Below the pieces are notes generated by a model. The model saw nothing but the letters and a program-made list of their open reading frames with translations, did not search any database and was not told the origin of the DNA. Below, piece after piece: positions 1 through 64,000 of a DNA stretch of 64,000 nt (its first letter is position 1; each line of letters begins with the position of its first letter). The DNA is from Bradymonas sediminis. GTDB taxonomy: Bacteria; Myxococcota_A; Bradymonadia; Bradymonadales; Bradymonadaceae. The stretch covers positions 4,323,501 to 4,387,500 of the forward strand of contig NZ_CP030032.1 in the NCBI RefSeq assembly GCF_003258315.1, given 5' to 3'. The position numbers were made by a program, and so were the translations under genes.

Positions 1-2396
1 CATTTAGCCAGTGGAGCCCGCATTATTTCACCACGCCCCCGCCGGCGAGCGCATATCCGGGCACCCTCGCCTCGCGCTTCTCGCTGGGCCAGGGTTTCCG
101 TCGACTCAGCGCCAATAGCTCCAATGACACCTTCGGCAGCGGACATCGCTGGCCGGAGACCGAGGACAACGTCGGCTGGCGTATCCCGGTCGAACAGAGC
201 GACTTCCAAAGTATCGCCGCGACCATTACCACCGACGGCAAGTCCGACTTTGCCTACTTCCATACCGACTCGGTCACGGAGTTGCAGTACCTCGTCGATG
301 AGGTCAACGGGCGCACCGTCGAGAAGCAGGGTCGCGCGCTGGGCGCCATCTTCAACGGCTCGCCGGTCGCCGTGGAGCCGCCGGATCGCGCGCTTCCCAT
401 CGACAGCTATCGCGAGTACCAATCGCTCTACGCCAACCGCCCCAGCATGCTCTATGTCGCCACCACCGACGGCTTCTTGCACGCCCTCTACGCCGGCGCC
501 CTCGACAGCAGCGCGCCCCCCAAACCCGAGGACAAGGTCCTTAATAACGAGGGCGACGAGGTCTCCAAGAATGTCCAGCGCGAAGCCTGGGCCTATCTGC
601 CCCAGATGCTTCACCAGAAGTTGGCGGGCTTTAAGGGCAAACACGCCTACCTGCTCGACGGCACCCCGACCGTTCAAGACGTGCGCCTCTGCCAGTCCCC
701 CGCGGTCGCAAACGCGTATAATAACCACTCCCAGGCGTGTAAGGCGACCGGACTGTCCGACCTTTCCCCCTACGAGGGATTCCTTGGCGCATTCCAATGG
801 CGCACCGTGTTGGTCCAGGGACTGGGCAACGCCGGTGAAGGCTATTTCGCCATGGACGTCACCCGCCCCGGCGGTCGCATCGTCGGCGGCAACGGCAGCA
901 TGAGCACCCAGGCCCCGGACCCCATTCCGCTGTGGGAGTTTGACCCGATTTGGGAGCATTATCAGGTGTCCAAACTCAACGCGAGCAGCACCGCTAACGT
1001 GATCGCCAAAACGCCCACGGCGAGCCTGGTCACCGAGACGATCAAGAACGACTGCGGCATCAACAGCACCAACGAAACCGACGCCAAGTTCTGGAATCAG
1101 TCCTTCATGGGCCGAAGCGTGGGCGAGGCCGCCATCGGCACCGTGGTCGTGGACGCGGATTTCGACAACAACACCACACGCCTGCGCCGCCCCATCGCTG
1201 TGTTCAGCGGCGGCGCCGCGGACCAGAACCCGGGCGCCTGCCGCGAGCACCGCATGGGCCGGGCGATCTACGTGGTCGACCTGCAGACCGGCAGCCTGCT
1301 GCGCCGCTTCGTGACCTATGAGGACGACGACTCAACCGGCAGCGAGAAGCTCTTTGAGCACGCGGTCACCGGCTCCCCGGCGCTCTACGACGGCCGCCCC
1401 GGAAGCCTGGTCACCCGCGGGTTCGTGGGCGACGCGACCGGCCGCCTCTTCCGAATCGACATGTCCAACCCCGACCCGGCCAAATGGTATGTCCAGCTCT
1501 TCTTCGACCCGCGCACCCAGATCGCGGCGTATGACGAGCACTCCAAGCTCGGCCCGGCCGCCTTCAAGCCGGCGCTGGCCAAGAGCACCCATTCGCTCAA
1601 CAACGATCTGCTCGTGTTCTACGGACTGGGCGAAGTCGGTGACTTGAGCGTGTCGGGCACCAAACAGCTGATGATCGCGGTGCGCGAGAAGATTACAGCG
1701 ACCGCCAGCGGAACAAACTACCGCGCCAACATCGCCAGCGAGAAGGTGTGGCATCACGAGTTCGACGGCCACACGGGTAACAACTCGGACGAGTTTAGCG
1801 AGAAGCTCACCGGCGCGCCGGTCGTCTTCAACAGCGGTGTCTACTTCACCACCTACGTCGAGCCCACCGATGACGCGTGTGCCCCCGGTTGGTCGCGCAT
1901 CTACGGCATGACCTTCCAGGGGAACCTGGACCCGGCGAACGTGGACCTGTCCACCAATACCCCGCGCGGCCTCTTCCGCAGCGCGACCGCGGCGAGCATC
2001 GACCGCGGCCAGGCCAAGATCCCGACCGGCACGGTCTGCGTTCCCAGCAGCGTCAACGGCGATTGCTTCGCCTACGAGCCGCAGAACGCAGCCAGCCTCG
2101 AGGAGCCAATCGTCGTGCGCGGCCTAACCATCACCCAGGGCCAAACCTGTACCGCCGACAACCTCGACCCGGGCAGCATGGACGCCGCGAACACCCAGCA
2201 GCCCACGCTCATCGCCCAGTCGACCTCCTCGAAACTCTCGGGAGACAATAGCAGCGCGATCGGCGGCGGCACGGGTCCGGGCAGCCCCGGCGGCGGCGCC
2301 ACCGGCAACGCCGGTGGTATCTTCGCCATCGAGCAGGATATCGCCAAAACCCTGTCCAGCCACAACCCGTTGAGCTGGTCGGTCATCGACAACTAA
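1..2396 (+). CDS. pilY1: PilY1-like type IV pilus protein, C-terminal part (5' truncated by window edge)
   Basis: The frame beginning at base 3 is open from the window edge to the TAA at 2394, so the N-terminus lies outside; in-frame TTG or ATG codons such as 282 are internal. The translation shows landmarks of the PilY1/Neisseria PilC beta-propeller domain: a SMLYVATTDGFLHALYAG stretch, a YLLDGTPTVQD stretch, RTVLVQGLGNAGEGYFAMDV, and a later AIYVVDLQTGSLLRRF blade. An Asp/Asn-rich loop (DADFDNN, near base 1155) is a possible calcium site. PilY1 proteins sit at the tip of type IV pili or in the outer membrane and affect pilus extension, adhesion and surface sensing. The tail is Gly/Ser-rich before a final conserved stretch. 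Other pilus genes presumably lie upstream. A short GC-rich hairpin follows the stop. Confidence 0.85.
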   Translation, partial: FSQWSPHYFTTPPPASAYPGTLASRFSLGQGFRRLSANSSNDTFGSGHRWPETEDNVGWRIPVEQSDFQSIAATITTDGKSDFAYFHTDSVTELQYLVDEVNGRTVEKQGRALGAIFNGSPVAVEPPDRALPIDSYREYQSLYANRPSMLYVATTDGFLHALYAGALDSSAPPKPEDKVLNNEGDEVSKNVQREAWAYLPQMLHQKLAGFKGKHAYLLDGTPTVQDVRLCQSPAVANAYNNHSQACKATGLSDLSPYEGFLGAFQWRTVLVQGLGNAGEGYFAMDVTRPGGRIVGGNGSMSTQAPDPIPLWEFDPIWEHYQVSKLNASSTANVIAKTPTASLVTETIKNDCGINSTNETDAKFWNQSFMGRSVGEAAIGTVVVDADFDNNTTRLRRPIAVFSGGAADQNPGACREHRMGRAIYVVDLQTGSLLRRFVTYEDDDSTGSEKLFEHAVTGSPALYDGRPGSLVTRGFVGDATGRLFRIDMSNPDPAKWYVQLFFDPRTQIAAYDEHSKLGPAAFKPALAKSTHSLNNDLLVFYGLGEVGDLSVSGTKQLMIAVREKITATASGTNYRANIASEKVWHHEFDGHTGNNSDEFSEKLTGAPVVFNSGVYFTTYVEPTDDACAPGWSRIYGMTFQGNLDPANVDLSTNTPRGLFRSATAASIDRGQAKIPTGTVCVPSSVNGDCFAYEPQNAASLEEPIVVRGLTITQGQTCTADNLDPGSMDAANTQQPTLIAQSTSSKLSGDNSSAIGGGTGPGSPGGGATGNAGGIFAIEQDIAKTLSSHNPLSWSVIDN

Positions 2397-2405
2397 GCCG
2401 GACAC

Positions 2406-2433
2406 AGCCGCCTCGCCCCCGGGCGAGGCGGCT
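2406..2433 (+). terminator. GC-rich hairpin after the PilY1-like gene
   Basis: Inverted repeat with 13-base arms (AGCCGCCTCGCCC and its complement) 9 bases after the stop. There is no T-run, so it may be a weak or Rho-assisted terminator or simply an mRNA end-stabilising hairpin. Confidence 0.4.
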
Positions 2434-2451
2434 GAACTAAGAGCAGCGATC

Positions 2452-3132
2452 ATGCAACGTTACGAAAATTCTCGCCGAATCCTGGGCCTTCTTTTCGCCG
2501 GCGCCCTCCTGAGCGCCAGCGCCTGCGGGGGCTGCTCCAAAAAGGAAGTGGCCGAGGCTCCGCAAGAAAAATCCGCCGAAGACCCCACAGACAACGCCGC
2601 TGCCGAGGCCAGCGCCGACACCCCCGACTCCGCGCGCTTTGACCGACTTGTCTACGGCTTGCCGATCCCGCCAAACCCCATCGGCCTCTTCGAAGAAAAA
2701 GACAAAGTGCGCGTGCAGGTCGCGAGCAGCCTCGAGGAGGTGGGCGCGTTCTTCGAGAAGAATTTTGTCGACTTTGAGATCCTCTATTCGCGCGACCAGG
2801 TGCACGCCGTGGGGCTTCGCGACTTTATGCCGCGGGTCTACGCATACCCCTATGGCCCCCATAGTTTTGTGGTCTATACCCGCGCGAAGCTAAAGCCAGA
2901 GGAGGTCAAGCAAGCCGAAGCAAAGGCGCGCGCCAAGAATGTCCCCTCGCCCAAGCAGATCGCGGCCTACAAGAAAGGCGACCCGATCCTTGAGCGCACC
3001 GCGGACGGCAAATTGCTCGCCCCGGGGGCGCGTTGGGGCGAGCCCTATACCCCGCCGCCCGGCAGCCCCCTCGACACCATTCACTATCGCTCCAATTTCG
3101 GGCGCCCCTACGGCGAGTGGGTGTCGCGCTGA
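2452..3132 (+). CDS. Predicted lipoprotein of unknown function
   Basis: 226 residues with a signal peptide ending in a lipobox (LSASAC, Cys25), so probably a lipid-anchored envelope protein. A low-complexity Glu/Ala/Asp-rich linker of about 30 residues follows. The globular part contains LPIPPNPIGLFEEKDKVRV and a C-terminal PPPGSPLDTIHYRSNFGRPY stretch; I do not recognise the family. It lies 55 bases after the PilY1-like gene on the same strand, so co-transcription past the intervening hairpin is possible. It converges with the DedA-like gene with an 8-base gap. The ATG at 2452 places the signal peptide correctly; the upstream Shine-Dalgarno is weak. Confidence 0.75.
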   Translation: MQRYENSRRILGLLFAGALLSASACGGCSKKEVAEAPQEKSAEDPTDNAAAEASADTPDSARFDRLVYGLPIPPNPIGLFEEKDKVRVQVASSLEEVGAFFEKNFVDFEILYSRDQVHAVGLRDFMPRVYAYPYGPHSFVVYTRAKLKPEEVKQAEAKARAKNVPSPKQIAAYKKGDPILERTADGKLLAPGARWGEPYTPPPGSPLDTIHYRSNFGRPYGEWVSR

Positions 3133-3140
3133 GCGCGGCC

Positions 3141-3785
3141 TCAGCCGGCGCTGCGGCGGCGAAGATATTTGATCAACTTCAGCGTCAACCACGCAGCGCA
3201 TAGCGAGCCCAAGATGATCCACACCGCGGTGGTATAGCGCTGCACCCAGGTCATCAGCGTGTCGACCTGGAAGCCCACCAGATACCCCACCCCGAGCAAC
3301 ATCCCGTTCCAGGCGGCCGCGCTGACGGCCGCAAAAAACAACACATTGCCCAGGCGCAAGTGCGCCATGCCGGCGGCCACGAAGAAGAACGCGCGAAACG
3401 CCGGGATGAACCGATTGAGCAGAATATAGACGCTGCCGCGGCGCTCAAAACGCTCCAGGAGCGTCTGCACCTTCGGCTGGACTTTCTCGCGGGCGAGGAA
3501 GCGGTGAAGCCAGGTGTTTCGGTCCTCGTTTCGCGCCACCCAATCGCCCACCCACCAGTCAAAAGCCGCCCCGATCATGCTGCCGAGGATCACCGCCGCG
3601 AAGACGCCCTGCCACGGCCAGCCGGCGTTCGGGATCAGCATCGCCCCGACGACCGTGATCGTATCCCCGGGAAACGGCGGAAAAACGTACTCAATCATCG
3701 CGCTGAACATCAGCACCAAAAGCCCCCACCACAGCACCTGGCCGGACAGGTACGCAAACATATTATCGAGGCTCAATGCGTCCAT
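3141..3785 (-). CDS. DedA/SNARE-associated (VTT domain) family membrane protein
   Basis: 214 residues with several hydrophobic segments and the DedA hallmarks: an N-terminal YVFPPFPGDTITVVGAML stretch and a central RFIPAFRAFFFVAAGMA (the R-F-x-P-x-x-R motif). DedA-family proteins are inner-membrane proteins linked to proton-dependent transport and to undecaprenyl-phosphate or phospholipid flipping. A longer reading extends to about 4385 but would overlap the divergent dehydrogenase gene and adds non-membrane, shadow-like sequence, so I start at the ATG at 3785. The upstream 130 bases form a divergent promoter region with the glycerol-1-phosphate dehydrogenase gene. Substrate cannot be assigned. 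Confidence 0.85.
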   Translation of the reverse strand: MDALSLDNMFAYLSGQVLWWGLLVLMFSAMIEYVFPPFPGDTITVVGAMLIPNAGWPWQGVFAAVILGSMIGAAFDWWVGDWVARNEDRNTWLHRFLAREKVQPKVQTLLERFERRGSVYILLNRFIPAFRAFFFVAAGMAHLRLGNVLFFAAVSAAAWNGMLLGVGYLVGFQVDTLMTWVQRYTTAVWIILGSLCAAWLTLKLIKYLRRRSAG

Positions 3786-3914
3786 ACACCTTCTATCTCT
3801 ACGGGGGCGCGAAGCTTTTTGGGGAATTAGCGAACGCTTGAAATCTAGCGAATATTCGTGCGATATCAACTGCAGACGCGCTGGCGCGTCTTCTCCAAAA
3901 CCCAGGATATAATT

Positions 3915-5255
3915 ATGAGCGAGCTCGTCGACAGCTATCTGGCCCAATACCAAGACCGCCTTGAGACCCGGGCCTGTTTGATCGAGTCTGGCGCGATCCA
4001 GAATTGCTACGATTTGCTGCAGATCCATCTGGACGCCGGGCATTGGCTGCTGGTGTCGGACGCCAATACCTGGGCGGCCGCGGGCGCCCAGAGCGCGGCG
4101 ATGCTCGACGCGGCGGGGCAATCCTGGGAGCGCTACGATATCCCGATGCCCGCCGAGGGCGACCCGGTGTGCAGCGACGCGCTGATCGCCGAGTTCGAGC
4201 AGGCCTTCGTCGACGCCGGAGCCGCCGGGGCGATCGCGCTCGGCAGCGGCACCATCAACGACGTCGTGAAGATGGGCGCTCACCGCCAAAATCGCGCCAT
4301 GGCGGTCATCGCCACGGCGCCGAGCATGAACGGCTATAATTCGGGCATCGCGGCCATCCTCTCGGAGGGCGTCAAGACGACCCAATCCTGCACCGCGCCG
4401 CGCGTGGTCGTGGCCGACCTCGAGGTGCTCGCCCAGGCGCCCACCCGCATGATCGCGAGCGGCCTGGGCGACCTGCTCTCCAAGCCGGTGTCGAACTCCG
4501 ATTGGCGCCTGTCGGCGCGCTTAAAGGGCACGCCACACTCGGTCGAGGCGATGGAGATTATCGAGCACGGCGCGCGCGCCCTGGACGGGGTCGCCGAGCG
4601 CCTGACCTCGCGCGATATCGACGCCATCCGCGGGCTCACCGAGTCGCTGATCCTCTCGGGCATCGCCATGGCGGTCGCCGGCTCCTCGAGCCCGGCCTCC
4701 GGCGGCGAGCACCTGATCAGCCATTATATCGATATGACGGCCTATGCTTTCGACCAGCCCCACGATTTGCACGGCTGCCAGGTCGGCGTGGGCACCTTGA
4801 GCACGGCGCTATTTTACGAAAAATTGCAGGCCCTCGACCCGGCGACCATCGACATCGAGGAGCGCGTCGCCGCCCTGCCCGCCTGGGAGGATTACGAGCG
4901 GGTGCTTCGTGAGCGCTTCGGCCCGCTCTTTGAGCCGGTGGTCAAACACGCGCGCCCCGGATACCCGAGCGCTGCCGAGCTGCGCGGCCGGCTCACCCAA
5001 TTGGTCGAAGAGTGGGATATTATTTTGGAGGAGGTCGGCGAGACGCTACGCAGCCAGGAATCGCTGCAGGCCGACTTGCGCGCCGCCCAGGGGCCGCGGC
5101 GCTATGCTGAGCTCGACGTAGCGCGCGAGCGCGCTCGCCGAGCCATCGTACACTCAAAGGATATCCGCAATCGCTACACCATCTTGCACCTCGCCTGGGA
5201 ACTTGGCCTGATCAATCAATGGGCCGACGAGGTGCTCAGCGAGCTTTACGAATAA
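3915..5255 (+). CDS. egsA: sn-glycerol-1-phosphate dehydrogenase family protein (EgsA/AraM-like)
   Basis: 446 residues from the ATG at 3915, preceded by AGGA. It belongs to the iron-containing alcohol dehydrogenase/dehydroquinate synthase-like superfamily. Visible are the nucleotide-binding IALGSGTINDVVK (about residues 107-119), the ATAPSMNGYNSG substrate loop, and a metal site of Asp186 (GLGDLLSK), His266 (GGEHLISHY) and His286 (LHGCQVGVG). The family reduces dihydroxyacetone phosphate to sn-glycerol-1-phosphate; in Bacillus the homologue is AraM. A LicC-like nucleotidyltransferase lies 11 kb away, so a G1P-derived surface polymer or lipid is possible but unproven. The C-terminal ~120 residues are helical. 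It converges with the zinc-ribbon gene 6 bases downstream. Confidence 0.85.
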   Translation: MSELVDSYLAQYQDRLETRACLIESGAIQNCYDLLQIHLDAGHWLLVSDANTWAAAGAQSAAMLDAAGQSWERYDIPMPAEGDPVCSDALIAEFEQAFVDAGAAGAIALGSGTINDVVKMGAHRQNRAMAVIATAPSMNGYNSGIAAILSEGVKTTQSCTAPRVVVADLEVLAQAPTRMIASGLGDLLSKPVSNSDWRLSARLKGTPHSVEAMEIIEHGARALDGVAERLTSRDIDAIRGLTESLILSGIAMAVAGSSSPASGGEHLISHYIDMTAYAFDQPHDLHGCQVGVGTLSTALFYEKLQALDPATIDIEERVAALPAWEDYERVLRERFGPLFEPVVKHARPGYPSAAELRGRLTQLVEEWDIILEEVGETLRSQESLQADLRAAQGPRRYAELDVARERARRAIVHSKDIRNRYTILHLAWELGLINQWADEVLSELYE

Positions 5256-5261
5256 ATCCGA

Positions 5262-6116
5262 TCAGCCGGCAAGATTCGACATGAGCAAATAAACACCGCC
5301 CATTAAACACCCGAGGGTCCCGAGCAGTACGACGACGCCGATGATAATAAACAGGCCCTTCTTGCTCTTCGGGGCCTGCTCGGGCGCATGCGCAGGGAGG
5401 TCGCCGCCCTGGGGTTGCGGGAATCCGTCTTGCGGAGCGGCGCTCGGCGGCTGGTCGAACCCGGCCTGCTGACCAAATCCGCCCTCGGGAGCGGGCACGG
5501 GGCCCTGTTGGCCGAAGCCGCCCTGCGGCGTGACTTCTTGCTGGCCAAATCCGCCCTGCTGGCCAAAACCATCCTGCTGACCGAAGGCGACGCCTCCTGC
5601 GGGCTCGTCAAAATTAGGCAACGCGGTCGGGGCGGTCTGCGCGTTGACGTCATCGCTGTCAAACGCGGCGGTGTCGCTGAGGTCATCGACGGCGCCCTGG
5701 ACGTGCGACTCGGCAGCTGCTGCCGCCTCCGAAGCCTTGCGCAAGTCGGCGCGCGCTTCTTCGTTAAACTCAAGCATCTCGGTCTTGGCCAACCCGACGT
5801 CTTCGACTTCGTCCGCGCTCTGGCCGGGGCGGGGCAATTTCAGCCCGGCGCTGCCGCCCGAGGCGCTCGGCGACGGCGTGCTCCCCGAGCCGAGTCCGCC
5901 GCTGGGCTTGGGCAACTTCAGCCCACCTTCCGCCTTCTTCGCCTGATCCTTTGCGGCCTGTGCCTCTTGGACCGCCTTCTCAAGCATCGCGCCGTCGAGG
6001 GCAGCCATGCCGAACATGGTCTTCTTCTCGTTCTTCGCCTTAATCTCCTGCCCACAATAACCACAGTGGGCGGAGTCATCGGCGATTTCTTTCGTGCATT
6101 TGGGACAGGTGATCAT
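5262..6116 (-). CDS. Zinc-ribbon, Gln/Gly-rich, C-terminally membrane-anchored protein with TMFGMA motif
   Basis: 284 residues. The start is fixed by the ATG at 6116 with GGAGAG seven bases upstream; it puts the zinc ribbon right at the N-terminus (Cys4-x2-Cys7 and Cys18-x2-Cys21). Then come KKTMFGMAALDG, a long low-complexity linker with repeated GGFGQQ-type units, and a single C-terminal transmembrane helix (about residues 253-280) after a Lys-rich KSKKG stop. Topology is probably cytoplasmic zinc ribbon with a tail anchor. Similar architectures are common in myxobacterial genomes; the TMFGM-type motif recurs there without a clear function that I know of. It could be an adaptor for a kinase or secretion machine; no function is assigned. 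Confidence 0.75.
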   Translation of the reverse strand: MITCPKCTKEIADDSAHCGYCGQEIKAKNEKKTMFGMAALDGAMLEKAVQEAQAAKDQAKKAEGGLKLPKPSGGLGSGSTPSPSASGGSAGLKLPRPGQSADEVEDVGLAKTEMLEFNEEARADLRKASEAAAAAESHVQGAVDDLSDTAAFDSDDVNAQTAPTALPNFDEPAGGVAFGQQDGFGQQGGFGQQEVTPQGGFGQQGPVPAPEGGFGQQAGFDQPPSAAPQDGFPQPQGGDLPAHAPEQAPKSKKGLFIIIGVVVLLGTLGCLMGGVYLLMSNLAG

Positions 6117-6265
6117 GCGAGACTCTCCAGATACGCAGTAATTCAAAAGCTAAAGTATACCGCTAGAATTTACGCAACCTTAAGGTGTTGCGTCAACCAA
6201 GCACACAGAAAGCGCGCAAAATATATCGCGCGCTTTCCGAGTGCCCACCAAACTATCAACGACGC

Positions 6266-8749
6266 TTAGCCGCGTCGACGCCGCGACAGCAGCCCCAGCG
6301 CGCCCAGGCCGAGCGCCCACGCCACGCCCGAGGGCGACAGCGGCGCTGCGTCGGCGTCAGCGCCCGTGCTCGAGCACCCGCCGCTTTTGACCTTCACCCG
6401 CGGGTTACCGTCTTCGTCCAGGGGCGACTCCCCGTCGTTGCCGGGGTCTCCGCCATCTTGCCCGGGATTCTCACCGCCCACACCCGGGTCCTTCTCATCG
6501 TCCGAAGGGTCTTCGCTGTCGGCGCCCGGGTCGACGAGCTCGACCGGCGTCTCTTCGCTATACTCAATCCCCGGGGCCGACGTCGCCTTCTCGGTCGAGC
6601 TCTGGAAGAAGATGGCGTCAATATCATACCACGCGCTCGCGTCTTCAGCCGGGGCGTCGCCCAGCAGCGGAACGATCTTCAATTCCTTGATGGTGCCAGC
6701 CCAGTCGGAGTGGGAGCTCATCGGGATGACCAGGTCGTTAAACTCACTGTCGCCGAGGCCCCGGAAGGCGACCGAGCGCGCCGGGTCAAACCCGTCGCCG
6801 GTGCCCCAATAGACCACCGCGGTGTGCGGGCCGTCGTGGGAGCGCAGGCGCAGCACGAGCTGGTCGTATTGGTCGGCGTTGATCTCGGTCCAATCCGGCG
6901 CCGTCAGCTCGACGTTGGCGTCGGCGTGTTTGAGCGCCATCGCGCCCAGGCTCGTATTAACCTTCAGTGAGGTGATGCCGGCTTCCGGTGCGCCGGTCCA
7001 GCCCTCCAGATTCGCGTCGTCCTCGGTATCATCGAAGAGCCAGGTATCGCGCTCCAGGACATCGACCCGGGCATAGCCGCGCGCGATTTGACCGAACTCG
7101 TTGGTCGCCACGCTGCCGCCCCAGCTGGTCTGCTCGCCGTAAATCGTGGTGCTGGTGCTCTCGGCGTGCTGAATCCACGCCCGCACCACCCCGCTCGGGC
7201 TGTCGGTGATGCTATATTGGGTCGCCTCCATATCGATCAGGATGCGCTTGGTCTCCCCCGGCGAGAACGCGTTGAGGTTCAACTTCCCGCTCGCCCCCAG
7301 GTTTGAATTGGGCGGGTTATTCGGCTCATCGTTGGCGTCGTTGAGCGTCCAGGAGCTCTGGTCGTAGGCCGGATGGTCCGAGTAAATCGAGTAGTTGGTG
7401 GCCTTGAGATACGGCTGGAGCACCTCGAAGCCGCTTGAGACATTTCGCACCACGCCGCTCGAGTCGTTCTTGATGAGAATCTCGGCCTTAAATTGGTCAC
7501 CGGGCAACGCGTCCGCGATGTTGTGGCTGATACCCTGGGTATAAAAATTCTGGGTGCCGTTCCACTTCACCTTGACCGTGATATTATATTCTTCTTTGGA
7601 GCCGCCGCCGGCCAGGTCAAGAATATGCGGGATCTTATTGAGCAGGTTAGTGCCCGGGCAGGTGGTCGATTGGCCCGGATTCTCGCGATGCCCTAAGACC
7701 TTGGTGCGGTTCAGCGCGATCGAATGGGTCTCGGAGACCCAGCCGACGATACGCCCGGTGGCGGCGAGCTGAGACTCGCTGGGCGTCTGCGTATTGGAAT
7801 AGCCGGGCTGGAAGTTGCCGATCAGGCAAATGCCGACGTTGCCGGTATTTTGCCCGCCGACGTGCGCGCCGATTTCGGTGGAGCGCGAGCGCCCCTGGAA
7901 GATCTTCGCCGACTGACTCACCACGAAGTGATAGCCGATATCGCACCAACCATTGGTGTCGATATGATAGGCCTGCATGCCGCGCATCGCGCGCGCCGCG
8001 TCACCGCCGTCAGTCGCCGGCGCGTAGGTATGGTGAATGGACATGCGATTGGGGGAATGAGACCCGCTGCAATTTGTGTTGCGCGCCCCCCATCCCGAGC
8101 GCGGAACCACCAGGCTGCTCGGCGCGACCGCCTGACCGACGGTCCGAAAGTCACCGTCATTGTCGGACGGCAGCGGTTTCACGCCGGCGGACAGGTCGAT
8201 CGCCTCGCCGTCGTCGCTGGCCTTGGCGAACGGCAGATCACGGGTGAGTTGCGTCGTATTAGCCACGACCTCCTCGTAGAACTCGATATGCGCGGACTGC
8301 AATCCAGCCGAGTCGCGCAGCTCGATCTCAAGCGCCTCCTGGTCGAGCAGCACCCGACCAACATGCAGATCTTCTTCTTCCCAGGTCACCTCCACCGGCG
8401 CCCAGTCGCTCCACTTTCCGCTGGTATAGCGCACGCGCCAATCCAGCCCGCCGTTGCCGTTTTCGCTGCGATAGAAAAACCCGACCTGACGGAACGGCTT
8501 CTCCTGCACGAAATTCGCCCGATCTCCGTCGAACGCCGCCTCAACGGCCTTCACGCCGTCGAGGACCACAAGCTCGGGGTGGGTATGGTCGAGCGTCGGG
8601 CTCTCCTCGGCGGCGAGTTGGGCCTCGGTCACCACGGGCTGGCTCGAATTCGAACACCCCACCGCCAGGCTCAACAGCCCGGCGGCCCCAAGCGAGAGCA
8701 GGGCACGGGTCCTAAGATTCGACGGATATCGCTGCGTAAGGCTCTTCAT
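6266..8749 (-). CDS. N-acetylmuramoyl-L-alanine amidase (PGRP-type) with MYXO-CTERM tail
   Basis: 827 residues. The N-terminus is a signal peptide with a possible lipobox (SLAVGC, Cys32). A PGRP/amidase_2 domain occupies roughly residues 205-385: RSGWGAR opening, SIHHTY and GHRENPGQSTTCPG supplying the usual zinc ligands (His, His, Cys). It should cut the lactyl-L-alanine bond in peptidoglycan stem peptides. Beta-rich modules follow, one with a TAPDW...DQLVLRLRSHDG stretch. After an Asp/Gly/Pro-rich linker the protein ends in a MYXO-CTERM-like signal: KSGGCSS, a hydrophobic segment, then RRRR. That tail is normally processed at the Cys and directs surface anchoring. Carrying both a lipobox and a MYXO-CTERM is unusual. 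Confidence 0.85.
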   Translation of the reverse strand: MKSLTQRYPSNLRTRALLSLGAAGLLSLAVGCSNSSQPVVTEAQLAAEESPTLDHTHPELVVLDGVKAVEAAFDGDRANFVQEKPFRQVGFFYRSENGNGGLDWRVRYTSGKWSDWAPVEVTWEEEDLHVGRVLLDQEALEIELRDSAGLQSAHIEFYEEVVANTTQLTRDLPFAKASDDGEAIDLSAGVKPLPSDNDGDFRTVGQAVAPSSLVVPRSGWGARNTNCSGSHSPNRMSIHHTYAPATDGGDAARAMRGMQAYHIDTNGWCDIGYHFVVSQSAKIFQGRSRSTEIGAHVGGQNTGNVGICLIGNFQPGYSNTQTPSESQLAATGRIVGWVSETHSIALNRTKVLGHRENPGQSTTCPGTNLLNKIPHILDLAGGGSKEEYNITVKVKWNGTQNFYTQGISHNIADALPGDQFKAEILIKNDSSGVVRNVSSGFEVLQPYLKATNYSIYSDHPAYDQSSWTLNDANDEPNNPPNSNLGASGKLNLNAFSPGETKRILIDMEATQYSITDSPSGVVRAWIQHAESTSTTIYGEQTSWGGSVATNEFGQIARGYARVDVLERDTWLFDDTEDDANLEGWTGAPEAGITSLKVNTSLGAMALKHADANVELTAPDWTEINADQYDQLVLRLRSHDGPHTAVVYWGTGDGFDPARSVAFRGLGDSEFNDLVIPMSSHSDWAGTIKELKIVPLLGDAPAEDASAWYDIDAIFFQSSTEKATSAPGIEYSEETPVELVDPGADSEDPSDDEKDPGVGGENPGQDGGDPGNDGESPLDEDGNPRVKVKSGGCSSTGADADAAPLSPSGVAWALGLGALGLLSRRRRG

Positions 8750-8860
8750 AGTTTCGTCTCCAAACAGCGGCCATCTTCAAAAAGTCAGTCCAAGTGAAGG
8801 CGGCAGCCGCATCTATTTGCCGCCCGAAAGGCGGTGGGCAGTCAGCGCAAAGTCAGGCAA

Positions 8861-9295
8861 TTATTTATCGAGGTCAGCTTTCCCGAAGCGAAATGGCAAC
8901 AGCGCGTCCAGACTCGTAGGCACACGCTGCCCCTGCGTATTCGCCATCATAATGGGCAAATCATCGGAGAACTCGGAGAGCACCTGGCGGCAGATCCCGC
9001 AGGGCGCCGCGGGCTGTTCGGTGTCGGTAATGACGAGCAACGCGCTCGCCCGGCGCGCGCCCCCGGCCACGGCGCTGCATATCGCGCTGCGCTCGGCACA
9101 TATCGTCGCCCCATAAGACGCGTTTTCGACATTCCCGCCGGCGTAAATATCGCCGGATTCCATCAAAAGTGCCGCGCCAACCAAAAATTCTGAGTAGGGC
9201 GCATACGCCCGCTCGCGCGCCTCGGCCGCTGCCTTATACAGCGCATCCCAGGTTTGCTCGGAGATCTGCGAGGTCGAATTCTGTCGATCAGCCAT
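8861..9295 (-). CDS. cdd: Cytidine deaminase
   Basis: 144 residues from the ATG at 9295, preceded by a strong AGGAAGG; a longer frame upstream has no such site. The zinc-dependent cytidine deaminase core is complete: N-V-E-N-A-S-Y substrate loop, CAE (Cys66, Glu68 as proton shuttle) and PCGICRQ (Cys99, Cys102). Length fits the tetrameric, single-domain class. It converts cytidine or deoxycytidine to uridine or deoxyuridine in the cytoplasm. It lies 79 bases behind the purine nucleoside phosphorylase gene on the same strand, so the two look like a nucleoside salvage operon. Confidence 0.93.
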   Translation of the reverse strand: MADRQNSTSQISEQTWDALYKAAAEARERAYAPYSEFLVGAALLMESGDIYAGGNVENASYGATICAERSAICSAVAGGARRASALLVITDTEQPAAPCGICRQVLSEFSDDLPIMMANTQGQRVPTSLDALLPFRFGKADLDK

Positions 9296-9374
9296 AGGCA
9301 CCTTCCTTTCTAAAGTGGACGCTCGGGCGAAGGCCGCGCAACGCGACGACCTTCGCCGGCGAGTCGCGCCAGAT

Positions 9375-10211
9375 TTATAGAATTTCGATGGTCTTTCGCA
9401 CCAGCGAGGTGAACTCACCGCGCACGCGGTCTGCGGTTTCCTTGACCTCGTCGTGGTTCAAGCGCTCGGTACCAAGTCCTGCGGCCAGGTTGGTGATGCA
9501 GCTGATGCCGCCGACCTGCATGCCGCCGTGATTCGCAACGATCACCTCCGGCACCGTCGACATGCCGACCGCGTCGCCGCCGAGCGTCTGAATCATGCGA
9601 ATCTCGGCAGGCGTCTCATAGCTCGGGCCCGACATGCCAGCGTAGACGCCCGTGCGAAGGCTCAGGCCGAGTTCTTCACCGGCCTTGAGGATCACCGCGC
9701 GGAACTCCGGGTCATACGCGTAGCTCATATCCGGGAAGCGGGTGCCGAAGCGCTCGTCGTTTTCGCCGCGCAGCGGATGCACGCCGGTGAGGTTGAGGTG
9801 GTCGCTGATAACCATCAACTCACCCGGGGTATACTCGGGGTTTGCGCCACCGGCCGAGTTGGTCACCAGCAGGCGCTTGATGCCCCACAGCGCGAAGGTG
9901 CGCACCGGGAAGGTCACCTCGTCGAGCGTCCAACCCTCGTAATAGTGAACGCGCCCGGCCATGGCGATGACGTTCTTGCCCGACAGACGCCCGTACACCA
10001 ACTTGCCCGCGTGCCCCTGAACCGCGGACTCCGAGAAGCCCGGAATCTGCGAGTAATCCAGCGAGATCGCGTCCTCAAACTCGTCCACCAATGCGCCCAG
10101 GCCGCTGCCCAGGATCATGGCGACTTCCGGCACGCCGGGAATGCGCTCCTGAAGCCATTCCACGGTGCCTTTAACCTGCTCGTACAGCGACATTTCGTTC
10201 GTTCCAGCCAT
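9375..10211 (-). CDS. punA: Purine nucleoside phosphorylase (trimeric, class I)
   Basis: 278 residues. The family signatures are present: phosphate-binding ILGSGLGAL (about residues 33-41), GRVHYYEG, the NSAGGANPEYTPGELMVISDHLNLTG region (split over the usual purine site), and a GMSTVPEVIVANHGGM stretch. The enzyme cleaves purine (deoxy)ribonucleosides with phosphate to free base and ribose-1-phosphate. ATG at 10211 is preceded by GGAGAGG. It is the first gene of a probable two-gene operon with cdd. Assignment between guanosine/inosine-specific and broader subclasses is not possible from this reading. Confidence 0.93.
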   Translation of the reverse strand: MAGTNEMSLYEQVKGTVEWLQERIPGVPEVAMILGSGLGALVDEFEDAISLDYSQIPGFSESAVQGHAGKLVYGRLSGKNVIAMAGRVHYYEGWTLDEVTFPVRTFALWGIKRLLVTNSAGGANPEYTPGELMVISDHLNLTGVHPLRGENDERFGTRFPDMSYAYDPEFRAVILKAGEELGLSLRTGVYAGMSGPSYETPAEIRMIQTLGGDAVGMSTVPEVIVANHGGMQVGGISCITNLAAGLGTERLNHDEVKETADRVRGEFTSLVRKTIEIL

Positions 10212-10350
10212 TTGCCTCTCCTTTATATTTAGCGCGGGATGTATTTAGCGTTCGCGTCAACTTAGTTATTAAAACAACTACCGTAATAAGTTCATCTGTA
10301 TCCGCTCAGGCCTGCGCTGACAAGGTTTGAAGTTCACGCCCCCCGCGCCT

Positions 10351-11562
10351 TCAGACGATACCAAAGCCGTGGGTCAGCAGATAAATAATCGTTAAAATCA
10401 GCACGAAGAGCAGCAGCGAGAGGATAAACACCACCGTCATCGGGGCAACGACGGGCACCTCGCCGAAAAACGCGCGCACGAAGCGCTCCACCGGACCACG
10501 CTGCGACGGCCGAGGCCGCGCCAGGCCGCGCTCGCGCATCATCGACAGGTCATCGGGCTCGCCGTCGGACTCATAGAGCCCGGCCTTGCCTGCCCATTGG
10601 AGCGTGGGTTTGGCGTCCACCTCGGGGTTATAGGGATAGGTGATGCCGTCGTGGCGCAGCCCCTGCGCCACCCGCACCAACCGGTCACGCACATCACTGG
10701 CCCCCCTGGGGCGGTCCTCGGGCGCCTTCTCGAGCATCTCGCAGGTCAACGCGAGCAACTCCGGCGTGACCGTATTGCTCACGCGCCCCTCCAGCGACGG
10801 CACCGGCTCAAGCTTGTGGGCGCGCATCAGCTCCAGGTCATTGTCCCCGCGAAACGGCGCCGCCCCGCTCAACGCGGTATAGAGCATCACCCCGAGGCTA
10901 TATAAATCGCTCTGGCCGGTCGGCGGCTTCTCGTCGATAAGCTCCGGCGCGATGATGCCCGGGGTCCCGGGGACCTCCCCGTTGCGGGTCAAGTGCGTGT
11001 CGCGCGACAGCAACTTCGCCACGCCAAAGTCCAAGATCTTGACGTGCAAACGCCCGTCCCGGTGCCGCCCCAACATGATATTATCGAATTTCAAATCCCG
11101 ATGGATAATGCCCGCGGCGTGCGCCTCCATCAGCGCCTCGCAGGTCTGCACGAAGACGTCGAGAATCTCGGGCAGGCTCATCTCTCCCGACTTCAAGCCC
11201 TCCCGAAAGGTCACCCCCTCGAAGAACTCCATCGCCAGATAGGTCAGCCCGCCGGGGTCGCGCCCGGCGTCTATCATGCCGACGATATTGGGGTGGGCAA
11301 GCGACGCCACCACCTCGATCTCCTGGCTGAACCGGCGCACCAAATCGGTCTGCTCGGCCAGCGCCGGGCGCAGAATCTTGACCGCGATCTGGCGGTTTAC
11401 GCTGAGCTGCGTCGCCTTAAAAACGATCCCCATGCCGCCGGTGCTTAGCACGTCGTCGAGGCGATATCGCCCGTCGAGCACGCGCCCAACCAGACTGCGC
11501 GGCGCGTCCTGCGCCGGGCTGGCGTTGCATCCTCGATTGGCCAATGTGGGGCGCGTGGTCAT
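10351..11562 (-). CDS. Hanks-type serine/threonine protein kinase with C-terminal membrane anchor
   Basis: 403 residues from the ATG at 11562, which has AGGAG nine bases upstream; the frame extends further without a better site. The kinase domain (about residues 33-300) is intact: glycine loop LSTGGMGIVF, catalytic Lys62 (AVKIL), HRDLKFDN (Asp156), DFG (178-180) and IAPE. A Pro/Arg-rich juxtamembrane region leads to one strongly hydrophobic helix at the C-terminus (about 374-398) with only a few residues outside, so the kinase faces the cytoplasm and has no sensor domain outside. It resembles the short PknB-like kinases abundant in Myxococcota. Targets are unknown; the TPR-like gene upstream on the same strand is separated by a terminator. 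Confidence 0.9.
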   Translation of the reverse strand: MTTRPTLANRGCNASPAQDAPRSLVGRVLDGRYRLDDVLSTGGMGIVFKATQLSVNRQIAVKILRPALAEQTDLVRRFSQEIEVVASLAHPNIVGMIDAGRDPGGLTYLAMEFFEGVTFREGLKSGEMSLPEILDVFVQTCEALMEAHAAGIIHRDLKFDNIMLGRHRDGRLHVKILDFGVAKLLSRDTHLTRNGEVPGTPGIIAPELIDEKPPTGQSDLYSLGVMLYTALSGAAPFRGDNDLELMRAHKLEPVPSLEGRVSNTVTPELLALTCEMLEKAPEDRPRGASDVRDRLVRVAQGLRHDGITYPYNPEVDAKPTLQWAGKAGLYESDGEPDDLSMMRERGLARPRPSQRGPVERFVRAFFGEVPVVAPMTVVFILSLLLFVLILTIIYLLTHGFGIV

Positions 11563-11726
11563 CCCGCGAAACTCCTGCGCCACCCGCGACGCGTTGCTTA
11601 AACTCGCTCGGGGCGTCAAGTCATCAATAAAACTTAGCGCACAATTACACCATCCGGTGGAATATTGCGAGCTTTCGACTTCATTGTGCGCAAGAAAGAC
11701 GGCTGAAGGGATCGACGCGGAGCAAA

Positions 11727-11762
11727 TAAAAAAAGGGCGCGATGAAAGAATTCATCGCGCCC
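11727..11762 (-). terminator. Intrinsic terminator of the TPR-like gene
   Basis: Perfect 12-bp stem (GGGCGCGATGAA with its complement) and AGAA loop. Read on the minus strand it is followed by a run of T residues (the A-rich stretch 11725-11734). It ends the transcript of the gene starting at 12840. Confidence 0.85.
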
Positions 11763-11808
11763 CAGCGGGCTGCTCTCTCGGGGCCGGGCCCCGGATTGAA
11801 CGCCCGGT

Positions 11809-12840
11809 TTAGTTCGCCATACGGGACAGTCCACATCCAAAGGCCTTCGAGGCGTTGCGCGTCGAGGCGCCGTGATGGCGCTGGTATCGCTGCGCCTCTG
11901 CGCTGCGCGCGACCTGCACCGCGTTCGACACGCTCTTGACACAATCAGCGCGGGTGCTCGTCAGCGGCATCGCCTCGTCGCAAAGCGCGCGGATGGAGGT
12001 GCCCGAGAAATTCTCCCGCAGCTTATTGGTCACCCGGGCGACCGACTGGGTGCCCTCGCTGCGAACGCCGTAGGCGCCGTGCAGGTCGGTGCTGGGGTCG
12101 AGCATATGGTCAATCTTCTCAAAGAGTACGCTCGCGCCCACGACCTCGACCATCGACTTCCACTGCCCATCATCGACCCGGCTCTCGCAGCTATTATAGC
12201 GCGCGCGCAGGTTCTGGAAGTTACGCAGCGCCTGGGCCTGCTGGATGCCGGAGGTATTCTGCATGGCGAGCGCATACTCAACCCACAGGCCGGTGTGCAG
12301 CGTTTCGCAGGAGTTGGTATCATAGCGAAGCGCGCTCTGATAAAGCGCACGCGCCTCGGTCGCGCTCGTCGCGTTGGGCACCCACAGGCTCGCCCAGGCC
12401 AGGTTATTGGCCATCACGCCGCTGGTGGGGCGCTCGACATTGCGAAGCCCCGTGCGCAGCGTATGGATGGCGCGCGAGTATTCACCGCGCGAGATCTCAT
12501 GATACCCGGCGATATTATACAGGGTCTCACTCCTGGGGTAGAAATGAACGCCGTGCTTGGCCACCCGCGCCGCCGCCAACGAATCATTCTGATTCTCGTA
12601 GCAGCTCGCCAGCACGATCCACTCATTCTCGGACCATCGCGCCATATTCGGCCCGACCACCTCACGCACCGAATCGCAGCGCGTCGAGGTCTTCGTCATT
12701 TGAACAACGCGCGCCTCGGGGGCCGTTCGATTCGCGACCTGATAGGCGAGCGTGCCGACCGCTGAAAATGCCAGGAGCGCCACGGTCGCGACCGTCGCCG
12801 AAGCTGGACTGCTAAAAATTGTTCTGGGAGTGATTGCCAT
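11809..12840 (-). CDS. Membrane-anchored TPR-like protein of unknown function
   Basis: 343 residues from the ATG at 12840; further upstream codons add a segment without hydrophobic or conserved character. An N-terminal hydrophobic segment (about residues 12-35) is likely a signal anchor. The region about 80-190 has the spacing of tetratricopeptide-like helices (WIVLASCYENQND, LYNIAGYHEISRGEYSRAI, ANNLAWASLWVPNA), suggesting a periplasmic protein-interaction domain. Several scattered cysteines could form disulfides outside the cytoplasm. The C-terminal part, with SVARVTNKLRENFSGTSIR, is not recognised. Own terminator at 11727-11762. Function unknown. Confidence 0.75.
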   Translation of the reverse strand: MAITPRTIFSSPASATVATVALLAFSAVGTLAYQVANRTAPEARVVQMTKTSTRCDSVREVVGPNMARWSENEWIVLASCYENQNDSLAAARVAKHGVHFYPRSETLYNIAGYHEISRGEYSRAIHTLRTGLRNVERPTSGVMANNLAWASLWVPNATSATEARALYQSALRYDTNSCETLHTGLWVEYALAMQNTSGIQQAQALRNFQNLRARYNSCESRVDDGQWKSMVEVVGASVLFEKIDHMLDPSTDLHGAYGVRSEGTQSVARVTNKLRENFSGTSIRALCDEAMPLTSTRADCVKSVSNAVQVARSAEAQRYQRHHGASTRNASKAFGCGLSRMAN

Positions 12841-13022
12841 GGCCGCGTGCCTCGCTGGTTGGTGGGTCGTGAATCTACTCGGAAGTATAGTGAAAACGCA
12901 CTGATGACTCAACCCCCTCGAACCGAGAAGTTATTCCGAGCACTACCTAGCCGCGCGCAGACGCACCCGCGGGCGACTCCAAATAACATAGGCACAGCCG
13001 ACGCCAGCGTCGACTCCAGAGG

Positions 13023-13055
13023 CCCAAATGGCGCCCGTTTCGGGCGCCATTTGGG
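13023..13055. terminator. Perfect 15-bp hairpin downstream of hutI
   Basis: Arms CCCAAATGGCGCCCG at 13023-13037 and the exact complement at 13041-13055, with a 3-base loop. It lies 26 bases beyond the hutI stop. There is no strong T-run on either side, so termination is plausible rather than certain. Confidence 0.55.
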
Positions 13056-13081
13056 TATAATTTCGCGGCGATCGCGCCGGC

Positions 13082-14386
13082 TTAGATCTCGATCTTATCG
13101 GTCCAATACGCGAATTGGCCGTCCTGGATCACCCCGGCGACATGGTTCGTGCCGAAATGATAGGGCACATAGCTCATTGAGGGCGCGGCGAGCAGGGTAA
13201 GGTTGGCGCGATGGCCCACGCGAATGCGCCCAATATCGTCGCGACGAAGCGCCTTCGCCCCGCCGATCGTCACCGACCGCAGCGCCTCAGCCGGCGTCAT
13301 CTTATACAGCGTGCACGCCAGCGTGAGCATCATCCCCAGGTCCTGGGTCATCGCGCTGCCCGGGTTGAAGTCACTGGCGACCGCGACCTCGCAGCCCGCG
13401 TTGAGCAGCTTCCTGGCCGGCGCCAGATGCCCGGTGGTTCCCAAAAACAGGTTCACCGCGGGCATTAACACGCCGACCACGCCCGCCTCGGCCATCGCGG
13501 CGATCGCCGAATCCGGCGTGAACTCCAGATGGTCCGCGCTCGACGCGCCGATGTCGGCGGCGAGCTGCGCCGCGCCGGCGTCCGTCAGCTCGTCGGCGTG
13601 GATGCGCGGGATCAGCCCGTGCGCCTTGCCCGCCTCAAGCACCCGCCGCGCCTGGGCGACCGTGAAGGCGCCGCGGTCGCAGAACACGTCGCAATACGCC
13701 GCCAATTTCTGCTCGGCGACCTGCGGGATCATCTCATTGCACACCAGATCGACGTAGGCATCCGGGCGGTCTCGGAACTCGCGCGGCACCGCGTGCGCCC
13801 CTAAAAAGCACGGGATCAGCTCGCAGGGAAGCTCCATGTCGGCGGCCATCTTAATCGCCTTAAGCGACTTCAGCTCATCCGACACCGTCAGCCCGTAGCC
13901 GCTCTTGATCTCGAGCGCCGTCACGCCCACCCGCACCGACTCAAAGACCCGCTTCACCAGCAGATCGGCCAGGTCGCGCGTCGGGGTTCGGCGCAGGTGG
14001 TCGACCGAATTTAAGATGCCGCCGCCGGCCTCCAGAATCTCGACATAGGGCTTGCCCGCGTTGCGCATCACGAACTCGTCGGCGCGCTCGCCGGCGAACA
14101 CCGCGTGGGTGTGACAATCCACCCAACCGGGCGTCGCCAGGTCGACCTCGATCACCGAGACATTGCCCGAATCGGCCTGCTTGGGGCGCTCAGCCCAGGG
14201 GCCAAACCACTTGATTTCGCCGTCCACCACCGAGATCCCGGCGTCGTCGATCGCCCCGACGATCTCGCGCTCACGCGCCTCCAACTCGGCCGCCGACGCG
14301 CGCGGATCATAGGCGCGAAGCGACGCGACCTCCTCAGGCATCGTAAGTAACTGACGTGCATGAATAAAATAGGTGCTGTCTTCCAT
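13082..14386 (-). CDS. hutI: Imidazolonepropionase (histidine degradation)
   Basis: 434 residues, close to the usual length. An amidohydrolase-fold enzyme that opens 4-imidazolone-5-propanoate to N-formimino-L-glutamate, the third step of histidine catabolism. Metal ligands are visible: His92 and His94 in DCHTHAVF, a later ELIPCFLGAHAVP His, RIHADELTDAGAAQLA, and Asp in VAVASDFNPGS. The EIKSGYGL and NPGSAMTQDLGMMLTLAC stretches are typical of HutI. The ATG at 14386 is preceded by GAGGCG. No hutH, hutU or hutF is adjacent, so the rest of the pathway must be elsewhere. It sits downstream of lpdA but after that gene's terminator. Confidence 0.95.
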   Translation of the reverse strand: MEDSTYFIHARQLLTMPEEVASLRAYDPRASAAELEAREREIVGAIDDAGISVVDGEIKWFGPWAERPKQADSGNVSVIEVDLATPGWVDCHTHAVFAGERADEFVMRNAGKPYVEILEAGGGILNSVDHLRRTPTRDLADLLVKRVFESVRVGVTALEIKSGYGLTVSDELKSLKAIKMAADMELPCELIPCFLGAHAVPREFRDRPDAYVDLVCNEMIPQVAEQKLAAYCDVFCDRGAFTVAQARRVLEAGKAHGLIPRIHADELTDAGAAQLAADIGASSADHLEFTPDSAIAAMAEAGVVGVLMPAVNLFLGTTGHLAPARKLLNAGCEVAVASDFNPGSAMTQDLGMMLTLACTLYKMTPAEALRSVTIGGAKALRRDDIGRIRVGHRANLTLLAAPSMSYVPYHFGTNHVAGVIQDGQFAYWTDKIEI

Positions 14387-14441
14387 GGTCGCCTCGCGAA
14401 AGTTGACGCGCCGGGTCGCGGCGCGTCGTGAAAAAACTCGA

Positions 14442-14478
14442 TAAAAAGATCGCGGCGCGACAGATGTCGCGCCGCGAT
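14442..14478 (-). terminator. Intrinsic terminator of lpdA
   Basis: 14-bp stem ATCGCGGCGCGACA (14449-14462) and complement (14465-14478). On the minus strand it is followed by CTTTTTAT. A second, shorter GC-rich hairpin follows just before hutI. Confidence 0.85.
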
Positions 14479-14512
14479 TAAGATGCTGCTACCCGATTCT
14501 TACCCGCAAGAA

Positions 14513-15928
14513 TCAGATATGAATCGGCGCGCCGTAGAGCGCGTGCGCGGCCTCACCGACCGCCTCGGACAGCGTCGGGTGCGGGTGAATCGTGTGCAGA
14601 ATCTCGGCCACCGTCGACTCCAACTCCAGCGCGACCGCGCCCTCGGCGATCAACTCGGTGGCGCGCGGCCCGATGATATGCAAGCCCAGGAACTCGTCGT
14701 ATTTCGTCTCGCTGACGATCTTCACGAAGCCCTCGGTCTGCCCGAGGATCGCGGCCTTGCCGACCGCCGAGAACGGGAACACGCCCACGCGCACATCGTA
14801 GCCACGCTCGCGCGCCATCTCTTCGGTCAGCCCCACCGACGCAACCTCCGGCGAGGCGTAGGTGCAATTGGGCACATGCTCATAATTGATCGGGTGCGCC
14901 TCTTCTCCGGCCAGGTGGTTCACCGCCAGCACCGCCTCGTGCGAGGCGACATGCGCCAGCGCCGGGGTGTTGACGATATCGCCGATGGCGTAAACCCAGT
15001 CCTCGGAGGTCTGCATATACTCGCTGACCGGCACGAACCCGCGCTCTTCGAGCTCGATATTGGTCTTGTCGATGCCGCAATCGTCGGTGACCGCGCGCCG
15101 CCCGGTGGCCACCAGAAGATGCGACGCCTTGATGGTCTTCGACGCGGTCTTCCCGTCGACGCTGCTCTCCACGACGATCTCGACGCCCTTGGCGTCGCTC
15201 TTGACCTCGGTGACCTTCGAGGAGGTCATGACGTTCATGCCCTGCTTCTTGAAGGACTTCTCGATCTCGGCGGAGACCTCGCGGTCCTCGATCGGCAGCA
15301 GGCGGTCGACCATCTCGATCAGGGTGACCTCGGAGCCGTAGCGAAGGAACACGCTGGCGAACTCACTGCCCACCGCGCCCGCGCCGATGACGACCAGGTG
15401 CTCCGGGATATCCTTCATCGCCAGCAGGTCGTCGGAGTCAATGACGCGCTCGTGGTCCATCTTGATAAACGGCAGGTGCAGGCACGCGCTGCCGGTCGCC
15501 AGCACGCAGTGCTTGGTCGTCACCGTGGTGACCTTGCCGTCTTGACCCTCGACCGTGATCTTATTTTTTCCCGCGATACGACCGTGCCCAAAGAGGACGT
15601 CGACCTTATTCTTCTTCATCAAATATTTGACGCCGCCCGCGTTTTTCTGGATCACGCGCGAGCGATATTCGTCCATCTTCTCCATATTGACTTCGGCTTT
15701 GCCCACCGATACGCCGAAGTCCTCGGCGTGGCGCGCCTCAGACACCAGGTCCGCGGTGTGCAGCATCGCCTTGGTCGGGATACACCCGCGCAGCAAGCAG
15801 GTGCCGCCCAGGCGCTCGGTCGGCTCGCGCTCCACAATCGCCGTCTTCAGGCCCAATTGTCCCGCACGAATCGCCGCGACATAACCGCCAGGACCACTGC
15901 CTATTACCACTACATCGTACTCACTCAC
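14513..15928 (-). CDS. lpdA: Dihydrolipoyl dehydrogenase (E3)
   Basis: 471 residues starting with GTG at 15928, supported by AAGGAG seven bases upstream. It is a complete FAD disulfide oxidoreductase: N-terminal FAD-binding VIGSGPGGYVAAIRAGQLG, redox-active GGTCLLRGCIPTK with the two cysteines, NAD-binding VIGAGAVGSEFASVFLRYGSEVT, the ATG-containing YAIGDI FAD motif, and the C-terminal dimer-interface HIHPHPTLSE with the catalytic His-Glu pair. It reoxidises dihydrolipoamide in 2-oxoacid dehydrogenases or the glycine cleavage system. It is encoded alone, without E1/E2 genes nearby, and has its own terminator. It diverges from the nucleotidyltransferase gene. Confidence 0.95.
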   Translation of the reverse strand: MSEYDVVVIGSGPGGYVAAIRAGQLGLKTAIVEREPTERLGGTCLLRGCIPTKAMLHTADLVSEARHAEDFGVSVGKAEVNMEKMDEYRSRVIQKNAGGVKYLMKKNKVDVLFGHGRIAGKNKITVEGQDGKVTTVTTKHCVLATGSACLHLPFIKMDHERVIDSDDLLAMKDIPEHLVVIGAGAVGSEFASVFLRYGSEVTLIEMVDRLLPIEDREVSAEIEKSFKKQGMNVMTSSKVTEVKSDAKGVEIVVESSVDGKTASKTIKASHLLVATGRRAVTDDCGIDKTNIELEERGFVPVSEYMQTSEDWVYAIGDIVNTPALAHVASHEAVLAVNHLAGEEAHPINYEHVPNCTYASPEVASVGLTEEMARERGYDVRVGVFPFSAVGKAAILGQTEGFVKIVSETKYDEFLGLHIIGPRATELIAEGAVALELESTVAEILHTIHPHPTLSEAVGEAAHALYGAPIHI

Positions 15929-16131
15929 GATTCGTCTCCTTTTGAATATTAATTGGCATCTAAGCTAAAAAAATCATATAAATCAGTCAGGCGCATCAGC
16001 GCACCTGACGCGAATAATCTGGGCTGTGCGAAACGTACTCGGCGCTTATTTGTTGTCAAGTAGACCCCCGCATCACGCCGGGCTTTCGCCGCCATTCTCG
16101 CTTCACAAATCCCCTCACACGACAAAAAATC

Positions 16132-16881
16132 ATGCGCGCAATTATCATCGCTGCCGGTCTGGGCAGTCGTCTGGAGCATCACACCGAAGAGCGTCCCAAA
16201 TGCATGGTCGAGGTCGGCGGCCGCTCGATCCTGAGCTACCAGCTCGAAGCCCTGGGCCAAAACGGCGTGCACGACATTCACATCGTGCGCGGCTACCTGG
16301 CCGAGCGGCTGCGCGTCGAGGGAGCGACCTACCACGAAAACGCCAACTTCCGCCAAAATAATATCCTCGCCTCGCTCTTTTGCGCCGAAGAGGCCATCGA
16401 AGGCCCGCTGTTCAGCTGCTACTCGGATATCGTCTACACCCCGGAAGTGGTCAAAAAGGCCGTCGATTCCCCGCACGATATCGCGCTGGTCGTCGACCGC
16501 CAGTGGCACCTGGCCTACCAGGGCCGCCACGACCACCCGGTCGACCAGGCCGAATTGGTCGAGGTCGACGGCGAGCGCGTCACAAGCGTCGGAAAACGCG
16601 TGGGCAAAGAGAACGCGGTCGGTGAATTTATCGGCCTGGCCAAATACTCCGCGCGCGGCGCGCAACTGATGCGCGAGGTCTGGCGCGACGTGCGCGCCAA
16701 ATTCGGCGACGAGGACCCCTTTCAGGCCGCCGAGAAATTCCGCAAAGCCTACCTCACCGACCTCTTCGAGGAGATGATCGCCCGGGGCATCGACATCGGA
16801 TGGGTTCCGATTGACGGCGGCTGGCGCGAGATCGACACGGTCGAAGACCTCGAGCGCGTGCGCAGCGAGTGGGTGGACTAA
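16132..16881 (+). CDS. NTP transferase of the LicC/phosphocholine cytidylyltransferase-like group
   Basis: 249 residues. The N-terminus MRAIIIAAGLGSRL is the nucleotide-binding motif of sugar-phosphate nucleotidyltransferases, followed by ERPKCMVEVGGRSILSYQLEAL. The downstream FSCYSDIVYTPEVV and WREIDTVEDLERV stretches match the COG1213 group (LicC-like). These enzymes activate phosphocholine or other phosphorylated alcohols with CTP for surface decoration. Substrate here is not determined. The presence of a glycerol-1-phosphate dehydrogenase elsewhere in the window makes CDP-glycerol-type activation a possibility, but the genes are not linked. No clear Shine-Dalgarno precedes the ATG. It is transcribed divergently from lpdA. 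Confidence 0.8.
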   Translation: MRAIIIAAGLGSRLEHHTEERPKCMVEVGGRSILSYQLEALGQNGVHDIHIVRGYLAERLRVEGATYHENANFRQNNILASLFCAEEAIEGPLFSCYSDIVYTPEVVKKAVDSPHDIALVVDRQWHLAYQGRHDHPVDQAELVEVDGERVTSVGKRVGKENAVGEFIGLAKYSARGAQLMREVWRDVRAKFGDEDPFQAAEKFRKAYLTDLFEEMIARGIDIGWVPIDGGWREIDTVEDLERVRSEWVD

Positions 16882-17118
16882 CGCACCCTGGGTTTGACGC
16901 TCGATGAATACACGCGAGCGCCATCGCGTCGAAGCGGTGTGGCAGAATAGCGACCTGAGCTTAACACTTAGGGAGAGGCCCCCGCGACGCGGCGCGTCTT
17001 GCGCCCAACGCCGATGCTCATTACCCTAGTGATTCTCAATGCAAGATGATTTTGGTCTAAGATATTCGCTAATTTGGGCCACTTCGGCACAAATTTTACC
17101 CTAAAAGGGAGATTCACC

Positions 17119-17697
17119 ATGAAACGATGGCTCTCAGCACTTGCTCTACTCGCCGTAACCGCCGGTTTTACCGCCAACGCCTCGGCCGCCGAATGCGAAG
17201 GCGTTAAATTCCCCGACACCGTCACCGTGGACGGCCAAAAACTGGTCCTCAACGGCCTGGGAATGCGCGAAGCGACCATCTTCAACGTCGACGTCTACGT
17301 CGCCGGGATCTACGTCACGCAGAAATCCAAGAGCTCCAAGGAACTCCTGGACACCAGCAAGCCCATCAAATTCGTCATGAAATTTGTGCGCGACGTCGAC
17401 AAAAGTGACGTCGCCGGCGCCTACAAAGAGAGCTTCGAGAAAGCCCCCAAGGCCACCCAGAAAAAGCTCAAGCCCGAATTTGACAAGCTCCTGAGCTGGA
17501 TGAGCGGCATCAAAAAAGGCCAGGAGATGGAATATACCTACACCCCGGGCAAAGGCATGGAGGTCAAGGTCAAGGGCAAGGTCAAAGGCGTCATCAAAGG
17601 GGCCGACACGACCCAATTCTTCCTCAATATCTGGCTCGGACCGAAGCCCCCGAACAAGGGCCTCAAAGCCGGTCTTCTCGGCGGAAAATGCGGCTAA
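17119..17697 (+). CDS. Secreted chalcone isomerase-like domain protein
   Basis: 192 residues from the ATG at 17119, with AGGGAG eight bases before it. A Sec signal peptide ends at about residue 24 (TANASAAE, an A-x-A site). The mature part has the chalcone-isomerase-like pattern: GVKFPDTVTVDGQKLVLNG, then GMREATIFNVDVYVAGIYV, and an FVRDVDKSDVAGAYKE stretch. Bacterial members of this group are periplasmic, lack proven isomerase activity and may bind fatty acids or other hydrophobic ligands. The protein is very Lys-rich. The gene stands alone and ends at a strong bidirectional terminator shared with the desaturase gene. A fatty-acid link with the neighbouring desaturase is tempting but only inferred. 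Confidence 0.8.
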   Translation: MKRWLSALALLAVTAGFTANASAAECEGVKFPDTVTVDGQKLVLNGLGMREATIFNVDVYVAGIYVTQKSKSSKELLDTSKPIKFVMKFVRDVDKSDVAGAYKESFEKAPKATQKKLKPEFDKLLSWMSGIKKGQEMEYTYTPGKGMEVKVKGKVKGVIKGADTTQFFLNIWLGPKPPNKGLKAGLLGGKCG

Positions 17698-17730
17698 TCT
17701 CTCGCTGAGAGTTATCCGATTTAAAGCATA

Positions 17731-17767
17731 AAAAGAGCCGGTGCGATTTCTCGCACCGGCTCTTTTT
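17731..17767. terminator. Bidirectional intrinsic terminator
   Basis: 16-bp stem AAAAGAGCCGGTGCGA with complement, loop TTTC, followed by TTTTTTT on the plus strand and by T residues on the minus strand. It serves both the chalcone-isomerase-like gene and the converging desaturase gene. Confidence 0.9.
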
Positions 17768-17787
17768 TTGTGCCCTCGACCCGCGCG

Positions 17788-18918
17788 TTAGTTCCGCGCG
17801 GCCGCCGGGATCAGATTATGCCAGGCGCGGAACGCCTCGAGCGCGCGACGCTCGGCGTCGATGCGCGCGTGCTCCAACTCCTCCAGCGCGTGCGCCTGCA
17901 TCTCGCCGGCGCGGCGCGACCACTCCGCGCGCTTGGCGCGCATCTCGGCCAGCGCCTCGTCCAGGCTCTGCTCGGCGGCTTGCACCTGCTCGCGCAGCCC
18001 CTCGCTCCATTCGTGCATCTGCGCCTCGTAGCGCTCACGCAGCGTCTGGCAGCGCTTGCGCAGGCGGCGATCGATGCTGCTGCGGCGCAAATCATGCGCC
18101 AAACCGACCTTATGCAGCAGGCCAATGGTCCACTTGGTCGGGTCAAATTGGTACCAGCGAAACCCGTTGCGATAGTCGCCCGGGAAGCTGTGATGGAAGT
18201 TATGATACCCCTCCCCGAAGGTGAACAGGGCGAGCAGGCCGTTGTCGCGCGCGCTCATATCCTGGTTCCACGGACGGCTTCCCCACATATGCGCCGCCGA
18301 GTTGATGAAGAAGGTGAAGTGGTGGACCACCACGATGCGAATAAGCCCCGCCCACAGCAGCATCCCCCAGACACGCCCGGTCAAAAGCCCGAGCGCCAGC
18401 GGCACGCCGATATTAAAGGCCAGGCTGATCGCCGTATAATATTTATGCTGCCACTGACACATCGGGTCTTTGAGCAGGTCCGGCGCGCTGTCGAAGTCGT
18501 CGTGCATCTTGCCTTCGACCATCACCCAGAGCATATGCGCCCACAAAAACCCCTCCTCGATGCTATAGGGGTCGTCCTCGGTGTCGATATGTTTGTGGTG
18601 ATAGCGATGCCCGGCGCACCAGGCGATGGCGCTATTTTGCCAGGCCGCGGCCCCCAGCACGAGCAGGATCGCCCGGATCGGTTTCGGCGCCCACCACGCC
18701 CGGTGGCTAAACATGCGGTGATAGCCGGCGGTGATGCCCATGCCGGTCAAAAACCACAGCGCCACCATCGCCACCGGCTCCGCCCAATGCACGCCGTGAT
18801 GATAGATAAAGAGCGGGGTTAAGATCAGCGCCGCCAGCGGCGTCAAAATCAAGAAGAGCGCGTTAAACCACAGAATACGGGGCTTTTTCCCCTCACCTGC
18901 CGAGCCACTATAATGCAT
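17788..18918 (-). CDS. Acyl-CoA/acyl-lipid delta-9-type fatty acid desaturase with coiled-coil tail
   Basis: About 376 residues from the ATG at 18918; an earlier alternative start at 18999 adds a Gly/Ser-rich leader. All three histidine boxes of membrane di-iron desaturases are present: HRMFSH, HRYHH and HNFHH, with an additional upstream HH (VVVHH). Four transmembrane helices frame them. The reaction is oxygen-dependent introduction of a cis double bond in a saturated acyl chain, which controls membrane fluidity. Unusually, about 120 residues after the last histidine box are charged and helical (Arg/Glu/Ala-rich), predicted as a coiled coil; standard stearoyl-CoA desaturases of this size lack it. 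Single gene, terminated at 17731-17767. Confidence 0.9.
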   Translation of the reverse strand: MHYSGSAGEGKKPRILWFNALFLILTPLAALILTPLFIYHHGVHWAEPVAMVALWFLTGMGITAGYHRMFSHRAWWAPKPIRAILLVLGAAAWQNSAIAWCAGHRYHHKHIDTEDDPYSIEEGFLWAHMLWVMVEGKMHDDFDSAPDLLKDPMCQWQHKYYTAISLAFNIGVPLALGLLTGRVWGMLLWAGLIRIVVVHHFTFFINSAAHMWGSRPWNQDMSARDNGLLALFTFGEGYHNFHHSFPGDYRNGFRWYQFDPTKWTIGLLHKVGLAHDLRRSSIDRRLRKRCQTLRERYEAQMHEWSEGLREQVQAAEQSLDEALAEMRAKRAEWSRRAGEMQAHALEELEHARIDAERRALEAFRAWHNLIPAAARN

Positions 18919-19090
18919 GTCTAAACTCTCACGGCCAAAGTATGATGAACCGAATCCGGTTCCACCCGACCCGGAAATGCCATCCTTATTACAACCCACA
19001 CCTCCCTTAAGAACAAACAGGAGGCTCCAAAATTCCTATCATCCAATGCTTTGACCGTCCGTGAGCAACGCGCAAAAACGGTCGCCCGGC

Positions 19091-19789
19091 TTATTCGTCC
19101 TCGCCCTTCATCGCCACGAGGTGAAAGATCTCGTCGCGCAGCTGGCGCGCGCGCTCGAAGAGCTCCGGGTTATTATCCTCGCCATCGGCCTGCTCGATCT
19201 CATTGAGCGCCTTCTCCAGGGCATCCAGCGCGCGCTTAAGATGCTTGCGCGGATTCGGCTCCGGCTTATCGCGCAGGTGCTCGGGGATCGCCTCTTTGAA
19301 CTCGCGGCGCAATTGCGACGCCGAGCGCTCCCCGGCCAAGGCGGCGCGCTTGAGTTCCAGGTAGGTCTCCTGGGGCAAGCGCTCCTGCTCGGCCTCCTGC
19401 CAGCCGCGCGACAATTGGTCGACGGTGTCCATATCTGGCGTCGGGCGGCGCTCACCGCCGCTGCCGCCGTACGCCTCATCACGCCACTCCAGCAGCTCGG
19501 GGGCCTCGTTTTGCAGCCACTCATAGCCCTCGCGCAATTTACGGATCTCGCCGCGGCCGAGATAAAGTTCGTTTTTATAATATTCGGTGACGCTCGAATA
19601 CTCCCACTGACTCCACAGCTCTTCGGCCTCAACCTCTTTGAGGTGACGCCCCAGCTCCACCCAACTTCCCTTAAAATCAAGCGCCGCCTGCAGCGCGTTA
19701 TAGCGCACCGAGCCGGGTTCGACCTTCTCAAGCAAGAGGCTAATTTTCTCGGAGGGACTCAAGTCTTCAGCAATATCCACGTTTTCCAT
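19091..19789 (-). CDS. Conserved-looking hypothetical protein, helical and acidic
   Basis: 232 residues from the ATG at 19789; the frame continues upstream to a TTG at 19828, with no ribosome binding site for either. No signal peptide or membrane segment. Mostly alpha-helical, charged, with the stretch VTEYYKNELYLGRGEIRKLREGY (in parts) and a C-terminal coiled-coil-like region (KHLKRALDALEKALNEIEQA). A cytoplasmic protein with no recognised family. It is downstream of the desaturase in opposite relative position (same minus strand, 170 bases upstream of the desaturase start), so co-transcription with the desaturase is possible. Confidence 0.7.
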   Translation of the reverse strand: MENVDIAEDLSPSEKISLLLEKVEPGSVRYNALQAALDFKGSWVELGRHLKEVEAEELWSQWEYSSVTEYYKNELYLGRGEIRKLREGYEWLQNEAPELLEWRDEAYGGSGGERRPTPDMDTVDQLSRGWQEAEQERLPQETYLELKRAALAGERSASQLRREFKEAIPEHLRDKPEPNPRKHLKRALDALEKALNEIEQADGEDNNPELFERARQLRDEIFHLVAMKGEDE

Positions 19790-19983
19790 AAATCTACGAG
19801 CCGGTTCTCTAGAGGCAAATAATGACAAATCTCAAACAACTGACTCATAAGTCAGCCGTTCCCTGATTCGCGGCAAAACGTCTCCCAAAAGATGGGACGC
19901 ACGTCGAATTTCGGTGACTGCTCATATCGACGAAGGCAATCGGGCGCAACCCGAATTTAACCCGGACGCGCCCGACACTATTT

Positions 19984-20010
19984 CGCCCGCAGGGATCATC
20001 CCTGCGGGCG
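19984..20010 (-). terminator. Hairpin downstream of the SCO-like gene
   Basis: 11-bp inverted repeat CGCCCGCAGGG with complement around ATCAT, 65 bases after the SCO-like stop on the minus strand; only a weak T-rich follow-up. Another GC-rich inverted region lies at about 20030-20065. Confidence 0.4.
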
Positions 20011-20075
20011 CTATCGATCGAGGTGTGCTGCGGCCGACCTAAGCTCCTCTCGGCCGGCCGATCTTCGGGTCCCAA

Positions 20076-21071
20076 CTAAATCGCGTCGCCCCCGTCTTCT
20101 TGCACCGAGATGCGAATCACCTCGTCGGGCAGCGCGGTGCACCCCAGATAAAGATCGCCGGCTTTATCAAAGACCTGGGTCGCCGAGGCCCCCGGGGCAA
20201 GCGAGATATCCCCCACGAAATGATACATATAATCGTTATTCGTCCAGCGAATCCCCTCGCCAACTTTGACCCGAATATAGGCCGGAAGCGTCGGCTTCAT
20301 CTGCGCCGCGCGCCGATACGACCCCGCCGGAATCGACACATCCTTCACCTCGCCAATTTCGGGCAAACGCGTGCCGAGCGCCGGGTCGGCCAGCAGCGCC
20401 TGCAGGTCCTCGGCCATCGTCTCGGTCGAGGTGCCGTAGGGGTAAGAGACCGGGATCTTGTCGCCGTTTTGGACCAAGAAGATCTGGCCGGTATGGTCGT
20501 ATTTATACGTCAACCCGTTGACCGGCTTCTCCAACTCGACCCGGTTGCGCACGATCTTCCAACTCTCATAGGCCTCATCGAGCCCGTCGGGGGTCTCCGA
20601 GGTCACGCCGATGATCTCGCCCTTATAATACGACAGATACTCCTTCATCTTCGCCGGCGGCTCGCTGGCCGGGTCGATCGTCACGAACACAAATTGCACC
20701 TGGTCGGCCTCCGGGCCCAGGATCTGCTGAATCTTCTCGAATTTCTTCAGGTTCGTCGGGCACACATCGGTGCAGCCGACATAGCCGAAGAACACCATCG
20801 CCAGCGGATGCGGCTGGCGCGCCAGGCTAAAGGGCTTGGCGCTATCATCGACGGCGACCAGCGCGGGCGCCGCGCGCGGCGGCGAAAAGTGAATGCCGCG
20901 CAATTGATGCTCGGGGGCCGGCGAGTCGGCCTGCGTCGCCGCGCTGCGCCAGGGCGCGCTGCGCGCCCACCCCAGCCCGACCAACCCGGCGAACACCAGC
21001 AGCAGCCCACCGACCTTAAGCACCTTCGAGCTCTCCCATCGCGTTGTCATTTTCTCAGTCGATGCACTCAT
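20076..21071 (-). CDS. SCO1/SenC-type copper chaperone fused to a cupredoxin-like domain
   Basis: 331 residues from the ATG at 21071 with GGAG upstream. One N-terminal transmembrane helix (about 17-36) anchors the protein with the rest outside the cytoplasm. Residues about 60-235 are a thioredoxin-fold SCO domain with the copper site Cys100-x3-Cys104 (GYVGCTDVCPT) and His193 (YDHTG). Residues about 245-325 resemble a cupredoxin: YIRVKVGEGIRWTNND, His284 (YHFVGD), GDLYLGC (Cys311); the usual second His and Met after the Cys are missing. SCO proteins deliver copper to cytochrome oxidase CuA or other cuproenzymes. The gene follows nirK on the same strand, suggesting a role in nitrite reductase maturation. 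Confidence 0.88.
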   Translation of the reverse strand: MSASTEKMTTRWESSKVLKVGGLLLVFAGLVGLGWARSAPWRSAATQADSPAPEHQLRGIHFSPPRAAPALVAVDDSAKPFSLARQPHPLAMVFFGYVGCTDVCPTNLKKFEKIQQILGPEADQVQFVFVTIDPASEPPAKMKEYLSYYKGEIIGVTSETPDGLDEAYESWKIVRNRVELEKPVNGLTYKYDHTGQIFLVQNGDKIPVSYPYGTSTETMAEDLQALLADPALGTRLPEIGEVKDVSIPAGSYRRAAQMKPTLPAYIRVKVGEGIRWTNNDYMYHFVGDISLAPGASATQVFDKAGDLYLGCTALPDEVIRISVQEDGGDAI

Positions 21072-21156
21072 AACGTGGGCTCCTTTTGCGCGCTTAAACT
21101 TACTATTGGCTGCGGCCTTTCGCATTCTTTTCTACAGACTTGCTAAAACGCTAAAG

Positions 21157-21199
21157 CGCAGCGGGTTGCGGGGGCGTCGCGCCCCCGCAACCCGCTGCG
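21157..21199 (-). terminator. Large hairpin between nirK and the SCO-like gene
   Basis: 20-bp perfect inverted repeat (arms 21157-21176 and 21180-21199, beginning CGCAGCGGGTTGCGG) with a 3-base loop, 9 bases after the nirK stop. On the minus strand it is followed by TTTAGCGTTTT. It could terminate nirK or attenuate read-through into the SCO-like gene. Confidence 0.75.
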
Positions 21200-21207
21200 A
21201 TGCTCAT

Positions 21208-22698
21208 TTAGTGCACCGGCTTGATGCCATCGAGGCTCTTGAAGATGGTGTCGTCGGCCTCGCCTTCGACTTCCAATATCGCCACGGCTCCTTTGTCTGC
21301 GCGGCTTAAGGAGTGGTCGACCAGGATATAGGTTCCCGGGTAGTCGACCTCGAACTCCACCATCACGGCGCCACCGGCGGGCACAAGCGTGGTCTGAATG
21401 TTGCGGGCCGGCGGGCTGATAAGGTCGGCCTCTTTATAGACCCGGTCGAAGATTTCGCCGATGACATGCATCGAGCTGACTTTATTCGGGCCGCCCACGC
21501 CGAAGTACATGCGCACCGTCTCGCCGACTTTGGCCTTCATCGCGCGGCTCTCGGTCAGGGCGCCGACGCGGCCGTTGAACACGATATAGGTGGGCATTTC
21601 CTCGAGCATGCGGTTGGCATCTTCGATCTGGTGACCCTCGGTCCCCAGACGCTCGGTGGTATAATACTCGCCCTGCATCACATAATACTCGCGGTCGACT
21701 TCAGGCAGCCCTTCTTCCGGCTCGACCAAGATCATGCCGTACATGCCGCGGGCCAGGTGCGTCGCGATATGCGGGGTGGCGCAGTGATACACATAGAGGC
21801 CCGCCTTCATCGCCTTGAAGCTCATCGAGCGGCGCTCGCCGGGAGGCGCCTGCAAGACCGCGGCGCCGCCGCCAGGTCCCGTCACCGCGTGGAAGTCGAT
21901 GCTGTGGACCATCTTGCTCGACGGGGCGTTGTCCAGGTGAATCACGACGTTATCACCCTCTCGCACCCGCAGCATCGGGCCGGGCACCTTGCCGTCAAAG
22001 GTCCACATCTCGTAGGTCGTGCCGTCCTCGAGCTCGGCGATCTCCTCGCTCGTGTTGATGACGAACTCCACCGTCTCAGGCGCGCGCTTTCCAATCGGCG
22101 CGGGCACGGTGTCGGCGCCCAGGCTGATCTCGTCGGTCGACACCGGCAGGATGGGCTTGAGCGGCGTGCCCGTCTTCGGGAAGAGCTGCGAGCCGGCGCC
22201 CCCGGCCACCGCCGGCGCGTTCTGAGCGACCTGCGGGGCGACACCCTCGACGATGAATTTCCCCTGCATACCCGCCTGACGATGCCCGGGCAGCGAGCAG
22301 AAATAATCGGTGCTCTCTTTGGCCACGAACGTCACCTCGACGACCTCGTCGATCTTCATCGCCGTCTCGGTGCGCACGTCCTGCCCGTCCAGGGCGATAT
22401 CGTGGGCCATATTCTCCTTATTGATCAACTTCAGCGTCACCGTGTCGCCCGCGTTGGCCTTGAGCGCCGGGTTGATCTTCCCCTCGATCTCACCGCCCAC
22501 CCCGCGGTAGCCGCTCATATAGGCCTCGAGCGTGTACTCAACCTCCGCGCCCACCGGCGCCACCGATTTGGCCGGGTCGCCGCTTGAGGCGTTATCCTGG
22601 CAACCCACGGCTGCCAGCAGAAGGAACATCGCAACCCAAATCATATGTTTGGGGAAGCGCTTCATCGGGGCAAAGATGCTGGTCTCGTAAACGGTCAT
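21208..22698 (-). CDS. nirK: Copper-containing nitrite reductase with extra N-terminal cupredoxin domain
   Basis: 496 residues; the ATG at 22698 has AGGAG six bases upstream. A signal peptide with lipobox (LAAVGC, Cys33) suggests a lipid-anchored periplasmic enzyme. Residues about 50-152 form a cupredoxin with a complete type 1 copper set: His99, Cys134, His139, Met144. Residues about 185-480 are NirK: His265 (type 1), Asp268 and His270 (HSIDFHAVTG), His305-Cys306 (YHCATPH), His314, Met319, SSMHVIGEIFD and the type 2 His462 (LVDHSL). It reduces nitrite to nitric oxide. The extra domain may act as built-in electron donor. Downstream SCO-like copper chaperone and divergent nnrS support a denitrification role. 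Confidence 0.93.
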   Translation of the reverse strand: MTVYETSIFAPMKRFPKHMIWVAMFLLLAAVGCQDNASSGDPAKSVAPVGAEVEYTLEAYMSGYRGVGGEIEGKINPALKANAGDTVTLKLINKENMAHDIALDGQDVRTETAMKIDEVVEVTFVAKESTDYFCSLPGHRQAGMQGKFIVEGVAPQVAQNAPAVAGGAGSQLFPKTGTPLKPILPVSTDEISLGADTVPAPIGKRAPETVEFVINTSEEIAELEDGTTYEMWTFDGKVPGPMLRVREGDNVVIHLDNAPSSKMVHSIDFHAVTGPGGGAAVLQAPPGERRSMSFKAMKAGLYVYHCATPHIATHLARGMYGMILVEPEEGLPEVDREYYVMQGEYYTTERLGTEGHQIEDANRMLEEMPTYIVFNGRVGALTESRAMKAKVGETVRMYFGVGGPNKVSSMHVIGEIFDRVYKEADLISPPARNIQTTLVPAGGAVMVEFEVDYPGTYILVDHSLSRADKGAVAILEVEGEADDTIFKSLDGIKPVH

Positions 22699-23170
22699 AA
22701 TCGACTCCTATATGCTCTCAGGTTTCGCGGGTTTTACTCCCGCGCAATTAATCGCTCTCTATCACTTTGGCGGTCACGCTCGCGCCCAATGCCGGGGCGC
22801 CGCGTCTGCCCAAACGTCTTTGCGACAAGCGTGCCAGATTCAAGCAAATCCCCGAGAAAAAAACTGAGCCCCCGCTCAAAGACGCTATTTTTGCGTTTGC
22901 GCCCGCATTTCCAGCCCAGCGTATGATCTAGCGCAGGTTTTAAGGCGATATTTCAAGCCGATATAAACACAACAAACGCAAATACTGCGCATCACAAGAG
23001 CCCCGCGCATTATTTACGCCCCCTTTATTTGCGAAGCCTCGCTGCCGTGCTTGTGGGCCCCACTTGGCCCTGAGGCCATCTTCGGCACGCTAATTGCTCA
23101 AAGATCCGCGTATTATAATATCGGGCGCCGCAGCTGCCGCGCTCACCCCACCCAAAGGCGGTACAGAACC
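22699..23170. promoter_or_regulatory. Divergent intergenic region between nirK and nnrS
   Basis: 472 bases with lower GC than the flanking genes, holding the promoters of both denitrification genes. A TATAAT hexamer lies at 23114-23119 on the plus strand, 50 bases before the nnrS start, but without a well-spaced -35. I searched by eye for FNR/Dnr (TTGAT-N4-ATCAA) and NorR sites and found none. Confidence 0.45.
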
Positions 23171-24334
23171 ATGATGTCGAATTTATTTGCCAAGGGCTTT
23201 CGCCCCTTCTTTTTGCTCGCCGCGCTGCTGGGCGCCGGCTTCGTGCCGTTGTGGATTTTTGGCTACACAGGAAGGGTCAACCTCGGCGGGTATTGGGACC
23301 CGACGACCTGGCACGGCCACGAGATGGTCTTCGGCTTCGCCCTGGCGGTCATCGCCGGTTTCTTGCTCACCGCGGTGAGCAATTGGACCAAACTCCCCAC
23401 CGCGACCGGCCCGGCCCTGGCCGGCCTCTGCGGGCTGTGGGTGGCCGGGCGAGTGGGGATGCTCTTTGCGGCACACCTGCCCGGGGCGCTGGTGGCCACG
23501 GTCGACCTGGCCTTCGTCGTGGCGCTGGCCTTCTTTGTCGGCCGCCCCATCCTCGCGGCAAAGAGTAAGCGAAATTATAAATTCCTGCCGATCTTCGCCG
23601 TCCTCTTTGGCGCTAACCTGGTGATGCACCTGGGCGCGATGGACATCCTCGACGCCTCGACCACCCGCGCCACCCTGCTCGGCGCGCTCGATATGGTCAT
23701 CCTCATCATCCTGGTGGTCAGCGGGCGCATCGTCCCGATGTTCACCCGAAACGCCACCGGCGCCGAGGGCCTGCGCACCGTCGCCGGGCTCGAAAGACTC
23801 CTCTACCCCCTGGTCATCGCGTCGATCATCCTGCAACTTATCTGGCCCCAACACACCGTCAACGGCGTCATCGCGCTGCTCGCCGGCCTGGCCGTCTTCG
23901 CCCGCCAGATCACCTGGGGCGGCCAATATACCGTCAAAAAACCGATTCTGTGGGTGCTCCACGTCGGCCACGCCTGGATCGGCGTCGGCCTTATCCTGCG
24001 CGCCCTGGCCATCTGGTTGCCGCAGGTGGCGTCCTCGGCCAGCACCCACGCGCTCACCGTCGGCAGCATCGGCATGCTCATCATCGGCATGATGGTGCGC
24101 GTCTCGCTCGGGCACACCGGGCGCCCCATCACCGCCTCCAAGCCGATGAGCGCCGCCTTCGCAGCCGTCGGCCTGGCCGCCCTGGGCCGCACTTTTTTGC
24201 CGATCATTTTGCCCACCTATTATATCGAGTGGGTCATCTTCTCCGGCGTCCTCTTCGCCCTGGCCTTCGCCGCCTTCGTGCTCGAGTTCACCCCGGTGCT
24301 GACCGCCCCACGCCCCGACGGCAAAGCAGGATAA
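23171..24334 (+). CDS. nnrS: NnrS family haem/copper membrane protein
   Basis: 387 residues from the ATG at 23171 (AAAGGCGG upstream); an open frame from 23051 has no support. Starts with LFAKGFRPFFLLAALLGA, the typical NnrS opening, then WHGHEMVFGFALAVIAGFLLTAVSNWT, whose histidines are proposed haem/copper ligands, and SGRIVPMFTRNA. About 12 transmembrane segments span the whole length. NnrS proteins relieve nitric oxide stress in denitrifiers. Placed divergently from nirK, which makes NO, so the function fits. The gene is followed immediately by the 42-bp repeat array. Confidence 0.93.
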   Translation: MMSNLFAKGFRPFFLLAALLGAGFVPLWIFGYTGRVNLGGYWDPTTWHGHEMVFGFALAVIAGFLLTAVSNWTKLPTATGPALAGLCGLWVAGRVGMLFAAHLPGALVATVDLAFVVALAFFVGRPILAAKSKRNYKFLPIFAVLFGANLVMHLGAMDILDASTTRATLLGALDMVILIILVVSGRIVPMFTRNATGAEGLRTVAGLERLLYPLVIASIILQLIWPQHTVNGVIALLAGLAVFARQITWGGQYTVKKPILWVLHVGHAWIGVGLILRALAIWLPQVASSASTHALTVGSIGMLIIGMMVRVSLGHTGRPITASKPMSAAFAAVGLAALGRTFLPIILPTYYIEWVIFSGVLFALAFAAFVLEFTPVLTAPRPDGKAG

Positions 24335-24343
24335 CCCCAAAAC

Positions 24344-24617
24344 CGACCTACAGCCTGTATCAAGCCAGCCAAACTCCCAAGATCGCGACATACAGGCTGT
24401 AGGTCGCCTCCCGGACCCTCCAAAACCCTAAATACAGGCTGTAGGTCGCCTCCCGGACCCTCCAAAACCCTAAATACAGGCTGTAGGTCGCCTCCCGGAC
24501 CCTCCAAAACCCTAAATACAGGCTGTAGGTCGCCTCCCGGACCCTCCAAAACCCTAAATGCAGGCTGTAGGTCGCCCCCCGGACCCTCCAAAACCCCAAA
24601 TACAGGCTGTAGGTCGC
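24344..24617 (+). repeat. Six tandem 42-bp repeats with an inverted copy at the head
   Basis: Copies of a unit with core TACAGGCTGTAGGTCGCC begin at 24391, 24433, 24475, 24517, 24559 and 24601, each exactly 42 bases apart; the last is truncated after the core. Copies 2-4 are identical, and copies 5-6 differ by single bases. The core contains an 11-bp dyad TACAG-G-CTGTA. An inverted copy of the first 17 bases (CGACCTACAGCCTGTAT) sits at 24344-24360, so the array can form a hairpin with it. There are no intervening unique spacers, which rules out CRISPR. The array fills the gap between nnrS and comB. Confidence 0.95.
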
Positions 24618-24692
24618 CTCCGAAGCCGCAACGAGTTGCACCACACACCGCATCCGCTACGATGAACTTTTCCCAACACCCCGCACCCCAAA

Positions 24693-25421
24693 ATGACCAT
24701 CGATATTCAGATCTCACAGGGCCATGAGCCGCCCCTCGACGCCGCCGACGCCTATATCGTCATCGACGTCATTCGCGCCTTCACGACCACCCAGATCGCC
24801 TTCGACAACGGCGCCGCCCGCGTGCTGCTCGCCGGCGAGGTCGACGAGGCCTTCGCGCTCAAGCGCGCACACCCCGACGCCATCCTGGCCGGCGAGCGCG
24901 ACGCCATCAAAATCGACGGCTTCGACCTGGGGAACTCGCCCGCCGCCTGCGCGACCATCGACTTCGCCGGGCGCACGATGATCCTCACGACCACCAACGG
25001 CGTGCGCGCGACCCTGCACGCCCTCAAAAGCGCCGCCCCGCAGGGCGCGCCGGTGTTGGTGACCGGATTCTCGAACGCCCTGGCCAGCGCGCGTTTTGTG
25101 CGGGAATTGCAGGCCCAGGGGCGTGTTACGCAGAAAATGCGCGTCCATCTCGTCGCCTCACACCCCACCGGCACCGAAGATATGGCCTGCGCCGAATTCA
25201 TTCGCGCGCAGATTCTCGGCGAGGCCGGCCCCGACACAGCCCAGGTCACCGAGCGCATCCGAAAGAGCGACGCGGCGCAGAAGTTTCTCGACCCCGAGCG
25301 CCCCGCGTTTGACGCCCGCGACATCGACTTTTGCGCCGCGATGGGCCCCGAAAAATTCGCCATGCTCGCCCAGCCCCACCCCACGGGCCCGCGCATCATC
25401 GCGCGCGCCCTGGACGCCTGA
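24693..25421 (+). CDS. comB: 2-phosphosulfolactate phosphatase family protein (ComB-like)
   Basis: 242 residues. ComB signatures are clear: AYIVIDVIRAFTTTQIAFDNGA at the N-terminus, ILAGERDAIKIDGFDLGNSP, and MILTTTNGVRATLHA. ComB removes phosphate from 2-phosphosulfolactate in coenzyme M synthesis in archaea; in bacteria the family is widespread and often of unclear role (sulfolactate or other phospho-acids), so the exact substrate is uncertain. The ATG at 24693 has no obvious Shine-Dalgarno. It follows the 42-bp repeats and converges with the HD-domain gene after 3 bases. Confidence 0.88.
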   Translation: MTIDIQISQGHEPPLDAADAYIVIDVIRAFTTTQIAFDNGAARVLLAGEVDEAFALKRAHPDAILAGERDAIKIDGFDLGNSPAACATIDFAGRTMILTTTNGVRATLHALKSAAPQGAPVLVTGFSNALASARFVRELQAQGRVTQKMRVHLVASHPTGTEDMACAEFIRAQILGEAGPDTAQVTERIRKSDAAQKFLDPERPAFDARDIDFCAAMGPEKFAMLAQPHPTGPRIIARALDA

Positions 25422-25424
25422 GCC

Positions 25425-26150
25425 TCAGCTCGACACCGGCTCCGCCGCATCTTCGCGGACCGGCACGCCGATCTCGTCGGCCAATTGAGCCAGGTAGGTC
25501 TCCATAAATCGGTGGCGCTGCCCGCCGATCGCCCGGCCCGTCGGCGTATAGAGGCGCGCGGTGAGCTTGAGCATTTTGCTATAAAAATGGTCCACCGTGT
25601 AGCGCACGTCGTCGAGCTCGCGGTGCTCGGCGAAGGGGTCGGCCATATCGCAGATCCCGCCGCCCAATTGCCCGCTGACCTGAAATACCCGCGCAATCCC
25701 AAACGCCCCGACCGACTCCAGCCGGTCGGCGTCGCACACGATCTTCGCCTCGATCGAGCGCGCCTCGATCCCCGCCGAAAAGCTATGGGCCTCGATGGCG
25801 TGAAAGATGCGCTCAATCTTCGCCTCATCGAACGCCCCGAGCGCGCGAAAATGCGCGGCGGCCTTCTCGGACGATTGGCGCGAGGCGCTGCTGCGGTCGG
25901 GATGATCTTTGGGCAGATCCACCACGTCGTGCAGCAGCGCCGCCGCCGCCACGACCTTCCAATCCACCGCCTCGCCGCGCGCGATCTCACCGTCCGCGAT
26001 GCGCCGCGCGTTTCGCAGCACGCGCAAAAGATGCCCCAGGTCGTGCCCGGCGTTCATCTGCATATCGGCGGCGATCAAATCCACGGTCGGCTTGACCCAA
26101 TCCTCCTGGATAAGCAGGGCGATCGCGTTCTCAAAATCTTGTTGCTTCAT
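25425..26150 (-). CDS. HD-domain phosphohydrolase
   Basis: 241 residues. Metal-binding HD pattern: GHDLGHLLRVLRNA (His), LLHDVVDLPKDHP (His-Asp) and the distal CDADRLESVGAFG Asp, as in the YedJ/uncharacterised HD subgroup (small soluble metal-dependent phosphohydrolases, probably acting on nucleotides). No membrane segment or fused sensor. Single gene on the minus strand, convergent with comB and divergent from the DUF962 gene. Substrate unknown. Confidence 0.85.
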   Translation of the reverse strand: MKQQDFENAIALLIQEDWVKPTVDLIAADMQMNAGHDLGHLLRVLRNARRIADGEIARGEAVDWKVVAAAALLHDVVDLPKDHPDRSSASRQSSEKAAAHFRALGAFDEAKIERIFHAIEAHSFSAGIEARSIEAKIVCDADRLESVGAFGIARVFQVSGQLGGGICDMADPFAEHRELDDVRYTVDHFYSKMLKLTARLYTPTGRAIGGQRHRFMETYLAQLADEIGVPVREDAAEPVSS

Positions 26151-26341
26151 AATCGTTTATATCGTCTTTTTCTTTAGGTTAGGCGGGATATCGAGGGCGC
26201 AAAAGCCTTCGACGGTTGCACATTTGAGCCGCTCGTTATTACGATGGGTCGCACGTACCCGACAAGCGCCGCGACCGCTCTAAACTTGCAATAAATCCCG
26301 CGGTCGGCCCAGAATCATGAATTAAACCCGAAGGAATGATA

Positions 26342-26719
26342 ATGAGTGATGAAAAGTTCGAGAATTTCGATGATTTCTGGGCATATTACCTCGCCCAACA
26401 CAGTGACCCGACCAACCGGCTGATGCACGCCATCGGCACCTCGGCGGCGCTGGCCACCGCGGCCTACGCGGTGTTCAAACGCAAGCCCAAACTCCTCGCC
26501 CTGGCCCCGCTGATCGGCTACGGCCCGGCCTGGATCGGCCACTTCCTCGTCGAGGGCAACCGCCCCGCCACCCTGGGCAACCCGCTGTGGTCGCTGCGCG
26601 GCGATATGAAGATGCTGCGCCTGATGCTCTCCGATGAGCTCGATGAGGAGATCCTTCGCCTCATCGCCGAGGGCAAATCGACCCCGAAGATGCTCGAATC
26701 CATGATCGCCGCCGAATAA
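26342..26719 (+). CDS. DUF962/Mpo1-like small membrane protein
   Basis: 125 residues from the ATG at 26342; AAGGA ends six bases before it, which favours it over an ATG two codons upstream. The family pattern is visible: FWAYYLAQHSDPTNRLMHAIGT, then GYGPAWIGHFLVEGNRPATLG and NPLWSLRGDMKML. Two short hydrophobic helices. The yeast homologue Mpo1 is an Fe(II)-dependent dioxygenase that alpha-oxidises 2-hydroxy fatty acids; the His residues in HAIGT and IGHF match its metal site. Function in bacteria is untested. Ends at a strong hairpin. Confidence 0.88.
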   Translation: MSDEKFENFDDFWAYYLAQHSDPTNRLMHAIGTSAALATAAYAVFKRKPKLLALAPLIGYGPAWIGHFLVEGNRPATLGNPLWSLRGDMKMLRLMLSDELDEEILRLIAEGKSTPKMLESMIAAE

Positions 26720-26759
26720 ACACTCCCGCGCCCCAAAAGGCGAGGCAGCAGACGGTGTG

Positions 26760-26792
26760 AACGCCCCCAAAACCGACGGTTTGGGGGCGTTC
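26760..26792 (+). terminator. Hairpin terminator of the DUF962 gene
   Basis: AACGCCCCCAAAACC paired with GGTTTGGGGGCGTT (one bulged base), 40 bases after the stop, followed by TT and C-rich sequence. The rest of the gap up to 27024 holds no gene that I can see. Confidence 0.6.
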
Positions 26793-27024
26793 CCGCGCGC
26801 TGGCGCCGAATTGCGTTTTGAGCCGAATCGACTATATTTAAAGGCAGGAAAACTCCACGTCACATTCGCGGCTCGATTTGAGCGGGGCCCAAGATTTGGT
26901 CTTGCATTGTCCCGTTAACTTGTGTGAAGAGGCCCACGTATTAAATCCAGCGTGGAATCGTTCGCAAAGGGCACGCTGCGCGTGACCCTGCGGCGCCCAC
27001 GCAGCTAATAGCGCAGGAGCACTG

Positions 27025-27807
27025 ATGGCCGTCGAGCAGATTAAAGACCAAGCGGAACTGCGGGATTTCCTCACCCGTGACAAACTCGCGAACGCATACC
27101 TTCTCGGTAATTTGGACCCGGCTTTCTTGCCCTTTTGCGAGTGGTACGGCTCACGCGATGCCGCCGGAAACCTCGCCAGCCTCGTGCTGCTCTACACCGG
27201 GCTGAGCCTGCCGTTGCTCTTCATGGTCGGCGGCGACCCCGACTTCAAAGAGTTCCTGGAAGGCCTCAAAGAGCATATCCCCAACCGCTTCCATTTCCAC
27301 GTGCTCGAGCCGCATATCGGCGTCGTGCAAGAGGTCTTCGGCTGCCCCGAGCCCATGCGCATGCAGCGCATGGGGCTGGAAAAAGCCGACTATAAACCCC
27401 TGGATTCCATCGAAGGCGTCGTGCGCCTTGGCCACCGGGACACCGCCGCCATCATGGCGCTCTACGCCCACTATCCCGACAATTTCTTTGCCCCCTCACA
27501 GCTCGAAACCGGCCTGTATTTTGGTGTGCGCGGCAGCGACGACCGCCTGCTGAGCATCGCCGGGGTCCACGTGGTCAGCGAAGAATACGACGTCGCCGTC
27601 ATCGGCAACCTCGTCACGCACCCGCGCGCGCGCGGCAAAGGACTGGCAACGCTTTGCACCGGCCAGCTCCTCGACGAGCTCTACCAGCGCGTCTCGCTGG
27701 TCGCGCTCAACGTCCAGGACGACAACCAGCCCGCCATCAAGATGTACTCGAATTTCGGTTTCCGCCAGAATAACATCTTTCTAGAAGGCCGAAGCGCCGA
27801 GATTTAA
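27025..27807 (+). CDS. GNAT family N-acetyltransferase (two-domain, FR47-like)
   Basis: 260 residues, ATG preceded by AGGAG. The C-terminal half has the GNAT core: VAVIGNLVTHPRARGKGLATLC (acetyl-CoA pyrophosphate loop R-x-x-G-x-G/A) and LNVQDDNQPAIKMYSNFGF, the terminal beta-bulge and helix. The N-terminal ~130 residues resemble the extra domain of FR47-like and related proteins. It should acetylate an amine of unknown identity; the substrate cannot be read from context. Monocistronic, converging with the DUF5522-like gene. Confidence 0.85.
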   Translation: MAVEQIKDQAELRDFLTRDKLANAYLLGNLDPAFLPFCEWYGSRDAAGNLASLVLLYTGLSLPLLFMVGGDPDFKEFLEGLKEHIPNRFHFHVLEPHIGVVQEVFGCPEPMRMQRMGLEKADYKPLDSIEGVVRLGHRDTAAIMALYAHYPDNFFAPSQLETGLYFGVRGSDDRLLSIAGVHVVSEEYDVAVIGNLVTHPRARGKGLATLCTGQLLDELYQRVSLVALNVQDDNQPAIKMYSNFGFRQNNIFLEGRSAEI

Positions 27808-27814
27808 CCCCCGC

Positions 27815-28042
27815 TTACTCCGGCCACGGCCACGCCGGCGCCTCCGGGCGCCCGGCCACCCACCGCTCCTCCTCCGAGTAGGGGCAGTGGCGACACGCGC
27901 TCGCGCAGCAGTCTCCCTGCGCGCGCAGATAGACCGACGTCATCACAAATAGACCCGACTCCGGGTCCATATACCCAAACTCCCCCGCCTCACACGCGCG
28001 TCGATGCATCTCGAGCGCTCTTTTTGATGGCCCCTTTTTCAT
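27815..28042 (-). CDS. Small cysteine-rich DUF5522-like protein
   Basis: 75 residues. The pattern GEFGYMDPESGLFVMTSVYL followed by GDCCASACRHCPY is that of the DUF5522 family, with a Cys-Cys-x3-Cys-x2-Cys cluster that probably binds a metal. It has a basic N-terminus and a Pro/Trp-rich end. Function unknown. The 50-base region between it and the next gene on the plus strand contains an A/C-rich run. Confidence 0.75.
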   Translation of the reverse strand: MKKGPSKRALEMHRRACEAGEFGYMDPESGLFVMTSVYLRAQGDCCASACRHCPYSEEERWVAGRPEAPAWPWPE

Positions 28043-28294
28043 GCCCCGACCTTACCTCAAATTGGGCATTTGAAAACAGAGACTTTTCCAAACCCCACCC
28101 CACCAAAAAACCAAAAACCCCAACAAAACAACACCTTAGCGCGCACTCGCCGATTTAGTTTTAAAACACACGCAACATTTCACCCCATCCTGTCGAAAAC
28201 CATAGGGGAAGGCCTCGAGGACTTCCTCACTTGCGGCGGCACGGATTGCCCCGAGTGGTTTGATTCGACACTTCAAATTTCAGGGAGCGATGAG

Positions 28295-29512
28295 ATGGGT
28301 CTATTGGATGCGATTGGAAACGCGTGTAGCGCAGTGGCCGATGTCGTCAGCGATGTCGCCGACGTCGCCGTCAGCGTGGCGACCCTCGACGTGGGCGGGG
28401 TAGCCGACGGACTCGGCAGCCTGGTGGGCAATCTGGGGGACACCTTTGAAGCCGTCACCGATTGCCTGGGCCCGCTCGGTTCGGTCGTCGACGACGCAAT
28501 CGGCGCCCTCGCCTCGGGCGGCGGGCTCGGCGGCATTCTGAACTCCGCGCTGGACTCGCTAGGGTTGCCCGATTGGATCGGCGACGTCGCCGGCGGGGTG
28601 CTCGACTTCTGCACCGGCAACTATGTCGGCGCCGTGGCCAACGGCCTCGACGCCCTCGAAGACGTCGCGAAGGCCTGCGGCGGCGACGAAATCGCCGGCT
28701 TCCTCAAAGCCGGCGCCGGGGTCACCGGCATGTTCAGCGGGGGCATCGGCGGCGACGTCGGAAAGATCGGCGAGGTGCTCGGCGGCATCTCCGGGACCAT
28801 CTCGAATGTCGAGAACGCGATGGGCGCGGCCAGCTCGCTGATGGACGGCGACCTGGTCGGCGCCGGCGGCGCGCTGCTCGAAACGTTCGGCCCGCAGCTC
28901 GGCGAGTTGGACAGCGTGCTCGGGCCGCTGAGCGAGTCGGCGACCGAGATTCTGGGGGCCGCGCGCGAACCCGCCACGGCCATCCTCGGCGCGCTTGGGG
29001 ATGCGCTCGAAGACGGCAAACTCGACTTCGATGACCTGCTCGGCCCCGCCGCTCAATTGGCCAGCGAGCACCTAAACTTCGACCCCAGCGTGCTCTTTAA
29101 GGGGCTCTCAGACGCCGCCGACAGCGCCCTGGGGCCACATATACTCAAGAACCCCGGGGCGCTGCTGGAGTCCTTCGGCGGCGCCGCCGCGAGCTTCCTC
29201 TCGCAGGCAAATAAAGCCGCCGAGATGCTCCAAGGCGGTGGGCTGCAAGTCGGCGGCATGACCCTCGAGGACTTTCCGCTCGTCGACACCCTCCTGGGCG
29301 GCGTCGTCGACGCCCTGGCCGAGCAATTTGGCCTCAGCACCGAAGATCTCGCCCGGATTCAGGACACCATTCAAATCAGCGCCGACCTCGTCAACATCGC
29401 CACCAGCGACCCCGATGGGCTGAGCATCCTCAAAGACCTGCTCGCCCAGGCCCCTGTCGCCCGCGAAAAGCTCGAGACCATCCTCCACCAGGGAGGCACG
29501 CTGCGCGCCTGA
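28295..29512 (+). CDS. Large Gly/Ala/Leu-rich amphipathic protein of unknown function
   Basis: 405 residues from the ATG at 28295, with AGGGAG upstream; the frame extends to 28070 but that part is compositionally different. The protein is made of repeating amphipathic helices and glycine loops (VADVVSDVADVAVSVATLDV, GSVVDDAIGALASGGGLGGI), with few charged residues except Asp/Glu, no signal peptide, and no long enough uninterrupted membrane helix. Two or three cysteines near the N-terminus. It is followed 49 bases later by a TPR protein resembling secretion chaperones, so it could be a chaperone-dependent secreted or membrane-inserting protein. The family is not recognised. Confidence 0.75.
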   Translation: MGLLDAIGNACSAVADVVSDVADVAVSVATLDVGGVADGLGSLVGNLGDTFEAVTDCLGPLGSVVDDAIGALASGGGLGGILNSALDSLGLPDWIGDVAGGVLDFCTGNYVGAVANGLDALEDVAKACGGDEIAGFLKAGAGVTGMFSGGIGGDVGKIGEVLGGISGTISNVENAMGAASSLMDGDLVGAGGALLETFGPQLGELDSVLGPLSESATEILGAAREPATAILGALGDALEDGKLDFDDLLGPAAQLASEHLNFDPSVLFKGLSDAADSALGPHILKNPGALLESFGGAAASFLSQANKAAEMLQGGGLQVGGMTLEDFPLVDTLLGGVVDALAEQFGLSTEDLARIQDTIQISADLVNIATSDPDGLSILKDLLAQAPVAREKLETILHQGGTLRA

Positions 29513-29561
29513 TTCGAGCCCCCGAACGCATTCATCGAAACTCCAAGCCTACGAGAAGATA

Positions 29562-30053
29562 ATGAAAGACAACAACGCTCACGAAGAGAATCAAACCGAA
29601 AACTCACTGCGACATACCCCCGACGCGGTTGTCGCCCAACTCGAAGCCGCCGCCGTTAAATTATACGGCCAAAAGAAGCTCGGCCGGGCGCGCGGCTACC
29701 TCGAGCAACTGGTCGTGATGCGCCCCGAGAACGCCAAGTATTGGGCGCTCCTGGGCGTCATCTGGCGGCGCCAAAAGCAACGCGGCGCCGCGCTCAAATG
29801 CCTCAAGCGCGCCGCCGAATTGGATCCCACTGATTTTAATACGCTGGTGAACCTCGGTGAGACGCTGGTCGAGGTGGGCCAGGTCCCCGCAGGCGTGGAG
29901 CTTCTGCGCGCGGTCTTCGACGAGGGCTTCGACCCCTCGAAGTCGCCCGAAGAACAGGACGAGATGACGATTCGAAGCGGCGCGATGCTCGAGTTTATCC
30001 AAAAATCACTGCGCGCCTATGTCGACTCCGAAAAAGACGAGGCCCAGGCATAA
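29562..30053 (+). CDS. TPR protein resembling SycD-type chaperones
   Basis: 163 residues. About three tetratricopeptide repeats between residues 25 and 125: LYGQKKLGRARGYLEQLVVM, YWALLGVIWRRQKQRGAAL, DFNTLVNLGETLVEVGQVPA. Size, the LYGQKKLGRA.YLEQLVVMRPENAKYW spacing and the three-repeat layout are like SycD/IpgC-type class II chaperones of type III secretion, which hold hydrophobic translocators. No other secretion genes are visible here, so this is a resemblance only; it could be a generic adaptor. It lies directly behind the Gly-rich gene and probably shares its transcript. Confidence 0.75.
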   Translation: MKDNNAHEENQTENSLRHTPDAVVAQLEAAAVKLYGQKKLGRARGYLEQLVVMRPENAKYWALLGVIWRRQKQRGAALKCLKRAAELDPTDFNTLVNLGETLVEVGQVPAGVELLRAVFDEGFDPSKSPEEQDEMTIRSGAMLEFIQKSLRAYVDSEKDEAQA

Positions 30054-30088
30054 CCCCAGGCCTTTAAAGACGCGTCGCCGCGGCGGAC

Positions 30089-32077
30089 TTAATCGGCCGC
30101 GGCGGCCTCTTTTTGCAGCTTCGCCCGGCTCGAGCTGAGCAACCCGGCGACCCGACGCGTCGACTTCAGGCTGGCGTCGACCTCGGCGACCAATTCGCCG
30201 CGGTCGCGCTCGCTGGCCACGTCGGTCTGCACCTGCGCCAGGACCTCCTGGATCTGGCTATAGAGCCGGTCACCGGCGCTCTCAACGAACTTCTCAAGCT
30301 TGGAACCATAGTCGTGGATCACGCGGAGCAGCTCTTCCTCCACATTCGCGCCGACCTCGGCGATGACGCGACCGCCCTCATCGCGGGCCCGCTCCTTAAG
30401 CTTGGCGTCGATCTTTCCCTTTAGGAAGAAGGCCAGAATCGGCGCGGTGAGCGTCAAAAGCCCGCCGACCAGCGCGTTGGCGAAGATCCACACCGACACC
30501 CCCAGCGTCCCGAGCGCGAAGACGCCCACGTCGTAGGCGATGGTGTCGATCTCGAGGTCGAGCTGGTCGCCCAGCCCCAACTCCTGGCGCAGCATCCCAA
30601 CCGTCTCGCGCATCGACTCGTTGGTGATCTCGATGACCTCTTCGGCCAGCGCTTCGAGCTTCTGGGCGATCTTATTGCCCTCGGCCTCCAGCCATTCCTT
30701 GAAGGAATCCTGCACCCAGGTGGCCAGATAAAGCTTGATGTCGCGCGCCTCGGCCCGCTCAATCTGCTGGGGCAGCGTGGTCTTAAATTCGTCGACGAAC
30801 GTGCGCAGGTTATGACGCGCGGTCGCCGCGATGCCGCCGATGCTCTCGTTGATATGGTCGATATTCTCGGCGATCAACTGACGCGACTGCTCCAGCTTCA
30901 ACTCCACGCGCTGAATGCGCTTCTCCAGCTCATCTTTTTCGAGCAGATAACCCTGCTTTTTGATCGCCAGGTTTTGCTCCAGCAACCCGGCGATCCGAAG
31001 CCCGCCTCCCAGCGCGCTATCGAGCAGGATCAGCGCCTTATTCTTGCGCAAAAACCCGAGCAGATACTCCCTAAATTTCGTAAACTCAGCCGGCGGCGCC
31101 GCCCCATTTTGCTGGGCTATAAGCGCTTCGCGCCCCGAAAACGCGAAGAGCTCGACCGGCCCGATCAGCGCCTTGAGTCGCTCGCGCGCGTAAGTCTCGA
31201 CCTCGCGAAGATCTTCGGCGCTCAGCGCGTCGGTCTTGCCCAACACGAAGATAATGCGGTCGCGATTGGCCTTAAGCAGTCGGTCCTTGATGAACGTCAC
31301 TTCGCTCTTCTTCAGCACCTGGGTCGCGTCGAGCACATAGAGGATAACGTCGGCCTTGGGCACATAGCCGTAGGTAATCTCGACCTTCTGGCGCGAGATG
31401 TCGTTCACCCCGGGCGTGTCGACCAGAACCAGCGAGTCGGCCAGCAGCTCGTTGGGGTATTGAATCTCGACGTACTCGGGCTCCACGCCCGAGTTCTCTT
31501 CGTGTTTGATGGCCGCGCCCATCTTGTCGTAGGCGACCGAAGTGCGCCCGCCGTCGCGCGGCGCCTGGATCTCGGCGCGCGCCTCCTCTCCGTACACAAG
31601 ATGCGTAATCACCGCCGTGGTCGGGGTGATCCCGGTGGGCAAGATCTCCTCGCCGAGCAACGCGTTGACCACCGTCGATTTGCCGTGATTGAACTCGCCG
31701 AGCACCACCACCGACATGCGCCCGTCTTTAAACGCCGGGATGCGCTCGGTGCGGACCTCGCGCGCCAATTGATTCAGCCCGCTCTCCTCCGAGATCTCGG
31801 CCAGCTCGACCAGCATATCCTCGACATGCTCCCGGCTCACCGCAAGAATCGGCGAGGTCGGTTTAGCGGGAGATTTAATGGGGGATTTGGACTCGGACTT
31901 CGGCGGCTCGTTGACCTCGGCGCCAGCTTTGGCGACTTCGGGCTTCGCCGCCTCCGGCGTCGCCACCGCCTCCGGCTCCACACGCTCACGCTCCTCGCGC
32001 GATTTACCCAGAACAATATGGGGCGTCGTGTCTTCGTGGTCGGTCTTCTTGGGTTCGTTCTCTTTGGAGTCGCTCAT
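30089..32077 (-). CDS. Bacterial dynamin-like GTPase
   Basis: 662 residues. An unusual N-terminal ~75 residues are disordered, Pro/Glu/Lys-rich. The GTPase domain follows: P-loop GEFNHGKST (127-135), switch I Thr (TPTTAVITH), DTPG (220-223), and a G4 motif of GKTD (280-283) where TKxD or NKxD is usual. Long helical stalk segments surround a hydrophobic stretch (about 520-560, VGVFALGTLGVSVWIFANALVGG and further) that should be the membrane paddle. Bacterial dynamins tubulate, fuse or seal membranes. It is the last gene before the convergent TPR gene, and the M48 protease lies just upstream on the same strand. Confidence 0.88.
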   Translation of the reverse strand: MSDSKENEPKKTDHEDTTPHIVLGKSREERERVEPEAVATPEAAKPEVAKAGAEVNEPPKSESKSPIKSPAKPTSPILAVSREHVEDMLVELAEISEESGLNQLAREVRTERIPAFKDGRMSVVVLGEFNHGKSTVVNALLGEEILPTGITPTTAVITHLVYGEEARAEIQAPRDGGRTSVAYDKMGAAIKHEENSGVEPEYVEIQYPNELLADSLVLVDTPGVNDISRQKVEITYGYVPKADVILYVLDATQVLKKSEVTFIKDRLLKANRDRIIFVLGKTDALSAEDLREVETYARERLKALIGPVELFAFSGREALIAQQNGAAPPAEFTKFREYLLGFLRKNKALILLDSALGGGLRIAGLLEQNLAIKKQGYLLEKDELEKRIQRVELKLEQSRQLIAENIDHINESIGGIAATARHNLRTFVDEFKTTLPQQIERAEARDIKLYLATWVQDSFKEWLEAEGNKIAQKLEALAEEVIEITNESMRETVGMLRQELGLGDQLDLEIDTIAYDVGVFALGTLGVSVWIFANALVGGLLTLTAPILAFFLKGKIDAKLKERARDEGGRVIAEVGANVEEELLRVIHDYGSKLEKFVESAGDRLYSQIQEVLAQVQTDVASERDRGELVAEVDASLKSTRRVAGLLSSSRAKLQKEAAAAD

Positions 32078-32140
32078 GAGTTCAATCGCCGTTTTCGGAG
32101 TTTTAAGGGCGTTATTTTAGGGTGCAACCAGCGGGTGCGC

Positions 32141-33019
32141 TCACATGACCTTGATCAACTTCTCAACTTCGCGGTCCACCTCGTCGAGGCTTCGCCCGCC
32201 TCGGTCGCCAATATAATGGCGAAAATACTCGCTCTGGGCGAAGAGCTTGGCCGCCTGAATGCGCTTGGGAAGATAGGGGTGGGTCTCGAAATATTCCTTG
32301 AAGCGGCCCACGCCGTCCTGCACGCCTTCGAGCTGGGAGAGATACTCCTCGAGGTCGAGCTCGTCGAAGAGCTTCTTGCTCCCCAGCGCAAGCCTAAGCA
32401 TCGCGTTGATGGCGGCGTCTTCGCTGCCCGCGCAGATCATCCCTGCCCGGTCACACGTGATCTCGCCGCGCCGGCTCCACGCGTTCAACGCCACCGTCGC
32501 CGGCACCACCGCGTATTTGACCATGCTGATGGCGCCGTTGCGCAGAAACTCGGCCGCCGTGCGGTAAACAACATGATTATTCTGAATATGCCCGCACTCG
32601 TGGCCGATCACGAACTTCAACTCCTCGTCCTCAAAGCGGTCGATCAGCGAAGAGGTGATGACGATAAACGACTCCTCATCGGTGCCGTAGGTGCCCGCGT
32701 TGATATTCGGATTTTGCGAGACATAGACCGTGGGGACCGGGATGCTCAGCGTCTCGGAGCACTCCACCACCGTGTCGTAGAGCGCGGGGAATTGGCGCGG
32801 GCTGATGCGCACGCTGCTGCCGAGGAGTTCGTTTTTTTGGAAGGATTTCCAAAAGCGCACCGATGAGCGCGCCACCAGGCTCACCGGCCGGGCGCGCTGG
32901 AGTTGGCGCAGCACGCGGATATCGCCGGCGAAGGCATATTCGCCAAAACCCGTCTTCTCCTCGCGCCCGCTGCGCGGGCTTTTCTTCTGATCGACATATT
33001 TGAGAAAATCGAAATCCAT
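32141..33019 (-). CDS. M48-family zinc metalloprotease (HtpX/Ste24-like), apparently soluble
   Basis: 292 residues from the ATG at 33019, which has GGAG upstream; earlier in-frame codons extend into the promoter region. The zinc motif HECGHIQNNH (HExxH) is present, with the downstream Glu in GEITCDRAGMIC providing the third ligand. There is only weak hydrophobicity around ISMVKYAVVPATVAL, so it may be loosely membrane associated, unlike classical HtpX with four helices. Family members degrade or process membrane proteins under stress. The neighbouring dynamin-like gene on the same strand, 63 bases downstream, suggests a shared envelope role, by inference. Confidence 0.88.
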   Translation of the reverse strand: MDFDFLKYVDQKKSPRSGREEKTGFGEYAFAGDIRVLRQLQRARPVSLVARSSVRFWKSFQKNELLGSSVRISPRQFPALYDTVVECSETLSIPVPTVYVSQNPNINAGTYGTDEESFIVITSSLIDRFEDEELKFVIGHECGHIQNNHVVYRTAAEFLRNGAISMVKYAVVPATVALNAWSRRGEITCDRAGMICAGSEDAAINAMLRLALGSKKLFDELDLEEYLSQLEGVQDGVGRFKEYFETHPYLPKRIQAAKLFAQSEYFRHYIGDRGGRSLDEVDREVEKLIKVM

Positions 33020-33154
33020 GCCCGCTCCAGCCAAAGAATATTCTATTCGGGACGCTATAATTATCCGGAAGCTAGTCACGGATTCAAATTTGAACACGCG
33101 ATCGCCCCCCGGATATTGGATATCGAGGCCGCTGGCCCCAACGCTGCGCCGAAC

Positions 33155-33544
33155 TTATTTCGAGACGATCTCGTAGAACTGCGTCGAACTTCCGCCGGCC
33201 TCGGTCGCCTCAAGGCTCACCACGAAATCGCCCTTGCAGGACATCGGCGCCTCGGAGGCGGGCGGACTCCAGGTGAAGATGAGGTCCGCGTCGGGGTCCT
33301 CCAGCGTGATCAGCACCGAGTTGATGCTCCCCTTCACCGAGAGCAACTCACGATTCGGGTCGCTGACCTGGACCTGGACTCGCTCGACGATCAACCCCTC
33401 ATCGCTGCTCGAAGACTGGGCACACACGATCTGCAGGTCCGAGAATTCCGGGGTCTCAATGGGCTCGTCGCCACACGCGCTCAACGCCAGCAGCGCCGCG
33501 CAAAGGGAGGTCAAGATAGTAGCATTCAATTTATTAATTGGCAT
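33155..33544 (-). CDS. Small predicted lipoprotein
   Basis: 129 residues with a signal peptide and lipobox LALSACGD (Cys24). The mature part is beta-rich, with DLQIVCAQSSSSDEGL and a pair of cysteines (Cys42 and one in PMSCKGDF) that may form a disulfide. No recognised family. It is followed on the same strand by the M48 gene with a 135-base gap. It may be an envelope protein of unknown role. Confidence 0.7.
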   Translation of the reverse strand: MPINKLNATILTSLCAALLALSACGDEPIETPEFSDLQIVCAQSSSSDEGLIVERVQVQVSDPNRELLSVKGSINSVLITLEDPDADLIFTWSPPASEAPMSCKGDFVVSLEATEAGGSSTQFYEIVSK

Positions 33545-33639
33545 CGTCTATTGCATCCTAAACTTTAGATTCAAAAAGCATCTTCGATAAATTTCGCCCG
33601 CGCGCGCAAAGCCACGCGCGCCTGAGTCAAACACCCAGA

Positions 33640-35274
33640 TCAGTCGAGCAATTCCAGCGCGCCCTGCAGCGTCTTCTTCGGGTCCGTCTCGCGGATGGCC
33701 GATTGCAGGCGGATGCGGTCGACGGTCGACAGCGGGTCGAGATCGGCGCGCATAATCGCGTCGGTCAGCCGCTCCAGCGCGCCGAGGCGCTCGCGCAATT
33801 GCTCCACGCGCTCGGCCTGCAACTCGGACGCCCCAGCCGGCGGCGCCTCGGCCGCCTGCGCCTCCAATTCGGCGACGCGCGCCTGGGCCGCGGCGAGGTC
33901 CGCTTGAAGCCGCTCGACCATCTCGGGGTCGCCCTCTTTGCTGCGACGACGCTCCAATTGCACGCGCTGCTTCAGCCCCTGCACCTCGGCGCGCAGGTCC
34001 TCGCAGAGCTGCTCAGCCTGCGCCAGGTCGGCACGAACCCCCTCCAGTTCCTGGCGCGCAGGTTCGGCCACGGCCAGCGCCTGCTCAGCCTCTTCGAGCG
34101 CCTGCTTCGCCTGGGCAAGCTCTTCCTGCGTGCTCGCGTAGACCTTTCGAAGCGCGGCGTTGACGTCGCGCTGGGCGTCGAATTCCAGGCGAAGATCGGC
34201 GTTTCGCCGCTCATATTCGCTGAGCAATCGCTTGCCCTTCTCGAGCTCTTCTTGCAGCGAGTCCGCGTCGACCTCGGGCATATTCGCGACCTGCGCGCGC
34301 AGGCGATCGACCTGGGTTTCCAGCGCCGCGACCTGCGTGTCGCGCGCGCCCAATTCACCCTTCACTCGCCCGACGGCATCGCTGAGTTCGGCCTTCTCGG
34401 CCTGCGCCGCGTCCAACTGCGACTGCAGCGCATCGACGCGCGCCTGCACTGCCTCCAACTCGGCCGGGTCCGCGCCGCTGGCCTGCGCGCGCTGCTGCTC
34501 AAGCTCCGCGCTCTTGGCGTCGAGCGCCTCGAGCAGGCCCACATTCTCCTCCTGAAGCTCGGCCAACTGCTGCTTGGCCGCCTCGACTTCGGACTGGGCA
34601 AGCTGGGTGCTCTGCTCAAACCGGCGGTTAAGCTCGTCGAGCTGCGACTGCAGATCGGTGATCTCGAAGGTCTGGCGCGAGGCGAGGTCCTCGATGGACT
34701 GCTTCTCCTGGCGCAGGCGCGCGAGCTCATCGTCGGCGTCGAACCCCTGGGAAATCCGCGCCGGCTGCGGGCTCAGATGCTGCTGCTGCTGCACAGGCGC
34801 CTGGGCAATCTCGACCGCGCTTAGCTCGTCGAGGCCCATCTCGCTGAAATCAACGCCCGCCTCCATGGGGGCGTTGGCCGTCTGGCGCGCCGCGCCCACG
34901 CCAACCGGCTGGCCGCCCACCTGCGGCGCGCTCATCTGGCCGCCGACCGTCGGGTCGTCAGCGGGCAGATCGCTGAGCGTAAAGTGGACGATAAAATCGC
35001 CGCACCAGATCTCATCGCCGTCCTCGAGGCGCTCATGGCTGATCTCGAAGCGCTGGTCATCCTCGATCAACCAGGTGCCGTTGGAGCTGTTGAGGTCGGT
35101 GACCTCAAAGGTGCCCTCGACATAGCTAAACTCGGCATGGCGCCGCGACACCGACTGACGACTGGTGCGAATCGAACAGTCCGACGCGCGCCCAAGTCTC
35201 ACCATCGGTTGATCGGGGCCCAGATAGACCGAGCGCTCCTGATTTGACGAATCTGTATAGATTAATCTGGCCAC
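33640..35274 (-). CDS. FHA-domain protein with long coiled coil
   Basis: 544 residues starting with GTG at 35274; AGGAG eight bases earlier decides this over other GTG and TTG codons nearby. The N-terminal forkhead-associated domain (residues about 20-95) has the phosphothreonine-binding landmarks VRLGRASDCSI, SRRHAEF and NSSNGTWLI. A Gln/Pro-rich linker leads into about 330 residues of heptad-rich coiled coil (Gln/Glu/Ala/Leu). It probably reads out phosphorylation by Hanks-type kinases such as the one encoded at 10.4-11.6 kb and scaffolds partners. No membrane segment. Confidence 0.88.
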   Translation of the reverse strand: MARLIYTDSSNQERSVYLGPDQPMVRLGRASDCSIRTSRQSVSRRHAEFSYVEGTFEVTDLNSSNGTWLIEDDQRFEISHERLEDGDEIWCGDFIVHFTLSDLPADDPTVGGQMSAPQVGGQPVGVGAARQTANAPMEAGVDFSEMGLDELSAVEIAQAPVQQQQHLSPQPARISQGFDADDELARLRQEKQSIEDLASRQTFEITDLQSQLDELNRRFEQSTQLAQSEVEAAKQQLAELQEENVGLLEALDAKSAELEQQRAQASGADPAELEAVQARVDALQSQLDAAQAEKAELSDAVGRVKGELGARDTQVAALETQVDRLRAQVANMPEVDADSLQEELEKGKRLLSEYERRNADLRLEFDAQRDVNAALRKVYASTQEELAQAKQALEEAEQALAVAEPARQELEGVRADLAQAEQLCEDLRAEVQGLKQRVQLERRRSKEGDPEMVERLQADLAAAQARVAELEAQAAEAPPAGASELQAERVEQLRERLGALERLTDAIMRADLDPLSTVDRIRLQSAIRETDPKKTLQGALELLD

Positions 35275-35439
35275 AGACACGGCTCCTGAAACATTCGACA
35301 AAATAACTCAACTTACCTGCGGGCATACTAGCCCCGTTGAGACCAAAAGGTCAATTTAGGCAAGCGCGCGCCGATCGGCCGCCCGGCGACTCGCCGCCGG
35401 GCACCGCGTGTCTATTATCTTAAGGGGACTCGCGGGCGG

Positions 35440-36048
35440 ATGCACGCCCGCCGGCTATTATCTTCATGCCTTCATGGGGTTCGCGCGGTGAATAACAACA
35501 CAGAAGTCGACGATTCGGTACTTCAGGTCCACAGCTTCGAGTTGCCCCTCACGCTTGAAGAGCTTGAGTGGAGCGGGATCCTCGGCAAGACGGGGCTGGG
35601 GTGGAAATTAATCACCTGGATGCAGTCGCTGGCGGCGCCCTATTTCGAGCTCGCCCCGCTCTACGTGGCCCCGAAAGGGCGCAACCAGGTGATCTCCTTC
35701 GAGGTCGAAGGCGTCGAGCACCAGATCGTACTCGAGTTTAATTACGGACTGACCGCGACGCTCTTAAGCGCGGTGCGCGAGGTCATAAACGGCACCAATC
35801 ACGCGCTTAAATGCGCGCAAGTCGGCTGCCGTTTCGTGCTTGAGCGCGAATTATGCGCGGGAAATCGAAGCTATTACCGACTGATCCTGGCCCCGCAGGA
35901 GTGGCTGGCCGAGCTGGGCCGCTCGCTCAACCTGGTCGCCGGCATCTCACCGGAGGATTACGAGCGCGACATGCTCGCCCCCGGTCGCCACCTTCACCTG
36001 AGAGACCTGCGATTCTCTGACCCCATGGAGCCCCGCTCCCTGCGCTGA
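35440..36048 (+). CDS. Hypothetical protein
   Basis: About 202 residues from the ATG at 35440; a GTG at 35488 is an equally possible start, as neither has a convincing ribosome binding site. No signal peptide or membrane segment. The body has ILGKTGLGWKLITWMQSLAAPYFELAPLY, then FEVEGVEHQIVLEFNYGL, a compact alpha/beta pattern of unknown family. It lies 67 bases upstream of another small unknown gene on the same strand, probably the same operon. Upstream, the FHA gene is transcribed in the opposite direction. Confidence 0.65.
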   Translation: MHARRLLSSCLHGVRAVNNNTEVDDSVLQVHSFELPLTLEELEWSGILGKTGLGWKLITWMQSLAAPYFELAPLYVAPKGRNQVISFEVEGVEHQIVLEFNYGLTATLLSAVREVINGTNHALKCAQVGCRFVLERELCAGNRSYYRLILAPQEWLAELGRSLNLVAGISPEDYERDMLAPGRHLHLRDLRFSDPMEPRSLR

Positions 36049-36114
36049 CCCTCGCAGCCACGCTCTTCCGACACGCGCGCCCTTCTCCTTCATCCGTATT
36101 CCCAGGAGATCACC

Positions 36115-36525
36115 ATGGAAAACGAACGCCAAGACCTCGAATCCCGCTACGCTGTCGAGCTTGCCCAAGGGTACGCGGTGCTCGCGCGCATGAGCGGCTT
36201 CCAAGAAGACACCGCCCCCAACACCGGCAATGTCGACGACGAGATCATGCTCAACGCCGTCTACGGCGGCTCCGCCTCCCCCGAGCACCTGGGCCCCTAC
36301 ACGGTCTATCAGGTCGACTGGCTCGATGAGCTGCCCGACGAAGACCAAAGTGAGGACGCCCTGCGGGTGCTCAGCGCTACCAATCGCGAGCGCATCGCCG
36401 GCGAGCCGGCCGAGGCATTCCAGCGCTACCTCGACGACCAATTCAAGGGCTGGGTCTATCATCATGAGCGCGGCGAACTCTATGTGATCGCCGATCAGAG
36501 CGAAGACGATGACGCCGGACTTTAG
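36115..36525 (+). CDS. Small acidic hypothetical protein
   Basis: 136 residues from the ATG at 36115, preceded by AGGAG. Very acidic, including the DEDQSEDALRV and the QSEDDDAGL C-terminus. Contains an aromatic PYTVYQVDWLDELP and FKGWVYHHERGELYVI. Cytoplasmic, no recognised family. Probably co-transcribed with the gene before it. Confidence 0.7.
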   Translation: MENERQDLESRYAVELAQGYAVLARMSGFQEDTAPNTGNVDDEIMLNAVYGGSASPEHLGPYTVYQVDWLDELPDEDQSEDALRVLSATNRERIAGEPAEAFQRYLDDQFKGWVYHHERGELYVIADQSEDDDAGL

Positions 36526-37116
36526 GCCGCGTCGGCCCTCCATCCTTCACGATCGCCTCGCGCGCGAGGCGATCGTCGGCGCCACGATTCGATCGACCGC
36601 ATTCTACCGGCATTTGCCCCGGTTTTTGCCCCGATTGCCCTCGATTACGTCCCCCCGCGTGGCGGCGGGTGAGCAAAAATATTTTCCCCCGCTAAGCCAT
36701 GATATTTGTTGGACTTTCGAAGAGCATCGCGCAGACATTTCAAAAACGCGGTTTACAAATGCATTCCACTATATATAGTGGGCCGCAAATCAGGCACACC
36801 CCAAGATGTTGTGGTTTGGGCCATTCACTCCGGCTGAACCTGGTGCCGATTTATGCCTTATTTATCGCTCATTTACGTGATTTCTTCACAAGAAATTCAC
36901 AGGCTTAATTTAGACCTTTGAGGGGCCGCGCCCCCCGCTCATTCACCCAATATTTGTGCCCGTTGTTTAGGTCGTCATCTTGCCGTCGTGCGACACGCCG
37001 GCCCACGACTTCAGGGCCACCTGGGCTGAGAGAGTGCTGGAGAGCGCCGCGCGCTCCGCTGAATAACACACCGTATTTAGTCACTCGTATTTTTCGCTTC
37101 ACCAAGGAAAGTGGTC
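36526..37116 (+). promoter_or_regulatory. Long upstream region of nrdJ
   Basis: 590 bases with no credible gene. AT-richer than the coding DNA around it. It contains the paired NrdR boxes listed separately, and a perfect short inverted repeat near 36540-36570 (GATCGCCTCGCGCGCGAGGCGATC). Confidence 0.6.
36766..36814 (+). promoter_or_regulatory. Paired NrdR boxes
   Basis: CCACTATATATAGTGG (36766-36781) is a perfect palindrome matching the NrdR consensus ACACTATATATAGTGT in its core. A second, weaker copy CCCCAAGATGTTGTGG begins at 36799, 33 bases later, close to three helical turns, which is the normal paired layout for the NrdR repressor. It lies ~340 bases before nrdJ, so the transcript would have a long leader. 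Confidence 0.75.
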
Positions 37117-39081
37117 ATGATTATCGACGTCAAACGCTGGGGTTTCTTCCAATTGGACTCACGCTTTCTCGACGAGTATCGAGAGCGCCCGGTCAACTGG
37201 GGATTCGGAGACCTCTCCTGGGTCACCTATAAACGCACCTATAGCCGCGATGGCGAGGACTGGTGGCAAACCTGCCAGCGGGTCATCGAGGGGATGTTCA
37301 CGATTCAGCGCGTCCATTGCCTGGAGCGCGGGCTGCCGTGGGACGAGGAGAAGGCGCACGGGTTTGCGTGCAAAGCCTATGACCGCCTCTTCCAATTCAA
37401 GTGGACCCCGCCCGGGCGCGGCCTGTGGATGATGGGCAGCGACTATATCTATGAGCGCGGCGGCGCAGCGCTGAATAACTGCGGCTTCATCTCGACCAAA
37501 GAGATTGACCGCAACTTCTCGCGCCCCTTCGCCTGGATGTTCGGCATGTCGATGCTCGGCGTGGGCGTGGGCTTTGACACCAAGGGCGCGGGCAAGCGCG
37601 AGATCGTGCGCCCCGAGCGCAACGACGACAATTTCGTCATCCATGACAGCCGCGAAGGTTGGGCCGACGCCCTCACCTGCCTGCTGGACGCCTATGTCGG
37701 CGAGGGCAGCCTGCCGGCGACCTGGGACTACTCGCAGGTGCGCAAAAAAGGCGCCGAGATCAAATCCTTCGGCGGCGTGGCCAGCGGCCCGGCCCCCTTG
37801 CAGAAGATGCTCGAGACCCTCGACGCGCTGCTGAGCACCTATGTCGGAAAAAAGGTCGACAGCCGCCTGATCGTCGACACCATGAATATCACCGGGCGCT
37901 GCGTGGTCAGCGGCGGCGTGCGTCGCACCGCGCAGATCGCGTTCGGCGAGCCGGACGACCAGGAATTCCTGGACCTGAAGATGGACATGGAGAAGGTCAG
38001 CGCGTGGCGCTGGGCGTCGAACAACTCCATCTCGGCCAAAGTCGGCATGGACTACTCCGACGTCGCCAAGCGCACCGCGGTCAACGGGGAGCCCGGCTAC
38101 CTCTGGCTCGACAACGCCCGCGCGTTCGGCCGCATGAAAGACCCGGCCGACTGGAAGGACGAGCGCGCCGAGGGCTCGAACCCCTGCGTCGAGCAGACCC
38201 TCTGGGACAAGGAACTCTGCTGCCTGGTCGAGACCTACCCGGCCCACCACGACAGCTTCGAGGACTTCAAAGAGACGCTGCGCGTCGCCTACCAATACGC
38301 CAAGACCGTCACGCTGATTCAGACCCACGACGCCGGCACCAACGCGGTCATGCTTAGAAACCGGCGCATCGGTTGCTCGATGACCGGCATCGTCCAGGCC
38401 ATCAACAAGCACGGGTACCGCAACTTCTTCAACTGGTGCGACGAGGGCTACGGGTATATCCAATATCTGGATAAAAAATACTCGGACTGGCTGTGCATCC
38501 CGCGCTCCATCAAGACCACCAGCGTCAAGCCAAGCGGCACCGTGTCGCTGCTGGCCGGCGCCACGCCGGGCGTCCACTGGGACCACGCGCCCTACTATAT
38601 CCGGCGCGTGCGCGTTCAAGCCGGGCATGACCTCATCGATATCTGCCGCGAAGCCGGCTACCATATCGAAGAAGATCACTACTCCGACAACACCATGGTC
38701 ATCTCTTTCCCGACCAAGGTTCAGTCGCTGGACCGTCGCAAAAACGAGGTCAGCCTGCGCGAGAAGATCGACTTGGCCGCGCAGGTCCAATATTATTGGG
38801 CCGACAACCAGGTGAGCTGCACCGCCGAGTTTGACCCGGAGACCGAGGCCGATGAGATCCCGCAGATCCTCGCCGCCTACGAGACCCGCCTCAAAGGCAT
38901 CTCCTTCTTGCCGATGAGCAACCACGGCTATGTCCAGGCGCCCTATGAGGCGATCAGCGAGGAGAAATACAACGAGCTGATGGAGGGAATCACGCCGCTT
39001 AAACAGGGTCCCTCCGGCACCCTGGCCCACGACCAGGACGACAAGTTCTGCTCGGGCATCGCCTGCGAGGTCAAACTCTAA
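37117..39081 (+). CDS. nrdJ: Adenosylcobalamin-dependent (class II) ribonucleoside-triphosphate reductase, monomeric type
   Basis: 654 residues from the ATG at 37117, with AGGA nine bases upstream; a GTG two codons earlier is too close to that site. Close in layout to the Lactobacillus leichmannii enzyme: SWVTYKRTYSR, GGAALNNCGF (redox Cys), GAEIKSFGGVASGPAPL, SNPCVEQTLW (radical Cys and Glu), KTTSVKPSGTVSLLAGATPG, and a C-terminal CSGIACEVKL with the two shuttle cysteines. It makes dNTPs from NTPs using B12, with or without oxygen. Controlled by the paired NrdR boxes upstream. Ends with a large palindromic terminator. Confidence 0.95.
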   Translation: MIIDVKRWGFFQLDSRFLDEYRERPVNWGFGDLSWVTYKRTYSRDGEDWWQTCQRVIEGMFTIQRVHCLERGLPWDEEKAHGFACKAYDRLFQFKWTPPGRGLWMMGSDYIYERGGAALNNCGFISTKEIDRNFSRPFAWMFGMSMLGVGVGFDTKGAGKREIVRPERNDDNFVIHDSREGWADALTCLLDAYVGEGSLPATWDYSQVRKKGAEIKSFGGVASGPAPLQKMLETLDALLSTYVGKKVDSRLIVDTMNITGRCVVSGGVRRTAQIAFGEPDDQEFLDLKMDMEKVSAWRWASNNSISAKVGMDYSDVAKRTAVNGEPGYLWLDNARAFGRMKDPADWKDERAEGSNPCVEQTLWDKELCCLVETYPAHHDSFEDFKETLRVAYQYAKTVTLIQTHDAGTNAVMLRNRRIGCSMTGIVQAINKHGYRNFFNWCDEGYGYIQYLDKKYSDWLCIPRSIKTTSVKPSGTVSLLAGATPGVHWDHAPYYIRRVRVQAGHDLIDICREAGYHIEEDHYSDNTMVISFPTKVQSLDRRKNEVSLREKIDLAAQVQYYWADNQVSCTAEFDPETEADEIPQILAAYETRLKGISFLPMSNHGYVQAPYEAISEEKYNELMEGITPLKQGPSGTLAHDQDDKFCSGIACEVKL

Positions 39082-39101
39082 GTAGCAGCGCGAGCGAGGT
39101 T

Positions 39102-39149
39102 ACATAAAAACGCCCCGGCCGATTCGAATCGGCCGGGGCGTTTTTATGT
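39102..39149. terminator. Perfect 48-base palindromic bidirectional terminator
   Basis: Arms ACATAAAAACGCCCCGGCCG (and on to 39125) and the exact complement to 39149, with TTTTT at each 3' side. It serves nrdJ on the plus strand and the small membrane protein gene on the minus strand. Confidence 0.9.
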
Positions 39150-39177
39150 GCACCTCATCGCATCGCTTCGCCGGGTA

Positions 39178-39450
39178 TCAGGCCGGGGTCTTCACGAAGC
39201 GGCCCAGGCCGCTGAGCAGGCCCAGCGCGATCAACGTAAAGCCGAGCACGCCAACCAGAAGCCCCGGCTCGCCGCGCATCGCCTGGGTGATCCCCCACAC
39301 GGCGCCGACGACCCCCAGGCCCCCGAAGACCGCGGCCCAGATGAGCTTGGCAATGCCGCGGCCCGCCGGGTCGAGGTCATCGTTTGGGAAGTCGATACCA
39401 GTCTCCCCGATCGAACGTCTCTGAAGTTTGTGCATACCTGACTCGCTCAT
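39178..39450 (-). CDS. Small membrane protein
   Basis: 90 residues. A polar N-terminus (SESGMHKLQRRSIGETGIDF) is followed by two hydrophobic helices (about 34-56 and 64-83) separated by QAMRGEPG, and a short positive end. No recognised family. The start could also be the internal Met6. Confidence 0.7.
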   Translation of the reverse strand: MSESGMHKLQRRSIGETGIDFPNDDLDPAGRGIAKLIWAAVFGGLGVVGAVWGITQAMRGEPGLLVGVLGFTLIALGLLSGLGRFVKTPA

Positions 39451-39693
39451 CGCCTATACTTCCTTACCGCACACACGAGACCGGCGGCCTGGCAGGAAAG
39501 AAAAACTTCGGGGGCGCCAACAATCGCCTTGATGGTCAAGAAGCTAAACACCTGCGCGCGTATCTCCACAACGTAGCTTTATGACAATCATCGAGGTAGG
39601 CCCAAACGCACAAAACCCGCTGATAAATCAGCAGGCTTCATAACGTTCTCTCAAATTGAGCCCGGCCGGGAGGCCGCGCGAGCAGGCCCGAGC

Positions 39694-40131
39694 TCAGCCC
39701 ACCAATTCGATATGCGGACGATAATAGACGTCGCGGATGATCTCGACGGTGCGCTCCAAGAAGGCGATCAGGGACTCGATCGGGAGTTCTTCGATCGGCT
39801 CTTCGACCTGGCCGTAGTTATTGATCGGGCCGTTCTTGATGGTCAGACCTTCGAGACCTTCGACGAATTTATTCGCCTCTTCGCGCTGCTCGTCGGTGAT
39901 ATTTTTGCTGGGGTGATGCTTGATATGCAGGAAGACTTCGCCGCGGGTGTTGAGGTCCATCACCGCGTAGCGCAACGAGCCGTAACGCACGTTAAAGCCG
40001 CCGGCTTTGCCGCCGCCCACATTAAAATCGCATCCGAGATCGCGCGCAGCCATGATGGTTTCGGTCATCAACCGCCGCCGCTCGGGTCCGCCTTTTCGTT
40101 CTGCTTTTTCGAGAATATCTAAAGTATCCAA
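39694..40131 (-). CDS. Hypothetical protein with TTG start
   Basis: 145 residues starting at TTG 40131; AAGGAGG six bases before it is the best ribosome binding site nearby. No membrane segment. Contains GCDFNVGGGKAGGFNVRYGS and DLNTRGEVFLHIKHHPSKN, then a C-terminal helical part ending in YYRPHIELVG. A cytoplasmic alpha/beta protein of unknown family. Confidence 0.75.
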   Translation of the reverse strand: MDTLDILEKAERKGGPERRRLMTETIMAARDLGCDFNVGGGKAGGFNVRYGSLRYAVMDLNTRGEVFLHIKHHPSKNITDEQREEANKFVEGLEGLTIKNGPINNYGQVEEPIEELPIESLIAFLERTVEIIRDVYYRPHIELVG

Positions 40132-40920
40132 CGTGCGCCTCCTTAGGGAGCCCAAATAATAGTCGCCAAGACCGTACCTGAGAACACCGGGTTTATCAAT
40201 ATGCGTCTGAGCTCCGGCGGAGCTCAGACGCCCGTTTTTTTATATATGCAGCAGCTCAGCTTTGAGAAATAAAAATCAGCGTCGCAATCTCGACCGATTC
40301 AGGGTCCGGGTCGATGAACGGGCGCACAAGCGCCCGGGCGTGAGATTGTCGTTCGGCTAAATGACGAGCGAACTCCCTGCAGAATACACCACCTTGTCAC
40401 GGATTCCCGGCAACCCAGAGGCTGACCGCTCCTGTTACACATGGAAGGCGCGCAAATCAACCCGCTCGGCTCAAACTCAGCCAGATTGCCCGCCGATTGA
40501 GATATCCGGGCGCGCCGGGCCGGCATTTTAATAGGATCTCAACACATTTTGTGGCGCGCGAGGCTGGCAAACAAATCGGAGGTGTGCCAGTGTGGTGGGC
40601 GTTGGGTCGGCCGCGCTACGCGAGACAGGCTTGCTGCCTCTGCCGATAAGACATCCTAATACAAAGTGAGAGTGTGCCGAAAAGTCCTGAGACTTCCGCG
40701 TACACGGCCTTATCATTAAGGCAACTACGCGACCCCTTCAGTCCCGGGTCCTTCCTCGCGTTGTAGGATGCACCGAACAACCTTAATCTCATACTCAAGA
40801 CCGACAACGCTCTACGGCCCGCATTTTTTTTGCTGATATTCGTATCGCCGGGCTCGCCCTATCGCGACAGGACCGTTGTTTCGCACGACATTCAAACGAC
40901 ATCAAAAAAAGAAAATTGGT
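40132..40920. other. 789-base gap between two genes, with an orphan terminator
   Basis: No gene is supported here on either strand; short open frames lack ribosome binding sites and have random composition. It holds a plus-strand intrinsic terminator at 40203-40241 and, further on, the long leader of rho. I saw no tRNA cloverleaf, no RNase P or SRP signature. Confidence 0.6.
40203..40241 (+). terminator. Orphan plus-strand intrinsic terminator
   Basis: GCGTCTGAGCTCC and complement with GGC loop, then CCGTTTTTTT. On its left both genes run on the minus strand, so it has no obvious plus-strand gene to end; it may end a small RNA or block antisense transcription. Confidence 0.8.
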
Positions 40921-41844
40921 ATGGCAAGACGCAGAAAGCGCCGACGCGGAAGTAAGCAACCCAAAGTTAATAAGCTCAAACGCTTAACAGAGCGCTTGGC
41001 TGACTATACCCCGATTCAACCGGCGGAGCGCATCAAGCTGGAGACCGGGCCCAAGGATATCACCGGCAGGCTGATCGACCTGATCGCCCCGATCGGCAAG
41101 GGCCAGCGGGTCCTGGTGACCAGCCCGCCCAAAGCGGGCAAAACGACCATCCTGCAGACCATTTCGCGGGCGGTGCACAAAAATCACCCCGAGATCTACC
41201 AGGTCGCCCTGCTGATCGATGAGCGCCCGGAAGAAGCGACCGACTTCAGGCGCAATATCCCGGCCAAGGTCGAAGCCTCGACCACCGACAGCACCCCCGA
41301 GCAGCATGTGCGCCTGGCCGAAAAGGTCTTCGCCGACGCGCTCGAAAAATTGCTCGACGGCGAAGACGTCCTGATCCTGCTCGACTCGATCACCCGCCTG
41401 GCGCGCGCCTATAATACGACCAACCGAAGCGGCAACGGCCGCACGCTCTCCGGCGGCATCACCGCCGGCGCGCTGGACCGCCCTCGCCAATTATTCGGCG
41501 CCGCGCGCAACCTGGAAGAAGCCGGCAGCCTGACCATCGTGGCGACCGCGCTCATCGACACCGGCAGCCGCATGGATGACGTGATCTTCCACGAATTCAA
41601 AGGCACCGGTAACTCGGAGCTGGTGCTCGACCGCGAATTGGCCAACCGCCGCCTCTTCCCGGCCGTCGACCTCGCCGCCTCCGGCACCCGTCGCGAGCTT
41701 GACCTGATGAGCCCGGTCGAGGGCAAGCGCGTCCCCGATCTTCGCCGACGCCTGGCCGATATGAGCCAGCAAGAGTCGCTGAGCTGGTTCCTCAAACGCA
41801 TCAAGCGCACCCAGAATAACCTGGAGTTGCTCGGCTCGTTCTAA
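40921..41844 (+). CDS. rho: Transcription termination factor Rho, lacking the N-terminal RNA-binding domain
   Basis: 307 residues from the ATG at 40921, against about 420 in normal Rho. The ATPase half is well conserved: LIAPIGKGQRVLVTSPPKAG (P-loop, about 55-75), LLIDERPEEATDFRR, LLDSITRLARAYNT (Walker B), R-loop and Q-loop regions, FHEFKGTGNSELVLDR and DLRRRLADMSQQESLSWFL. Missing are the N-terminal helix bundle and cold-shock-like primary RNA site; instead there is a short, very basic leader (MARRRKRRRGSKQPKVNKLKR). Upstream frames do not hold the missing domain. It could be a specialised paralogue with the basic arm as RNA contact, or the only Rho. Translation initiation signal is weak. 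Confidence 0.93.
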   Translation: MARRRKRRRGSKQPKVNKLKRLTERLADYTPIQPAERIKLETGPKDITGRLIDLIAPIGKGQRVLVTSPPKAGKTTILQTISRAVHKNHPEIYQVALLIDERPEEATDFRRNIPAKVEASTTDSTPEQHVRLAEKVFADALEKLLDGEDVLILLDSITRLARAYNTTNRSGNGRTLSGGITAGALDRPRQLFGAARNLEEAGSLTIVATALIDTGSRMDDVIFHEFKGTGNSELVLDRELANRRLFPAVDLAASGTRRELDLMSPVEGKRVPDLRRRLADMSQQESLSWFLKRIKRTQNNLELLGSF

Positions 41845-41872
41845 GCGACTCGGCTGAAATGATTGCACTCAC

Positions 41873-41918
41873 CGCGGGCGCGGCGCCTCCTCCATGGGCG
41901 CCGCGCTCGCCGCGTTTT
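41873..41918 (+). terminator. Hairpin terminator of rho
   Basis: GC-rich imperfect inverted repeat (CGCGGGCGCGGCGCC with GGCGCCGCGCTCGCCGCG) followed by TTTT, 28 bases after the stop. Confidence 0.55.
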
Positions 41919-42156
41919 CACTGCAATTTTACAGACTTAGGGTAAAAATTATTGCTGGCGGGGAATGAAAGCTCGGTGATGGCTTGTTCATAATTACACA
42001 AGCGGCGAGCAGGTTGAGTCCTGCAGCCGGCCCGAGTTAACCGCCCGGGTGGAGACGCGCACAGGGCGCGTCGAGGCGAATCAGTATGGGGCGCATACGG
42101 ATTCGTGGCGACTTGGGAGTCGCGTAATATTGTGCCCAGGAACAGGAGGTGATCCA

Positions 42157-42322
42157 GTGCATAGATATAAAATAAACAGTCCGGCTGGTGAGGTGGTGTT
42201 CTCTCGGAGAAGGACGCTTTCTTAAAGCTGAAGTCCTGGTTCGTGTTATCCGCTCGGGGCAGTTCTTTCCGGATAACGCACTCGACGTCGATACCCTCAT
42301 CAACGTCGATTACCAGCGGTGA
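42157..42322 (+). CDS. Candidate mini-gene needing a +1 frameshift
   Basis: AGGAGGTGATCC at 42144-42155 is followed by GTG at 42157. The first frame encodes VHRYKINSPAGEVVFSRRR and TLS, then stops at 42223. The +1 frame is open from about 42175 and reads on, after the stop of the first, as LKAEVLVRVIRSGQFFP and DNALDVDTLINVDYQR to TGA at 42320; this looks protein-like, with hydrophobic/charged alternation. Just before the first stop lies GGAGAAGG-ACG-CTTT, the same layout as the prfB frameshift site (purine-rich site, three bases, CTTT). A full product would be about 55 residues. It could instead be a decayed gene or two unrelated frames. A strong terminator follows. Confidence 0.4.
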
Positions 42323-42371
42323 ATGACCGTCTCACGGTCACTCTCCGAGGAAATCCCAGGACACTACCGCT

Positions 42372-42437
42372 CCCCGCATGGCTTCCGGTACAGTCGGGCC
42401 GGAGAAGACCTTCGAGCAGCCATGCGGGGATTTTTTT
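42372..42437 (+). terminator. Strong intrinsic terminator of the mini-transcript
   Basis: CCCCGCATGGCT (42372-42383) pairs with AGCCATGCGGGG (42418-42429), enclosing a smaller TCCGG/CCGGA hairpin, then ATTTTTTTAT. It ends a plus-strand transcript that starts somewhere after rho. Confidence 0.85.
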
Positions 42438-42504
42438 ATCCTCGTTTTGCCCTTCTTTTTATCCCACGCCTAAATATTGAACCCGTTCGCTGCGCGCCCG
42501 CGCG

Positions 42505-43836
42505 TCAGCTCAAAGCCGCCTTCAGGGCATCGAGCGTCGGGTCGATCGTGCTCGAATAATCAGGCTTATCAAGCAATTGGGCGAGCTGCGCGGGGAGGTC
42601 GACCTTTCGGCCGATCAGCGGCTCGACGATGGTGTCGAATTTCGCAGGATGCGCCGTGGATACGACCACCCAATGCCCGCCATTTTGCGCGCCGGCCTCA
42701 TTCTCGGCGGCGAGTTGCTCACGCGCCGCGATCCCGCAGGCGGTGTGCGGATCAAAAACCTCGCCCCAATCCTGCGGACCGGCCTTGATGGTCGCGCTGA
42801 TGGTCGCGTCGTCGACCTGAATCGCGCGAATCTTTTTGCGAAGCGTCTCCACGTCCGGCCAAAGATCGCGCAAGCGCTCCATATTGCTCGGGTCGCCGAC
42901 GTCCATCGCGTTCGCCAGCGTCGGCACCGTATCAAACCCGCGATATTCGCCGGTCTCCAGATAATGGGTGACCGGGCGATTCTCATTGACCGCCAATACC
43001 ACCTCACCGATCGGGACGCCGCACTCGCGCGCGTACACGCAGGCCATCATATTGCCGAGGTTCCCGGAGGGGATGATGAAGTTGGGCGCGACGCCGTGGC
43101 GGCGCAAATGCCACAGTGATGCCGCCGCGTAATAGGTCATCTGCGGCAATAGACGCCCGATATTGATGCTATTGGCCGAGGTGAGGTTCATCGCATCGCG
43201 CCAGGCATCGTCGGCGAAGGCTTCCTTCACCATCCGCTGGCAATCATCGAAAACACCGCGCACCCCAAATGTGCGGACATTGCCATCCCAGCAGGTCAAT
43301 TGCTTCTGCTGAAGCGGTGAGACCTTGCCCTCCGGATAGAGGACGACGACGTTGAGGTTCGGCTTATTATGGAAGGCGGCGGCGACCGCCCCGCCCGTGT
43401 CGCCCGAGGTCGCGACCAGCACCGTCAATGGCTTATCAGCGCCCTTATTCAGCCGCGACATACACGCGGCGAGGAAGCCCGCGCCGATATCCTTAAACGC
43501 AGCGGTCGGGCCGTGGAAAAGCTCAAGCAGCGCGGTCTGCGCGCCGGCTTTGGCCAGCGCGGGCGGCATCGTCTCAAGGCCGACCAACTTCACGTCAAAA
43601 CCAAAGGTCTCGTCGCATATCTGTGGCAAAGAGTCCGCCAACCGATCGCCCTCCAAAAACGGCGCGAGCAAATCATGGGCGATCTGGCGGATATGATTGC
43701 GACCGTCAAAATCATGCGCTCCAAAGCGCCCAAAATGCTCCGGCACGTAGAGGCCGCCGTCGGCGGCCAAACCGTTGATAAGCGCCTCAGAAAACGACAG
43801 GCGGTGGTCGGGGTTACGGGTGCTGATATATTTCAT
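42505..43836 (-). CDS. thrC: Threonine synthase
   Basis: 443 residues from the ATG at 43836 (a GTG precedes it directly). PLP-dependent fold-II enzyme of the long E. coli-like type: N-terminal YISTRNPDHRLSFSEALI and GLAADGGLYVPE, the Lys115 in GPTAAFKDIGAGF that holds PLP, the GDTGGAVAAAF phosphate loop, and a SGNLGNMMACVYA. It converts O-phosphohomoserine to threonine. Last gene of thrA-thrB-thrC, with a 6-base gap to thrB. Confidence 0.95.
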   Translation of the reverse strand: MKYISTRNPDHRLSFSEALINGLAADGGLYVPEHFGRFGAHDFDGRNHIRQIAHDLLAPFLEGDRLADSLPQICDETFGFDVKLVGLETMPPALAKAGAQTALLELFHGPTAAFKDIGAGFLAACMSRLNKGADKPLTVLVATSGDTGGAVAAAFHNKPNLNVVVLYPEGKVSPLQQKQLTCWDGNVRTFGVRGVFDDCQRMVKEAFADDAWRDAMNLTSANSINIGRLLPQMTYYAAASLWHLRRHGVAPNFIIPSGNLGNMMACVYARECGVPIGEVVLAVNENRPVTHYLETGEYRGFDTVPTLANAMDVGDPSNMERLRDLWPDVETLRKKIRAIQVDDATISATIKAGPQDWGEVFDPHTACGIAAREQLAAENEAGAQNGGHWVVVSTAHPAKFDTIVEPLIGRKVDLPAQLAQLLDKPDYSSTIDPTLDALKAALS

Positions 43837-43842
43837 CACGAT

Positions 43843-44805
43843 TTAACCTTCCTCAACGATGGAGGCACCGGGGCAGTTAAGCGAGGAGATCCAGGCCGAC
43901 GACTCAACACTTGCGCCGGCGAAAGCTGCGCGCATCGCGTCGCGCACCGCCTCGGCGTCGGCCTGATTTTTAACCCACGCGAAAACGCTGGGGCCCGCGC
44001 CCGAGATCGAGCATCCCAACGCGCCATTACTCAGCGCCGCCTGGCGCACCTGGCTAAACCCGGGGATCAGCGGCGCGCGATGCGGCTCGATCAACAGATC
44101 CTGCAAGGAGTTACGAATCAACTCCGTGTCGCCCATAAAGCAACCCGACAGAAATCCGGCAAGATTCGCCGACTGCTGCACGAAGGTCGACAGCGGCAGG
44201 TCCTTTGGGATTACCTGACGCGCATTGCGGGTATCGATGCGATGCTCCGGATGCACGAGCACGCAGCAGATTTCGTCGGGAACCGGGATCTGCACGACGT
44301 CGATGGGCTCAAGCGAACGCGTCAGCGTCAGGCCGCCATAAAGGCTCGGCGTGACGTTATCGCCGTGCACATCGCCGCTGGCCACTGACTCGCCGAGCAG
44401 CGCGTAGCTCAGGATTTCGGTGCGCAATAATTTGCCCCCCACAAACGCATTGGCCGCGACGATCGCCGCGACCGCGGACGCCGCCGATCCGCCCATGCCG
44501 GAGCCCAGCGGAATGCCCTTGTCGATCTCAACGCGAAGCCCAAAGGGCAGCCCGAAGTCTGCCAAAAACTGCACCAGGCCGACCGTCGCGGTATTCTCGT
44601 CCGCCCCGCGCGGAAGATCGGTCACGACCCCGCGGATATCCGAGATCTCCACGCCCCGCTGCTCGGTGCGATGCAGCGTGACGGTGTCCCCGATGGTGTC
44701 GAGCGCAAACCCCAAGATATCAAAGCCAACTGCGACGTTTCCGACCGTCGCGGGAGCGAAGGCGGTCACCTTTTGGGGGATGTTTTGAGCTTCGGATGCG
44801 TGCAT
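43843..44805 (-). CDS. thrB: Homoserine kinase
   Basis: 320 residues. GHMP kinase with APATVGNVAVGFDILGFAL at the N-terminus, the ATP-binding IPLGSGMGGSAASAVAAI and the C-terminal GCSISGAGPSVFAW. It phosphorylates homoserine for threonine synthase. Between thrA (89-base gap) and thrC (6-base gap) in one operon. Confidence 0.95.
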   Translation of the reverse strand: MHASEAQNIPQKVTAFAPATVGNVAVGFDILGFALDTIGDTVTLHRTEQRGVEISDIRGVVTDLPRGADENTATVGLVQFLADFGLPFGLRVEIDKGIPLGSGMGGSAASAVAAIVAANAFVGGKLLRTEILSYALLGESVASGDVHGDNVTPSLYGGLTLTRSLEPIDVVQIPVPDEICCVLVHPEHRIDTRNARQVIPKDLPLSTFVQQSANLAGFLSGCFMGDTELIRNSLQDLLIEPHRAPLIPGFSQVRQAALSNGALGCSISGAGPSVFAWVKNQADAEAVRDAMRAAFAGASVESSAWISSLNCPGASIVEEG

Positions 44806-44894
44806 ATATCTTCTCTGCGATGGAACAAATCTGAGGCATTGAGGCCGAACTCCACAGGCTTCGGCCCCACCCTGGGAGGCGTCTATCCTCCGGC

Positions 44895-47387
44895 CTACAT
44901 CGGCGCGCCAACATAAGCCGCAAGCCTCAACAGGTCGGCAAAGATCCCGCCCGCCGTGACCCCCGGACCCGCGCCAGGGCCCTGCACGATCAACGGATTC
45001 TGGCTATAGCGTCGGGTACGGAACTCGACGATATTATCGGTTAGGTGAATCCTAGCAAAAGCGTGGTCTTTATCATATTCGCGAAGTTGGACCGTGGCCT
45101 TGCCCTCGCGGGTCACCGAGCCAACAAAGCGCAACACCTTGCCGGCGTCCCGCGCCTTTTGCAGGCGGCTGGCAAGCTCGGCGTCATAGGCGGGCACGGC
45201 CGCCATAAACTCCTCGGTGCTCCCCTTCTCGAGTCCCTCGGGCACCAGGCTCTCGACCTCAACATCCGAAAGCTCGATCGTCAGCCCCATCTCGCGGGCC
45301 AAGATCACGACCTTACGGGCGACATCCATGCCCGAGAGGTCCTCGCGCGGGTCCGGCTCGGTATAGCCAAGCTTCTTCGCCTCGCTCAAAATATGCGAAA
45401 ACGGTCGCTCGCCATTAAAGGCGTTGAATAGATAGGAAAGCGTGCCCGAAAAGATCCCCTCGATCTGGGTGATCTCGTCACCGGTCCTTATGAGATCGCG
45501 CAGCGTCTGCACGATCGGCAAGCCCGCGCCCACCGTGGTCTCGTAGAGGTGATATCGACCCGATGCCTTCAGGCGACGATAATACTCCATCGACGCCGTA
45601 TTGGCCTTCTTATTGGGCGTGATCACGTGAATGCCGCGCTCCATCCACTCGGCGTATTTGCCGGCGATCGCGTCGCTCGCCGTGCAGTCGATCAGCACCG
45701 CGTGGGGGTGATAATCGGTCTGGATATGGTCGACGAAGGCGTCGAGTTCGGCGTCGACGGCGTCGGCTTCAAGCACCTCGGCCCAATCCTCCAGCGCGAT
45801 ACGCCCTTCTTCGAGGAGCATCTTTCGATTGCCGATGATGCCACGCACGCGGATATCGATATGGTCGTTATCGCGGAGACGATCGACCTGCTCGGCCAGT
45901 TGATTAAGCAAGGTCGCGCCGACGTTGCCCGGCCCGATGATGCCGACCGACAGGGTTTGGTTCGACAGATAGAACCCGGAATGCGCCGCGCGAAGCGCGC
46001 GCGTGGCGTCTTTCTGGTCGACGACCACCGAGATATTTCGCTCCGAAGATCCCTGGGCGATCGCGCGAATATTGACGCCGGCCTTGCCCAGCGCGCCAAA
46101 GAAGGTCGCCGCCACGCCGGTGATGCCTGCCATCTTATCGCCGACCACGGCGAGGATGCTGCAATTCGGGGTGACCTCGACGGTCTGAATTTGCCCCTGG
46201 TGCAGCGCGGCGAAGAAGCCCTGGCGCACCGCGTCTTTGACGAGCATGGCCTGAGCCTGCGGGACCGCGAAGCAAATCGAGTGCTCGGAGCTTGCCTGCG
46301 AGATCATCGTGACCGACACGCCCGCCTCGCGCAGCACCCCGAAGAGCCGGTGCGCGATGCCCGGGACGCCGATCATGCCGGTGCCCTCGACGTTGACCAG
46401 CGCGACCTCGTCGACCGTGGCGAAGCCCTTCACGCTCGGCGCGGGTCCGCCCTCCACGACCTCTTCGGGCAGGTGAATGCGCGTACCCGCCAGCTCGGAG
46501 CGAAAGGTGTTGCGGATAAAGATCGGGATCGACTTCTTGACCGCCGGCGCCATCGTGCGCGGATGAATCACACCCGCGCCAAAATAAGCGAGCTCCATCG
46601 CCTCTTTATAGGAGAGCGCGTCGAGCACATGCGCGTCGGGGACCTGCCGCGGATTCGCGCTCATCACGCCATCGACGTCGGTCCAGATATGAATGGCCTG
46701 CGCGTCGAGCAGCGAGGCGAAGATCGACGCCGAGAAGTCACTGCCGTTTCGCCCCAGCGTGGTCGGAATCCCCTCGGGATTGGTGGCGATAAAGCCTGTA
46801 ATGACCAGATAATCGACATCGCGTGAGCCCATCCAGGCGCGCAATAGCTCGCCCGAGCGCTCCCAATCGATCTGCGGCCCCATCTCACCCGGCGACACGC
46901 GCAAGGCTTCGCGCGCGTCGAGCCAATCGACCGACACTTCCTGCGCGGCCAGCACCCCGCAGAGCACCTGGGCCGACCAGAGCTCGCCGTAGCCCGAGAT
47001 GAGCTCGACCACGGTCTCCGAGGCAGTCCCGAGCAGCCAAACCGCGCGCAGCACATCTTCGATATCGCGAAAATCATCTTTGAGCCGCGACTCCAACGCC
47101 AACGCCTTATCGGCCGGCAGCAGCGCCTCGATCAGCGCGAACTCATCTTCTTTTAGCGCGTCCAAGCGTCGCCGATAGGCGCTGTCACGCGCGCGCGCCA
47201 GATCAACCAGCTCGATCAAACGATTGGTGACGCCGCCCATCGCCGAGACCACGACCGCCTTTTTCGGCGCGGATTGCTGCTGAATGACCTCAGCGACCAG
47301 TCGATAGCGCTCGGCGTTGGCCAGCGATGAACCACCGAATTTATGAACAGCCCAATTCCCAACCGTCGCATTACTCACAGGCGTCAT
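44895..47387 (-). CDS. thrA: Bifunctional aspartokinase/homoserine dehydrogenase
   Basis: About 830 residues from the ATG at 47387 (alternative starts within a few codons are possible; the AAAAAGGG site abuts it). The aspartokinase part begins at HKFGGSSLAN, has GFIATNPEGIPTTLGRNGSD, and is followed by tandem ACT regulatory domains (EGTGMIGVPGIAHRLFGVL and SILAVVGDKMAGITGVAATF). The homoserine dehydrogenase part starts at VGIIGPGNVGATLLNQL and continues with IEGIFSGTLSYLFNAF and KKLGYTEPDPREDLSG. It catalyses the first and third steps from aspartate to threonine; feedback by threonine is expected from the ACT domains. First gene of thrABC. Confidence 0.95.
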   Translation of the reverse strand: MTPVSNATVGNWAVHKFGGSSLANAERYRLVAEVIQQQSAPKKAVVVSAMGGVTNRLIELVDLARARDSAYRRRLDALKEDEFALIEALLPADKALALESRLKDDFRDIEDVLRAVWLLGTASETVVELISGYGELWSAQVLCGVLAAQEVSVDWLDAREALRVSPGEMGPQIDWERSGELLRAWMGSRDVDYLVITGFIATNPEGIPTTLGRNGSDFSASIFASLLDAQAIHIWTDVDGVMSANPRQVPDAHVLDALSYKEAMELAYFGAGVIHPRTMAPAVKKSIPIFIRNTFRSELAGTRIHLPEEVVEGGPAPSVKGFATVDEVALVNVEGTGMIGVPGIAHRLFGVLREAGVSVTMISQASSEHSICFAVPQAQAMLVKDAVRQGFFAALHQGQIQTVEVTPNCSILAVVGDKMAGITGVAATFFGALGKAGVNIRAIAQGSSERNISVVVDQKDATRALRAAHSGFYLSNQTLSVGIIGPGNVGATLLNQLAEQVDRLRDNDHIDIRVRGIIGNRKMLLEEGRIALEDWAEVLEADAVDAELDAFVDHIQTDYHPHAVLIDCTASDAIAGKYAEWMERGIHVITPNKKANTASMEYYRRLKASGRYHLYETTVGAGLPIVQTLRDLIRTGDEITQIEGIFSGTLSYLFNAFNGERPFSHILSEAKKLGYTEPDPREDLSGMDVARKVVILAREMGLTIELSDVEVESLVPEGLEKGSTEEFMAAVPAYDAELASRLQKARDAGKVLRFVGSVTREGKATVQLREYDKDHAFARIHLTDNIVEFRTRRYSQNPLIVQGPGAGPGVTAGGIFADLLRLAAYVGAPM

Positions 47388-47414
47388 CCCTTTTTCTAAT
47401 CCGCACAATTACTT

Positions 47415-47508
47415 AAAAAAATCGCTGCATCATAATCACTTACATAATGCAGATACAAATGCAGGATTTACGGGTCGAAAACAACTGTTTACGCCCATAA
47501 ATCCTGCA
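47415..47508 (-). terminator. Hairpins between ssb and thrA (ssb terminator or thr leader)
   Basis: On the minus strand, TGCAGGATTTA (47498-47508) pairs with TAAATCCTGCA (47460-47470); then CTGCAT...ATGCAG (47452-47425) is followed by CGATTTTTTT. The second is a plausible intrinsic terminator, 28 bases before thrA. A 20-codon frame (MGVNSCFRPVNPAFVSALCK) overlaps both hairpins but has no run of Thr or Ile codons, so classical thr attenuation is not supported. Confidence 0.5.
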
Positions 47509-47530
47509 CTACTTTTAAGACAATCGAGTT

Positions 47531-47980
47531 TTAGAACGGAATCTCGTCGTCGTTAAACGATTGGTCGTAATTGCTCTCGACCTGCGGCCGCTCCTGGGTA
47601 TAACCGCCCCCGCCGCTGCTGCTGCCGCTGTCAGAGTAGTCTCCGCCGCCGCTGCCGCCAGACAAGAAGGTCACGTTCGAGGCGACGATCTCGGTGGTAT
47701 AGCGCTTATTGCCGTCCTTATCCTGCCACTCGTTGGTCTGGATGCGACCTTCAACAAAGATCTGACGCCCCTTTTTGAGGTATTTTTGGCAGTTCTCGGC
47801 AGTCTTGCCGAAGACCACGACGCGATGCCACTCGGTGCGCTCTTGGCGCTGGCCACTCTTATCGGTCCACTTCTCGTTGGTGGCGATGCGAAGGTTCCCC
47901 ACGGCCGTGCCGGACTGGGTAAAACGAACTTCGGGATCAGCGCCGAGGTTTCCGATAATCATGGCTTTATTTAAACTCAT
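47531..47980 (-). CDS. ssb: Single-stranded DNA-binding protein
   Basis: 149 residues, ATG with AAAAGGAGAG upstream. OB-fold with [17 protein letters not shown] at the start, [20 protein letters not shown] and [12 protein letters not shown]; then a Gly/Ser-rich linker and the acidic partner-binding tail NDDEIPF. Coats ssDNA in replication and repair. Encoded alone between thrA and a divergent promoter region. Confidence 0.97.
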
Positions 47981-48388
47981 TTCTCTCTCCTTTTGGTGCC
48001 GTGAGGCTCAACCACACGGTGCAAGTCGAATTTGGTGCGAACAATTATAACGCGCCCATCCTAAATAGCAATAACGACTGAACAAATGTCCGGGCGCTCA
48101 GGTTTATTCCAAGGGCACAAACTTTTTTACCTTTGGCCGCCTCCCGATATCGGTGCTACGACCGCGCTGCTACACAATGCCCTCATATATGTTTTCGGCA
48201 AGAAGGCTAAATTTGTTGCGATTCTTTTCGCATATATTTACGCCACCCCGCCGGGGATGGCATTAAAAGAGGGTCGCGGGAAGAAATAAATTCACCGCGC
48301 TGTTGCAGGGTCGACGTCTTGGCGCTCGCCTCGTACTATTTTTTAAGCGTTTTAGCAGTAAAAATTAACCTCTCGATGAGCGCAAAAA
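47981..48388. promoter_or_regulatory. Divergent gap between ssb and the TPR-dynamin gene
   Basis: 408 AT-rich bases. An open frame at 48086-48289 encodes a hydrophobic 67-residue peptide but has no ribosome binding site or coding bias, so I do not call it. Promoters of both neighbours presumably lie here. Confidence 0.5.
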
Positions 48389-51300
48389 ATGTCCTTCTTT
48401 GACAAAATTGGCCTCGATAAAATCGGTCTCGATACACTCGGAGAGCGCGTCGGCGGTTTCTTCGACGAGGTATTTTTACCCGAAGAAGTCCTCCAATCAC
48501 TGCAAAACGCGATGCGGGCGATGGAGCGCGGCGAATATCAGGCAGCGCTAAAGATCCTATATCGCATCCACGCTCAGGATTCGAGCATCGACCGGGTTCA
48601 TCACCTCATCGGGCTCTGTCATTTTCACCTGGGAGAATTGGGCAAGGCGCTCACCGCGTTTGAGCGCGGGCTCACGGCGCGCGCAGACGCGCTCGGTCAC
48701 CTCTACGCCGCGCGCTGCGCCGAGGAGTTGGCGAGCGCGAAATACGCGCCGGACCCCGCCGGCGGCGGCGACGTGGCGCTGAGCGCGGCGCAGCGATCGC
48801 AATATTTGCACCAGGCCGAGAACCACTTTCGACGCGGACTCGAGGGGGGCGGAAAAGAAGACGTCAACTTCGATCTTCTCTTCGGCCTGGGGCGCATTTA
48901 CCTCGCCCGAGGGCGCGCCGACCGCGCGGAGCGTGAGCTGCGAAAGGCCACCCGAGCCCGCCCGGAGCGCCCCGAAGCCACGCTGAGCCTCGCGCGTGCC
49001 CTCATCGAGCGCGCGAAGCTCGACGAAGCCCGCGTGGTCCTCGATTCCCCGGCGGTGCGCGACTTCGGCGCAGCGGCGGCGCTGCTTCGCGCCGAATTAG
49101 AAGAAGCTTCGGGCGACCTCCGCGCGGCGCAGGCAGCCTACGAGGCGACGGTCATCGCCATCGAGCAGGGCCCCGCAGCGAAAGAAGAAGCGCGCGACAT
49201 TCTAGAGATTGGCGCCGAGGTGAATATTCAGCTCGCGCTGATCGGCGCGGCGCGCACCAGCATGGTGCTTGGCGACGCGAGCCGGGCAAATCGCTATCTT
49301 TTACAGGCACTTACCGCCGGCGACGCTGCTGAAATGGCCGAGATCCATCTTCTGCTGGGCGACACCAACGCCGCGATCCAAAACGATTCTCGGGCGATGG
49401 AATGCTACCAAACCGCGCTCGATCTCAAGGACGCGTCGCCGCAGATCCAGACCCGCGCGCATATGGGGATGGGGCAAATCTTGCTGCGCAGCGACCTCGA
49501 CCACGCCGACAATGTGCGGCGCAATCAATACGCGCGGATGCACTTTCAGGCCGCGCTCGACCATATCCCCTTCGACTCACCCACCGCCCGCGAAGCCCAG
49601 CAGGGCTTGGCTCGCGCCTACCTAAATGACGGCGATATCAGCAGCGCGCGTCGCCTCATCGACGCCGCGATCCGCCAGAGTGATGCGCCCAGCCAGGCGA
49701 TGCTCTTCTTGCTCGGCCAGGTCGCGCTGGCATCCGGTGACGCGGCCGAGGCGGTGGTCGCCTTCCAGGAGGCCTCGCGCTCCGAGCAATCCGCCAACGC
49801 GCGCCAAAAACAAGCGATCGACGCCGCCCTTCAACGCGCGCTCAAGCGCATGACCTTTGATTGGCAATTGCCCGAGGCGATTGAGCACTCGGGCGCGCTC
49901 AGCGAGGTGCTGCGCCAGGTGCGCGAATTTGTGACGGCCGACCGGCGCACCCTCGAGTTTGCGCCCAAAGTTCAGCAGCTTATCGAAGACCTGGACGCGC
50001 CGCTTTCCATCGCGCTGGTCGGCGAATTCAACGCGGGTAAGTCCACGATTTTAAACGCTTTAATCGGCGAGGAGGTCGTGCCAATGGGCGTGCTGCCGAC
50101 GACGGCGCATCTGGGGATCGTGCAATACGGGCCGCGCAAATCCGCCCGCATCGTGCAGCGCGACGGGCGCATCCAGGAGGCCAATCTGGCCGAAGTCAAA
50201 GCCCAGATGAAGCAAAACTCCCATGAGATCGCGCATCTCGAATTTCTATACCCGCACCCGGCGCTTCGCTCGGTCGAGTTCTGGGATACGCCCGGATTTA
50301 ACGCCCTCGACGACGCGCACGAAGAAGCGGCGAGCCGCGCGCTTGGCAACGCCGACGCGCTTTTGTGGGTGCTCGACGCCAACCAGGCGCTCTCACAGTC
50401 CGAATTCGACCAGATCGACGCGATCCCGGACGGCAAAGATCGGCTCCTCGTTTTGCTCAATAAGATCGACCGATTTGGCGGCCCAGAGGCGCGCGCGGCG
50501 TCGGTCGAAGAATTGCTCGACTATGTCGAAGAGAACGCCGGCGAGCGCATGGCGGGTTGCTTCCCGATCAGCGGAAGAGAAGCCTTCGCTCTGCGCGTGG
50601 ACACCACCGATGAAGAGCGATCGGCCAAGGAAAAGGCGTTAGAAAACAGCGGCTTCCCGGCCTTCAAAGCCTTTTTGGAGTCCCAGATTATCGAGCGTTC
50701 TTCCTATATCAAGACGCTCGAGGTGACGCGTAAATTGGCCGCCCTTCTCGAAGACATCGCCGCCTCACAACATACGCTTAGCCAAAATTACGCGGCCCTC
50801 GACACCGAGAGCACTGCCCTCGAAAATTGGCTGGCCGAATTGCATCAGAAACACCCCGAAGAGCGCGCAAAATCGGAGTCGCGCGCCCTTGAGGATCGCT
50901 TCGATTTCGTCCTCACCGGGCTGGAGCGCGAGATCAGCGAGGCGCTGCGCTCGCAGACCAATTTCCTCGCGCGCGCGGCCCTCACCCGAAAATCCTTGTC
51001 GGACGAGGACCGCGACTTTATCCTCGAATTGCTCGCCGAGCGGGTCGAGGATATCTTGAGTCGCTCGCGCCAGCAGGTGCTGGCCGATGTCGATGCGATC
51101 GAGGGGCGCATCGCCCAGGAGATCGGGACGATTATCGCCCAACTTCCACTGGTCGACGCGCGCGCGATGAAGCGGCGCCTGGAGGGCTTCTTCGACGAGA
51201 CGCGCGTGCTAAAATTGTTGCTCGGCGAGCGCGTCTTTGGGCAATTGAGCGCCCAGACCGCCGGGCGCATCGACGCGGCGGGGCGCAGCGCCCTCGACGA

Positions 51301-51538
51301 GATTCGCGGCGGGGCCGATGGCGCCCCGATCTGGAAGCGCGCGCTGCGCCGCCTCTTGCCCGATGCCCGCGGCCACCTCACCACCGAACTCGCAAGGTGG
51401 TATGAGGAATTTTTCCTTGCCGCCCAACGCTTTTCAGATAGTGTGCAGCGCGACCTTCATCTGCTCAAATTAGAGTCGGATTATCGCTTTGACGTCTCGC
51501 TGCCGGCTCAATTTCTCCAGAAACAATTGAATTCATGA
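48389..51538 (+). CDS. TPR-dynamin fusion: large GTPase with N-terminal TPR array
   Basis: 1049 residues. The N-terminal half (about 30-490) is a tandem TPR solenoid (e.g. VHHLIGLCHFHLGELGKALTA, LFGLGRIYLARGRADRAEREL, AEIHLLLGDTNAAI). The GTPase domain follows: P-loop GEFNAGKST (545-553), TT switch (PTTAHLG), WDTPGFN (Asp633), LLNKID (691-694). Then about 300 residues of helical stalk. No clear transmembrane helix, so membrane contact would be peripheral. Dynamin-like GTPase domains of this GEFNAGKST type are membrane-remodelling; the TPR half is an unusual adaptor. Its stop overlaps the start of the lipoprotein gene (ATGA), implying translational coupling. A second dynamin-like gene lies at 30-32 kb. 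Confidence 0.9.
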   Translation: MSFFDKIGLDKIGLDTLGERVGGFFDEVFLPEEVLQSLQNAMRAMERGEYQAALKILYRIHAQDSSIDRVHHLIGLCHFHLGELGKALTAFERGLTARADALGHLYAARCAEELASAKYAPDPAGGGDVALSAAQRSQYLHQAENHFRRGLEGGGKEDVNFDLLFGLGRIYLARGRADRAERELRKATRARPERPEATLSLARALIERAKLDEARVVLDSPAVRDFGAAAALLRAELEEASGDLRAAQAAYEATVIAIEQGPAAKEEARDILEIGAEVNIQLALIGAARTSMVLGDASRANRYLLQALTAGDAAEMAEIHLLLGDTNAAIQNDSRAMECYQTALDLKDASPQIQTRAHMGMGQILLRSDLDHADNVRRNQYARMHFQAALDHIPFDSPTAREAQQGLARAYLNDGDISSARRLIDAAIRQSDAPSQAMLFLLGQVALASGDAAEAVVAFQEASRSEQSANARQKQAIDAALQRALKRMTFDWQLPEAIEHSGALSEVLRQVREFVTADRRTLEFAPKVQQLIEDLDAPLSIALVGEFNAGKSTILNALIGEEVVPMGVLPTTAHLGIVQYGPRKSARIVQRDGRIQEANLAEVKAQMKQNSHEIAHLEFLYPHPALRSVEFWDTPGFNALDDAHEEAASRALGNADALLWVLDANQALSQSEFDQIDAIPDGKDRLLVLLNKIDRFGGPEARAASVEELLDYVEENAGERMAGCFPISGREAFALRVDTTDEERSAKEKALENSGFPAFKAFLESQIIERSSYIKTLEVTRKLAALLEDIAASQHTLSQNYAALDTESTALENWLAELHQKHPEERAKSESRALEDRFDFVLTGLEREISEALRSQTNFLARAALTRKSLSDEDRDFILELLAERVEDILSRSRQQVLADVDAIEGRIAQEIGTIIAQLPLVDARAMKRRLEGFFDETRVLKLLLGERVFGQLSAQTAGRIDAAGRSALDEIRGGADGAPIWKRALRRLLPDARGHLTTELARWYEEFFLAAQRFSDSVQRDLHLLKLESDYRFDVSLPAQFLQKQLNS

Positions 51539-52269
51539 TGACATCGACGCGCTCAAAACTACTCATTGCAACCTGCACCCTGCTCTGCATCGCCGCGCTG
51601 AGCGGCTGCGACCCGAAGTCGTCGGAGTCGAACGCCGACGCGTCCGAGCCGACCGATATCTCCAGCACCGATAGCGGGTCGTCCGAGAAGGCCGAGGCCG
51701 CGCCCCAAAGCGAAGATCAATCAGGCTCCGCGCGCCCCAGCGCGACCTCTCCGAATGGCGCCGAAGTCGCGCTTGAGCCGCCGCTAGAGATCGCCGGGAT
51801 GCTCCAAAGCGAAGATCTCAAGGCGCTCAACGCCGGTGAAATCTCCAGCGAAAAGCTCGCCGGCAAGGCCGCTACGCCGACCTATAACTCCGTGCGCCTC
51901 TTCCCGAAAAAGGGCTCATCCTACGGCGTCGGCATGCAGGTTTGGAAATTCGAGGACGATAGCAAGGCGGTCGATTTTGTGGCGCACATGCGCCCGCAAT
52001 ACCTCGGCGTCGAGGACGCGCCGGCCGACGCTCCCACGCCCGGCGAACGCGCGTTTGTCGCGTCGCGCGCGGGCATCCAAAACTACGTCTTCGCCCCCAA
52101 AGATGGGGCCCATCACGTGTTCGCCCTCTCCTGCAGCGACGACTTCTGCAAGGGCGGGTGGTCCGACCTCAAGACCCTCGCCAGCACCGTTGAAAAGCGC
52201 GTAATTGGCGAGAAAGTCGAGCCGAAAAAAGAGCTTAAGAAAGACGCAAAAAAGGCCGCGAAGAAATAA
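51535..52269 (+). CDS. Lipoprotein coupled to the TPR-dynamin gene
   Basis: 244 residues starting at the ATG that overlaps the TPR-dynamin stop by four bases. Lipobox LSGCDP (Cys25) after a short signal peptide; then a Ser/Glu/Ala-rich linker of about 70 residues. The globular part contains YNSVRLFPKKGSSYGVGMQVWKFED (in parts) and a CSDDFCKGG cysteine pair. Ends with a Lys-rich tail. Envelope location; no recognised family. Coupling suggests it works with the dynamin-like protein, perhaps as its envelope-side partner. Confidence 0.8.
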   Translation: MMTSTRSKLLIATCTLLCIAALSGCDPKSSESNADASEPTDISSTDSGSSEKAEAAPQSEDQSGSARPSATSPNGAEVALEPPLEIAGMLQSEDLKALNAGEISSEKLAGKAATPTYNSVRLFPKKGSSYGVGMQVWKFEDDSKAVDFVAHMRPQYLGVEDAPADAPTPGERAFVASRAGIQNYVFAPKDGAHHVFALSCSDDFCKGGWSDLKTLASTVEKRVIGEKVEPKKELKKDAKKAAKK

Positions 52270-52309
52270 TCCTCGCGGCCTGCAATCGGCGTCGCTTCAA
52301 GCGCGGCGC

Positions 52310-54427
52310 TTAGCCCACCTGAATCTTCGAAATATCAGCAACCCGCATAAATAGGCTGCGCAATTCGCCGAGCAACGCGATGCGATTGTCGCGCTGGGCC
52401 GCGTCCTCGGCCATGACCATGACGTTGTCGAAGAAGTCGTCGACCGGCGACTTCAGGCTGATCAACGCCTGACAAGCCTTCGGCCAATCATGGGCCTCGA
52501 CGGCGGCCTCGACCTCTTTTTGGGCGCCCAGATACGCCGCGTAGAGCGCGGACTCCTGGGGCTCGGCGAAGAGCGCCTCGTCGACCGGCGCCGCGGCGTT
52601 CTCCTCGGTCTGCTTCTTCAAAATATTGACCACGCGCTTGAAGCCCGCGGCGAGCGGCTCGAAATCGGGCTCGGTGCGCAGCGCGGCCAGCGCCTCGACG
52701 CGCTCGCGCACGCTCAAAACGTCGTCGCGATTCGCGGCGAGCACCGCGTCCACGACGTCGGTCGGGAAGTCACCGGAGAGTTGATATTTCAGACGGGTCG
52801 ACGCGAAGTCGAGGAGCTGCTCAATCAGCTCATCGGTCTCGGTCTCCAGCGGGGTCTCCATCAGCGCCGTCTCGTCGTCGTCATCCGGCACCACTTCATA
52901 GGCCGAAATCGCCATCTCAAACAGCTCGCTCAGGCTGATGCTATACTCGCGCTCCTGCAGGATACGAATCACGCCGAGCGCCGCGCGACGAAGCGCGTAG
53001 GGGTCCGAGGTGCTGGTCGGGATGAGGCCAATGCCGAAGCAGCCGACGAGCGCGTCGAGCTTCTCGGCGAGCGCCACGATCGCGCCGACGTCGGAAGACG
53101 GCACGTCATCATCGGCGCCGCCGGGCATATATTGCTCGTGGATCGCCTGGGCGATCGCCGGCTCCTCGCCGTCGGCCAGCGCATATTCGCGGCCCATGAC
53201 GCCCTGCAGATCGGGGAATTCGCCGACCATATCGGTCAGCAGATCAACCTTGCTCAACAGCCCGCCGACCTCGGCGCAGCGCTCGACATCCTCGTCGAAC
53301 CCGAGCGCCCACGAGATATCGCCCGCCAACGCGGCCATGCGCATCGAGCGGTCATACATCGAGCCGAGTTTTTGCAGCCACACAACATCGTCGAGCTTCT
53401 CAAGACGCGCTTCGAGCGTGCTCTTGAGGTCTTTATCCCAGAAGAAACGCGCGTCATCCAGGCGGGCTCGGAGCACGCGAAGGTTGCCGTCATAGACCTC
53501 TTTGGGGTCCACCACCGGCGTATTATAGATGACGCAGCAGGTCGAGATCAGCGGGCCGCCCTCTTCGGTGGCGAGGCTGAAATAGCGCTGGTGAGAGCGC
53601 ATCGACGAGATAAGAACTTCGTCGGGGAGCTCGAGATACGCGTCGCCAAAATTGATGGCGATGCCGTGGGGTTTCTCGAGCAAGAAGGTCACCTCGTCGA
53701 CCAGGTCCGGGTCCTTGACGAGCACGCCACCGGCGGCGTCGGCCATCTCCTGGAGCAGGCGCTCGATGGTCGCGCGGCGCTCGGCCGGGTCGACCACGAC
53801 ATGGGCCGCGTTGAGGCCGTCGATATAGCCCGCGATGTCTTTGACCTCGAAGGCGTCGGGCGCCGCGAAGCGATGCCCGCGCGTCAGGTTCGAGCTGTCG
53901 ACGCCGGCAAAGCTCAGCGGCACGACTTCGCCGTCGGCGACCGCCAGAATCCAGCGCACCGGGCGGGCGAAGCGCTCACGACGCTCGGCCCAGCGCATCG
54001 ACTTGGGGAAGTTGAGCTTCTGGATGATCTCGCGGAGCAGCTCCGGCAGCAGCTCCGCGGTCGGCTGACCCGCCTCGAAGACGTTGGCGGCGAGGTATTC
54101 GCCCTTGTCGGTCTCGACGGTGTAGAGGTCGGCCGGGTCCACGCCCTGCCCGCGCGCAAAGCCCAGCGCCGCCTTGGTCGGCTCGCCGTCCTTGAACGCG
54201 ACCTTGGCCGGCGGGCCAGTGCGCTCTTCCTGAATGTCGGTCTGTTTGGCGGCCAGCCCCTCGACCAGAAGCGTCAGGCGACGCGGCGTGGCCACGGTGC
54301 GCAGGCTCTCGTACCCCAGGCGCAGCTCGTCGGCGCGCGCGGCGAAGGTCGCCTCGATCTGCGCGAGCGCGGGTTGGCAAAAACTTGCGGGGAGCTCTTC
54401 ACAGCCAATCTCGAAAATCAATTGCAT
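52310..54427 (-). CDS. glyS: Glycyl-tRNA synthetase beta subunit
   Basis: 705 residues. Starts LIFEIGCEELPASFC, the typical GlyS opening, then RTVATPRRLTLLVEGLA, FPKSMRWAERRERFARPVRWILA, and in the middle a GMRSHQRYFSL-like stretch (ISSMRSHQRYFSLA). The C-terminal part is helical with an anticodon-binding DALR-like domain. Works with the alpha subunit as an alpha2-beta2 enzyme. It follows glyQ with a 73-base gap on the same strand. Confidence 0.97.
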   Translation of the reverse strand: MQLIFEIGCEELPASFCQPALAQIEATFAARADELRLGYESLRTVATPRRLTLLVEGLAAKQTDIQEERTGPPAKVAFKDGEPTKAALGFARGQGVDPADLYTVETDKGEYLAANVFEAGQPTAELLPELLREIIQKLNFPKSMRWAERRERFARPVRWILAVADGEVVPLSFAGVDSSNLTRGHRFAAPDAFEVKDIAGYIDGLNAAHVVVDPAERRATIERLLQEMADAAGGVLVKDPDLVDEVTFLLEKPHGIAINFGDAYLELPDEVLISSMRSHQRYFSLATEEGGPLISTCCVIYNTPVVDPKEVYDGNLRVLRARLDDARFFWDKDLKSTLEARLEKLDDVVWLQKLGSMYDRSMRMAALAGDISWALGFDEDVERCAEVGGLLSKVDLLTDMVGEFPDLQGVMGREYALADGEEPAIAQAIHEQYMPGGADDDVPSSDVGAIVALAEKLDALVGCFGIGLIPTSTSDPYALRRAALGVIRILQEREYSISLSELFEMAISAYEVVPDDDDETALMETPLETETDELIEQLLDFASTRLKYQLSGDFPTDVVDAVLAANRDDVLSVRERVEALAALRTEPDFEPLAAGFKRVVNILKKQTEENAAAPVDEALFAEPQESALYAAYLGAQKEVEAAVEAHDWPKACQALISLKSPVDDFFDNVMVMAEDAAQRDNRIALLGELRSLFMRVADISKIQVG

Positions 54428-54500
54428 GGGCTTTTCTTGGTCAACGATGGGTACTTAAATTCGGGTCTTAACAACGCGACGTGTCGGGCGAAAACGCGGC

Positions 54501-55457
54501 TTAATCGGACGATTCTTCGGCCAATAATTTCGCGGCGTCCTCGGGGGCGAGCAGCGGGTAACCGAGCTCTTTTCGCTGCGCCAAGAATCCCTTCGCGGTC
54601 ATCTGCGCGAGCGTGCGGATGCGGCGAATATATTTCTGGCGCTCCGTCACGCTGATCGCGCCGCGCGCGTCCAACACGTTGAAGGTGTGCCCGGCCTTCA
54701 TCGTATAGTCGTAGGCGGGCAGGATCAGGCCCTGCTCGGCGAGGCGTTTGGCCTCGGCCTCAAATTCGTCAAACCACTTAAAATGCAGCTCGGTATTGGC
54801 CTGGTCGAAGTGGAATTTACTGAACTCGACCTCTTCCTGGTGGCGGATTTGCCCGTAGCTTACGCCCGGGGCCCACTCCAGGTCGTACACGCTGTCGACG
54901 CCCTGCAGGAACATCGCGATGCGCTCAAGCCCGTAGGTGATCTCGGCCGGCACGATGTCCAGCTCGATGCCACCGACCTGCTGGAAATACGTGAATTGCG
55001 TGGCCTCCATCCCGTCGATCCAGACCTCCCAGCCAAGCCCCCAGGCGCCGAGCGTCGGCTGCTCCCAATCGTCTTCGACCAGGCGAAGGTCGTGCTCCAT
55101 CTTGTCGATACCGATGGCGTAGAGGCTGTCCCAATACAGGTCGAGCACGTTGGCCGGGCTGGGCTTTAAGAGCACTTGGAACTGAAAATACGCCCCGAGG
55201 CGGTTCGGGTTCTCGCCGTAGCGCCCGTCGCTGGGGCGCCGGCACGGCTCCGCGTACGCGACCTTCCAGGGCTCCGGCCCCAGCGCGCGCAAAAACGTCG
55301 CCTTGTTATAGGTGCCCGCGCCTTTCTCGACGTCCCAAGGTTGCTGCAAAACGCAGCCCTGGTCGGCCCAGAACTTCTGAAGAGTGAGGATAATATCTTG
55401 AAAGAGCATGATATTCGGTGTCGAAATAGTGAAGTTTTGTCGCGACGCGCTCGTCAT
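54501..55457 (-). CDS. glyQ: Glycyl-tRNA synthetase alpha subunit
   Basis: About 318 residues if the ATG at 55457 (GAGG upstream) is used; the conserved part starts at the internal ATG 55409 with [19 protein letters not shown]. Class II synthetase motifs: [31 protein letters not shown], and a [22 protein letters not shown]. First gene of glyQS. No T-box-like leader was seen. Confidence 0.95.
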
Positions 55458-55564
55458 TGAGTGCGCGCCTCGATTGGACCCCACGCTATAGCGCCTGGGG
55501 GCGGGTTGCGGCAAATGAAAATTGGAGGTGCGGGGGTGTTTTTGGGGCACGGGGGCGATAAAAG

Positions 55565-55603
55565 AAAACGCCGCTCCCACACGATTGTATGGGGGCGGCG
55601 TTT
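55565..55603 (-). terminator. Intrinsic terminator downstream of the LVIVD-like fragment
   Basis: AAACGCCGCTCCCA (55566-55579) pairs with TGGGGGCGGCGTTT (55590-55603; one G-T pair). On the minus strand it is followed by TCTTTTAT. Confidence 0.75.
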
Positions 55604-55623
55604 GTGATGCGAGCTATGCGTGA

Positions 55624-55956
55624 TCAGCGATAGCGTCCCAGGAAGGTTTCCCCATCGCCAGAGTTATCGGAGACGGCGAGGTCTCCATCTTCGTTGACCG
55701 CCACGCGCCAGGCACCCTGGCTCATCTCGATCTCATCGATGACCTGCGGGTTGCTTCGGTCGCTCAGGTCGACCAACTTCACCCCAGCTTGCCCGACGGC
55801 TGTGACGCGGGCCATAAGTCGGCCTGCAAGCATCTGGCCGAGCTTCGCTGAACATATCCCTATGCGCCTGACAACACTCTCTGCGCCTGACAAAGTGGGG
55901 GGGGGGCAGGCGTGGCGGGTCAGAACATATTCTTGGGCCCCATCAGCGCGACTCAA
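55624..55956 (-). pseudogene. Remnant of an LVIVD-type beta-propeller protein
   Basis: The last ~60 codons read VGQAGVKLVDLSDRSNPQVI followed by a beta-strand-rich blade, like the final LVIVD repeats of extracellular propeller proteins. Upstream the frame loses that character and contains a C-run (55899-55907, GGGGGGGGG on the plus strand) typical of slippage. It overlaps the small membrane protein gene by 14 bases. A short intact gene cannot be excluded. Confidence 0.45.
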
Positions 55957-56275
55957 ACGCCTTATACGCCAAAACCGCCCAGATGAGCGTGCCCAATAGG
56001 AGCGCCGAGCCGAGCGCGAGCAGCAACCAAGAAACCCCCGACCCGGCCATGCCGAAGAGCGACGTAAACACCCCCAACGTCGCTTCTAGCCCACTTCCGG
56101 CGTCGTTCTCTATCATCTGCTCGCCGGCCTGCACGGTCGGGCCGCACGCGGAGCGCCCCATGGACCCGAGCCCTAAGAGCACCAGGCCGCTGGTACCCGT
56201 GAGCAGGCCCAGACAGCCCGACATGACCCGAAAGGGTGTACGAAATTTGTTCGGCTCGGCGGGCTCAAGCTGCAT
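55943..56275 (-). CDS. Small membrane protein
   Basis: 110 residues with two hydrophobic segments: about 17-38 (VMSGCLGLLTGTSGLVLLGLG) and about 80-102 (SWLLLALGSALLLGTLIWAVL). Two cysteines. Start ATG at 56275. No recognised family. Divergent from the riboswitch-thioesterase unit. Confidence 0.65.
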   Translation of the reverse strand: MQLEPAEPNKFRTPFRVMSGCLGLLTGTSGLVLLGLGSMGRSACGPTVQAGEQMIENDAGSGLEATLGVFTSLFGMAGSGVSWLLLALGSALLLGTLIWAVLAYKAFESR

Positions 56276-56374
56276 ATCTTTGATCCTTTTGAGGCGCGCT
56301 CAATCCCAATGGCGCGGGTTCACCTTTAAGTAAATCGATGCTGCCCGGGTTGACAAGCCCAATAGGCTGCTGCA

Positions 56375-56572
56375 GGTTCCTCGGCGTGTTGGTGCTGCCG
56401 GGGCGAGTCCGCGGCGGCTTAAAAGGGAATCCGGTGCGAATCCGGAGCTGCCCCGCAGCGGTAAGTGAGAACGAACCCCACATCTGTGCACTGGTCCCCG
56501 AGGGGGCCGGGAAGCCGTGGGGCGTAGGAATTCGGTGCAAATCGACCCGCTCACGAGTCCGAAGACCTGCCC
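56375..56572 (+). ncRNA. Cobalamin (adenosylcobalamin) riboswitch
   Basis: Conserved elements of the B12 riboswitch appear in order: GGTTCC at the 5' side, AAAAGGGAATCCGGTGCGAA (the core), TCCGGAGCTGCCCCGCAGC, GGTAAG (B12-box region), and the 3' closing GAGTCCGAAGACCTGCC. Large peripheral loops are present. The region downstream of it and before the gene contains the expression platform, with a GC-rich stretch ahead of the Shine-Dalgarno at about 56713-56718. The first gene downstream is an acyl-CoA thioesterase, not a B12 synthesis or transport gene. Confidence 0.9.
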
Positions 56573-56726
56573 GCATCTGGCCGGCGAGCGATCGCCGCAG
56601 GCCAGCTTGACCCGGAAGCCTCGTGGGAAGGTTTCGGTCCGAGCAGACCCCTCTGTGCACCCCTGCCCCGACCTGTGTCCATTCCTGCGCTTTCGCCCCC
56701 CTTTTATTAAGCCCAGGAGCGCGCAA

Positions 56727-57176
56727 ATGCCGTCGAATCCGCCCCAAAACGTCGAAACCTCTCTGCCCACCCCGCCCACCGAATGCCGTCTCGTCGAGAT
56801 GGTCTTCCCCCAGCAAACCAACCACTATGGCACGCTCTTTGGCGGCCAGGCGCTGGCCCTGATGGACAAGGCCGCGTTCATCTGCGCGTCGCGCTACGCA
56901 CGCCGCACGGTGGTGACCGCGAGCAGCGAGAAATGCGATTTTCACGTCCCGGTGCGCCAGGGGCAATTGGTCGAGCTCATCGCCCGGATCATCGCCACCG
57001 GGCGCACCTCGCTGACGGTCGAGGTCGACCTCTATGCCGAAGATCTCTTGACCGGCGACCGCCAACTCGGCACCCGCGGGCGCTTCGTGATGGTGGCGCT
57101 GGACGCGCACGGGAACCCGGCGGTGGTGCCGGGGTTGGCCGGAAAAGTATGTGATTCGGAGCGCCCTCAACCCTGA
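56727..57176 (+). CDS. Acyl-CoA thioesterase (hotdog, YciA-like) under a B12 riboswitch
   Basis: 149 residues from the ATG at 56727 with AGGAG upstream. Hotdog fold of the acyl-CoA hydrolase group: EMVFPQQTNHYGTLFGGQAL with the catalytic Asn/Gly-Gly region, DKAAFICASRYARRTVVTAS and FHVPVRQGQLVEL. It should release free CoA from short- or medium-chain acyl-CoA. The cobalamin riboswitch 155 bases upstream implies the gene is turned down when B12 is sufficient. A propionyl-CoA or methylmalonyl-CoA relief role fits, since methylmalonyl-CoA mutase needs B12. Confidence 0.88.
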   Translation: MPSNPPQNVETSLPTPPTECRLVEMVFPQQTNHYGTLFGGQALALMDKAAFICASRYARRTVVTASSEKCDFHVPVRQGQLVELIARIIATGRTSLTVEVDLYAEDLLTGDRQLGTRGRFVMVALDAHGNPAVVPGLAGKVCDSERPQP

Positions 57177-57693
57177 AGACGGTCAGCGCGACGAGATGTC
57201 GATAGCGATTGAGAATTCAGAGACGACTCGGAAGACGTAAGGCTTCGCCTTCGGGTGCCACCGCCGCAGTCGATTCGCGACTTCGTCGTCTCGGGCGTTG
57301 CACGCAGCGGAGATTCGGGGGATGCCTGGCGATAAAGGGGCGCGGCGAGATGCGGCATGGTAATTCGGAAAGCGCGCCCCATTTATATTCATTGCGGGCG
57401 AGCCGCCCGCGCTCCATTTAGATTATTTACTCACCTTTGTGCTAAATTAAGCAGCAACCATCCGGAAGCGGCGAAGCAAACGCGCTACCAACTCTAATCA
57501 TTCGCTTCCGCTGGTCGGAGATCATCGAATATAGAGGTCTTCTACAATTGGCCGCGAGTACACCCGGCACTCGATTTGGTCAGTCCAGCCAAGTCTGAAA
57601 TGGCCACTGCGGCCTAAAGTAGGTGTCCGTTAAGTCAGAGCAACGTCACTTATCGTCAACTAGGTAACCGTCGGAAGTGCTGTGAGGTAAACC
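57177..57693. other. 517-base gap upstream of the SNF2 gene, with left flanking repeat
   Basis: No supported gene. Lower GC and less structured than the surroundings between about 57430 and 57690. Contains the left copy of the ~62-bp direct repeat at 57373-57434. Confidence 0.6.
57373..57434 (+). repeat. Left copy of a ~62-bp direct repeat
   Basis: Begins GCGCCCCATTTATATTCATT, contains the hairpin CGGGCG-AGC-CGCCCG, and ends ATTATTTACTCACC. The right copy at 61736-61797 is the same length with roughly a dozen substitutions. The two copies flank the SNF2 and SWIM genes. Confidence 0.85.
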
Positions 57694-60600
57694 GTGCTCG
57701 TTCTACATTATCATTGGCATCCAGACGGCGGGGCGCATCTATGGGGTGAGGACCCGGGGAGTGCGGCGCAGCATCCGCCAAAGCGGGGGCGTCCGCCTCG
57801 GGTTCCGAGGCCGCGCGCGCATCCCTTCGCCGCGTCGGTGACGGCATTGCGGGCGGTGCTCGGCGAGGTTGCTGAATGTGTGGGGACTGATGAGTGCGTC
57901 GCCGGGGATCTAACGCTTCTTTTGCCGTCGAGCAAACATGGACCGCAGGGATCGCCGCGGCTTGTGCGCGACGAGGAGCCCGACCCCACATTCGATCGCC
58001 TCGCGCCGTGGACGGTGCCGACGCTTGCGCTGAAGCCTGGCGAGGCGCCAAGCCTGCTGGGCGCGCTTCCGGAGGAATTCGACGCCGCCTTGCTCGGCGA
58101 TTCGCTGCGCTATTGGCGCGTTGCGGCCAGGTTGGCCGAGGAGTTTGTGCGTGCGGGGCGGGTGCTACCGGGCGTTAAGCTTGGCGATGACGGCGCGCGC
58201 GCGGTGTGGCGCGCGCTGCCGGCAACCGCAGAGGATTTTGCGCGGTTGCAGGCGATGCGCGATGCGATGCCGCCGATGGCGCGGGCGGGCGTCAACGAGG
58301 CGATCGCTCGGAGCGCGAAGGATGATGGCTGGGAGTCTGTGGATATGCCGTCGGCCCGGCGGGTTCTCGTCGCTCATCTTAATGAGCTTGTCGACGCTCT
58401 GGTGCGTGAGAAGTTGCTTGCCGGCGGCGCGCAGACCGGTTCGCATCAATCTCACACGGTGCACCAACAATGGCTTCACGCGCTCGCCAGCACCGATGGG
58501 GCACTCAACGCCGCTGCAAGAGACTTAGCTTCGCTGGGCGAAGACCTCCACACCTGGACACAGCCACTTCGGGCTACCGAAGAGCGAGGCATGCGTCTTT
58601 GCTTTAGACTCGCACCACCCGAGCCTGACGTTGAGGATGCGCCGGATTTCGACGATGGCGTCGTGTCGCTCCCCCCCGATCCATGGCGGGTCGATTTTTT
58701 GCTGCAAGCAACCGATGACCCGAGTTTGCTGATTGAAGCGGCGGTCGTCTGGCAATCCAGCGGGAGGACTCTGAAAGTCCTCGAGCGAAATCTGGAGCAT
58801 CCCCAGGAGGCGTTGCTTGAGGAATTGGGGCGTGCGCTGCGGCTCTTTCCTGCCCTCGAAGGCGCCCTGCACACAGCAAAACCCACACACGTCGACTTGT
58901 CCGCGGGCGAGGCCTATGCGTTTTTGAACACGAGTGCGCCGGTGTTGGAGCAATCGGGTTTTGGCATCATCGTGCCCGCCTGGTGGGGGCAGCCGGAGCG
59001 GCGACTCGGCGCAAAGCTCAAAGTTCGCTCGAAGAGTTCCAGCGACCCGCGAAGTTCAACTCACGGGCTGGGCGTGAGCCAACTATGTGAATTTCACTGG
59101 GAGGTGGCGCTCGGCAACCAGGAGTTGTCGCGCGAAGAGCTCGAACGGCTCGCCGAGCTCAAAATGCCGCTGGTGCGCATGCGTGGGCAATGGGTATCGC
59201 TTCGGCCCGAAGATATCGCGCGTGCGCTGCGCCTCTTTGATGCGGGCGAGGGCGGCCAAATGACGGCGGGCGAGGCGATCCGCACCGGGCTGGGATTGGA
59301 GGGCGGCGCTGGGGCGCTTCCGGTCATCGCGCATGAATTCGAGGGCTGGCTCGGCGAGTTTCTGGAGCGTGATTTCGACGCCCAACTCGCCGACGCGACG
59401 ACGCCAGACGGGTTTAATGGAGTCTTGCGACCCTATCAGGAGCGAGGCGTCGCCTGGCTGGGCTATCTTGAGCAGCTCGGTTTTGGCGCCTGCCTCGCCG
59501 ACGATATGGGACTCGGAAAGACGATCCAGGTGCTGGCCAAAATGGTCGAAGAGCGTGGCGAGCGGGCATCCGCCGGGACGAATACAATCGGGACGACGAT
59601 GGTCGTCTGCCCACTCTCCGTGGTGGGCAATTGGCGGCGCGAGGCGCATAAATTTGCGCCCATGCTTCAGGTTTATGTGCATCACGGCCCCGAGCGGCTC
59701 CGCGACGATAAGCTCTTGGAGGCGATCGCCCAGGCGGATCTGATCATCACGACCTATGGGGTGGTGCGAAGCGACGTCGAGGAACTCAGCGGGATCGCGT
59801 GGCATCGGGTTGTGCTAGACGAGGCTCAGAAGATCAAAAATAGCTCAGCCGGGCGCACTCAGGCTGTCCGCGCTCTATCGGCGCGACGTCGCCTCGCCCT
59901 GACCGGCACGCCGGTTGAGAATAGGCTGCTTGAGCTGTGGTCGATCATGCAGTTTTTGAACCCCGGCTTGCTCGGCTCGGCCCAGGCGTTTGACAAAAAA
60001 ATCGCAAAGCCGATCGAATCGCAGGGCGACGCGCACAAGGCCGAGCTTTTGCGCAGGCTCACCGGGCCGTTTATACTGCGCCGGCTCAAGACCGACAAAA
60101 GCATCATTTCCGACCTACCTGAGAAGATCGAAATCAAAGAGTATTGCAATCTTACTCGGGAGCAGGCGACCCTCTATAGGGCGGTCGTCGAGGAGATGCT
60201 TGCGCGCATTGAGCGCGCCGATAAGGTCGAGCGCCAGGGACTTATTCTGGTGCTGATGACGCAGCTCAAACAGGTCTGCAATCACCCGGCGCAATTTCTC
60301 CAAGACAGCTCCGCCATCGACGCCCGCTCGGGCAAACTTGAGCGGCTCGAAAGGCTCGCCGAGGAGATTCTGGACGCCGGCGATAAGGCGCTCATCTTCA
60401 CCCAATACACCGAGATGGGCGGGTTGATTCGCCGGCAACTCCAGCAAAAGCTGGGCCGGCGCGTCCTTTATCTGCACGGCGCCACGCCGCAACGCCAGCG
60501 CGACGCGATGGTCGAGCAATTCCAATCGCCCGAGGGGCCGCCGTTCTTCTTGCTCTCGCTTCACGCTGGCGGCACCGGCCTGACATTGACGGCGGCCAAC

Positions 60601-60864
60601 CACGTGATTCACTACGATCGCTGGTGGAATCCGGCGGTCGAAAACCAGGCGACCGACCGCGCGTTTCGCATCGGACAGACCGCCAATGTTCAGGTGCGCA
60701 AATTTATCTGCGCCGGGACTATTGAAGAGCGAATCGACGGCATCATTGAGCGCAAAAAACACCTCGCCGACCAGGTGCTCACCAGCGGCGAGGGATGGCT
60801 GATGAAATTATCCACCGACGAACTCCGCGAGCTGGTCGAACTCTCCGAGGAAACCCTGATATGA
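57694..60864 (+). CDS. SNF2-family DNA translocase/helicase
   Basis: 1056 residues, GTG start at 57694 with GAGGT upstream. The N-terminal ~560 residues are the bacterial SNF2-associated region (DUF3670-like). The motor has DDMGLGKTIQVLAKM (Walker A, about 602-616), DEAQKIKN (about 709), LTGTPVENRLLELWSIMQFL, and the second RecA lobe with FTQYTEMGGLIRRQL, LHAGGTGLTLTAANHVIHYD and RWWNPAVENQATDRAFRIGQ. It should move on DNA with ATP and remodel protein-DNA complexes, perhaps RNA polymerase. The stop overlaps the SWIM gene (ATGA). Base composition at third positions looks less C-biased than neighbours. Confidence 0.93.
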   Translation: MLVLHYHWHPDGGAHLWGEDPGSAAQHPPKRGRPPRVPRPRAHPFAASVTALRAVLGEVAECVGTDECVAGDLTLLLPSSKHGPQGSPRLVRDEEPDPTFDRLAPWTVPTLALKPGEAPSLLGALPEEFDAALLGDSLRYWRVAARLAEEFVRAGRVLPGVKLGDDGARAVWRALPATAEDFARLQAMRDAMPPMARAGVNEAIARSAKDDGWESVDMPSARRVLVAHLNELVDALVREKLLAGGAQTGSHQSHTVHQQWLHALASTDGALNAAARDLASLGEDLHTWTQPLRATEERGMRLCFRLAPPEPDVEDAPDFDDGVVSLPPDPWRVDFLLQATDDPSLLIEAAVVWQSSGRTLKVLERNLEHPQEALLEELGRALRLFPALEGALHTAKPTHVDLSAGEAYAFLNTSAPVLEQSGFGIIVPAWWGQPERRLGAKLKVRSKSSSDPRSSTHGLGVSQLCEFHWEVALGNQELSREELERLAELKMPLVRMRGQWVSLRPEDIARALRLFDAGEGGQMTAGEAIRTGLGLEGGAGALPVIAHEFEGWLGEFLERDFDAQLADATTPDGFNGVLRPYQERGVAWLGYLEQLGFGACLADDMGLGKTIQVLAKMVEERGERASAGTNTIGTTMVVCPLSVVGNWRREAHKFAPMLQVYVHHGPERLRDDKLLEAIAQADLIITTYGVVRSDVEELSGIAWHRVVLDEAQKIKNSSAGRTQAVRALSARRRLALTGTPVENRLLELWSIMQFLNPGLLGSAQAFDKKIAKPIESQGDAHKAELLRRLTGPFILRRLKTDKSIISDLPEKIEIKEYCNLTREQATLYRAVVEEMLARIERADKVERQGLILVLMTQLKQVCNHPAQFLQDSSAIDARSGKLERLERLAEEILDAGDKALIFTQYTEMGGLIRRQLQQKLGRRVLYLHGATPQRQRDAMVEQFQSPEGPPFFLLSLHAGGTGLTLTAANHVIHYDRWWNPAVENQATDRAFRIGQTANVQVRKFICAGTIEERIDGIIERKKHLADQVLTSGEGWLMKLSTDELRELVELSEETLI

Positions 60865-61703
60865 GTTGGCATTACTTCCCAAAGAGCACACCGCGCAAGG
60901 TCGACGGCGGCATTAAATCAAAGAACAGGCGCGGCGAGATTGGTGAACAATGGTGGTCACGCCGCTTCGTCGAGGTGGTCGAATCCTTTAGCATCAGCAG
61001 CCGCATCAAGCGCGGAAAACGCTACGCCCGCGGCGGCCAGGTCCTCTCGATGGACGTCCATGACGGCATGGCGACCGCCCAGGTCCAGGGGTCGCGCGCC
61101 ACGCCATACGAAGTCCAAATCAGCGGGGCCTCACTCGGCGACGATGACTGGAAACGCGTTGAAAAAACATTGGCAGAGCGCGCCGGCTTCGCCGCACAAC
61201 TGCTGGCCGGCCAGATGCCCGCCGATATCGAAGAGGCATTTGAAGCCTGCGCGTTCTCGCTCTTTCCGAGCTCCTACGAGGAGATGGAAACCCGTTGCAA
61301 CTGCCCCGACTACGCCAACCCCTGCAAGCATATCGCGGCGGTCTTTTATATCCTGGCCGAGAAATTCGACGAGGACCCATTTCTGATCTTTCGCTGGCGC
61401 GGCCGCTCCCGCGACACCCTGCTCGAACACCTGCGCCAACTGCGAAGTGTTGGAAGCGATGCGACGGCGCAAGGCGAAATTTTAGCCGACACGGCGACGC
61501 CCCTGAGCGATTGCCTCGACCATTTTTGGCGCGCAGGAAACCAGCTTGCGCAGGTTCAGGCGCACCCGGCTCATGCTGAAGTCCCCGACACGGTACTTCG
61601 TCAGCTGGGAAAACCGGCAGGCGGGATCGGCAAGGTCTATGAAGAGCTTGGCGCGTTGTATGGGTTGATTGTCGGGGATGATCCGGATTCACATGGTGGG
61701 TGA
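60861..61703 (+). CDS. SWIM zinc-finger protein, partner of the SNF2 helicase
   Basis: 280 residues starting at ATG 60861, which overlaps the SNF2 stop by four bases. The SWIM finger CNCPDYANPCKHIAAVFY (about residues 146-163) has the Cys-x-Cys...Cys-x-His ligands. An N-terminal basic segment (TPRKVDGGIKSKNRRG) and GKRYARGGQV may bind nucleic acid. SNF2 and SWIM genes are a frequent pair in bacteria (as in the Bacillus ywqA/ywqB pair). Translationally coupled, so probably one complex. Confidence 0.9.
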   Translation: MSWHYFPKSTPRKVDGGIKSKNRRGEIGEQWWSRRFVEVVESFSISSRIKRGKRYARGGQVLSMDVHDGMATAQVQGSRATPYEVQISGASLGDDDWKRVEKTLAERAGFAAQLLAGQMPADIEEAFEACAFSLFPSSYEEMETRCNCPDYANPCKHIAAVFYILAEKFDEDPFLIFRWRGRSRDTLLEHLRQLRSVGSDATAQGEILADTATPLSDCLDHFWRAGNQLAQVQAHPAHAEVPDTVLRQLGKPAGGIGKVYEELGALYGLIVGDDPDSHGG

Positions 61704-61735
61704 GAGTATGTTGGGAGGCGCGTATTTTTGGTTTA

Positions 61736-61797
61736 CGCGCCCCATTCATATCATTTACGGGCGAGCCGCCCGCGCACCTTTCGCATTATTTACTCGC
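61736..61797 (+). repeat. Right copy of the ~62-bp direct repeat
   Basis: GCGCCCCATTCATATCATTT, the CGGGCG-AGC-CGCCCG hairpin, then ATTATTTACTCGCC. It overlaps the valS stop codon region. Direct orientation relative to 57373-57434. The hairpin may also serve as valS terminator. Confidence 0.85.
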
Positions 61798-64000
61798 CAC
61801 CGGCCAGCGCCTCAAGATCCTTGCGCGACGCCATCAGCGCGGCCTGCTCCTCAAGATATTGGGCGTGCTTGGCGCGCTCCTTGGCGACGATGGCCTCGGG
61901 CGCGTTGTCGACAAAGCGCGCGTTTCCGAGCTTGCCGGTGACATATTTGATGTCGCCCTGGACCCGGGCGAGCTCTTTGTCGAGGCGCGCGAGCTCCTCG
62001 GTGACGTCGATGAGGCCGAGCAGCGGGATGCGGATCTCGACGGCGCCGCGCACCGCGGTGGCCGCGCCCTCGACCGCGCCGGCGTCGGCGGGGCTTTGGA
62101 TGACGATATTCTCGGCCTTGGCCAGGCGCTGGATATAGCTTTCGCCGGCGGTGATGGCGGCGGCCGCGTCGGCGTCGGCGGTCACGAAATACACCGTCTC
62201 GATGACCCGGCCGGGCTTGACGTTCGTCTCGCCGCGCACCGCGCGGATGGCCGTGATGAGCTCGATGACCTGGTCCATCTGGGCGGCCGATTGGGCGTTC
62301 TCCTTGGCGAAGTCCGAGTCCGCGCGCGACACCGGCCAGGGGGCGATCATGACGCTGTCCGGGGCGTCGTCGGCGTGCGGAAGCGCCTGCCAGATATCCT
62401 CGGTGATGAACGGCGTGATCGGGTGCATCAGGCGCAGCGTGGCGTCGAGGACGTAGGTCAGGGTGTCGCGCGCGGCCTTTTGAGCGGCGGGCGCGGCGTC
62501 CTGGCCGTCGTGCAAGACGTCTTTGCTCAGCTCGATATACCAGTCGCAGAGCTCGTTCCACACGAATTTATACAGCAGCTGGGCGGCCTCGTTGAATTGG
62601 AATTCGTCCAGGGCCTTGGTCACCGCGCCCACCGTCTGCTCGCAGCGGCTCAAGATCCAGCGGTCCGCGACCGACAGCGCGTCGGCGTCAAACGGCATCG
62701 CGTCGGCGTCGGTCCAGGCGTCCAGATAGGTCTGGTAGGCCGGGGCCTCGTAGCCCTCAAGGTTCATCAGGGCGAAGCGCGCGGCGTTCCACAGCTTGTT
62801 CAGGAACGCGCGGTAGCCCTCGATGCGTTTGATGTCGAGCTTGATGTCGCGCCCGGCCGCCGCGTAGATCGCCAGCGTGAAGCGCAGCGCGTCGGCGCCC
62901 TGGGGGCCGACGCCGTCGGGGTATTGGTTCAGAAGCTCGGCGTGGATCTTGGCGTCGAGCTCCTTGGCGTCGGCGCCGTAGATCATATGCAGCGGGTCGA
63001 CCACGTTGCCCTTGGTCTTCGACATCTTATTGCCCTCTTTGTCGCGCACCATCGCGTGCAAGAAGACCTTCTCGAAGGGCACATCGTCCATCAGCCACAG
63101 GCCCATCATCATCATGCGGGCGACCCAGAAGAACAGGATATCAAATCCGGTCTCCATGACCTGGGTGGGGTAGAATTTCTTGAGCGTCGCGGTCTCTTCC
63201 GGCCAGCCCATGGTCGAGAAGGGCCACAGCGCGCTGGAGAACCAGGTGTCGAGCACGTCCGGGTCGCGGGTGAGATTCTCGCTGGCGCATTTCGGGCAAG
63301 CGGTCGGCGGGTCCAGGCTGACGATGACCTCTTCGCAATCGTCGCAATACCAGGCCGGGATCTGGTGGCCCCACCACAACTGGCGGCTGATGCACCAGGG
63401 GCGGATATTATACATGAAGTGGTCGTAGGTCTTCTTCCAGACCGCCGGGATGATCTCGGTGCGCCCGGACTCGACCGCGTCGGTGGCCTTTTTGGCCATC
63501 GGCTCGGCGTTGACGAACCACTGAAGCATGGGCAGCGGCTCGACGACCACGCCGGTGCGCTCGCTGCGACCCGGGGCGAATTGGGTGTCCTCGACGCGGT
63601 CAAAGAGGCCGAGTTCCTTGAGCTTTTTGACCACGAGCTTGCGCGCGTCGTAGCGGTCCAGCCCCACGAAGTCCTCGGGGGCGTTCTCGTTCATCGTCGC
63701 GTCGAACCCAATCACCTGGATCACCTCAAGCTCATGGCGCTCGCCGCATTCCCAGTCGTTGGGGTCATGCGCAGGCGTGATCTTGACAGCGCCGGTGCCC
63801 TTCTCGGGGTCGGGCAACACGGAGTCGGCGATGATCGGGATTTTTCGCCCAACGATCGGCAGGTCGAGGGTCTTGCCGATGAGCCCCTGGTAGCGCTCGT
63901 CGTCGGGGTGCACGGCCACCGCGGTGTCGCCGAGCATCGTCTCGGGGCGCGTCGTGCCGATGGTGATATGCCCGGAGCCGTCGCTCAAGGGATATTTGAA
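61790..64000 (-). CDS. valS: Valyl-tRNA synthetase, C-terminal part (5' truncated by window edge)
   Basis: 736 codons are visible up to the window edge; the frame stays open at 64000 (FKYPLSDGSGHITIGTTRPE), so the start is outside. The editing domain appears first (GTTRPETMLGDTAVAVHPDD), then the WWGHQIPAWYCDDCEEVI zinc-like region, the class I KMSKTKGNVVDPL signature (from KEGNKMSKTKGN), the anticodon-binding helical domain, and a C-terminal coiled-coil arm (DVTEELARLDKELARVQGD). Stop TAA at 61790-61792 lies within the direct repeat. Confidence 0.97.
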   Translation of the reverse strand, partial: FKYPLSDGSGHITIGTTRPETMLGDTAVAVHPDDERYQGLIGKTLDLPIVGRKIPIIADSVLPDPEKGTGAVKITPAHDPNDWECGERHELEVIQVIGFDATMNENAPEDFVGLDRYDARKLVVKKLKELGLFDRVEDTQFAPGRSERTGVVVEPLPMLQWFVNAEPMAKKATDAVESGRTEIIPAVWKKTYDHFMYNIRPWCISRQLWWGHQIPAWYCDDCEEVIVSLDPPTACPKCASENLTRDPDVLDTWFSSALWPFSTMGWPEETATLKKFYPTQVMETGFDILFFWVARMMMMGLWLMDDVPFEKVFLHAMVRDKEGNKMSKTKGNVVDPLHMIYGADAKELDAKIHAELLNQYPDGVGPQGADALRFTLAIYAAAGRDIKLDIKRIEGYRAFLNKLWNAARFALMNLEGYEAPAYQTYLDAWTDADAMPFDADALSVADRWILSRCEQTVGAVTKALDEFQFNEAAQLLYKFVWNELCDWYIELSKDVLHDGQDAAPAAQKAARDTLTYVLDATLRLMHPITPFITEDIWQALPHADDAPDSVMIAPWPVSRADSDFAKENAQSAAQMDQVIELITAIRAVRGETNVKPGRVIETVYFVTADADAAAAITAGESYIQRLAKAENIVIQSPADAGAVEGAATAVRGAVEIRIPLLGLIDVTEELARLDKELARVQGDIKYVTGKLGNARFVDNAPEAIVAKERAKHAQYLEEQAALMASRKDLEALAGGE

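Follow-up and report, generated by a model that had tools for sequence, protein, structure and literature searches.

A cobalamin riboswitch ahead of a YciA-like acyl-CoA thioesterase, and the recurrence of this pairing beside genes of B12 independence

Our question was why a cobalamin (B12) riboswitch should lead into the gene of an acyl-CoA thioesterase. For two of the three main enzymes that need B12, well-known substitutes that work without it are placed under B12 riboswitches; for coping with a stalled methylmalonyl-CoA mutase, the third, we know of no comparably general answer. The pair lies in the window, by which we mean the whole 64-kb stretch of DNA that was analyzed, itself part of a complete 5.05-Mb genome. 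The best explanation, which we hold to be rather probable, is that the thioesterase is made at low B12 and hydrolyzes propionyl-/methylmalonyl-CoA behind the stalled mutase. The features of the locus are the following.

56373-56588, + strand: cobalamin (B12) riboswitch aptamer, RF00174 (cmscan 105.1 bits, E 2.8e-25)
56616-56634, + strand: candidate L13 hairpin just 3' of the aptamer, loop GUGGG complementary to aptamer CCCGC (about 56453)
56682-56719, + strand: predicted hairpin hiding the Shine-Dalgarno (SD) sequence, UUCCU (56682-56686) with AGGAG (56715-56719)
56727-57176, + strand: hotdog-fold acyl-CoA thioesterase, 4HBT, YciA-like, 149 aa (PF03061, 74.3 bits)

The original prediction had read a B12 riboswitch core here, and the covariance model bears it out: RF00174 matches at 105.1 bits against a gathering score of 31.5 and over model positions 1-189, its full length; the switch is typical of its family. 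It is the sole RNA family matched when the entire window is compared with Rfam by cmscan, and one of just two cobalamin riboswitches found by a search of the whole genome. The aptamer sits in the 5' leader of the thioesterase gene, on the same strand and 138 nt ahead of the ATG. The limits first given for the pair, 56375 and 57176, are correct to within 2 bases, and the next gene is, as claimed, a hotdog acyl-CoA thioesterase (74.3 bits against a PF03061 cut-off of 20.6). Nothing was said to lie between the two, and the 138-nt gap is indeed without a gene; neither a sigma-70-like promoter nor a + strand intrinsic terminator was found in it. A minus-strand open frame at 56265-57170 and other long frames across the riboswitch were dismissed as spurious high-GC mirror frames.

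The ATG of the thioesterase has its own SD sequence, AGGAG, at 56715-56719. Its open frame extends upstream into the riboswitch, but in the orthologues the protein begins at this ATG or close to it. The motif NHYGTLFGG...MD is invariant in the orthologues (N32, G35, F38-G40 and M46-D47 across six of them), and we take this conserved N..HG..FGG..MD region to be the active site of 4HBT acyl-CoA thioesterases. Acyl-CoA hydrolysis is thus predicted from the family. The protein shares the hotdog 4HBT fold family with the acyl-CoA thioester hydrolase YciA / HI0827 but is only YciA-like by score, reaching 52.7 bits with the YciA equivalog (NF007970), below the curated cut-off of 162; YciA itself has no link here to a B12 riboswitch. 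The thioesterase looks monocistronic, since roughly 500 bp devoid of any convincing gene separate it from a SNF2-type helicase downstream (57694).

The thioesterase is probably controlled at translation, with the SD sequence hidden. In single-sequence folding the SD bases 56715-56719 are paired with a probability of 0.91-1.0. The entire leader shows no folding advantage over shuffles (z 0.57). The translational model thus has the SD pairing as its basis, and we regard the 56682-56719 hairpin as a weak candidate for a translational off-switch. Leaders of this kind let B12 turn off translation of metE and btuB in Caulobacter (PMC6538847). The hairpin at 56616-56634 also appears in the predicted fold. 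Its position and GYGGG loop are conserved in 6 thioesterase leaders, the loop being GCGGG in most relatives, and by its complementarity to the aptamer CCCGC it is a candidate for an L5-L13 kissing interaction. That B12 represses the thioesterase, rather than inducing it, is a direction that we infer from the class of the riboswitch and from its partner genes.

The need for B12 in the host becomes apparent from the rest of the genome. The window was also said to encode a B12-dependent ribonucleotide reductase (RNR), which is found as follows.

37111-39081, + strand: RTPR-type adenosylcobalamin-dependent ribonucleotide reductase, class II (TIGR02505, E 8e-95, just below the curated cut-off)

As far as the genome was searched this is its sole RNR, no PF02867 and no NrdD being found. 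A lone, weak PF00268 (R2-like) protein at G000:C1:2249061-2249654 has no partner large subunit and is perhaps an R2-like oxidase. The methionine synthase is MetH, and a search for MetE found none. The genome has a methylmalonyl-CoA mutase together with a fused mutase of IcmF size, and a citrate-synthase-II/methylcitrate-synthase gave no match above cut-off anywhere in the order. The host therefore appears B12-dependent for DNA, methionine and the disposal of propionyl-CoA. CbiC was searched for and not found, so the corrin ring is probably not made and the organism is apparently auxotrophic for B12. Among the backup genes (nrdAB, metE and the thioesterase) the genome retains the thioesterase alone: its transcription unit holds no B12-independent isozyme, and MetE and the class I RNR large subunit are missing genome-wide. 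The genome's second cobalamin riboswitch precedes three genes for secreted or lipoprotein-like products, in a locus at G000:C1:4191167-4194158. The first product has a distant likeness to LIC13354, another resembles the LIC_13355 lipoproteins, and the third is beta-propeller-like. Comparable gene sets stand behind switches in several relatives. A BtuB-like receptor was expected there and not found; the three genes are a candidate surface B12-capture system with no adjacent TonB receptor.

We looked for the same pair in related genomes of the order (G003, G007 and G010 to G012 below). The order has 39 cobalamin riboswitches, 4 of which directly precede a thioesterase orthologue: those of the window, G010, G011 and G012. 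A fifth, in G007 of the window's family, heads nrdA-nrdB-thioesterase, where nrdB and the thioesterase gene overlap. In G010 and G011 nrdAB and the thioesterase each have a switch of their own, and G012 keeps switch and thioesterase without a class I small subunit like theirs. G003, also of the window's family, has a thioesterase gene 61-63% identical with no switch nearby, and none of eight more distant homologues in the order's genomes is near a cobalamin riboswitch. Methylmalonyl-CoA mutase is present in 26 of 26 genomes and the close thioesterase in 6 of them, so co-occurrence within the order says little. G010 and G011, which are Lujinxingia-like, have class Ia nrdA-nrdB behind its own riboswitch and also a second PF02867 protein of NrdJ size.

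Beyond the order, an alignment of the orthologues was used to scan 85,000 species genomes, and the best 80 relatives were picked by protein similarity alone. Their neighborhoods were read with a covariance model built from 20 switches and with reference proteins checked against NCBIfam. A riboswitch lies upstream on the same strand within 4.5 kb in 50 of these 80 relatives, many of which are close kin and some of which served to train the model, and within 500 bp in 25. The order's density of 0.25 switches/Mb would lead one to expect about 0.05 by chance; switch numbers per genome may be higher in other phyla, yet not a thousandfold higher. Rfam's own models confirm distant switches independently and in three families (RF00174, RF01482 and RF01689), with RF00174 in Pyrinomonas, Thermus, Pseudobacteriovorax, Myxococcus and Myxococcales 68-20 and RF01482 in Obscuribacterales. 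The genes nrdA, metE, core-metE or prpC occur within 5.5 kb on the same strand in 46/80, and a switch or a gene for a B12-independent isozyme (class I RNR, MetE, methylcitrate cycle) is nearby in 64/80. The remaining 16 have neither, and 3 of these are myxobacterial operons with a switch about 7.8 kb upstream. In a tree of 85 thioesterases, built on few columns and with many open forks, the riboswitch label clusters and no number of origins is supported. Two public records seem to bear the wrong name: 'Comamonas sp. KCTC 72670', which bears a locus of Myxococcaceae type, and a 'Bipolaricaulota' MAG contig about 99% protein-identical to Thermus.

Direct pairs of riboswitch (RS) and thioesterase or its orthologue (TE) are also found in two Myxococcus species, Obscuribacterales and Thermus. 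The other layouts, in gene order, are these.

RS-nrdA-nrdB-TE: Nannocystis, Plesiocystis, Labilithrix, Polyangiaceae, a Terriglobia MAG
RS-nrdA-nrdB-TE-metE: two Eremiobacterota
RS-TE-nrdA-nrdB-metE: Pyrinomonas
RS-TE-nrdB-nrdE', metE inserted in some: Thermus
RS-metE-TE: Sphingomonas, Brevundimonas, Chelatococcus
RS-DUF1852-core-MetE-TE: Brevundimonas
RS-DUF1852-core MetE-TE-acnD-prpF-small gene-prpC-prpB-acnA, one strand: Novosphingobium sp. P6W
RS-lipoprotein-TE-icmF: Myxococcales 68-20
ICL-TE-prpD-prpC, no switch directly in front: Xanthobacter
TE-prpC, no switch directly in front: Polaromonas, Zoogloea
TE-prpD-prpC-prpB beside a short-chain acyl-CoA regulator, plasmid: Paracoccus
TE-nrdI-nrdE-nrdF, plasmid: D. 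radiodurans
nrdI-nrdE-nrdF-TE behind a 51-bit AdoCbl-II switch, plasmid: Allomeiothermus
metE-TE and nrdHIEF behind separate strong switches, plasmid: Shinella
TE within 3 kb of methylmalonyl-CoA mutase, plasmid: Azospirillum

The most telling of these is Novosphingobium sp. P6W, where the whole row would form a single transcript; its switch is RF00174 (114.9 bits), and a short-chain acyl-CoA regulator follows acnA. Ahead of the D. radiodurans thioesterase no switch at gathering level was found, only a sub-threshold AdoCbl-II match of 25.2 bits. The Myxococcaceae have the switch at the start of a 7.8-kb operon whose last gene is the thioesterase. The operon has two aminotransferases, an aldehyde dehydrogenase, a two-subunit CoA-transferase, a thiolase of 3-oxoadipyl-CoA type and the thioesterase, and judging from its genes it would be a catabolic pathway under B12 control. 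In Myxococcus sp. CA023 it is reduced to the switch, the opening codons of gene 1 and the thioesterase. The window, where switch and thioesterase stand without nrdAB, may parallel this reduction; it seems, then, that the two were retained on two occasions as the other genes were lost.

The window pair thus exemplifies a conserved association of B12 riboswitches with a thioesterase, and the finding is larger than first stated. Co-regulation of the thioesterase with genes of B12 independence is well supported by these operons, and the same thioesterase, under the same kind of switch beside backup enzymes in many unrelated bacteria, is likely to be a part of the response to B12 shortage that has been overlooked. 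With plentiful B12 the riboswitch would repress the YciA-like thioesterase, and with scarce B12 the enzyme would be made. It would then probably cover the third main B12-dependent step, that of the mutase: propionyl-CoA and/or methylmalonyl-CoA would build up as the mutase stalls and be hydrolyzed, which would free CoA and allow the acid to be released. In the window organism, which has neither nrdAB nor metE, the thioesterase would be all that is left under the switch.

As to the substrate, YciA as used in engineering frees propionate from propionyl-CoA (PMC9399607), and enzymes of its type yield methylsuccinate and mesaconate from their CoA esters (PMC9529712). Mesaconyl- and methylsuccinyl-CoA are branched dicarboxylic CoA esters, like methylmalonyl-CoA. 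This range of products, together with the prp, icmF and mutase neighbors, makes the propionyl/methylmalonyl-CoA node our best guess. A mutase is found in 38 of the 39 thioesterase genomes searched outside the order, a suggestive count that is phylogenetically confounded. Sphingomonas pruni has RS-metE-TE, and a search for its mutase found none, which calls for caution on the role tied to the mutase. Of the original prediction, B12 control is strongly supported by the conserved pairs and operons. Its further part, the relief of a stalled mutase, fits the prpC/prpD/prpB, icmF, mutase, metE and nrdAB neighbors and is something that we infer. The stronger statement, that this hydrolase is devoted to propionyl-/methylmalonyl-CoA and forms, beside nrdAB (for NrdJ) and MetE (for MetH), the third standard module of bacterial B12 independence, has in our estimate an even chance of being right.

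Other explanations have to be weighed against this one. The thioesterase could belong to the B12 regulon and yet meet a different need than backing up the mutase, acting on another acyl-CoA derived from lysine or branched chains, or on an intermediate of methionine or nucleotide synthesis. Its most frequent links, to nrdAB and metE, would suit this, as would the Sphingomonas pruni copy with no mutase detected and the Myxococcaceae operon, whose aminotransferases, aldehyde dehydrogenase, CoA-transferase and thiolase allow other substrates. However, besides the propionyl/methylmalonyl-CoA node it is hard to name a need common to the copies linked to nrdAB, metE and prp, and that node is the one indicated by the methylcitrate operons and icmF, so we consider such a role unlikely.

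It is far less likely still that an ordinary housekeeping thioesterase came to stand behind the riboswitch by chance and has no role related to B12. YciA-type enzymes do have a broad range, and G003 lacks a nearby switch, while 16/80 best relatives lack both switch and isozyme. Despite this, the pairing recurs over many phyla and involves three riboswitch families and various isozymes, against the 0.05 or so expected, and 0/8 distant homologues in the order are near a cobalamin riboswitch. We give equally little credence to the window's switch being the relic of an RS-nrdAB-TE operon that lost nrdAB, with the thioesterase carried along under a control that no longer matters. G007 of the same family has just such an operon, and the window genome lacks the class I RNR large subunit, but the aptamer is intact and high-scoring. 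Additionally, G010 and G011 use separate switches for nrdAB and the thioesterase, G012 keeps both switch and thioesterase without nrdAB, and the reduction in Myxococcus CA023 is an independent one that kept both. Hydrolysis of propionyl-/methylmalonyl-CoA at low B12 thus remains the reading that we prefer.

Compared with the RF00174 regulons of the metE and nrdAB isozymes, the aptamer family and the low-B12 logic are the same, and in relatives the thioesterase shares those very operons; the gene controlled here, however, is a thioesterase and not an isozyme. The cobalamin regulon classes of Sun et al. 2013, the chief comparative survey of such regulons, are B12 synthesis, B12 transport, cobalt transport and isozymes, with no thioesterase named (PMC3766115); the main text of that paper uses neither 'acyl-CoA' nor 'hydrolase'. 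In the open-access literature we found no published report of a link between a B12 riboswitch and a thioesterase. Its place under switches over many phyla makes this enzyme a concrete and easily tested candidate for the response to a stalled mutase, and orthologues exist in two bacteria used in the laboratory, Thermus thermophilus and Deinococcus radiodurans. In humans, B12 deficiency is marked by methylmalonic acid. If our reading is true, B12-starved bacteria would in parallel release methylmalonate or propionate.

The nearest solved relatives of the window protein are 2EIS (TTHB207, Thermus thermophilus HB8) and 2GVH (AGR_L_2016p, Agrobacterium). A search of the open-access literature found no papers naming TTHB207, and 2EIS is titled 'hypothetical protein' in the PDB; the reading above, if true, would give this structure a function. 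A gene of TTHB207 type lies on pTT27, 133 bp behind an RF00174 match and ahead of nrdB-nrdA. Unlike the window protein, 2GVH is a double-hotdog version, and the alphaproteobacterial thioesterases are often doubled in the same way, with tandem hotdog domains.
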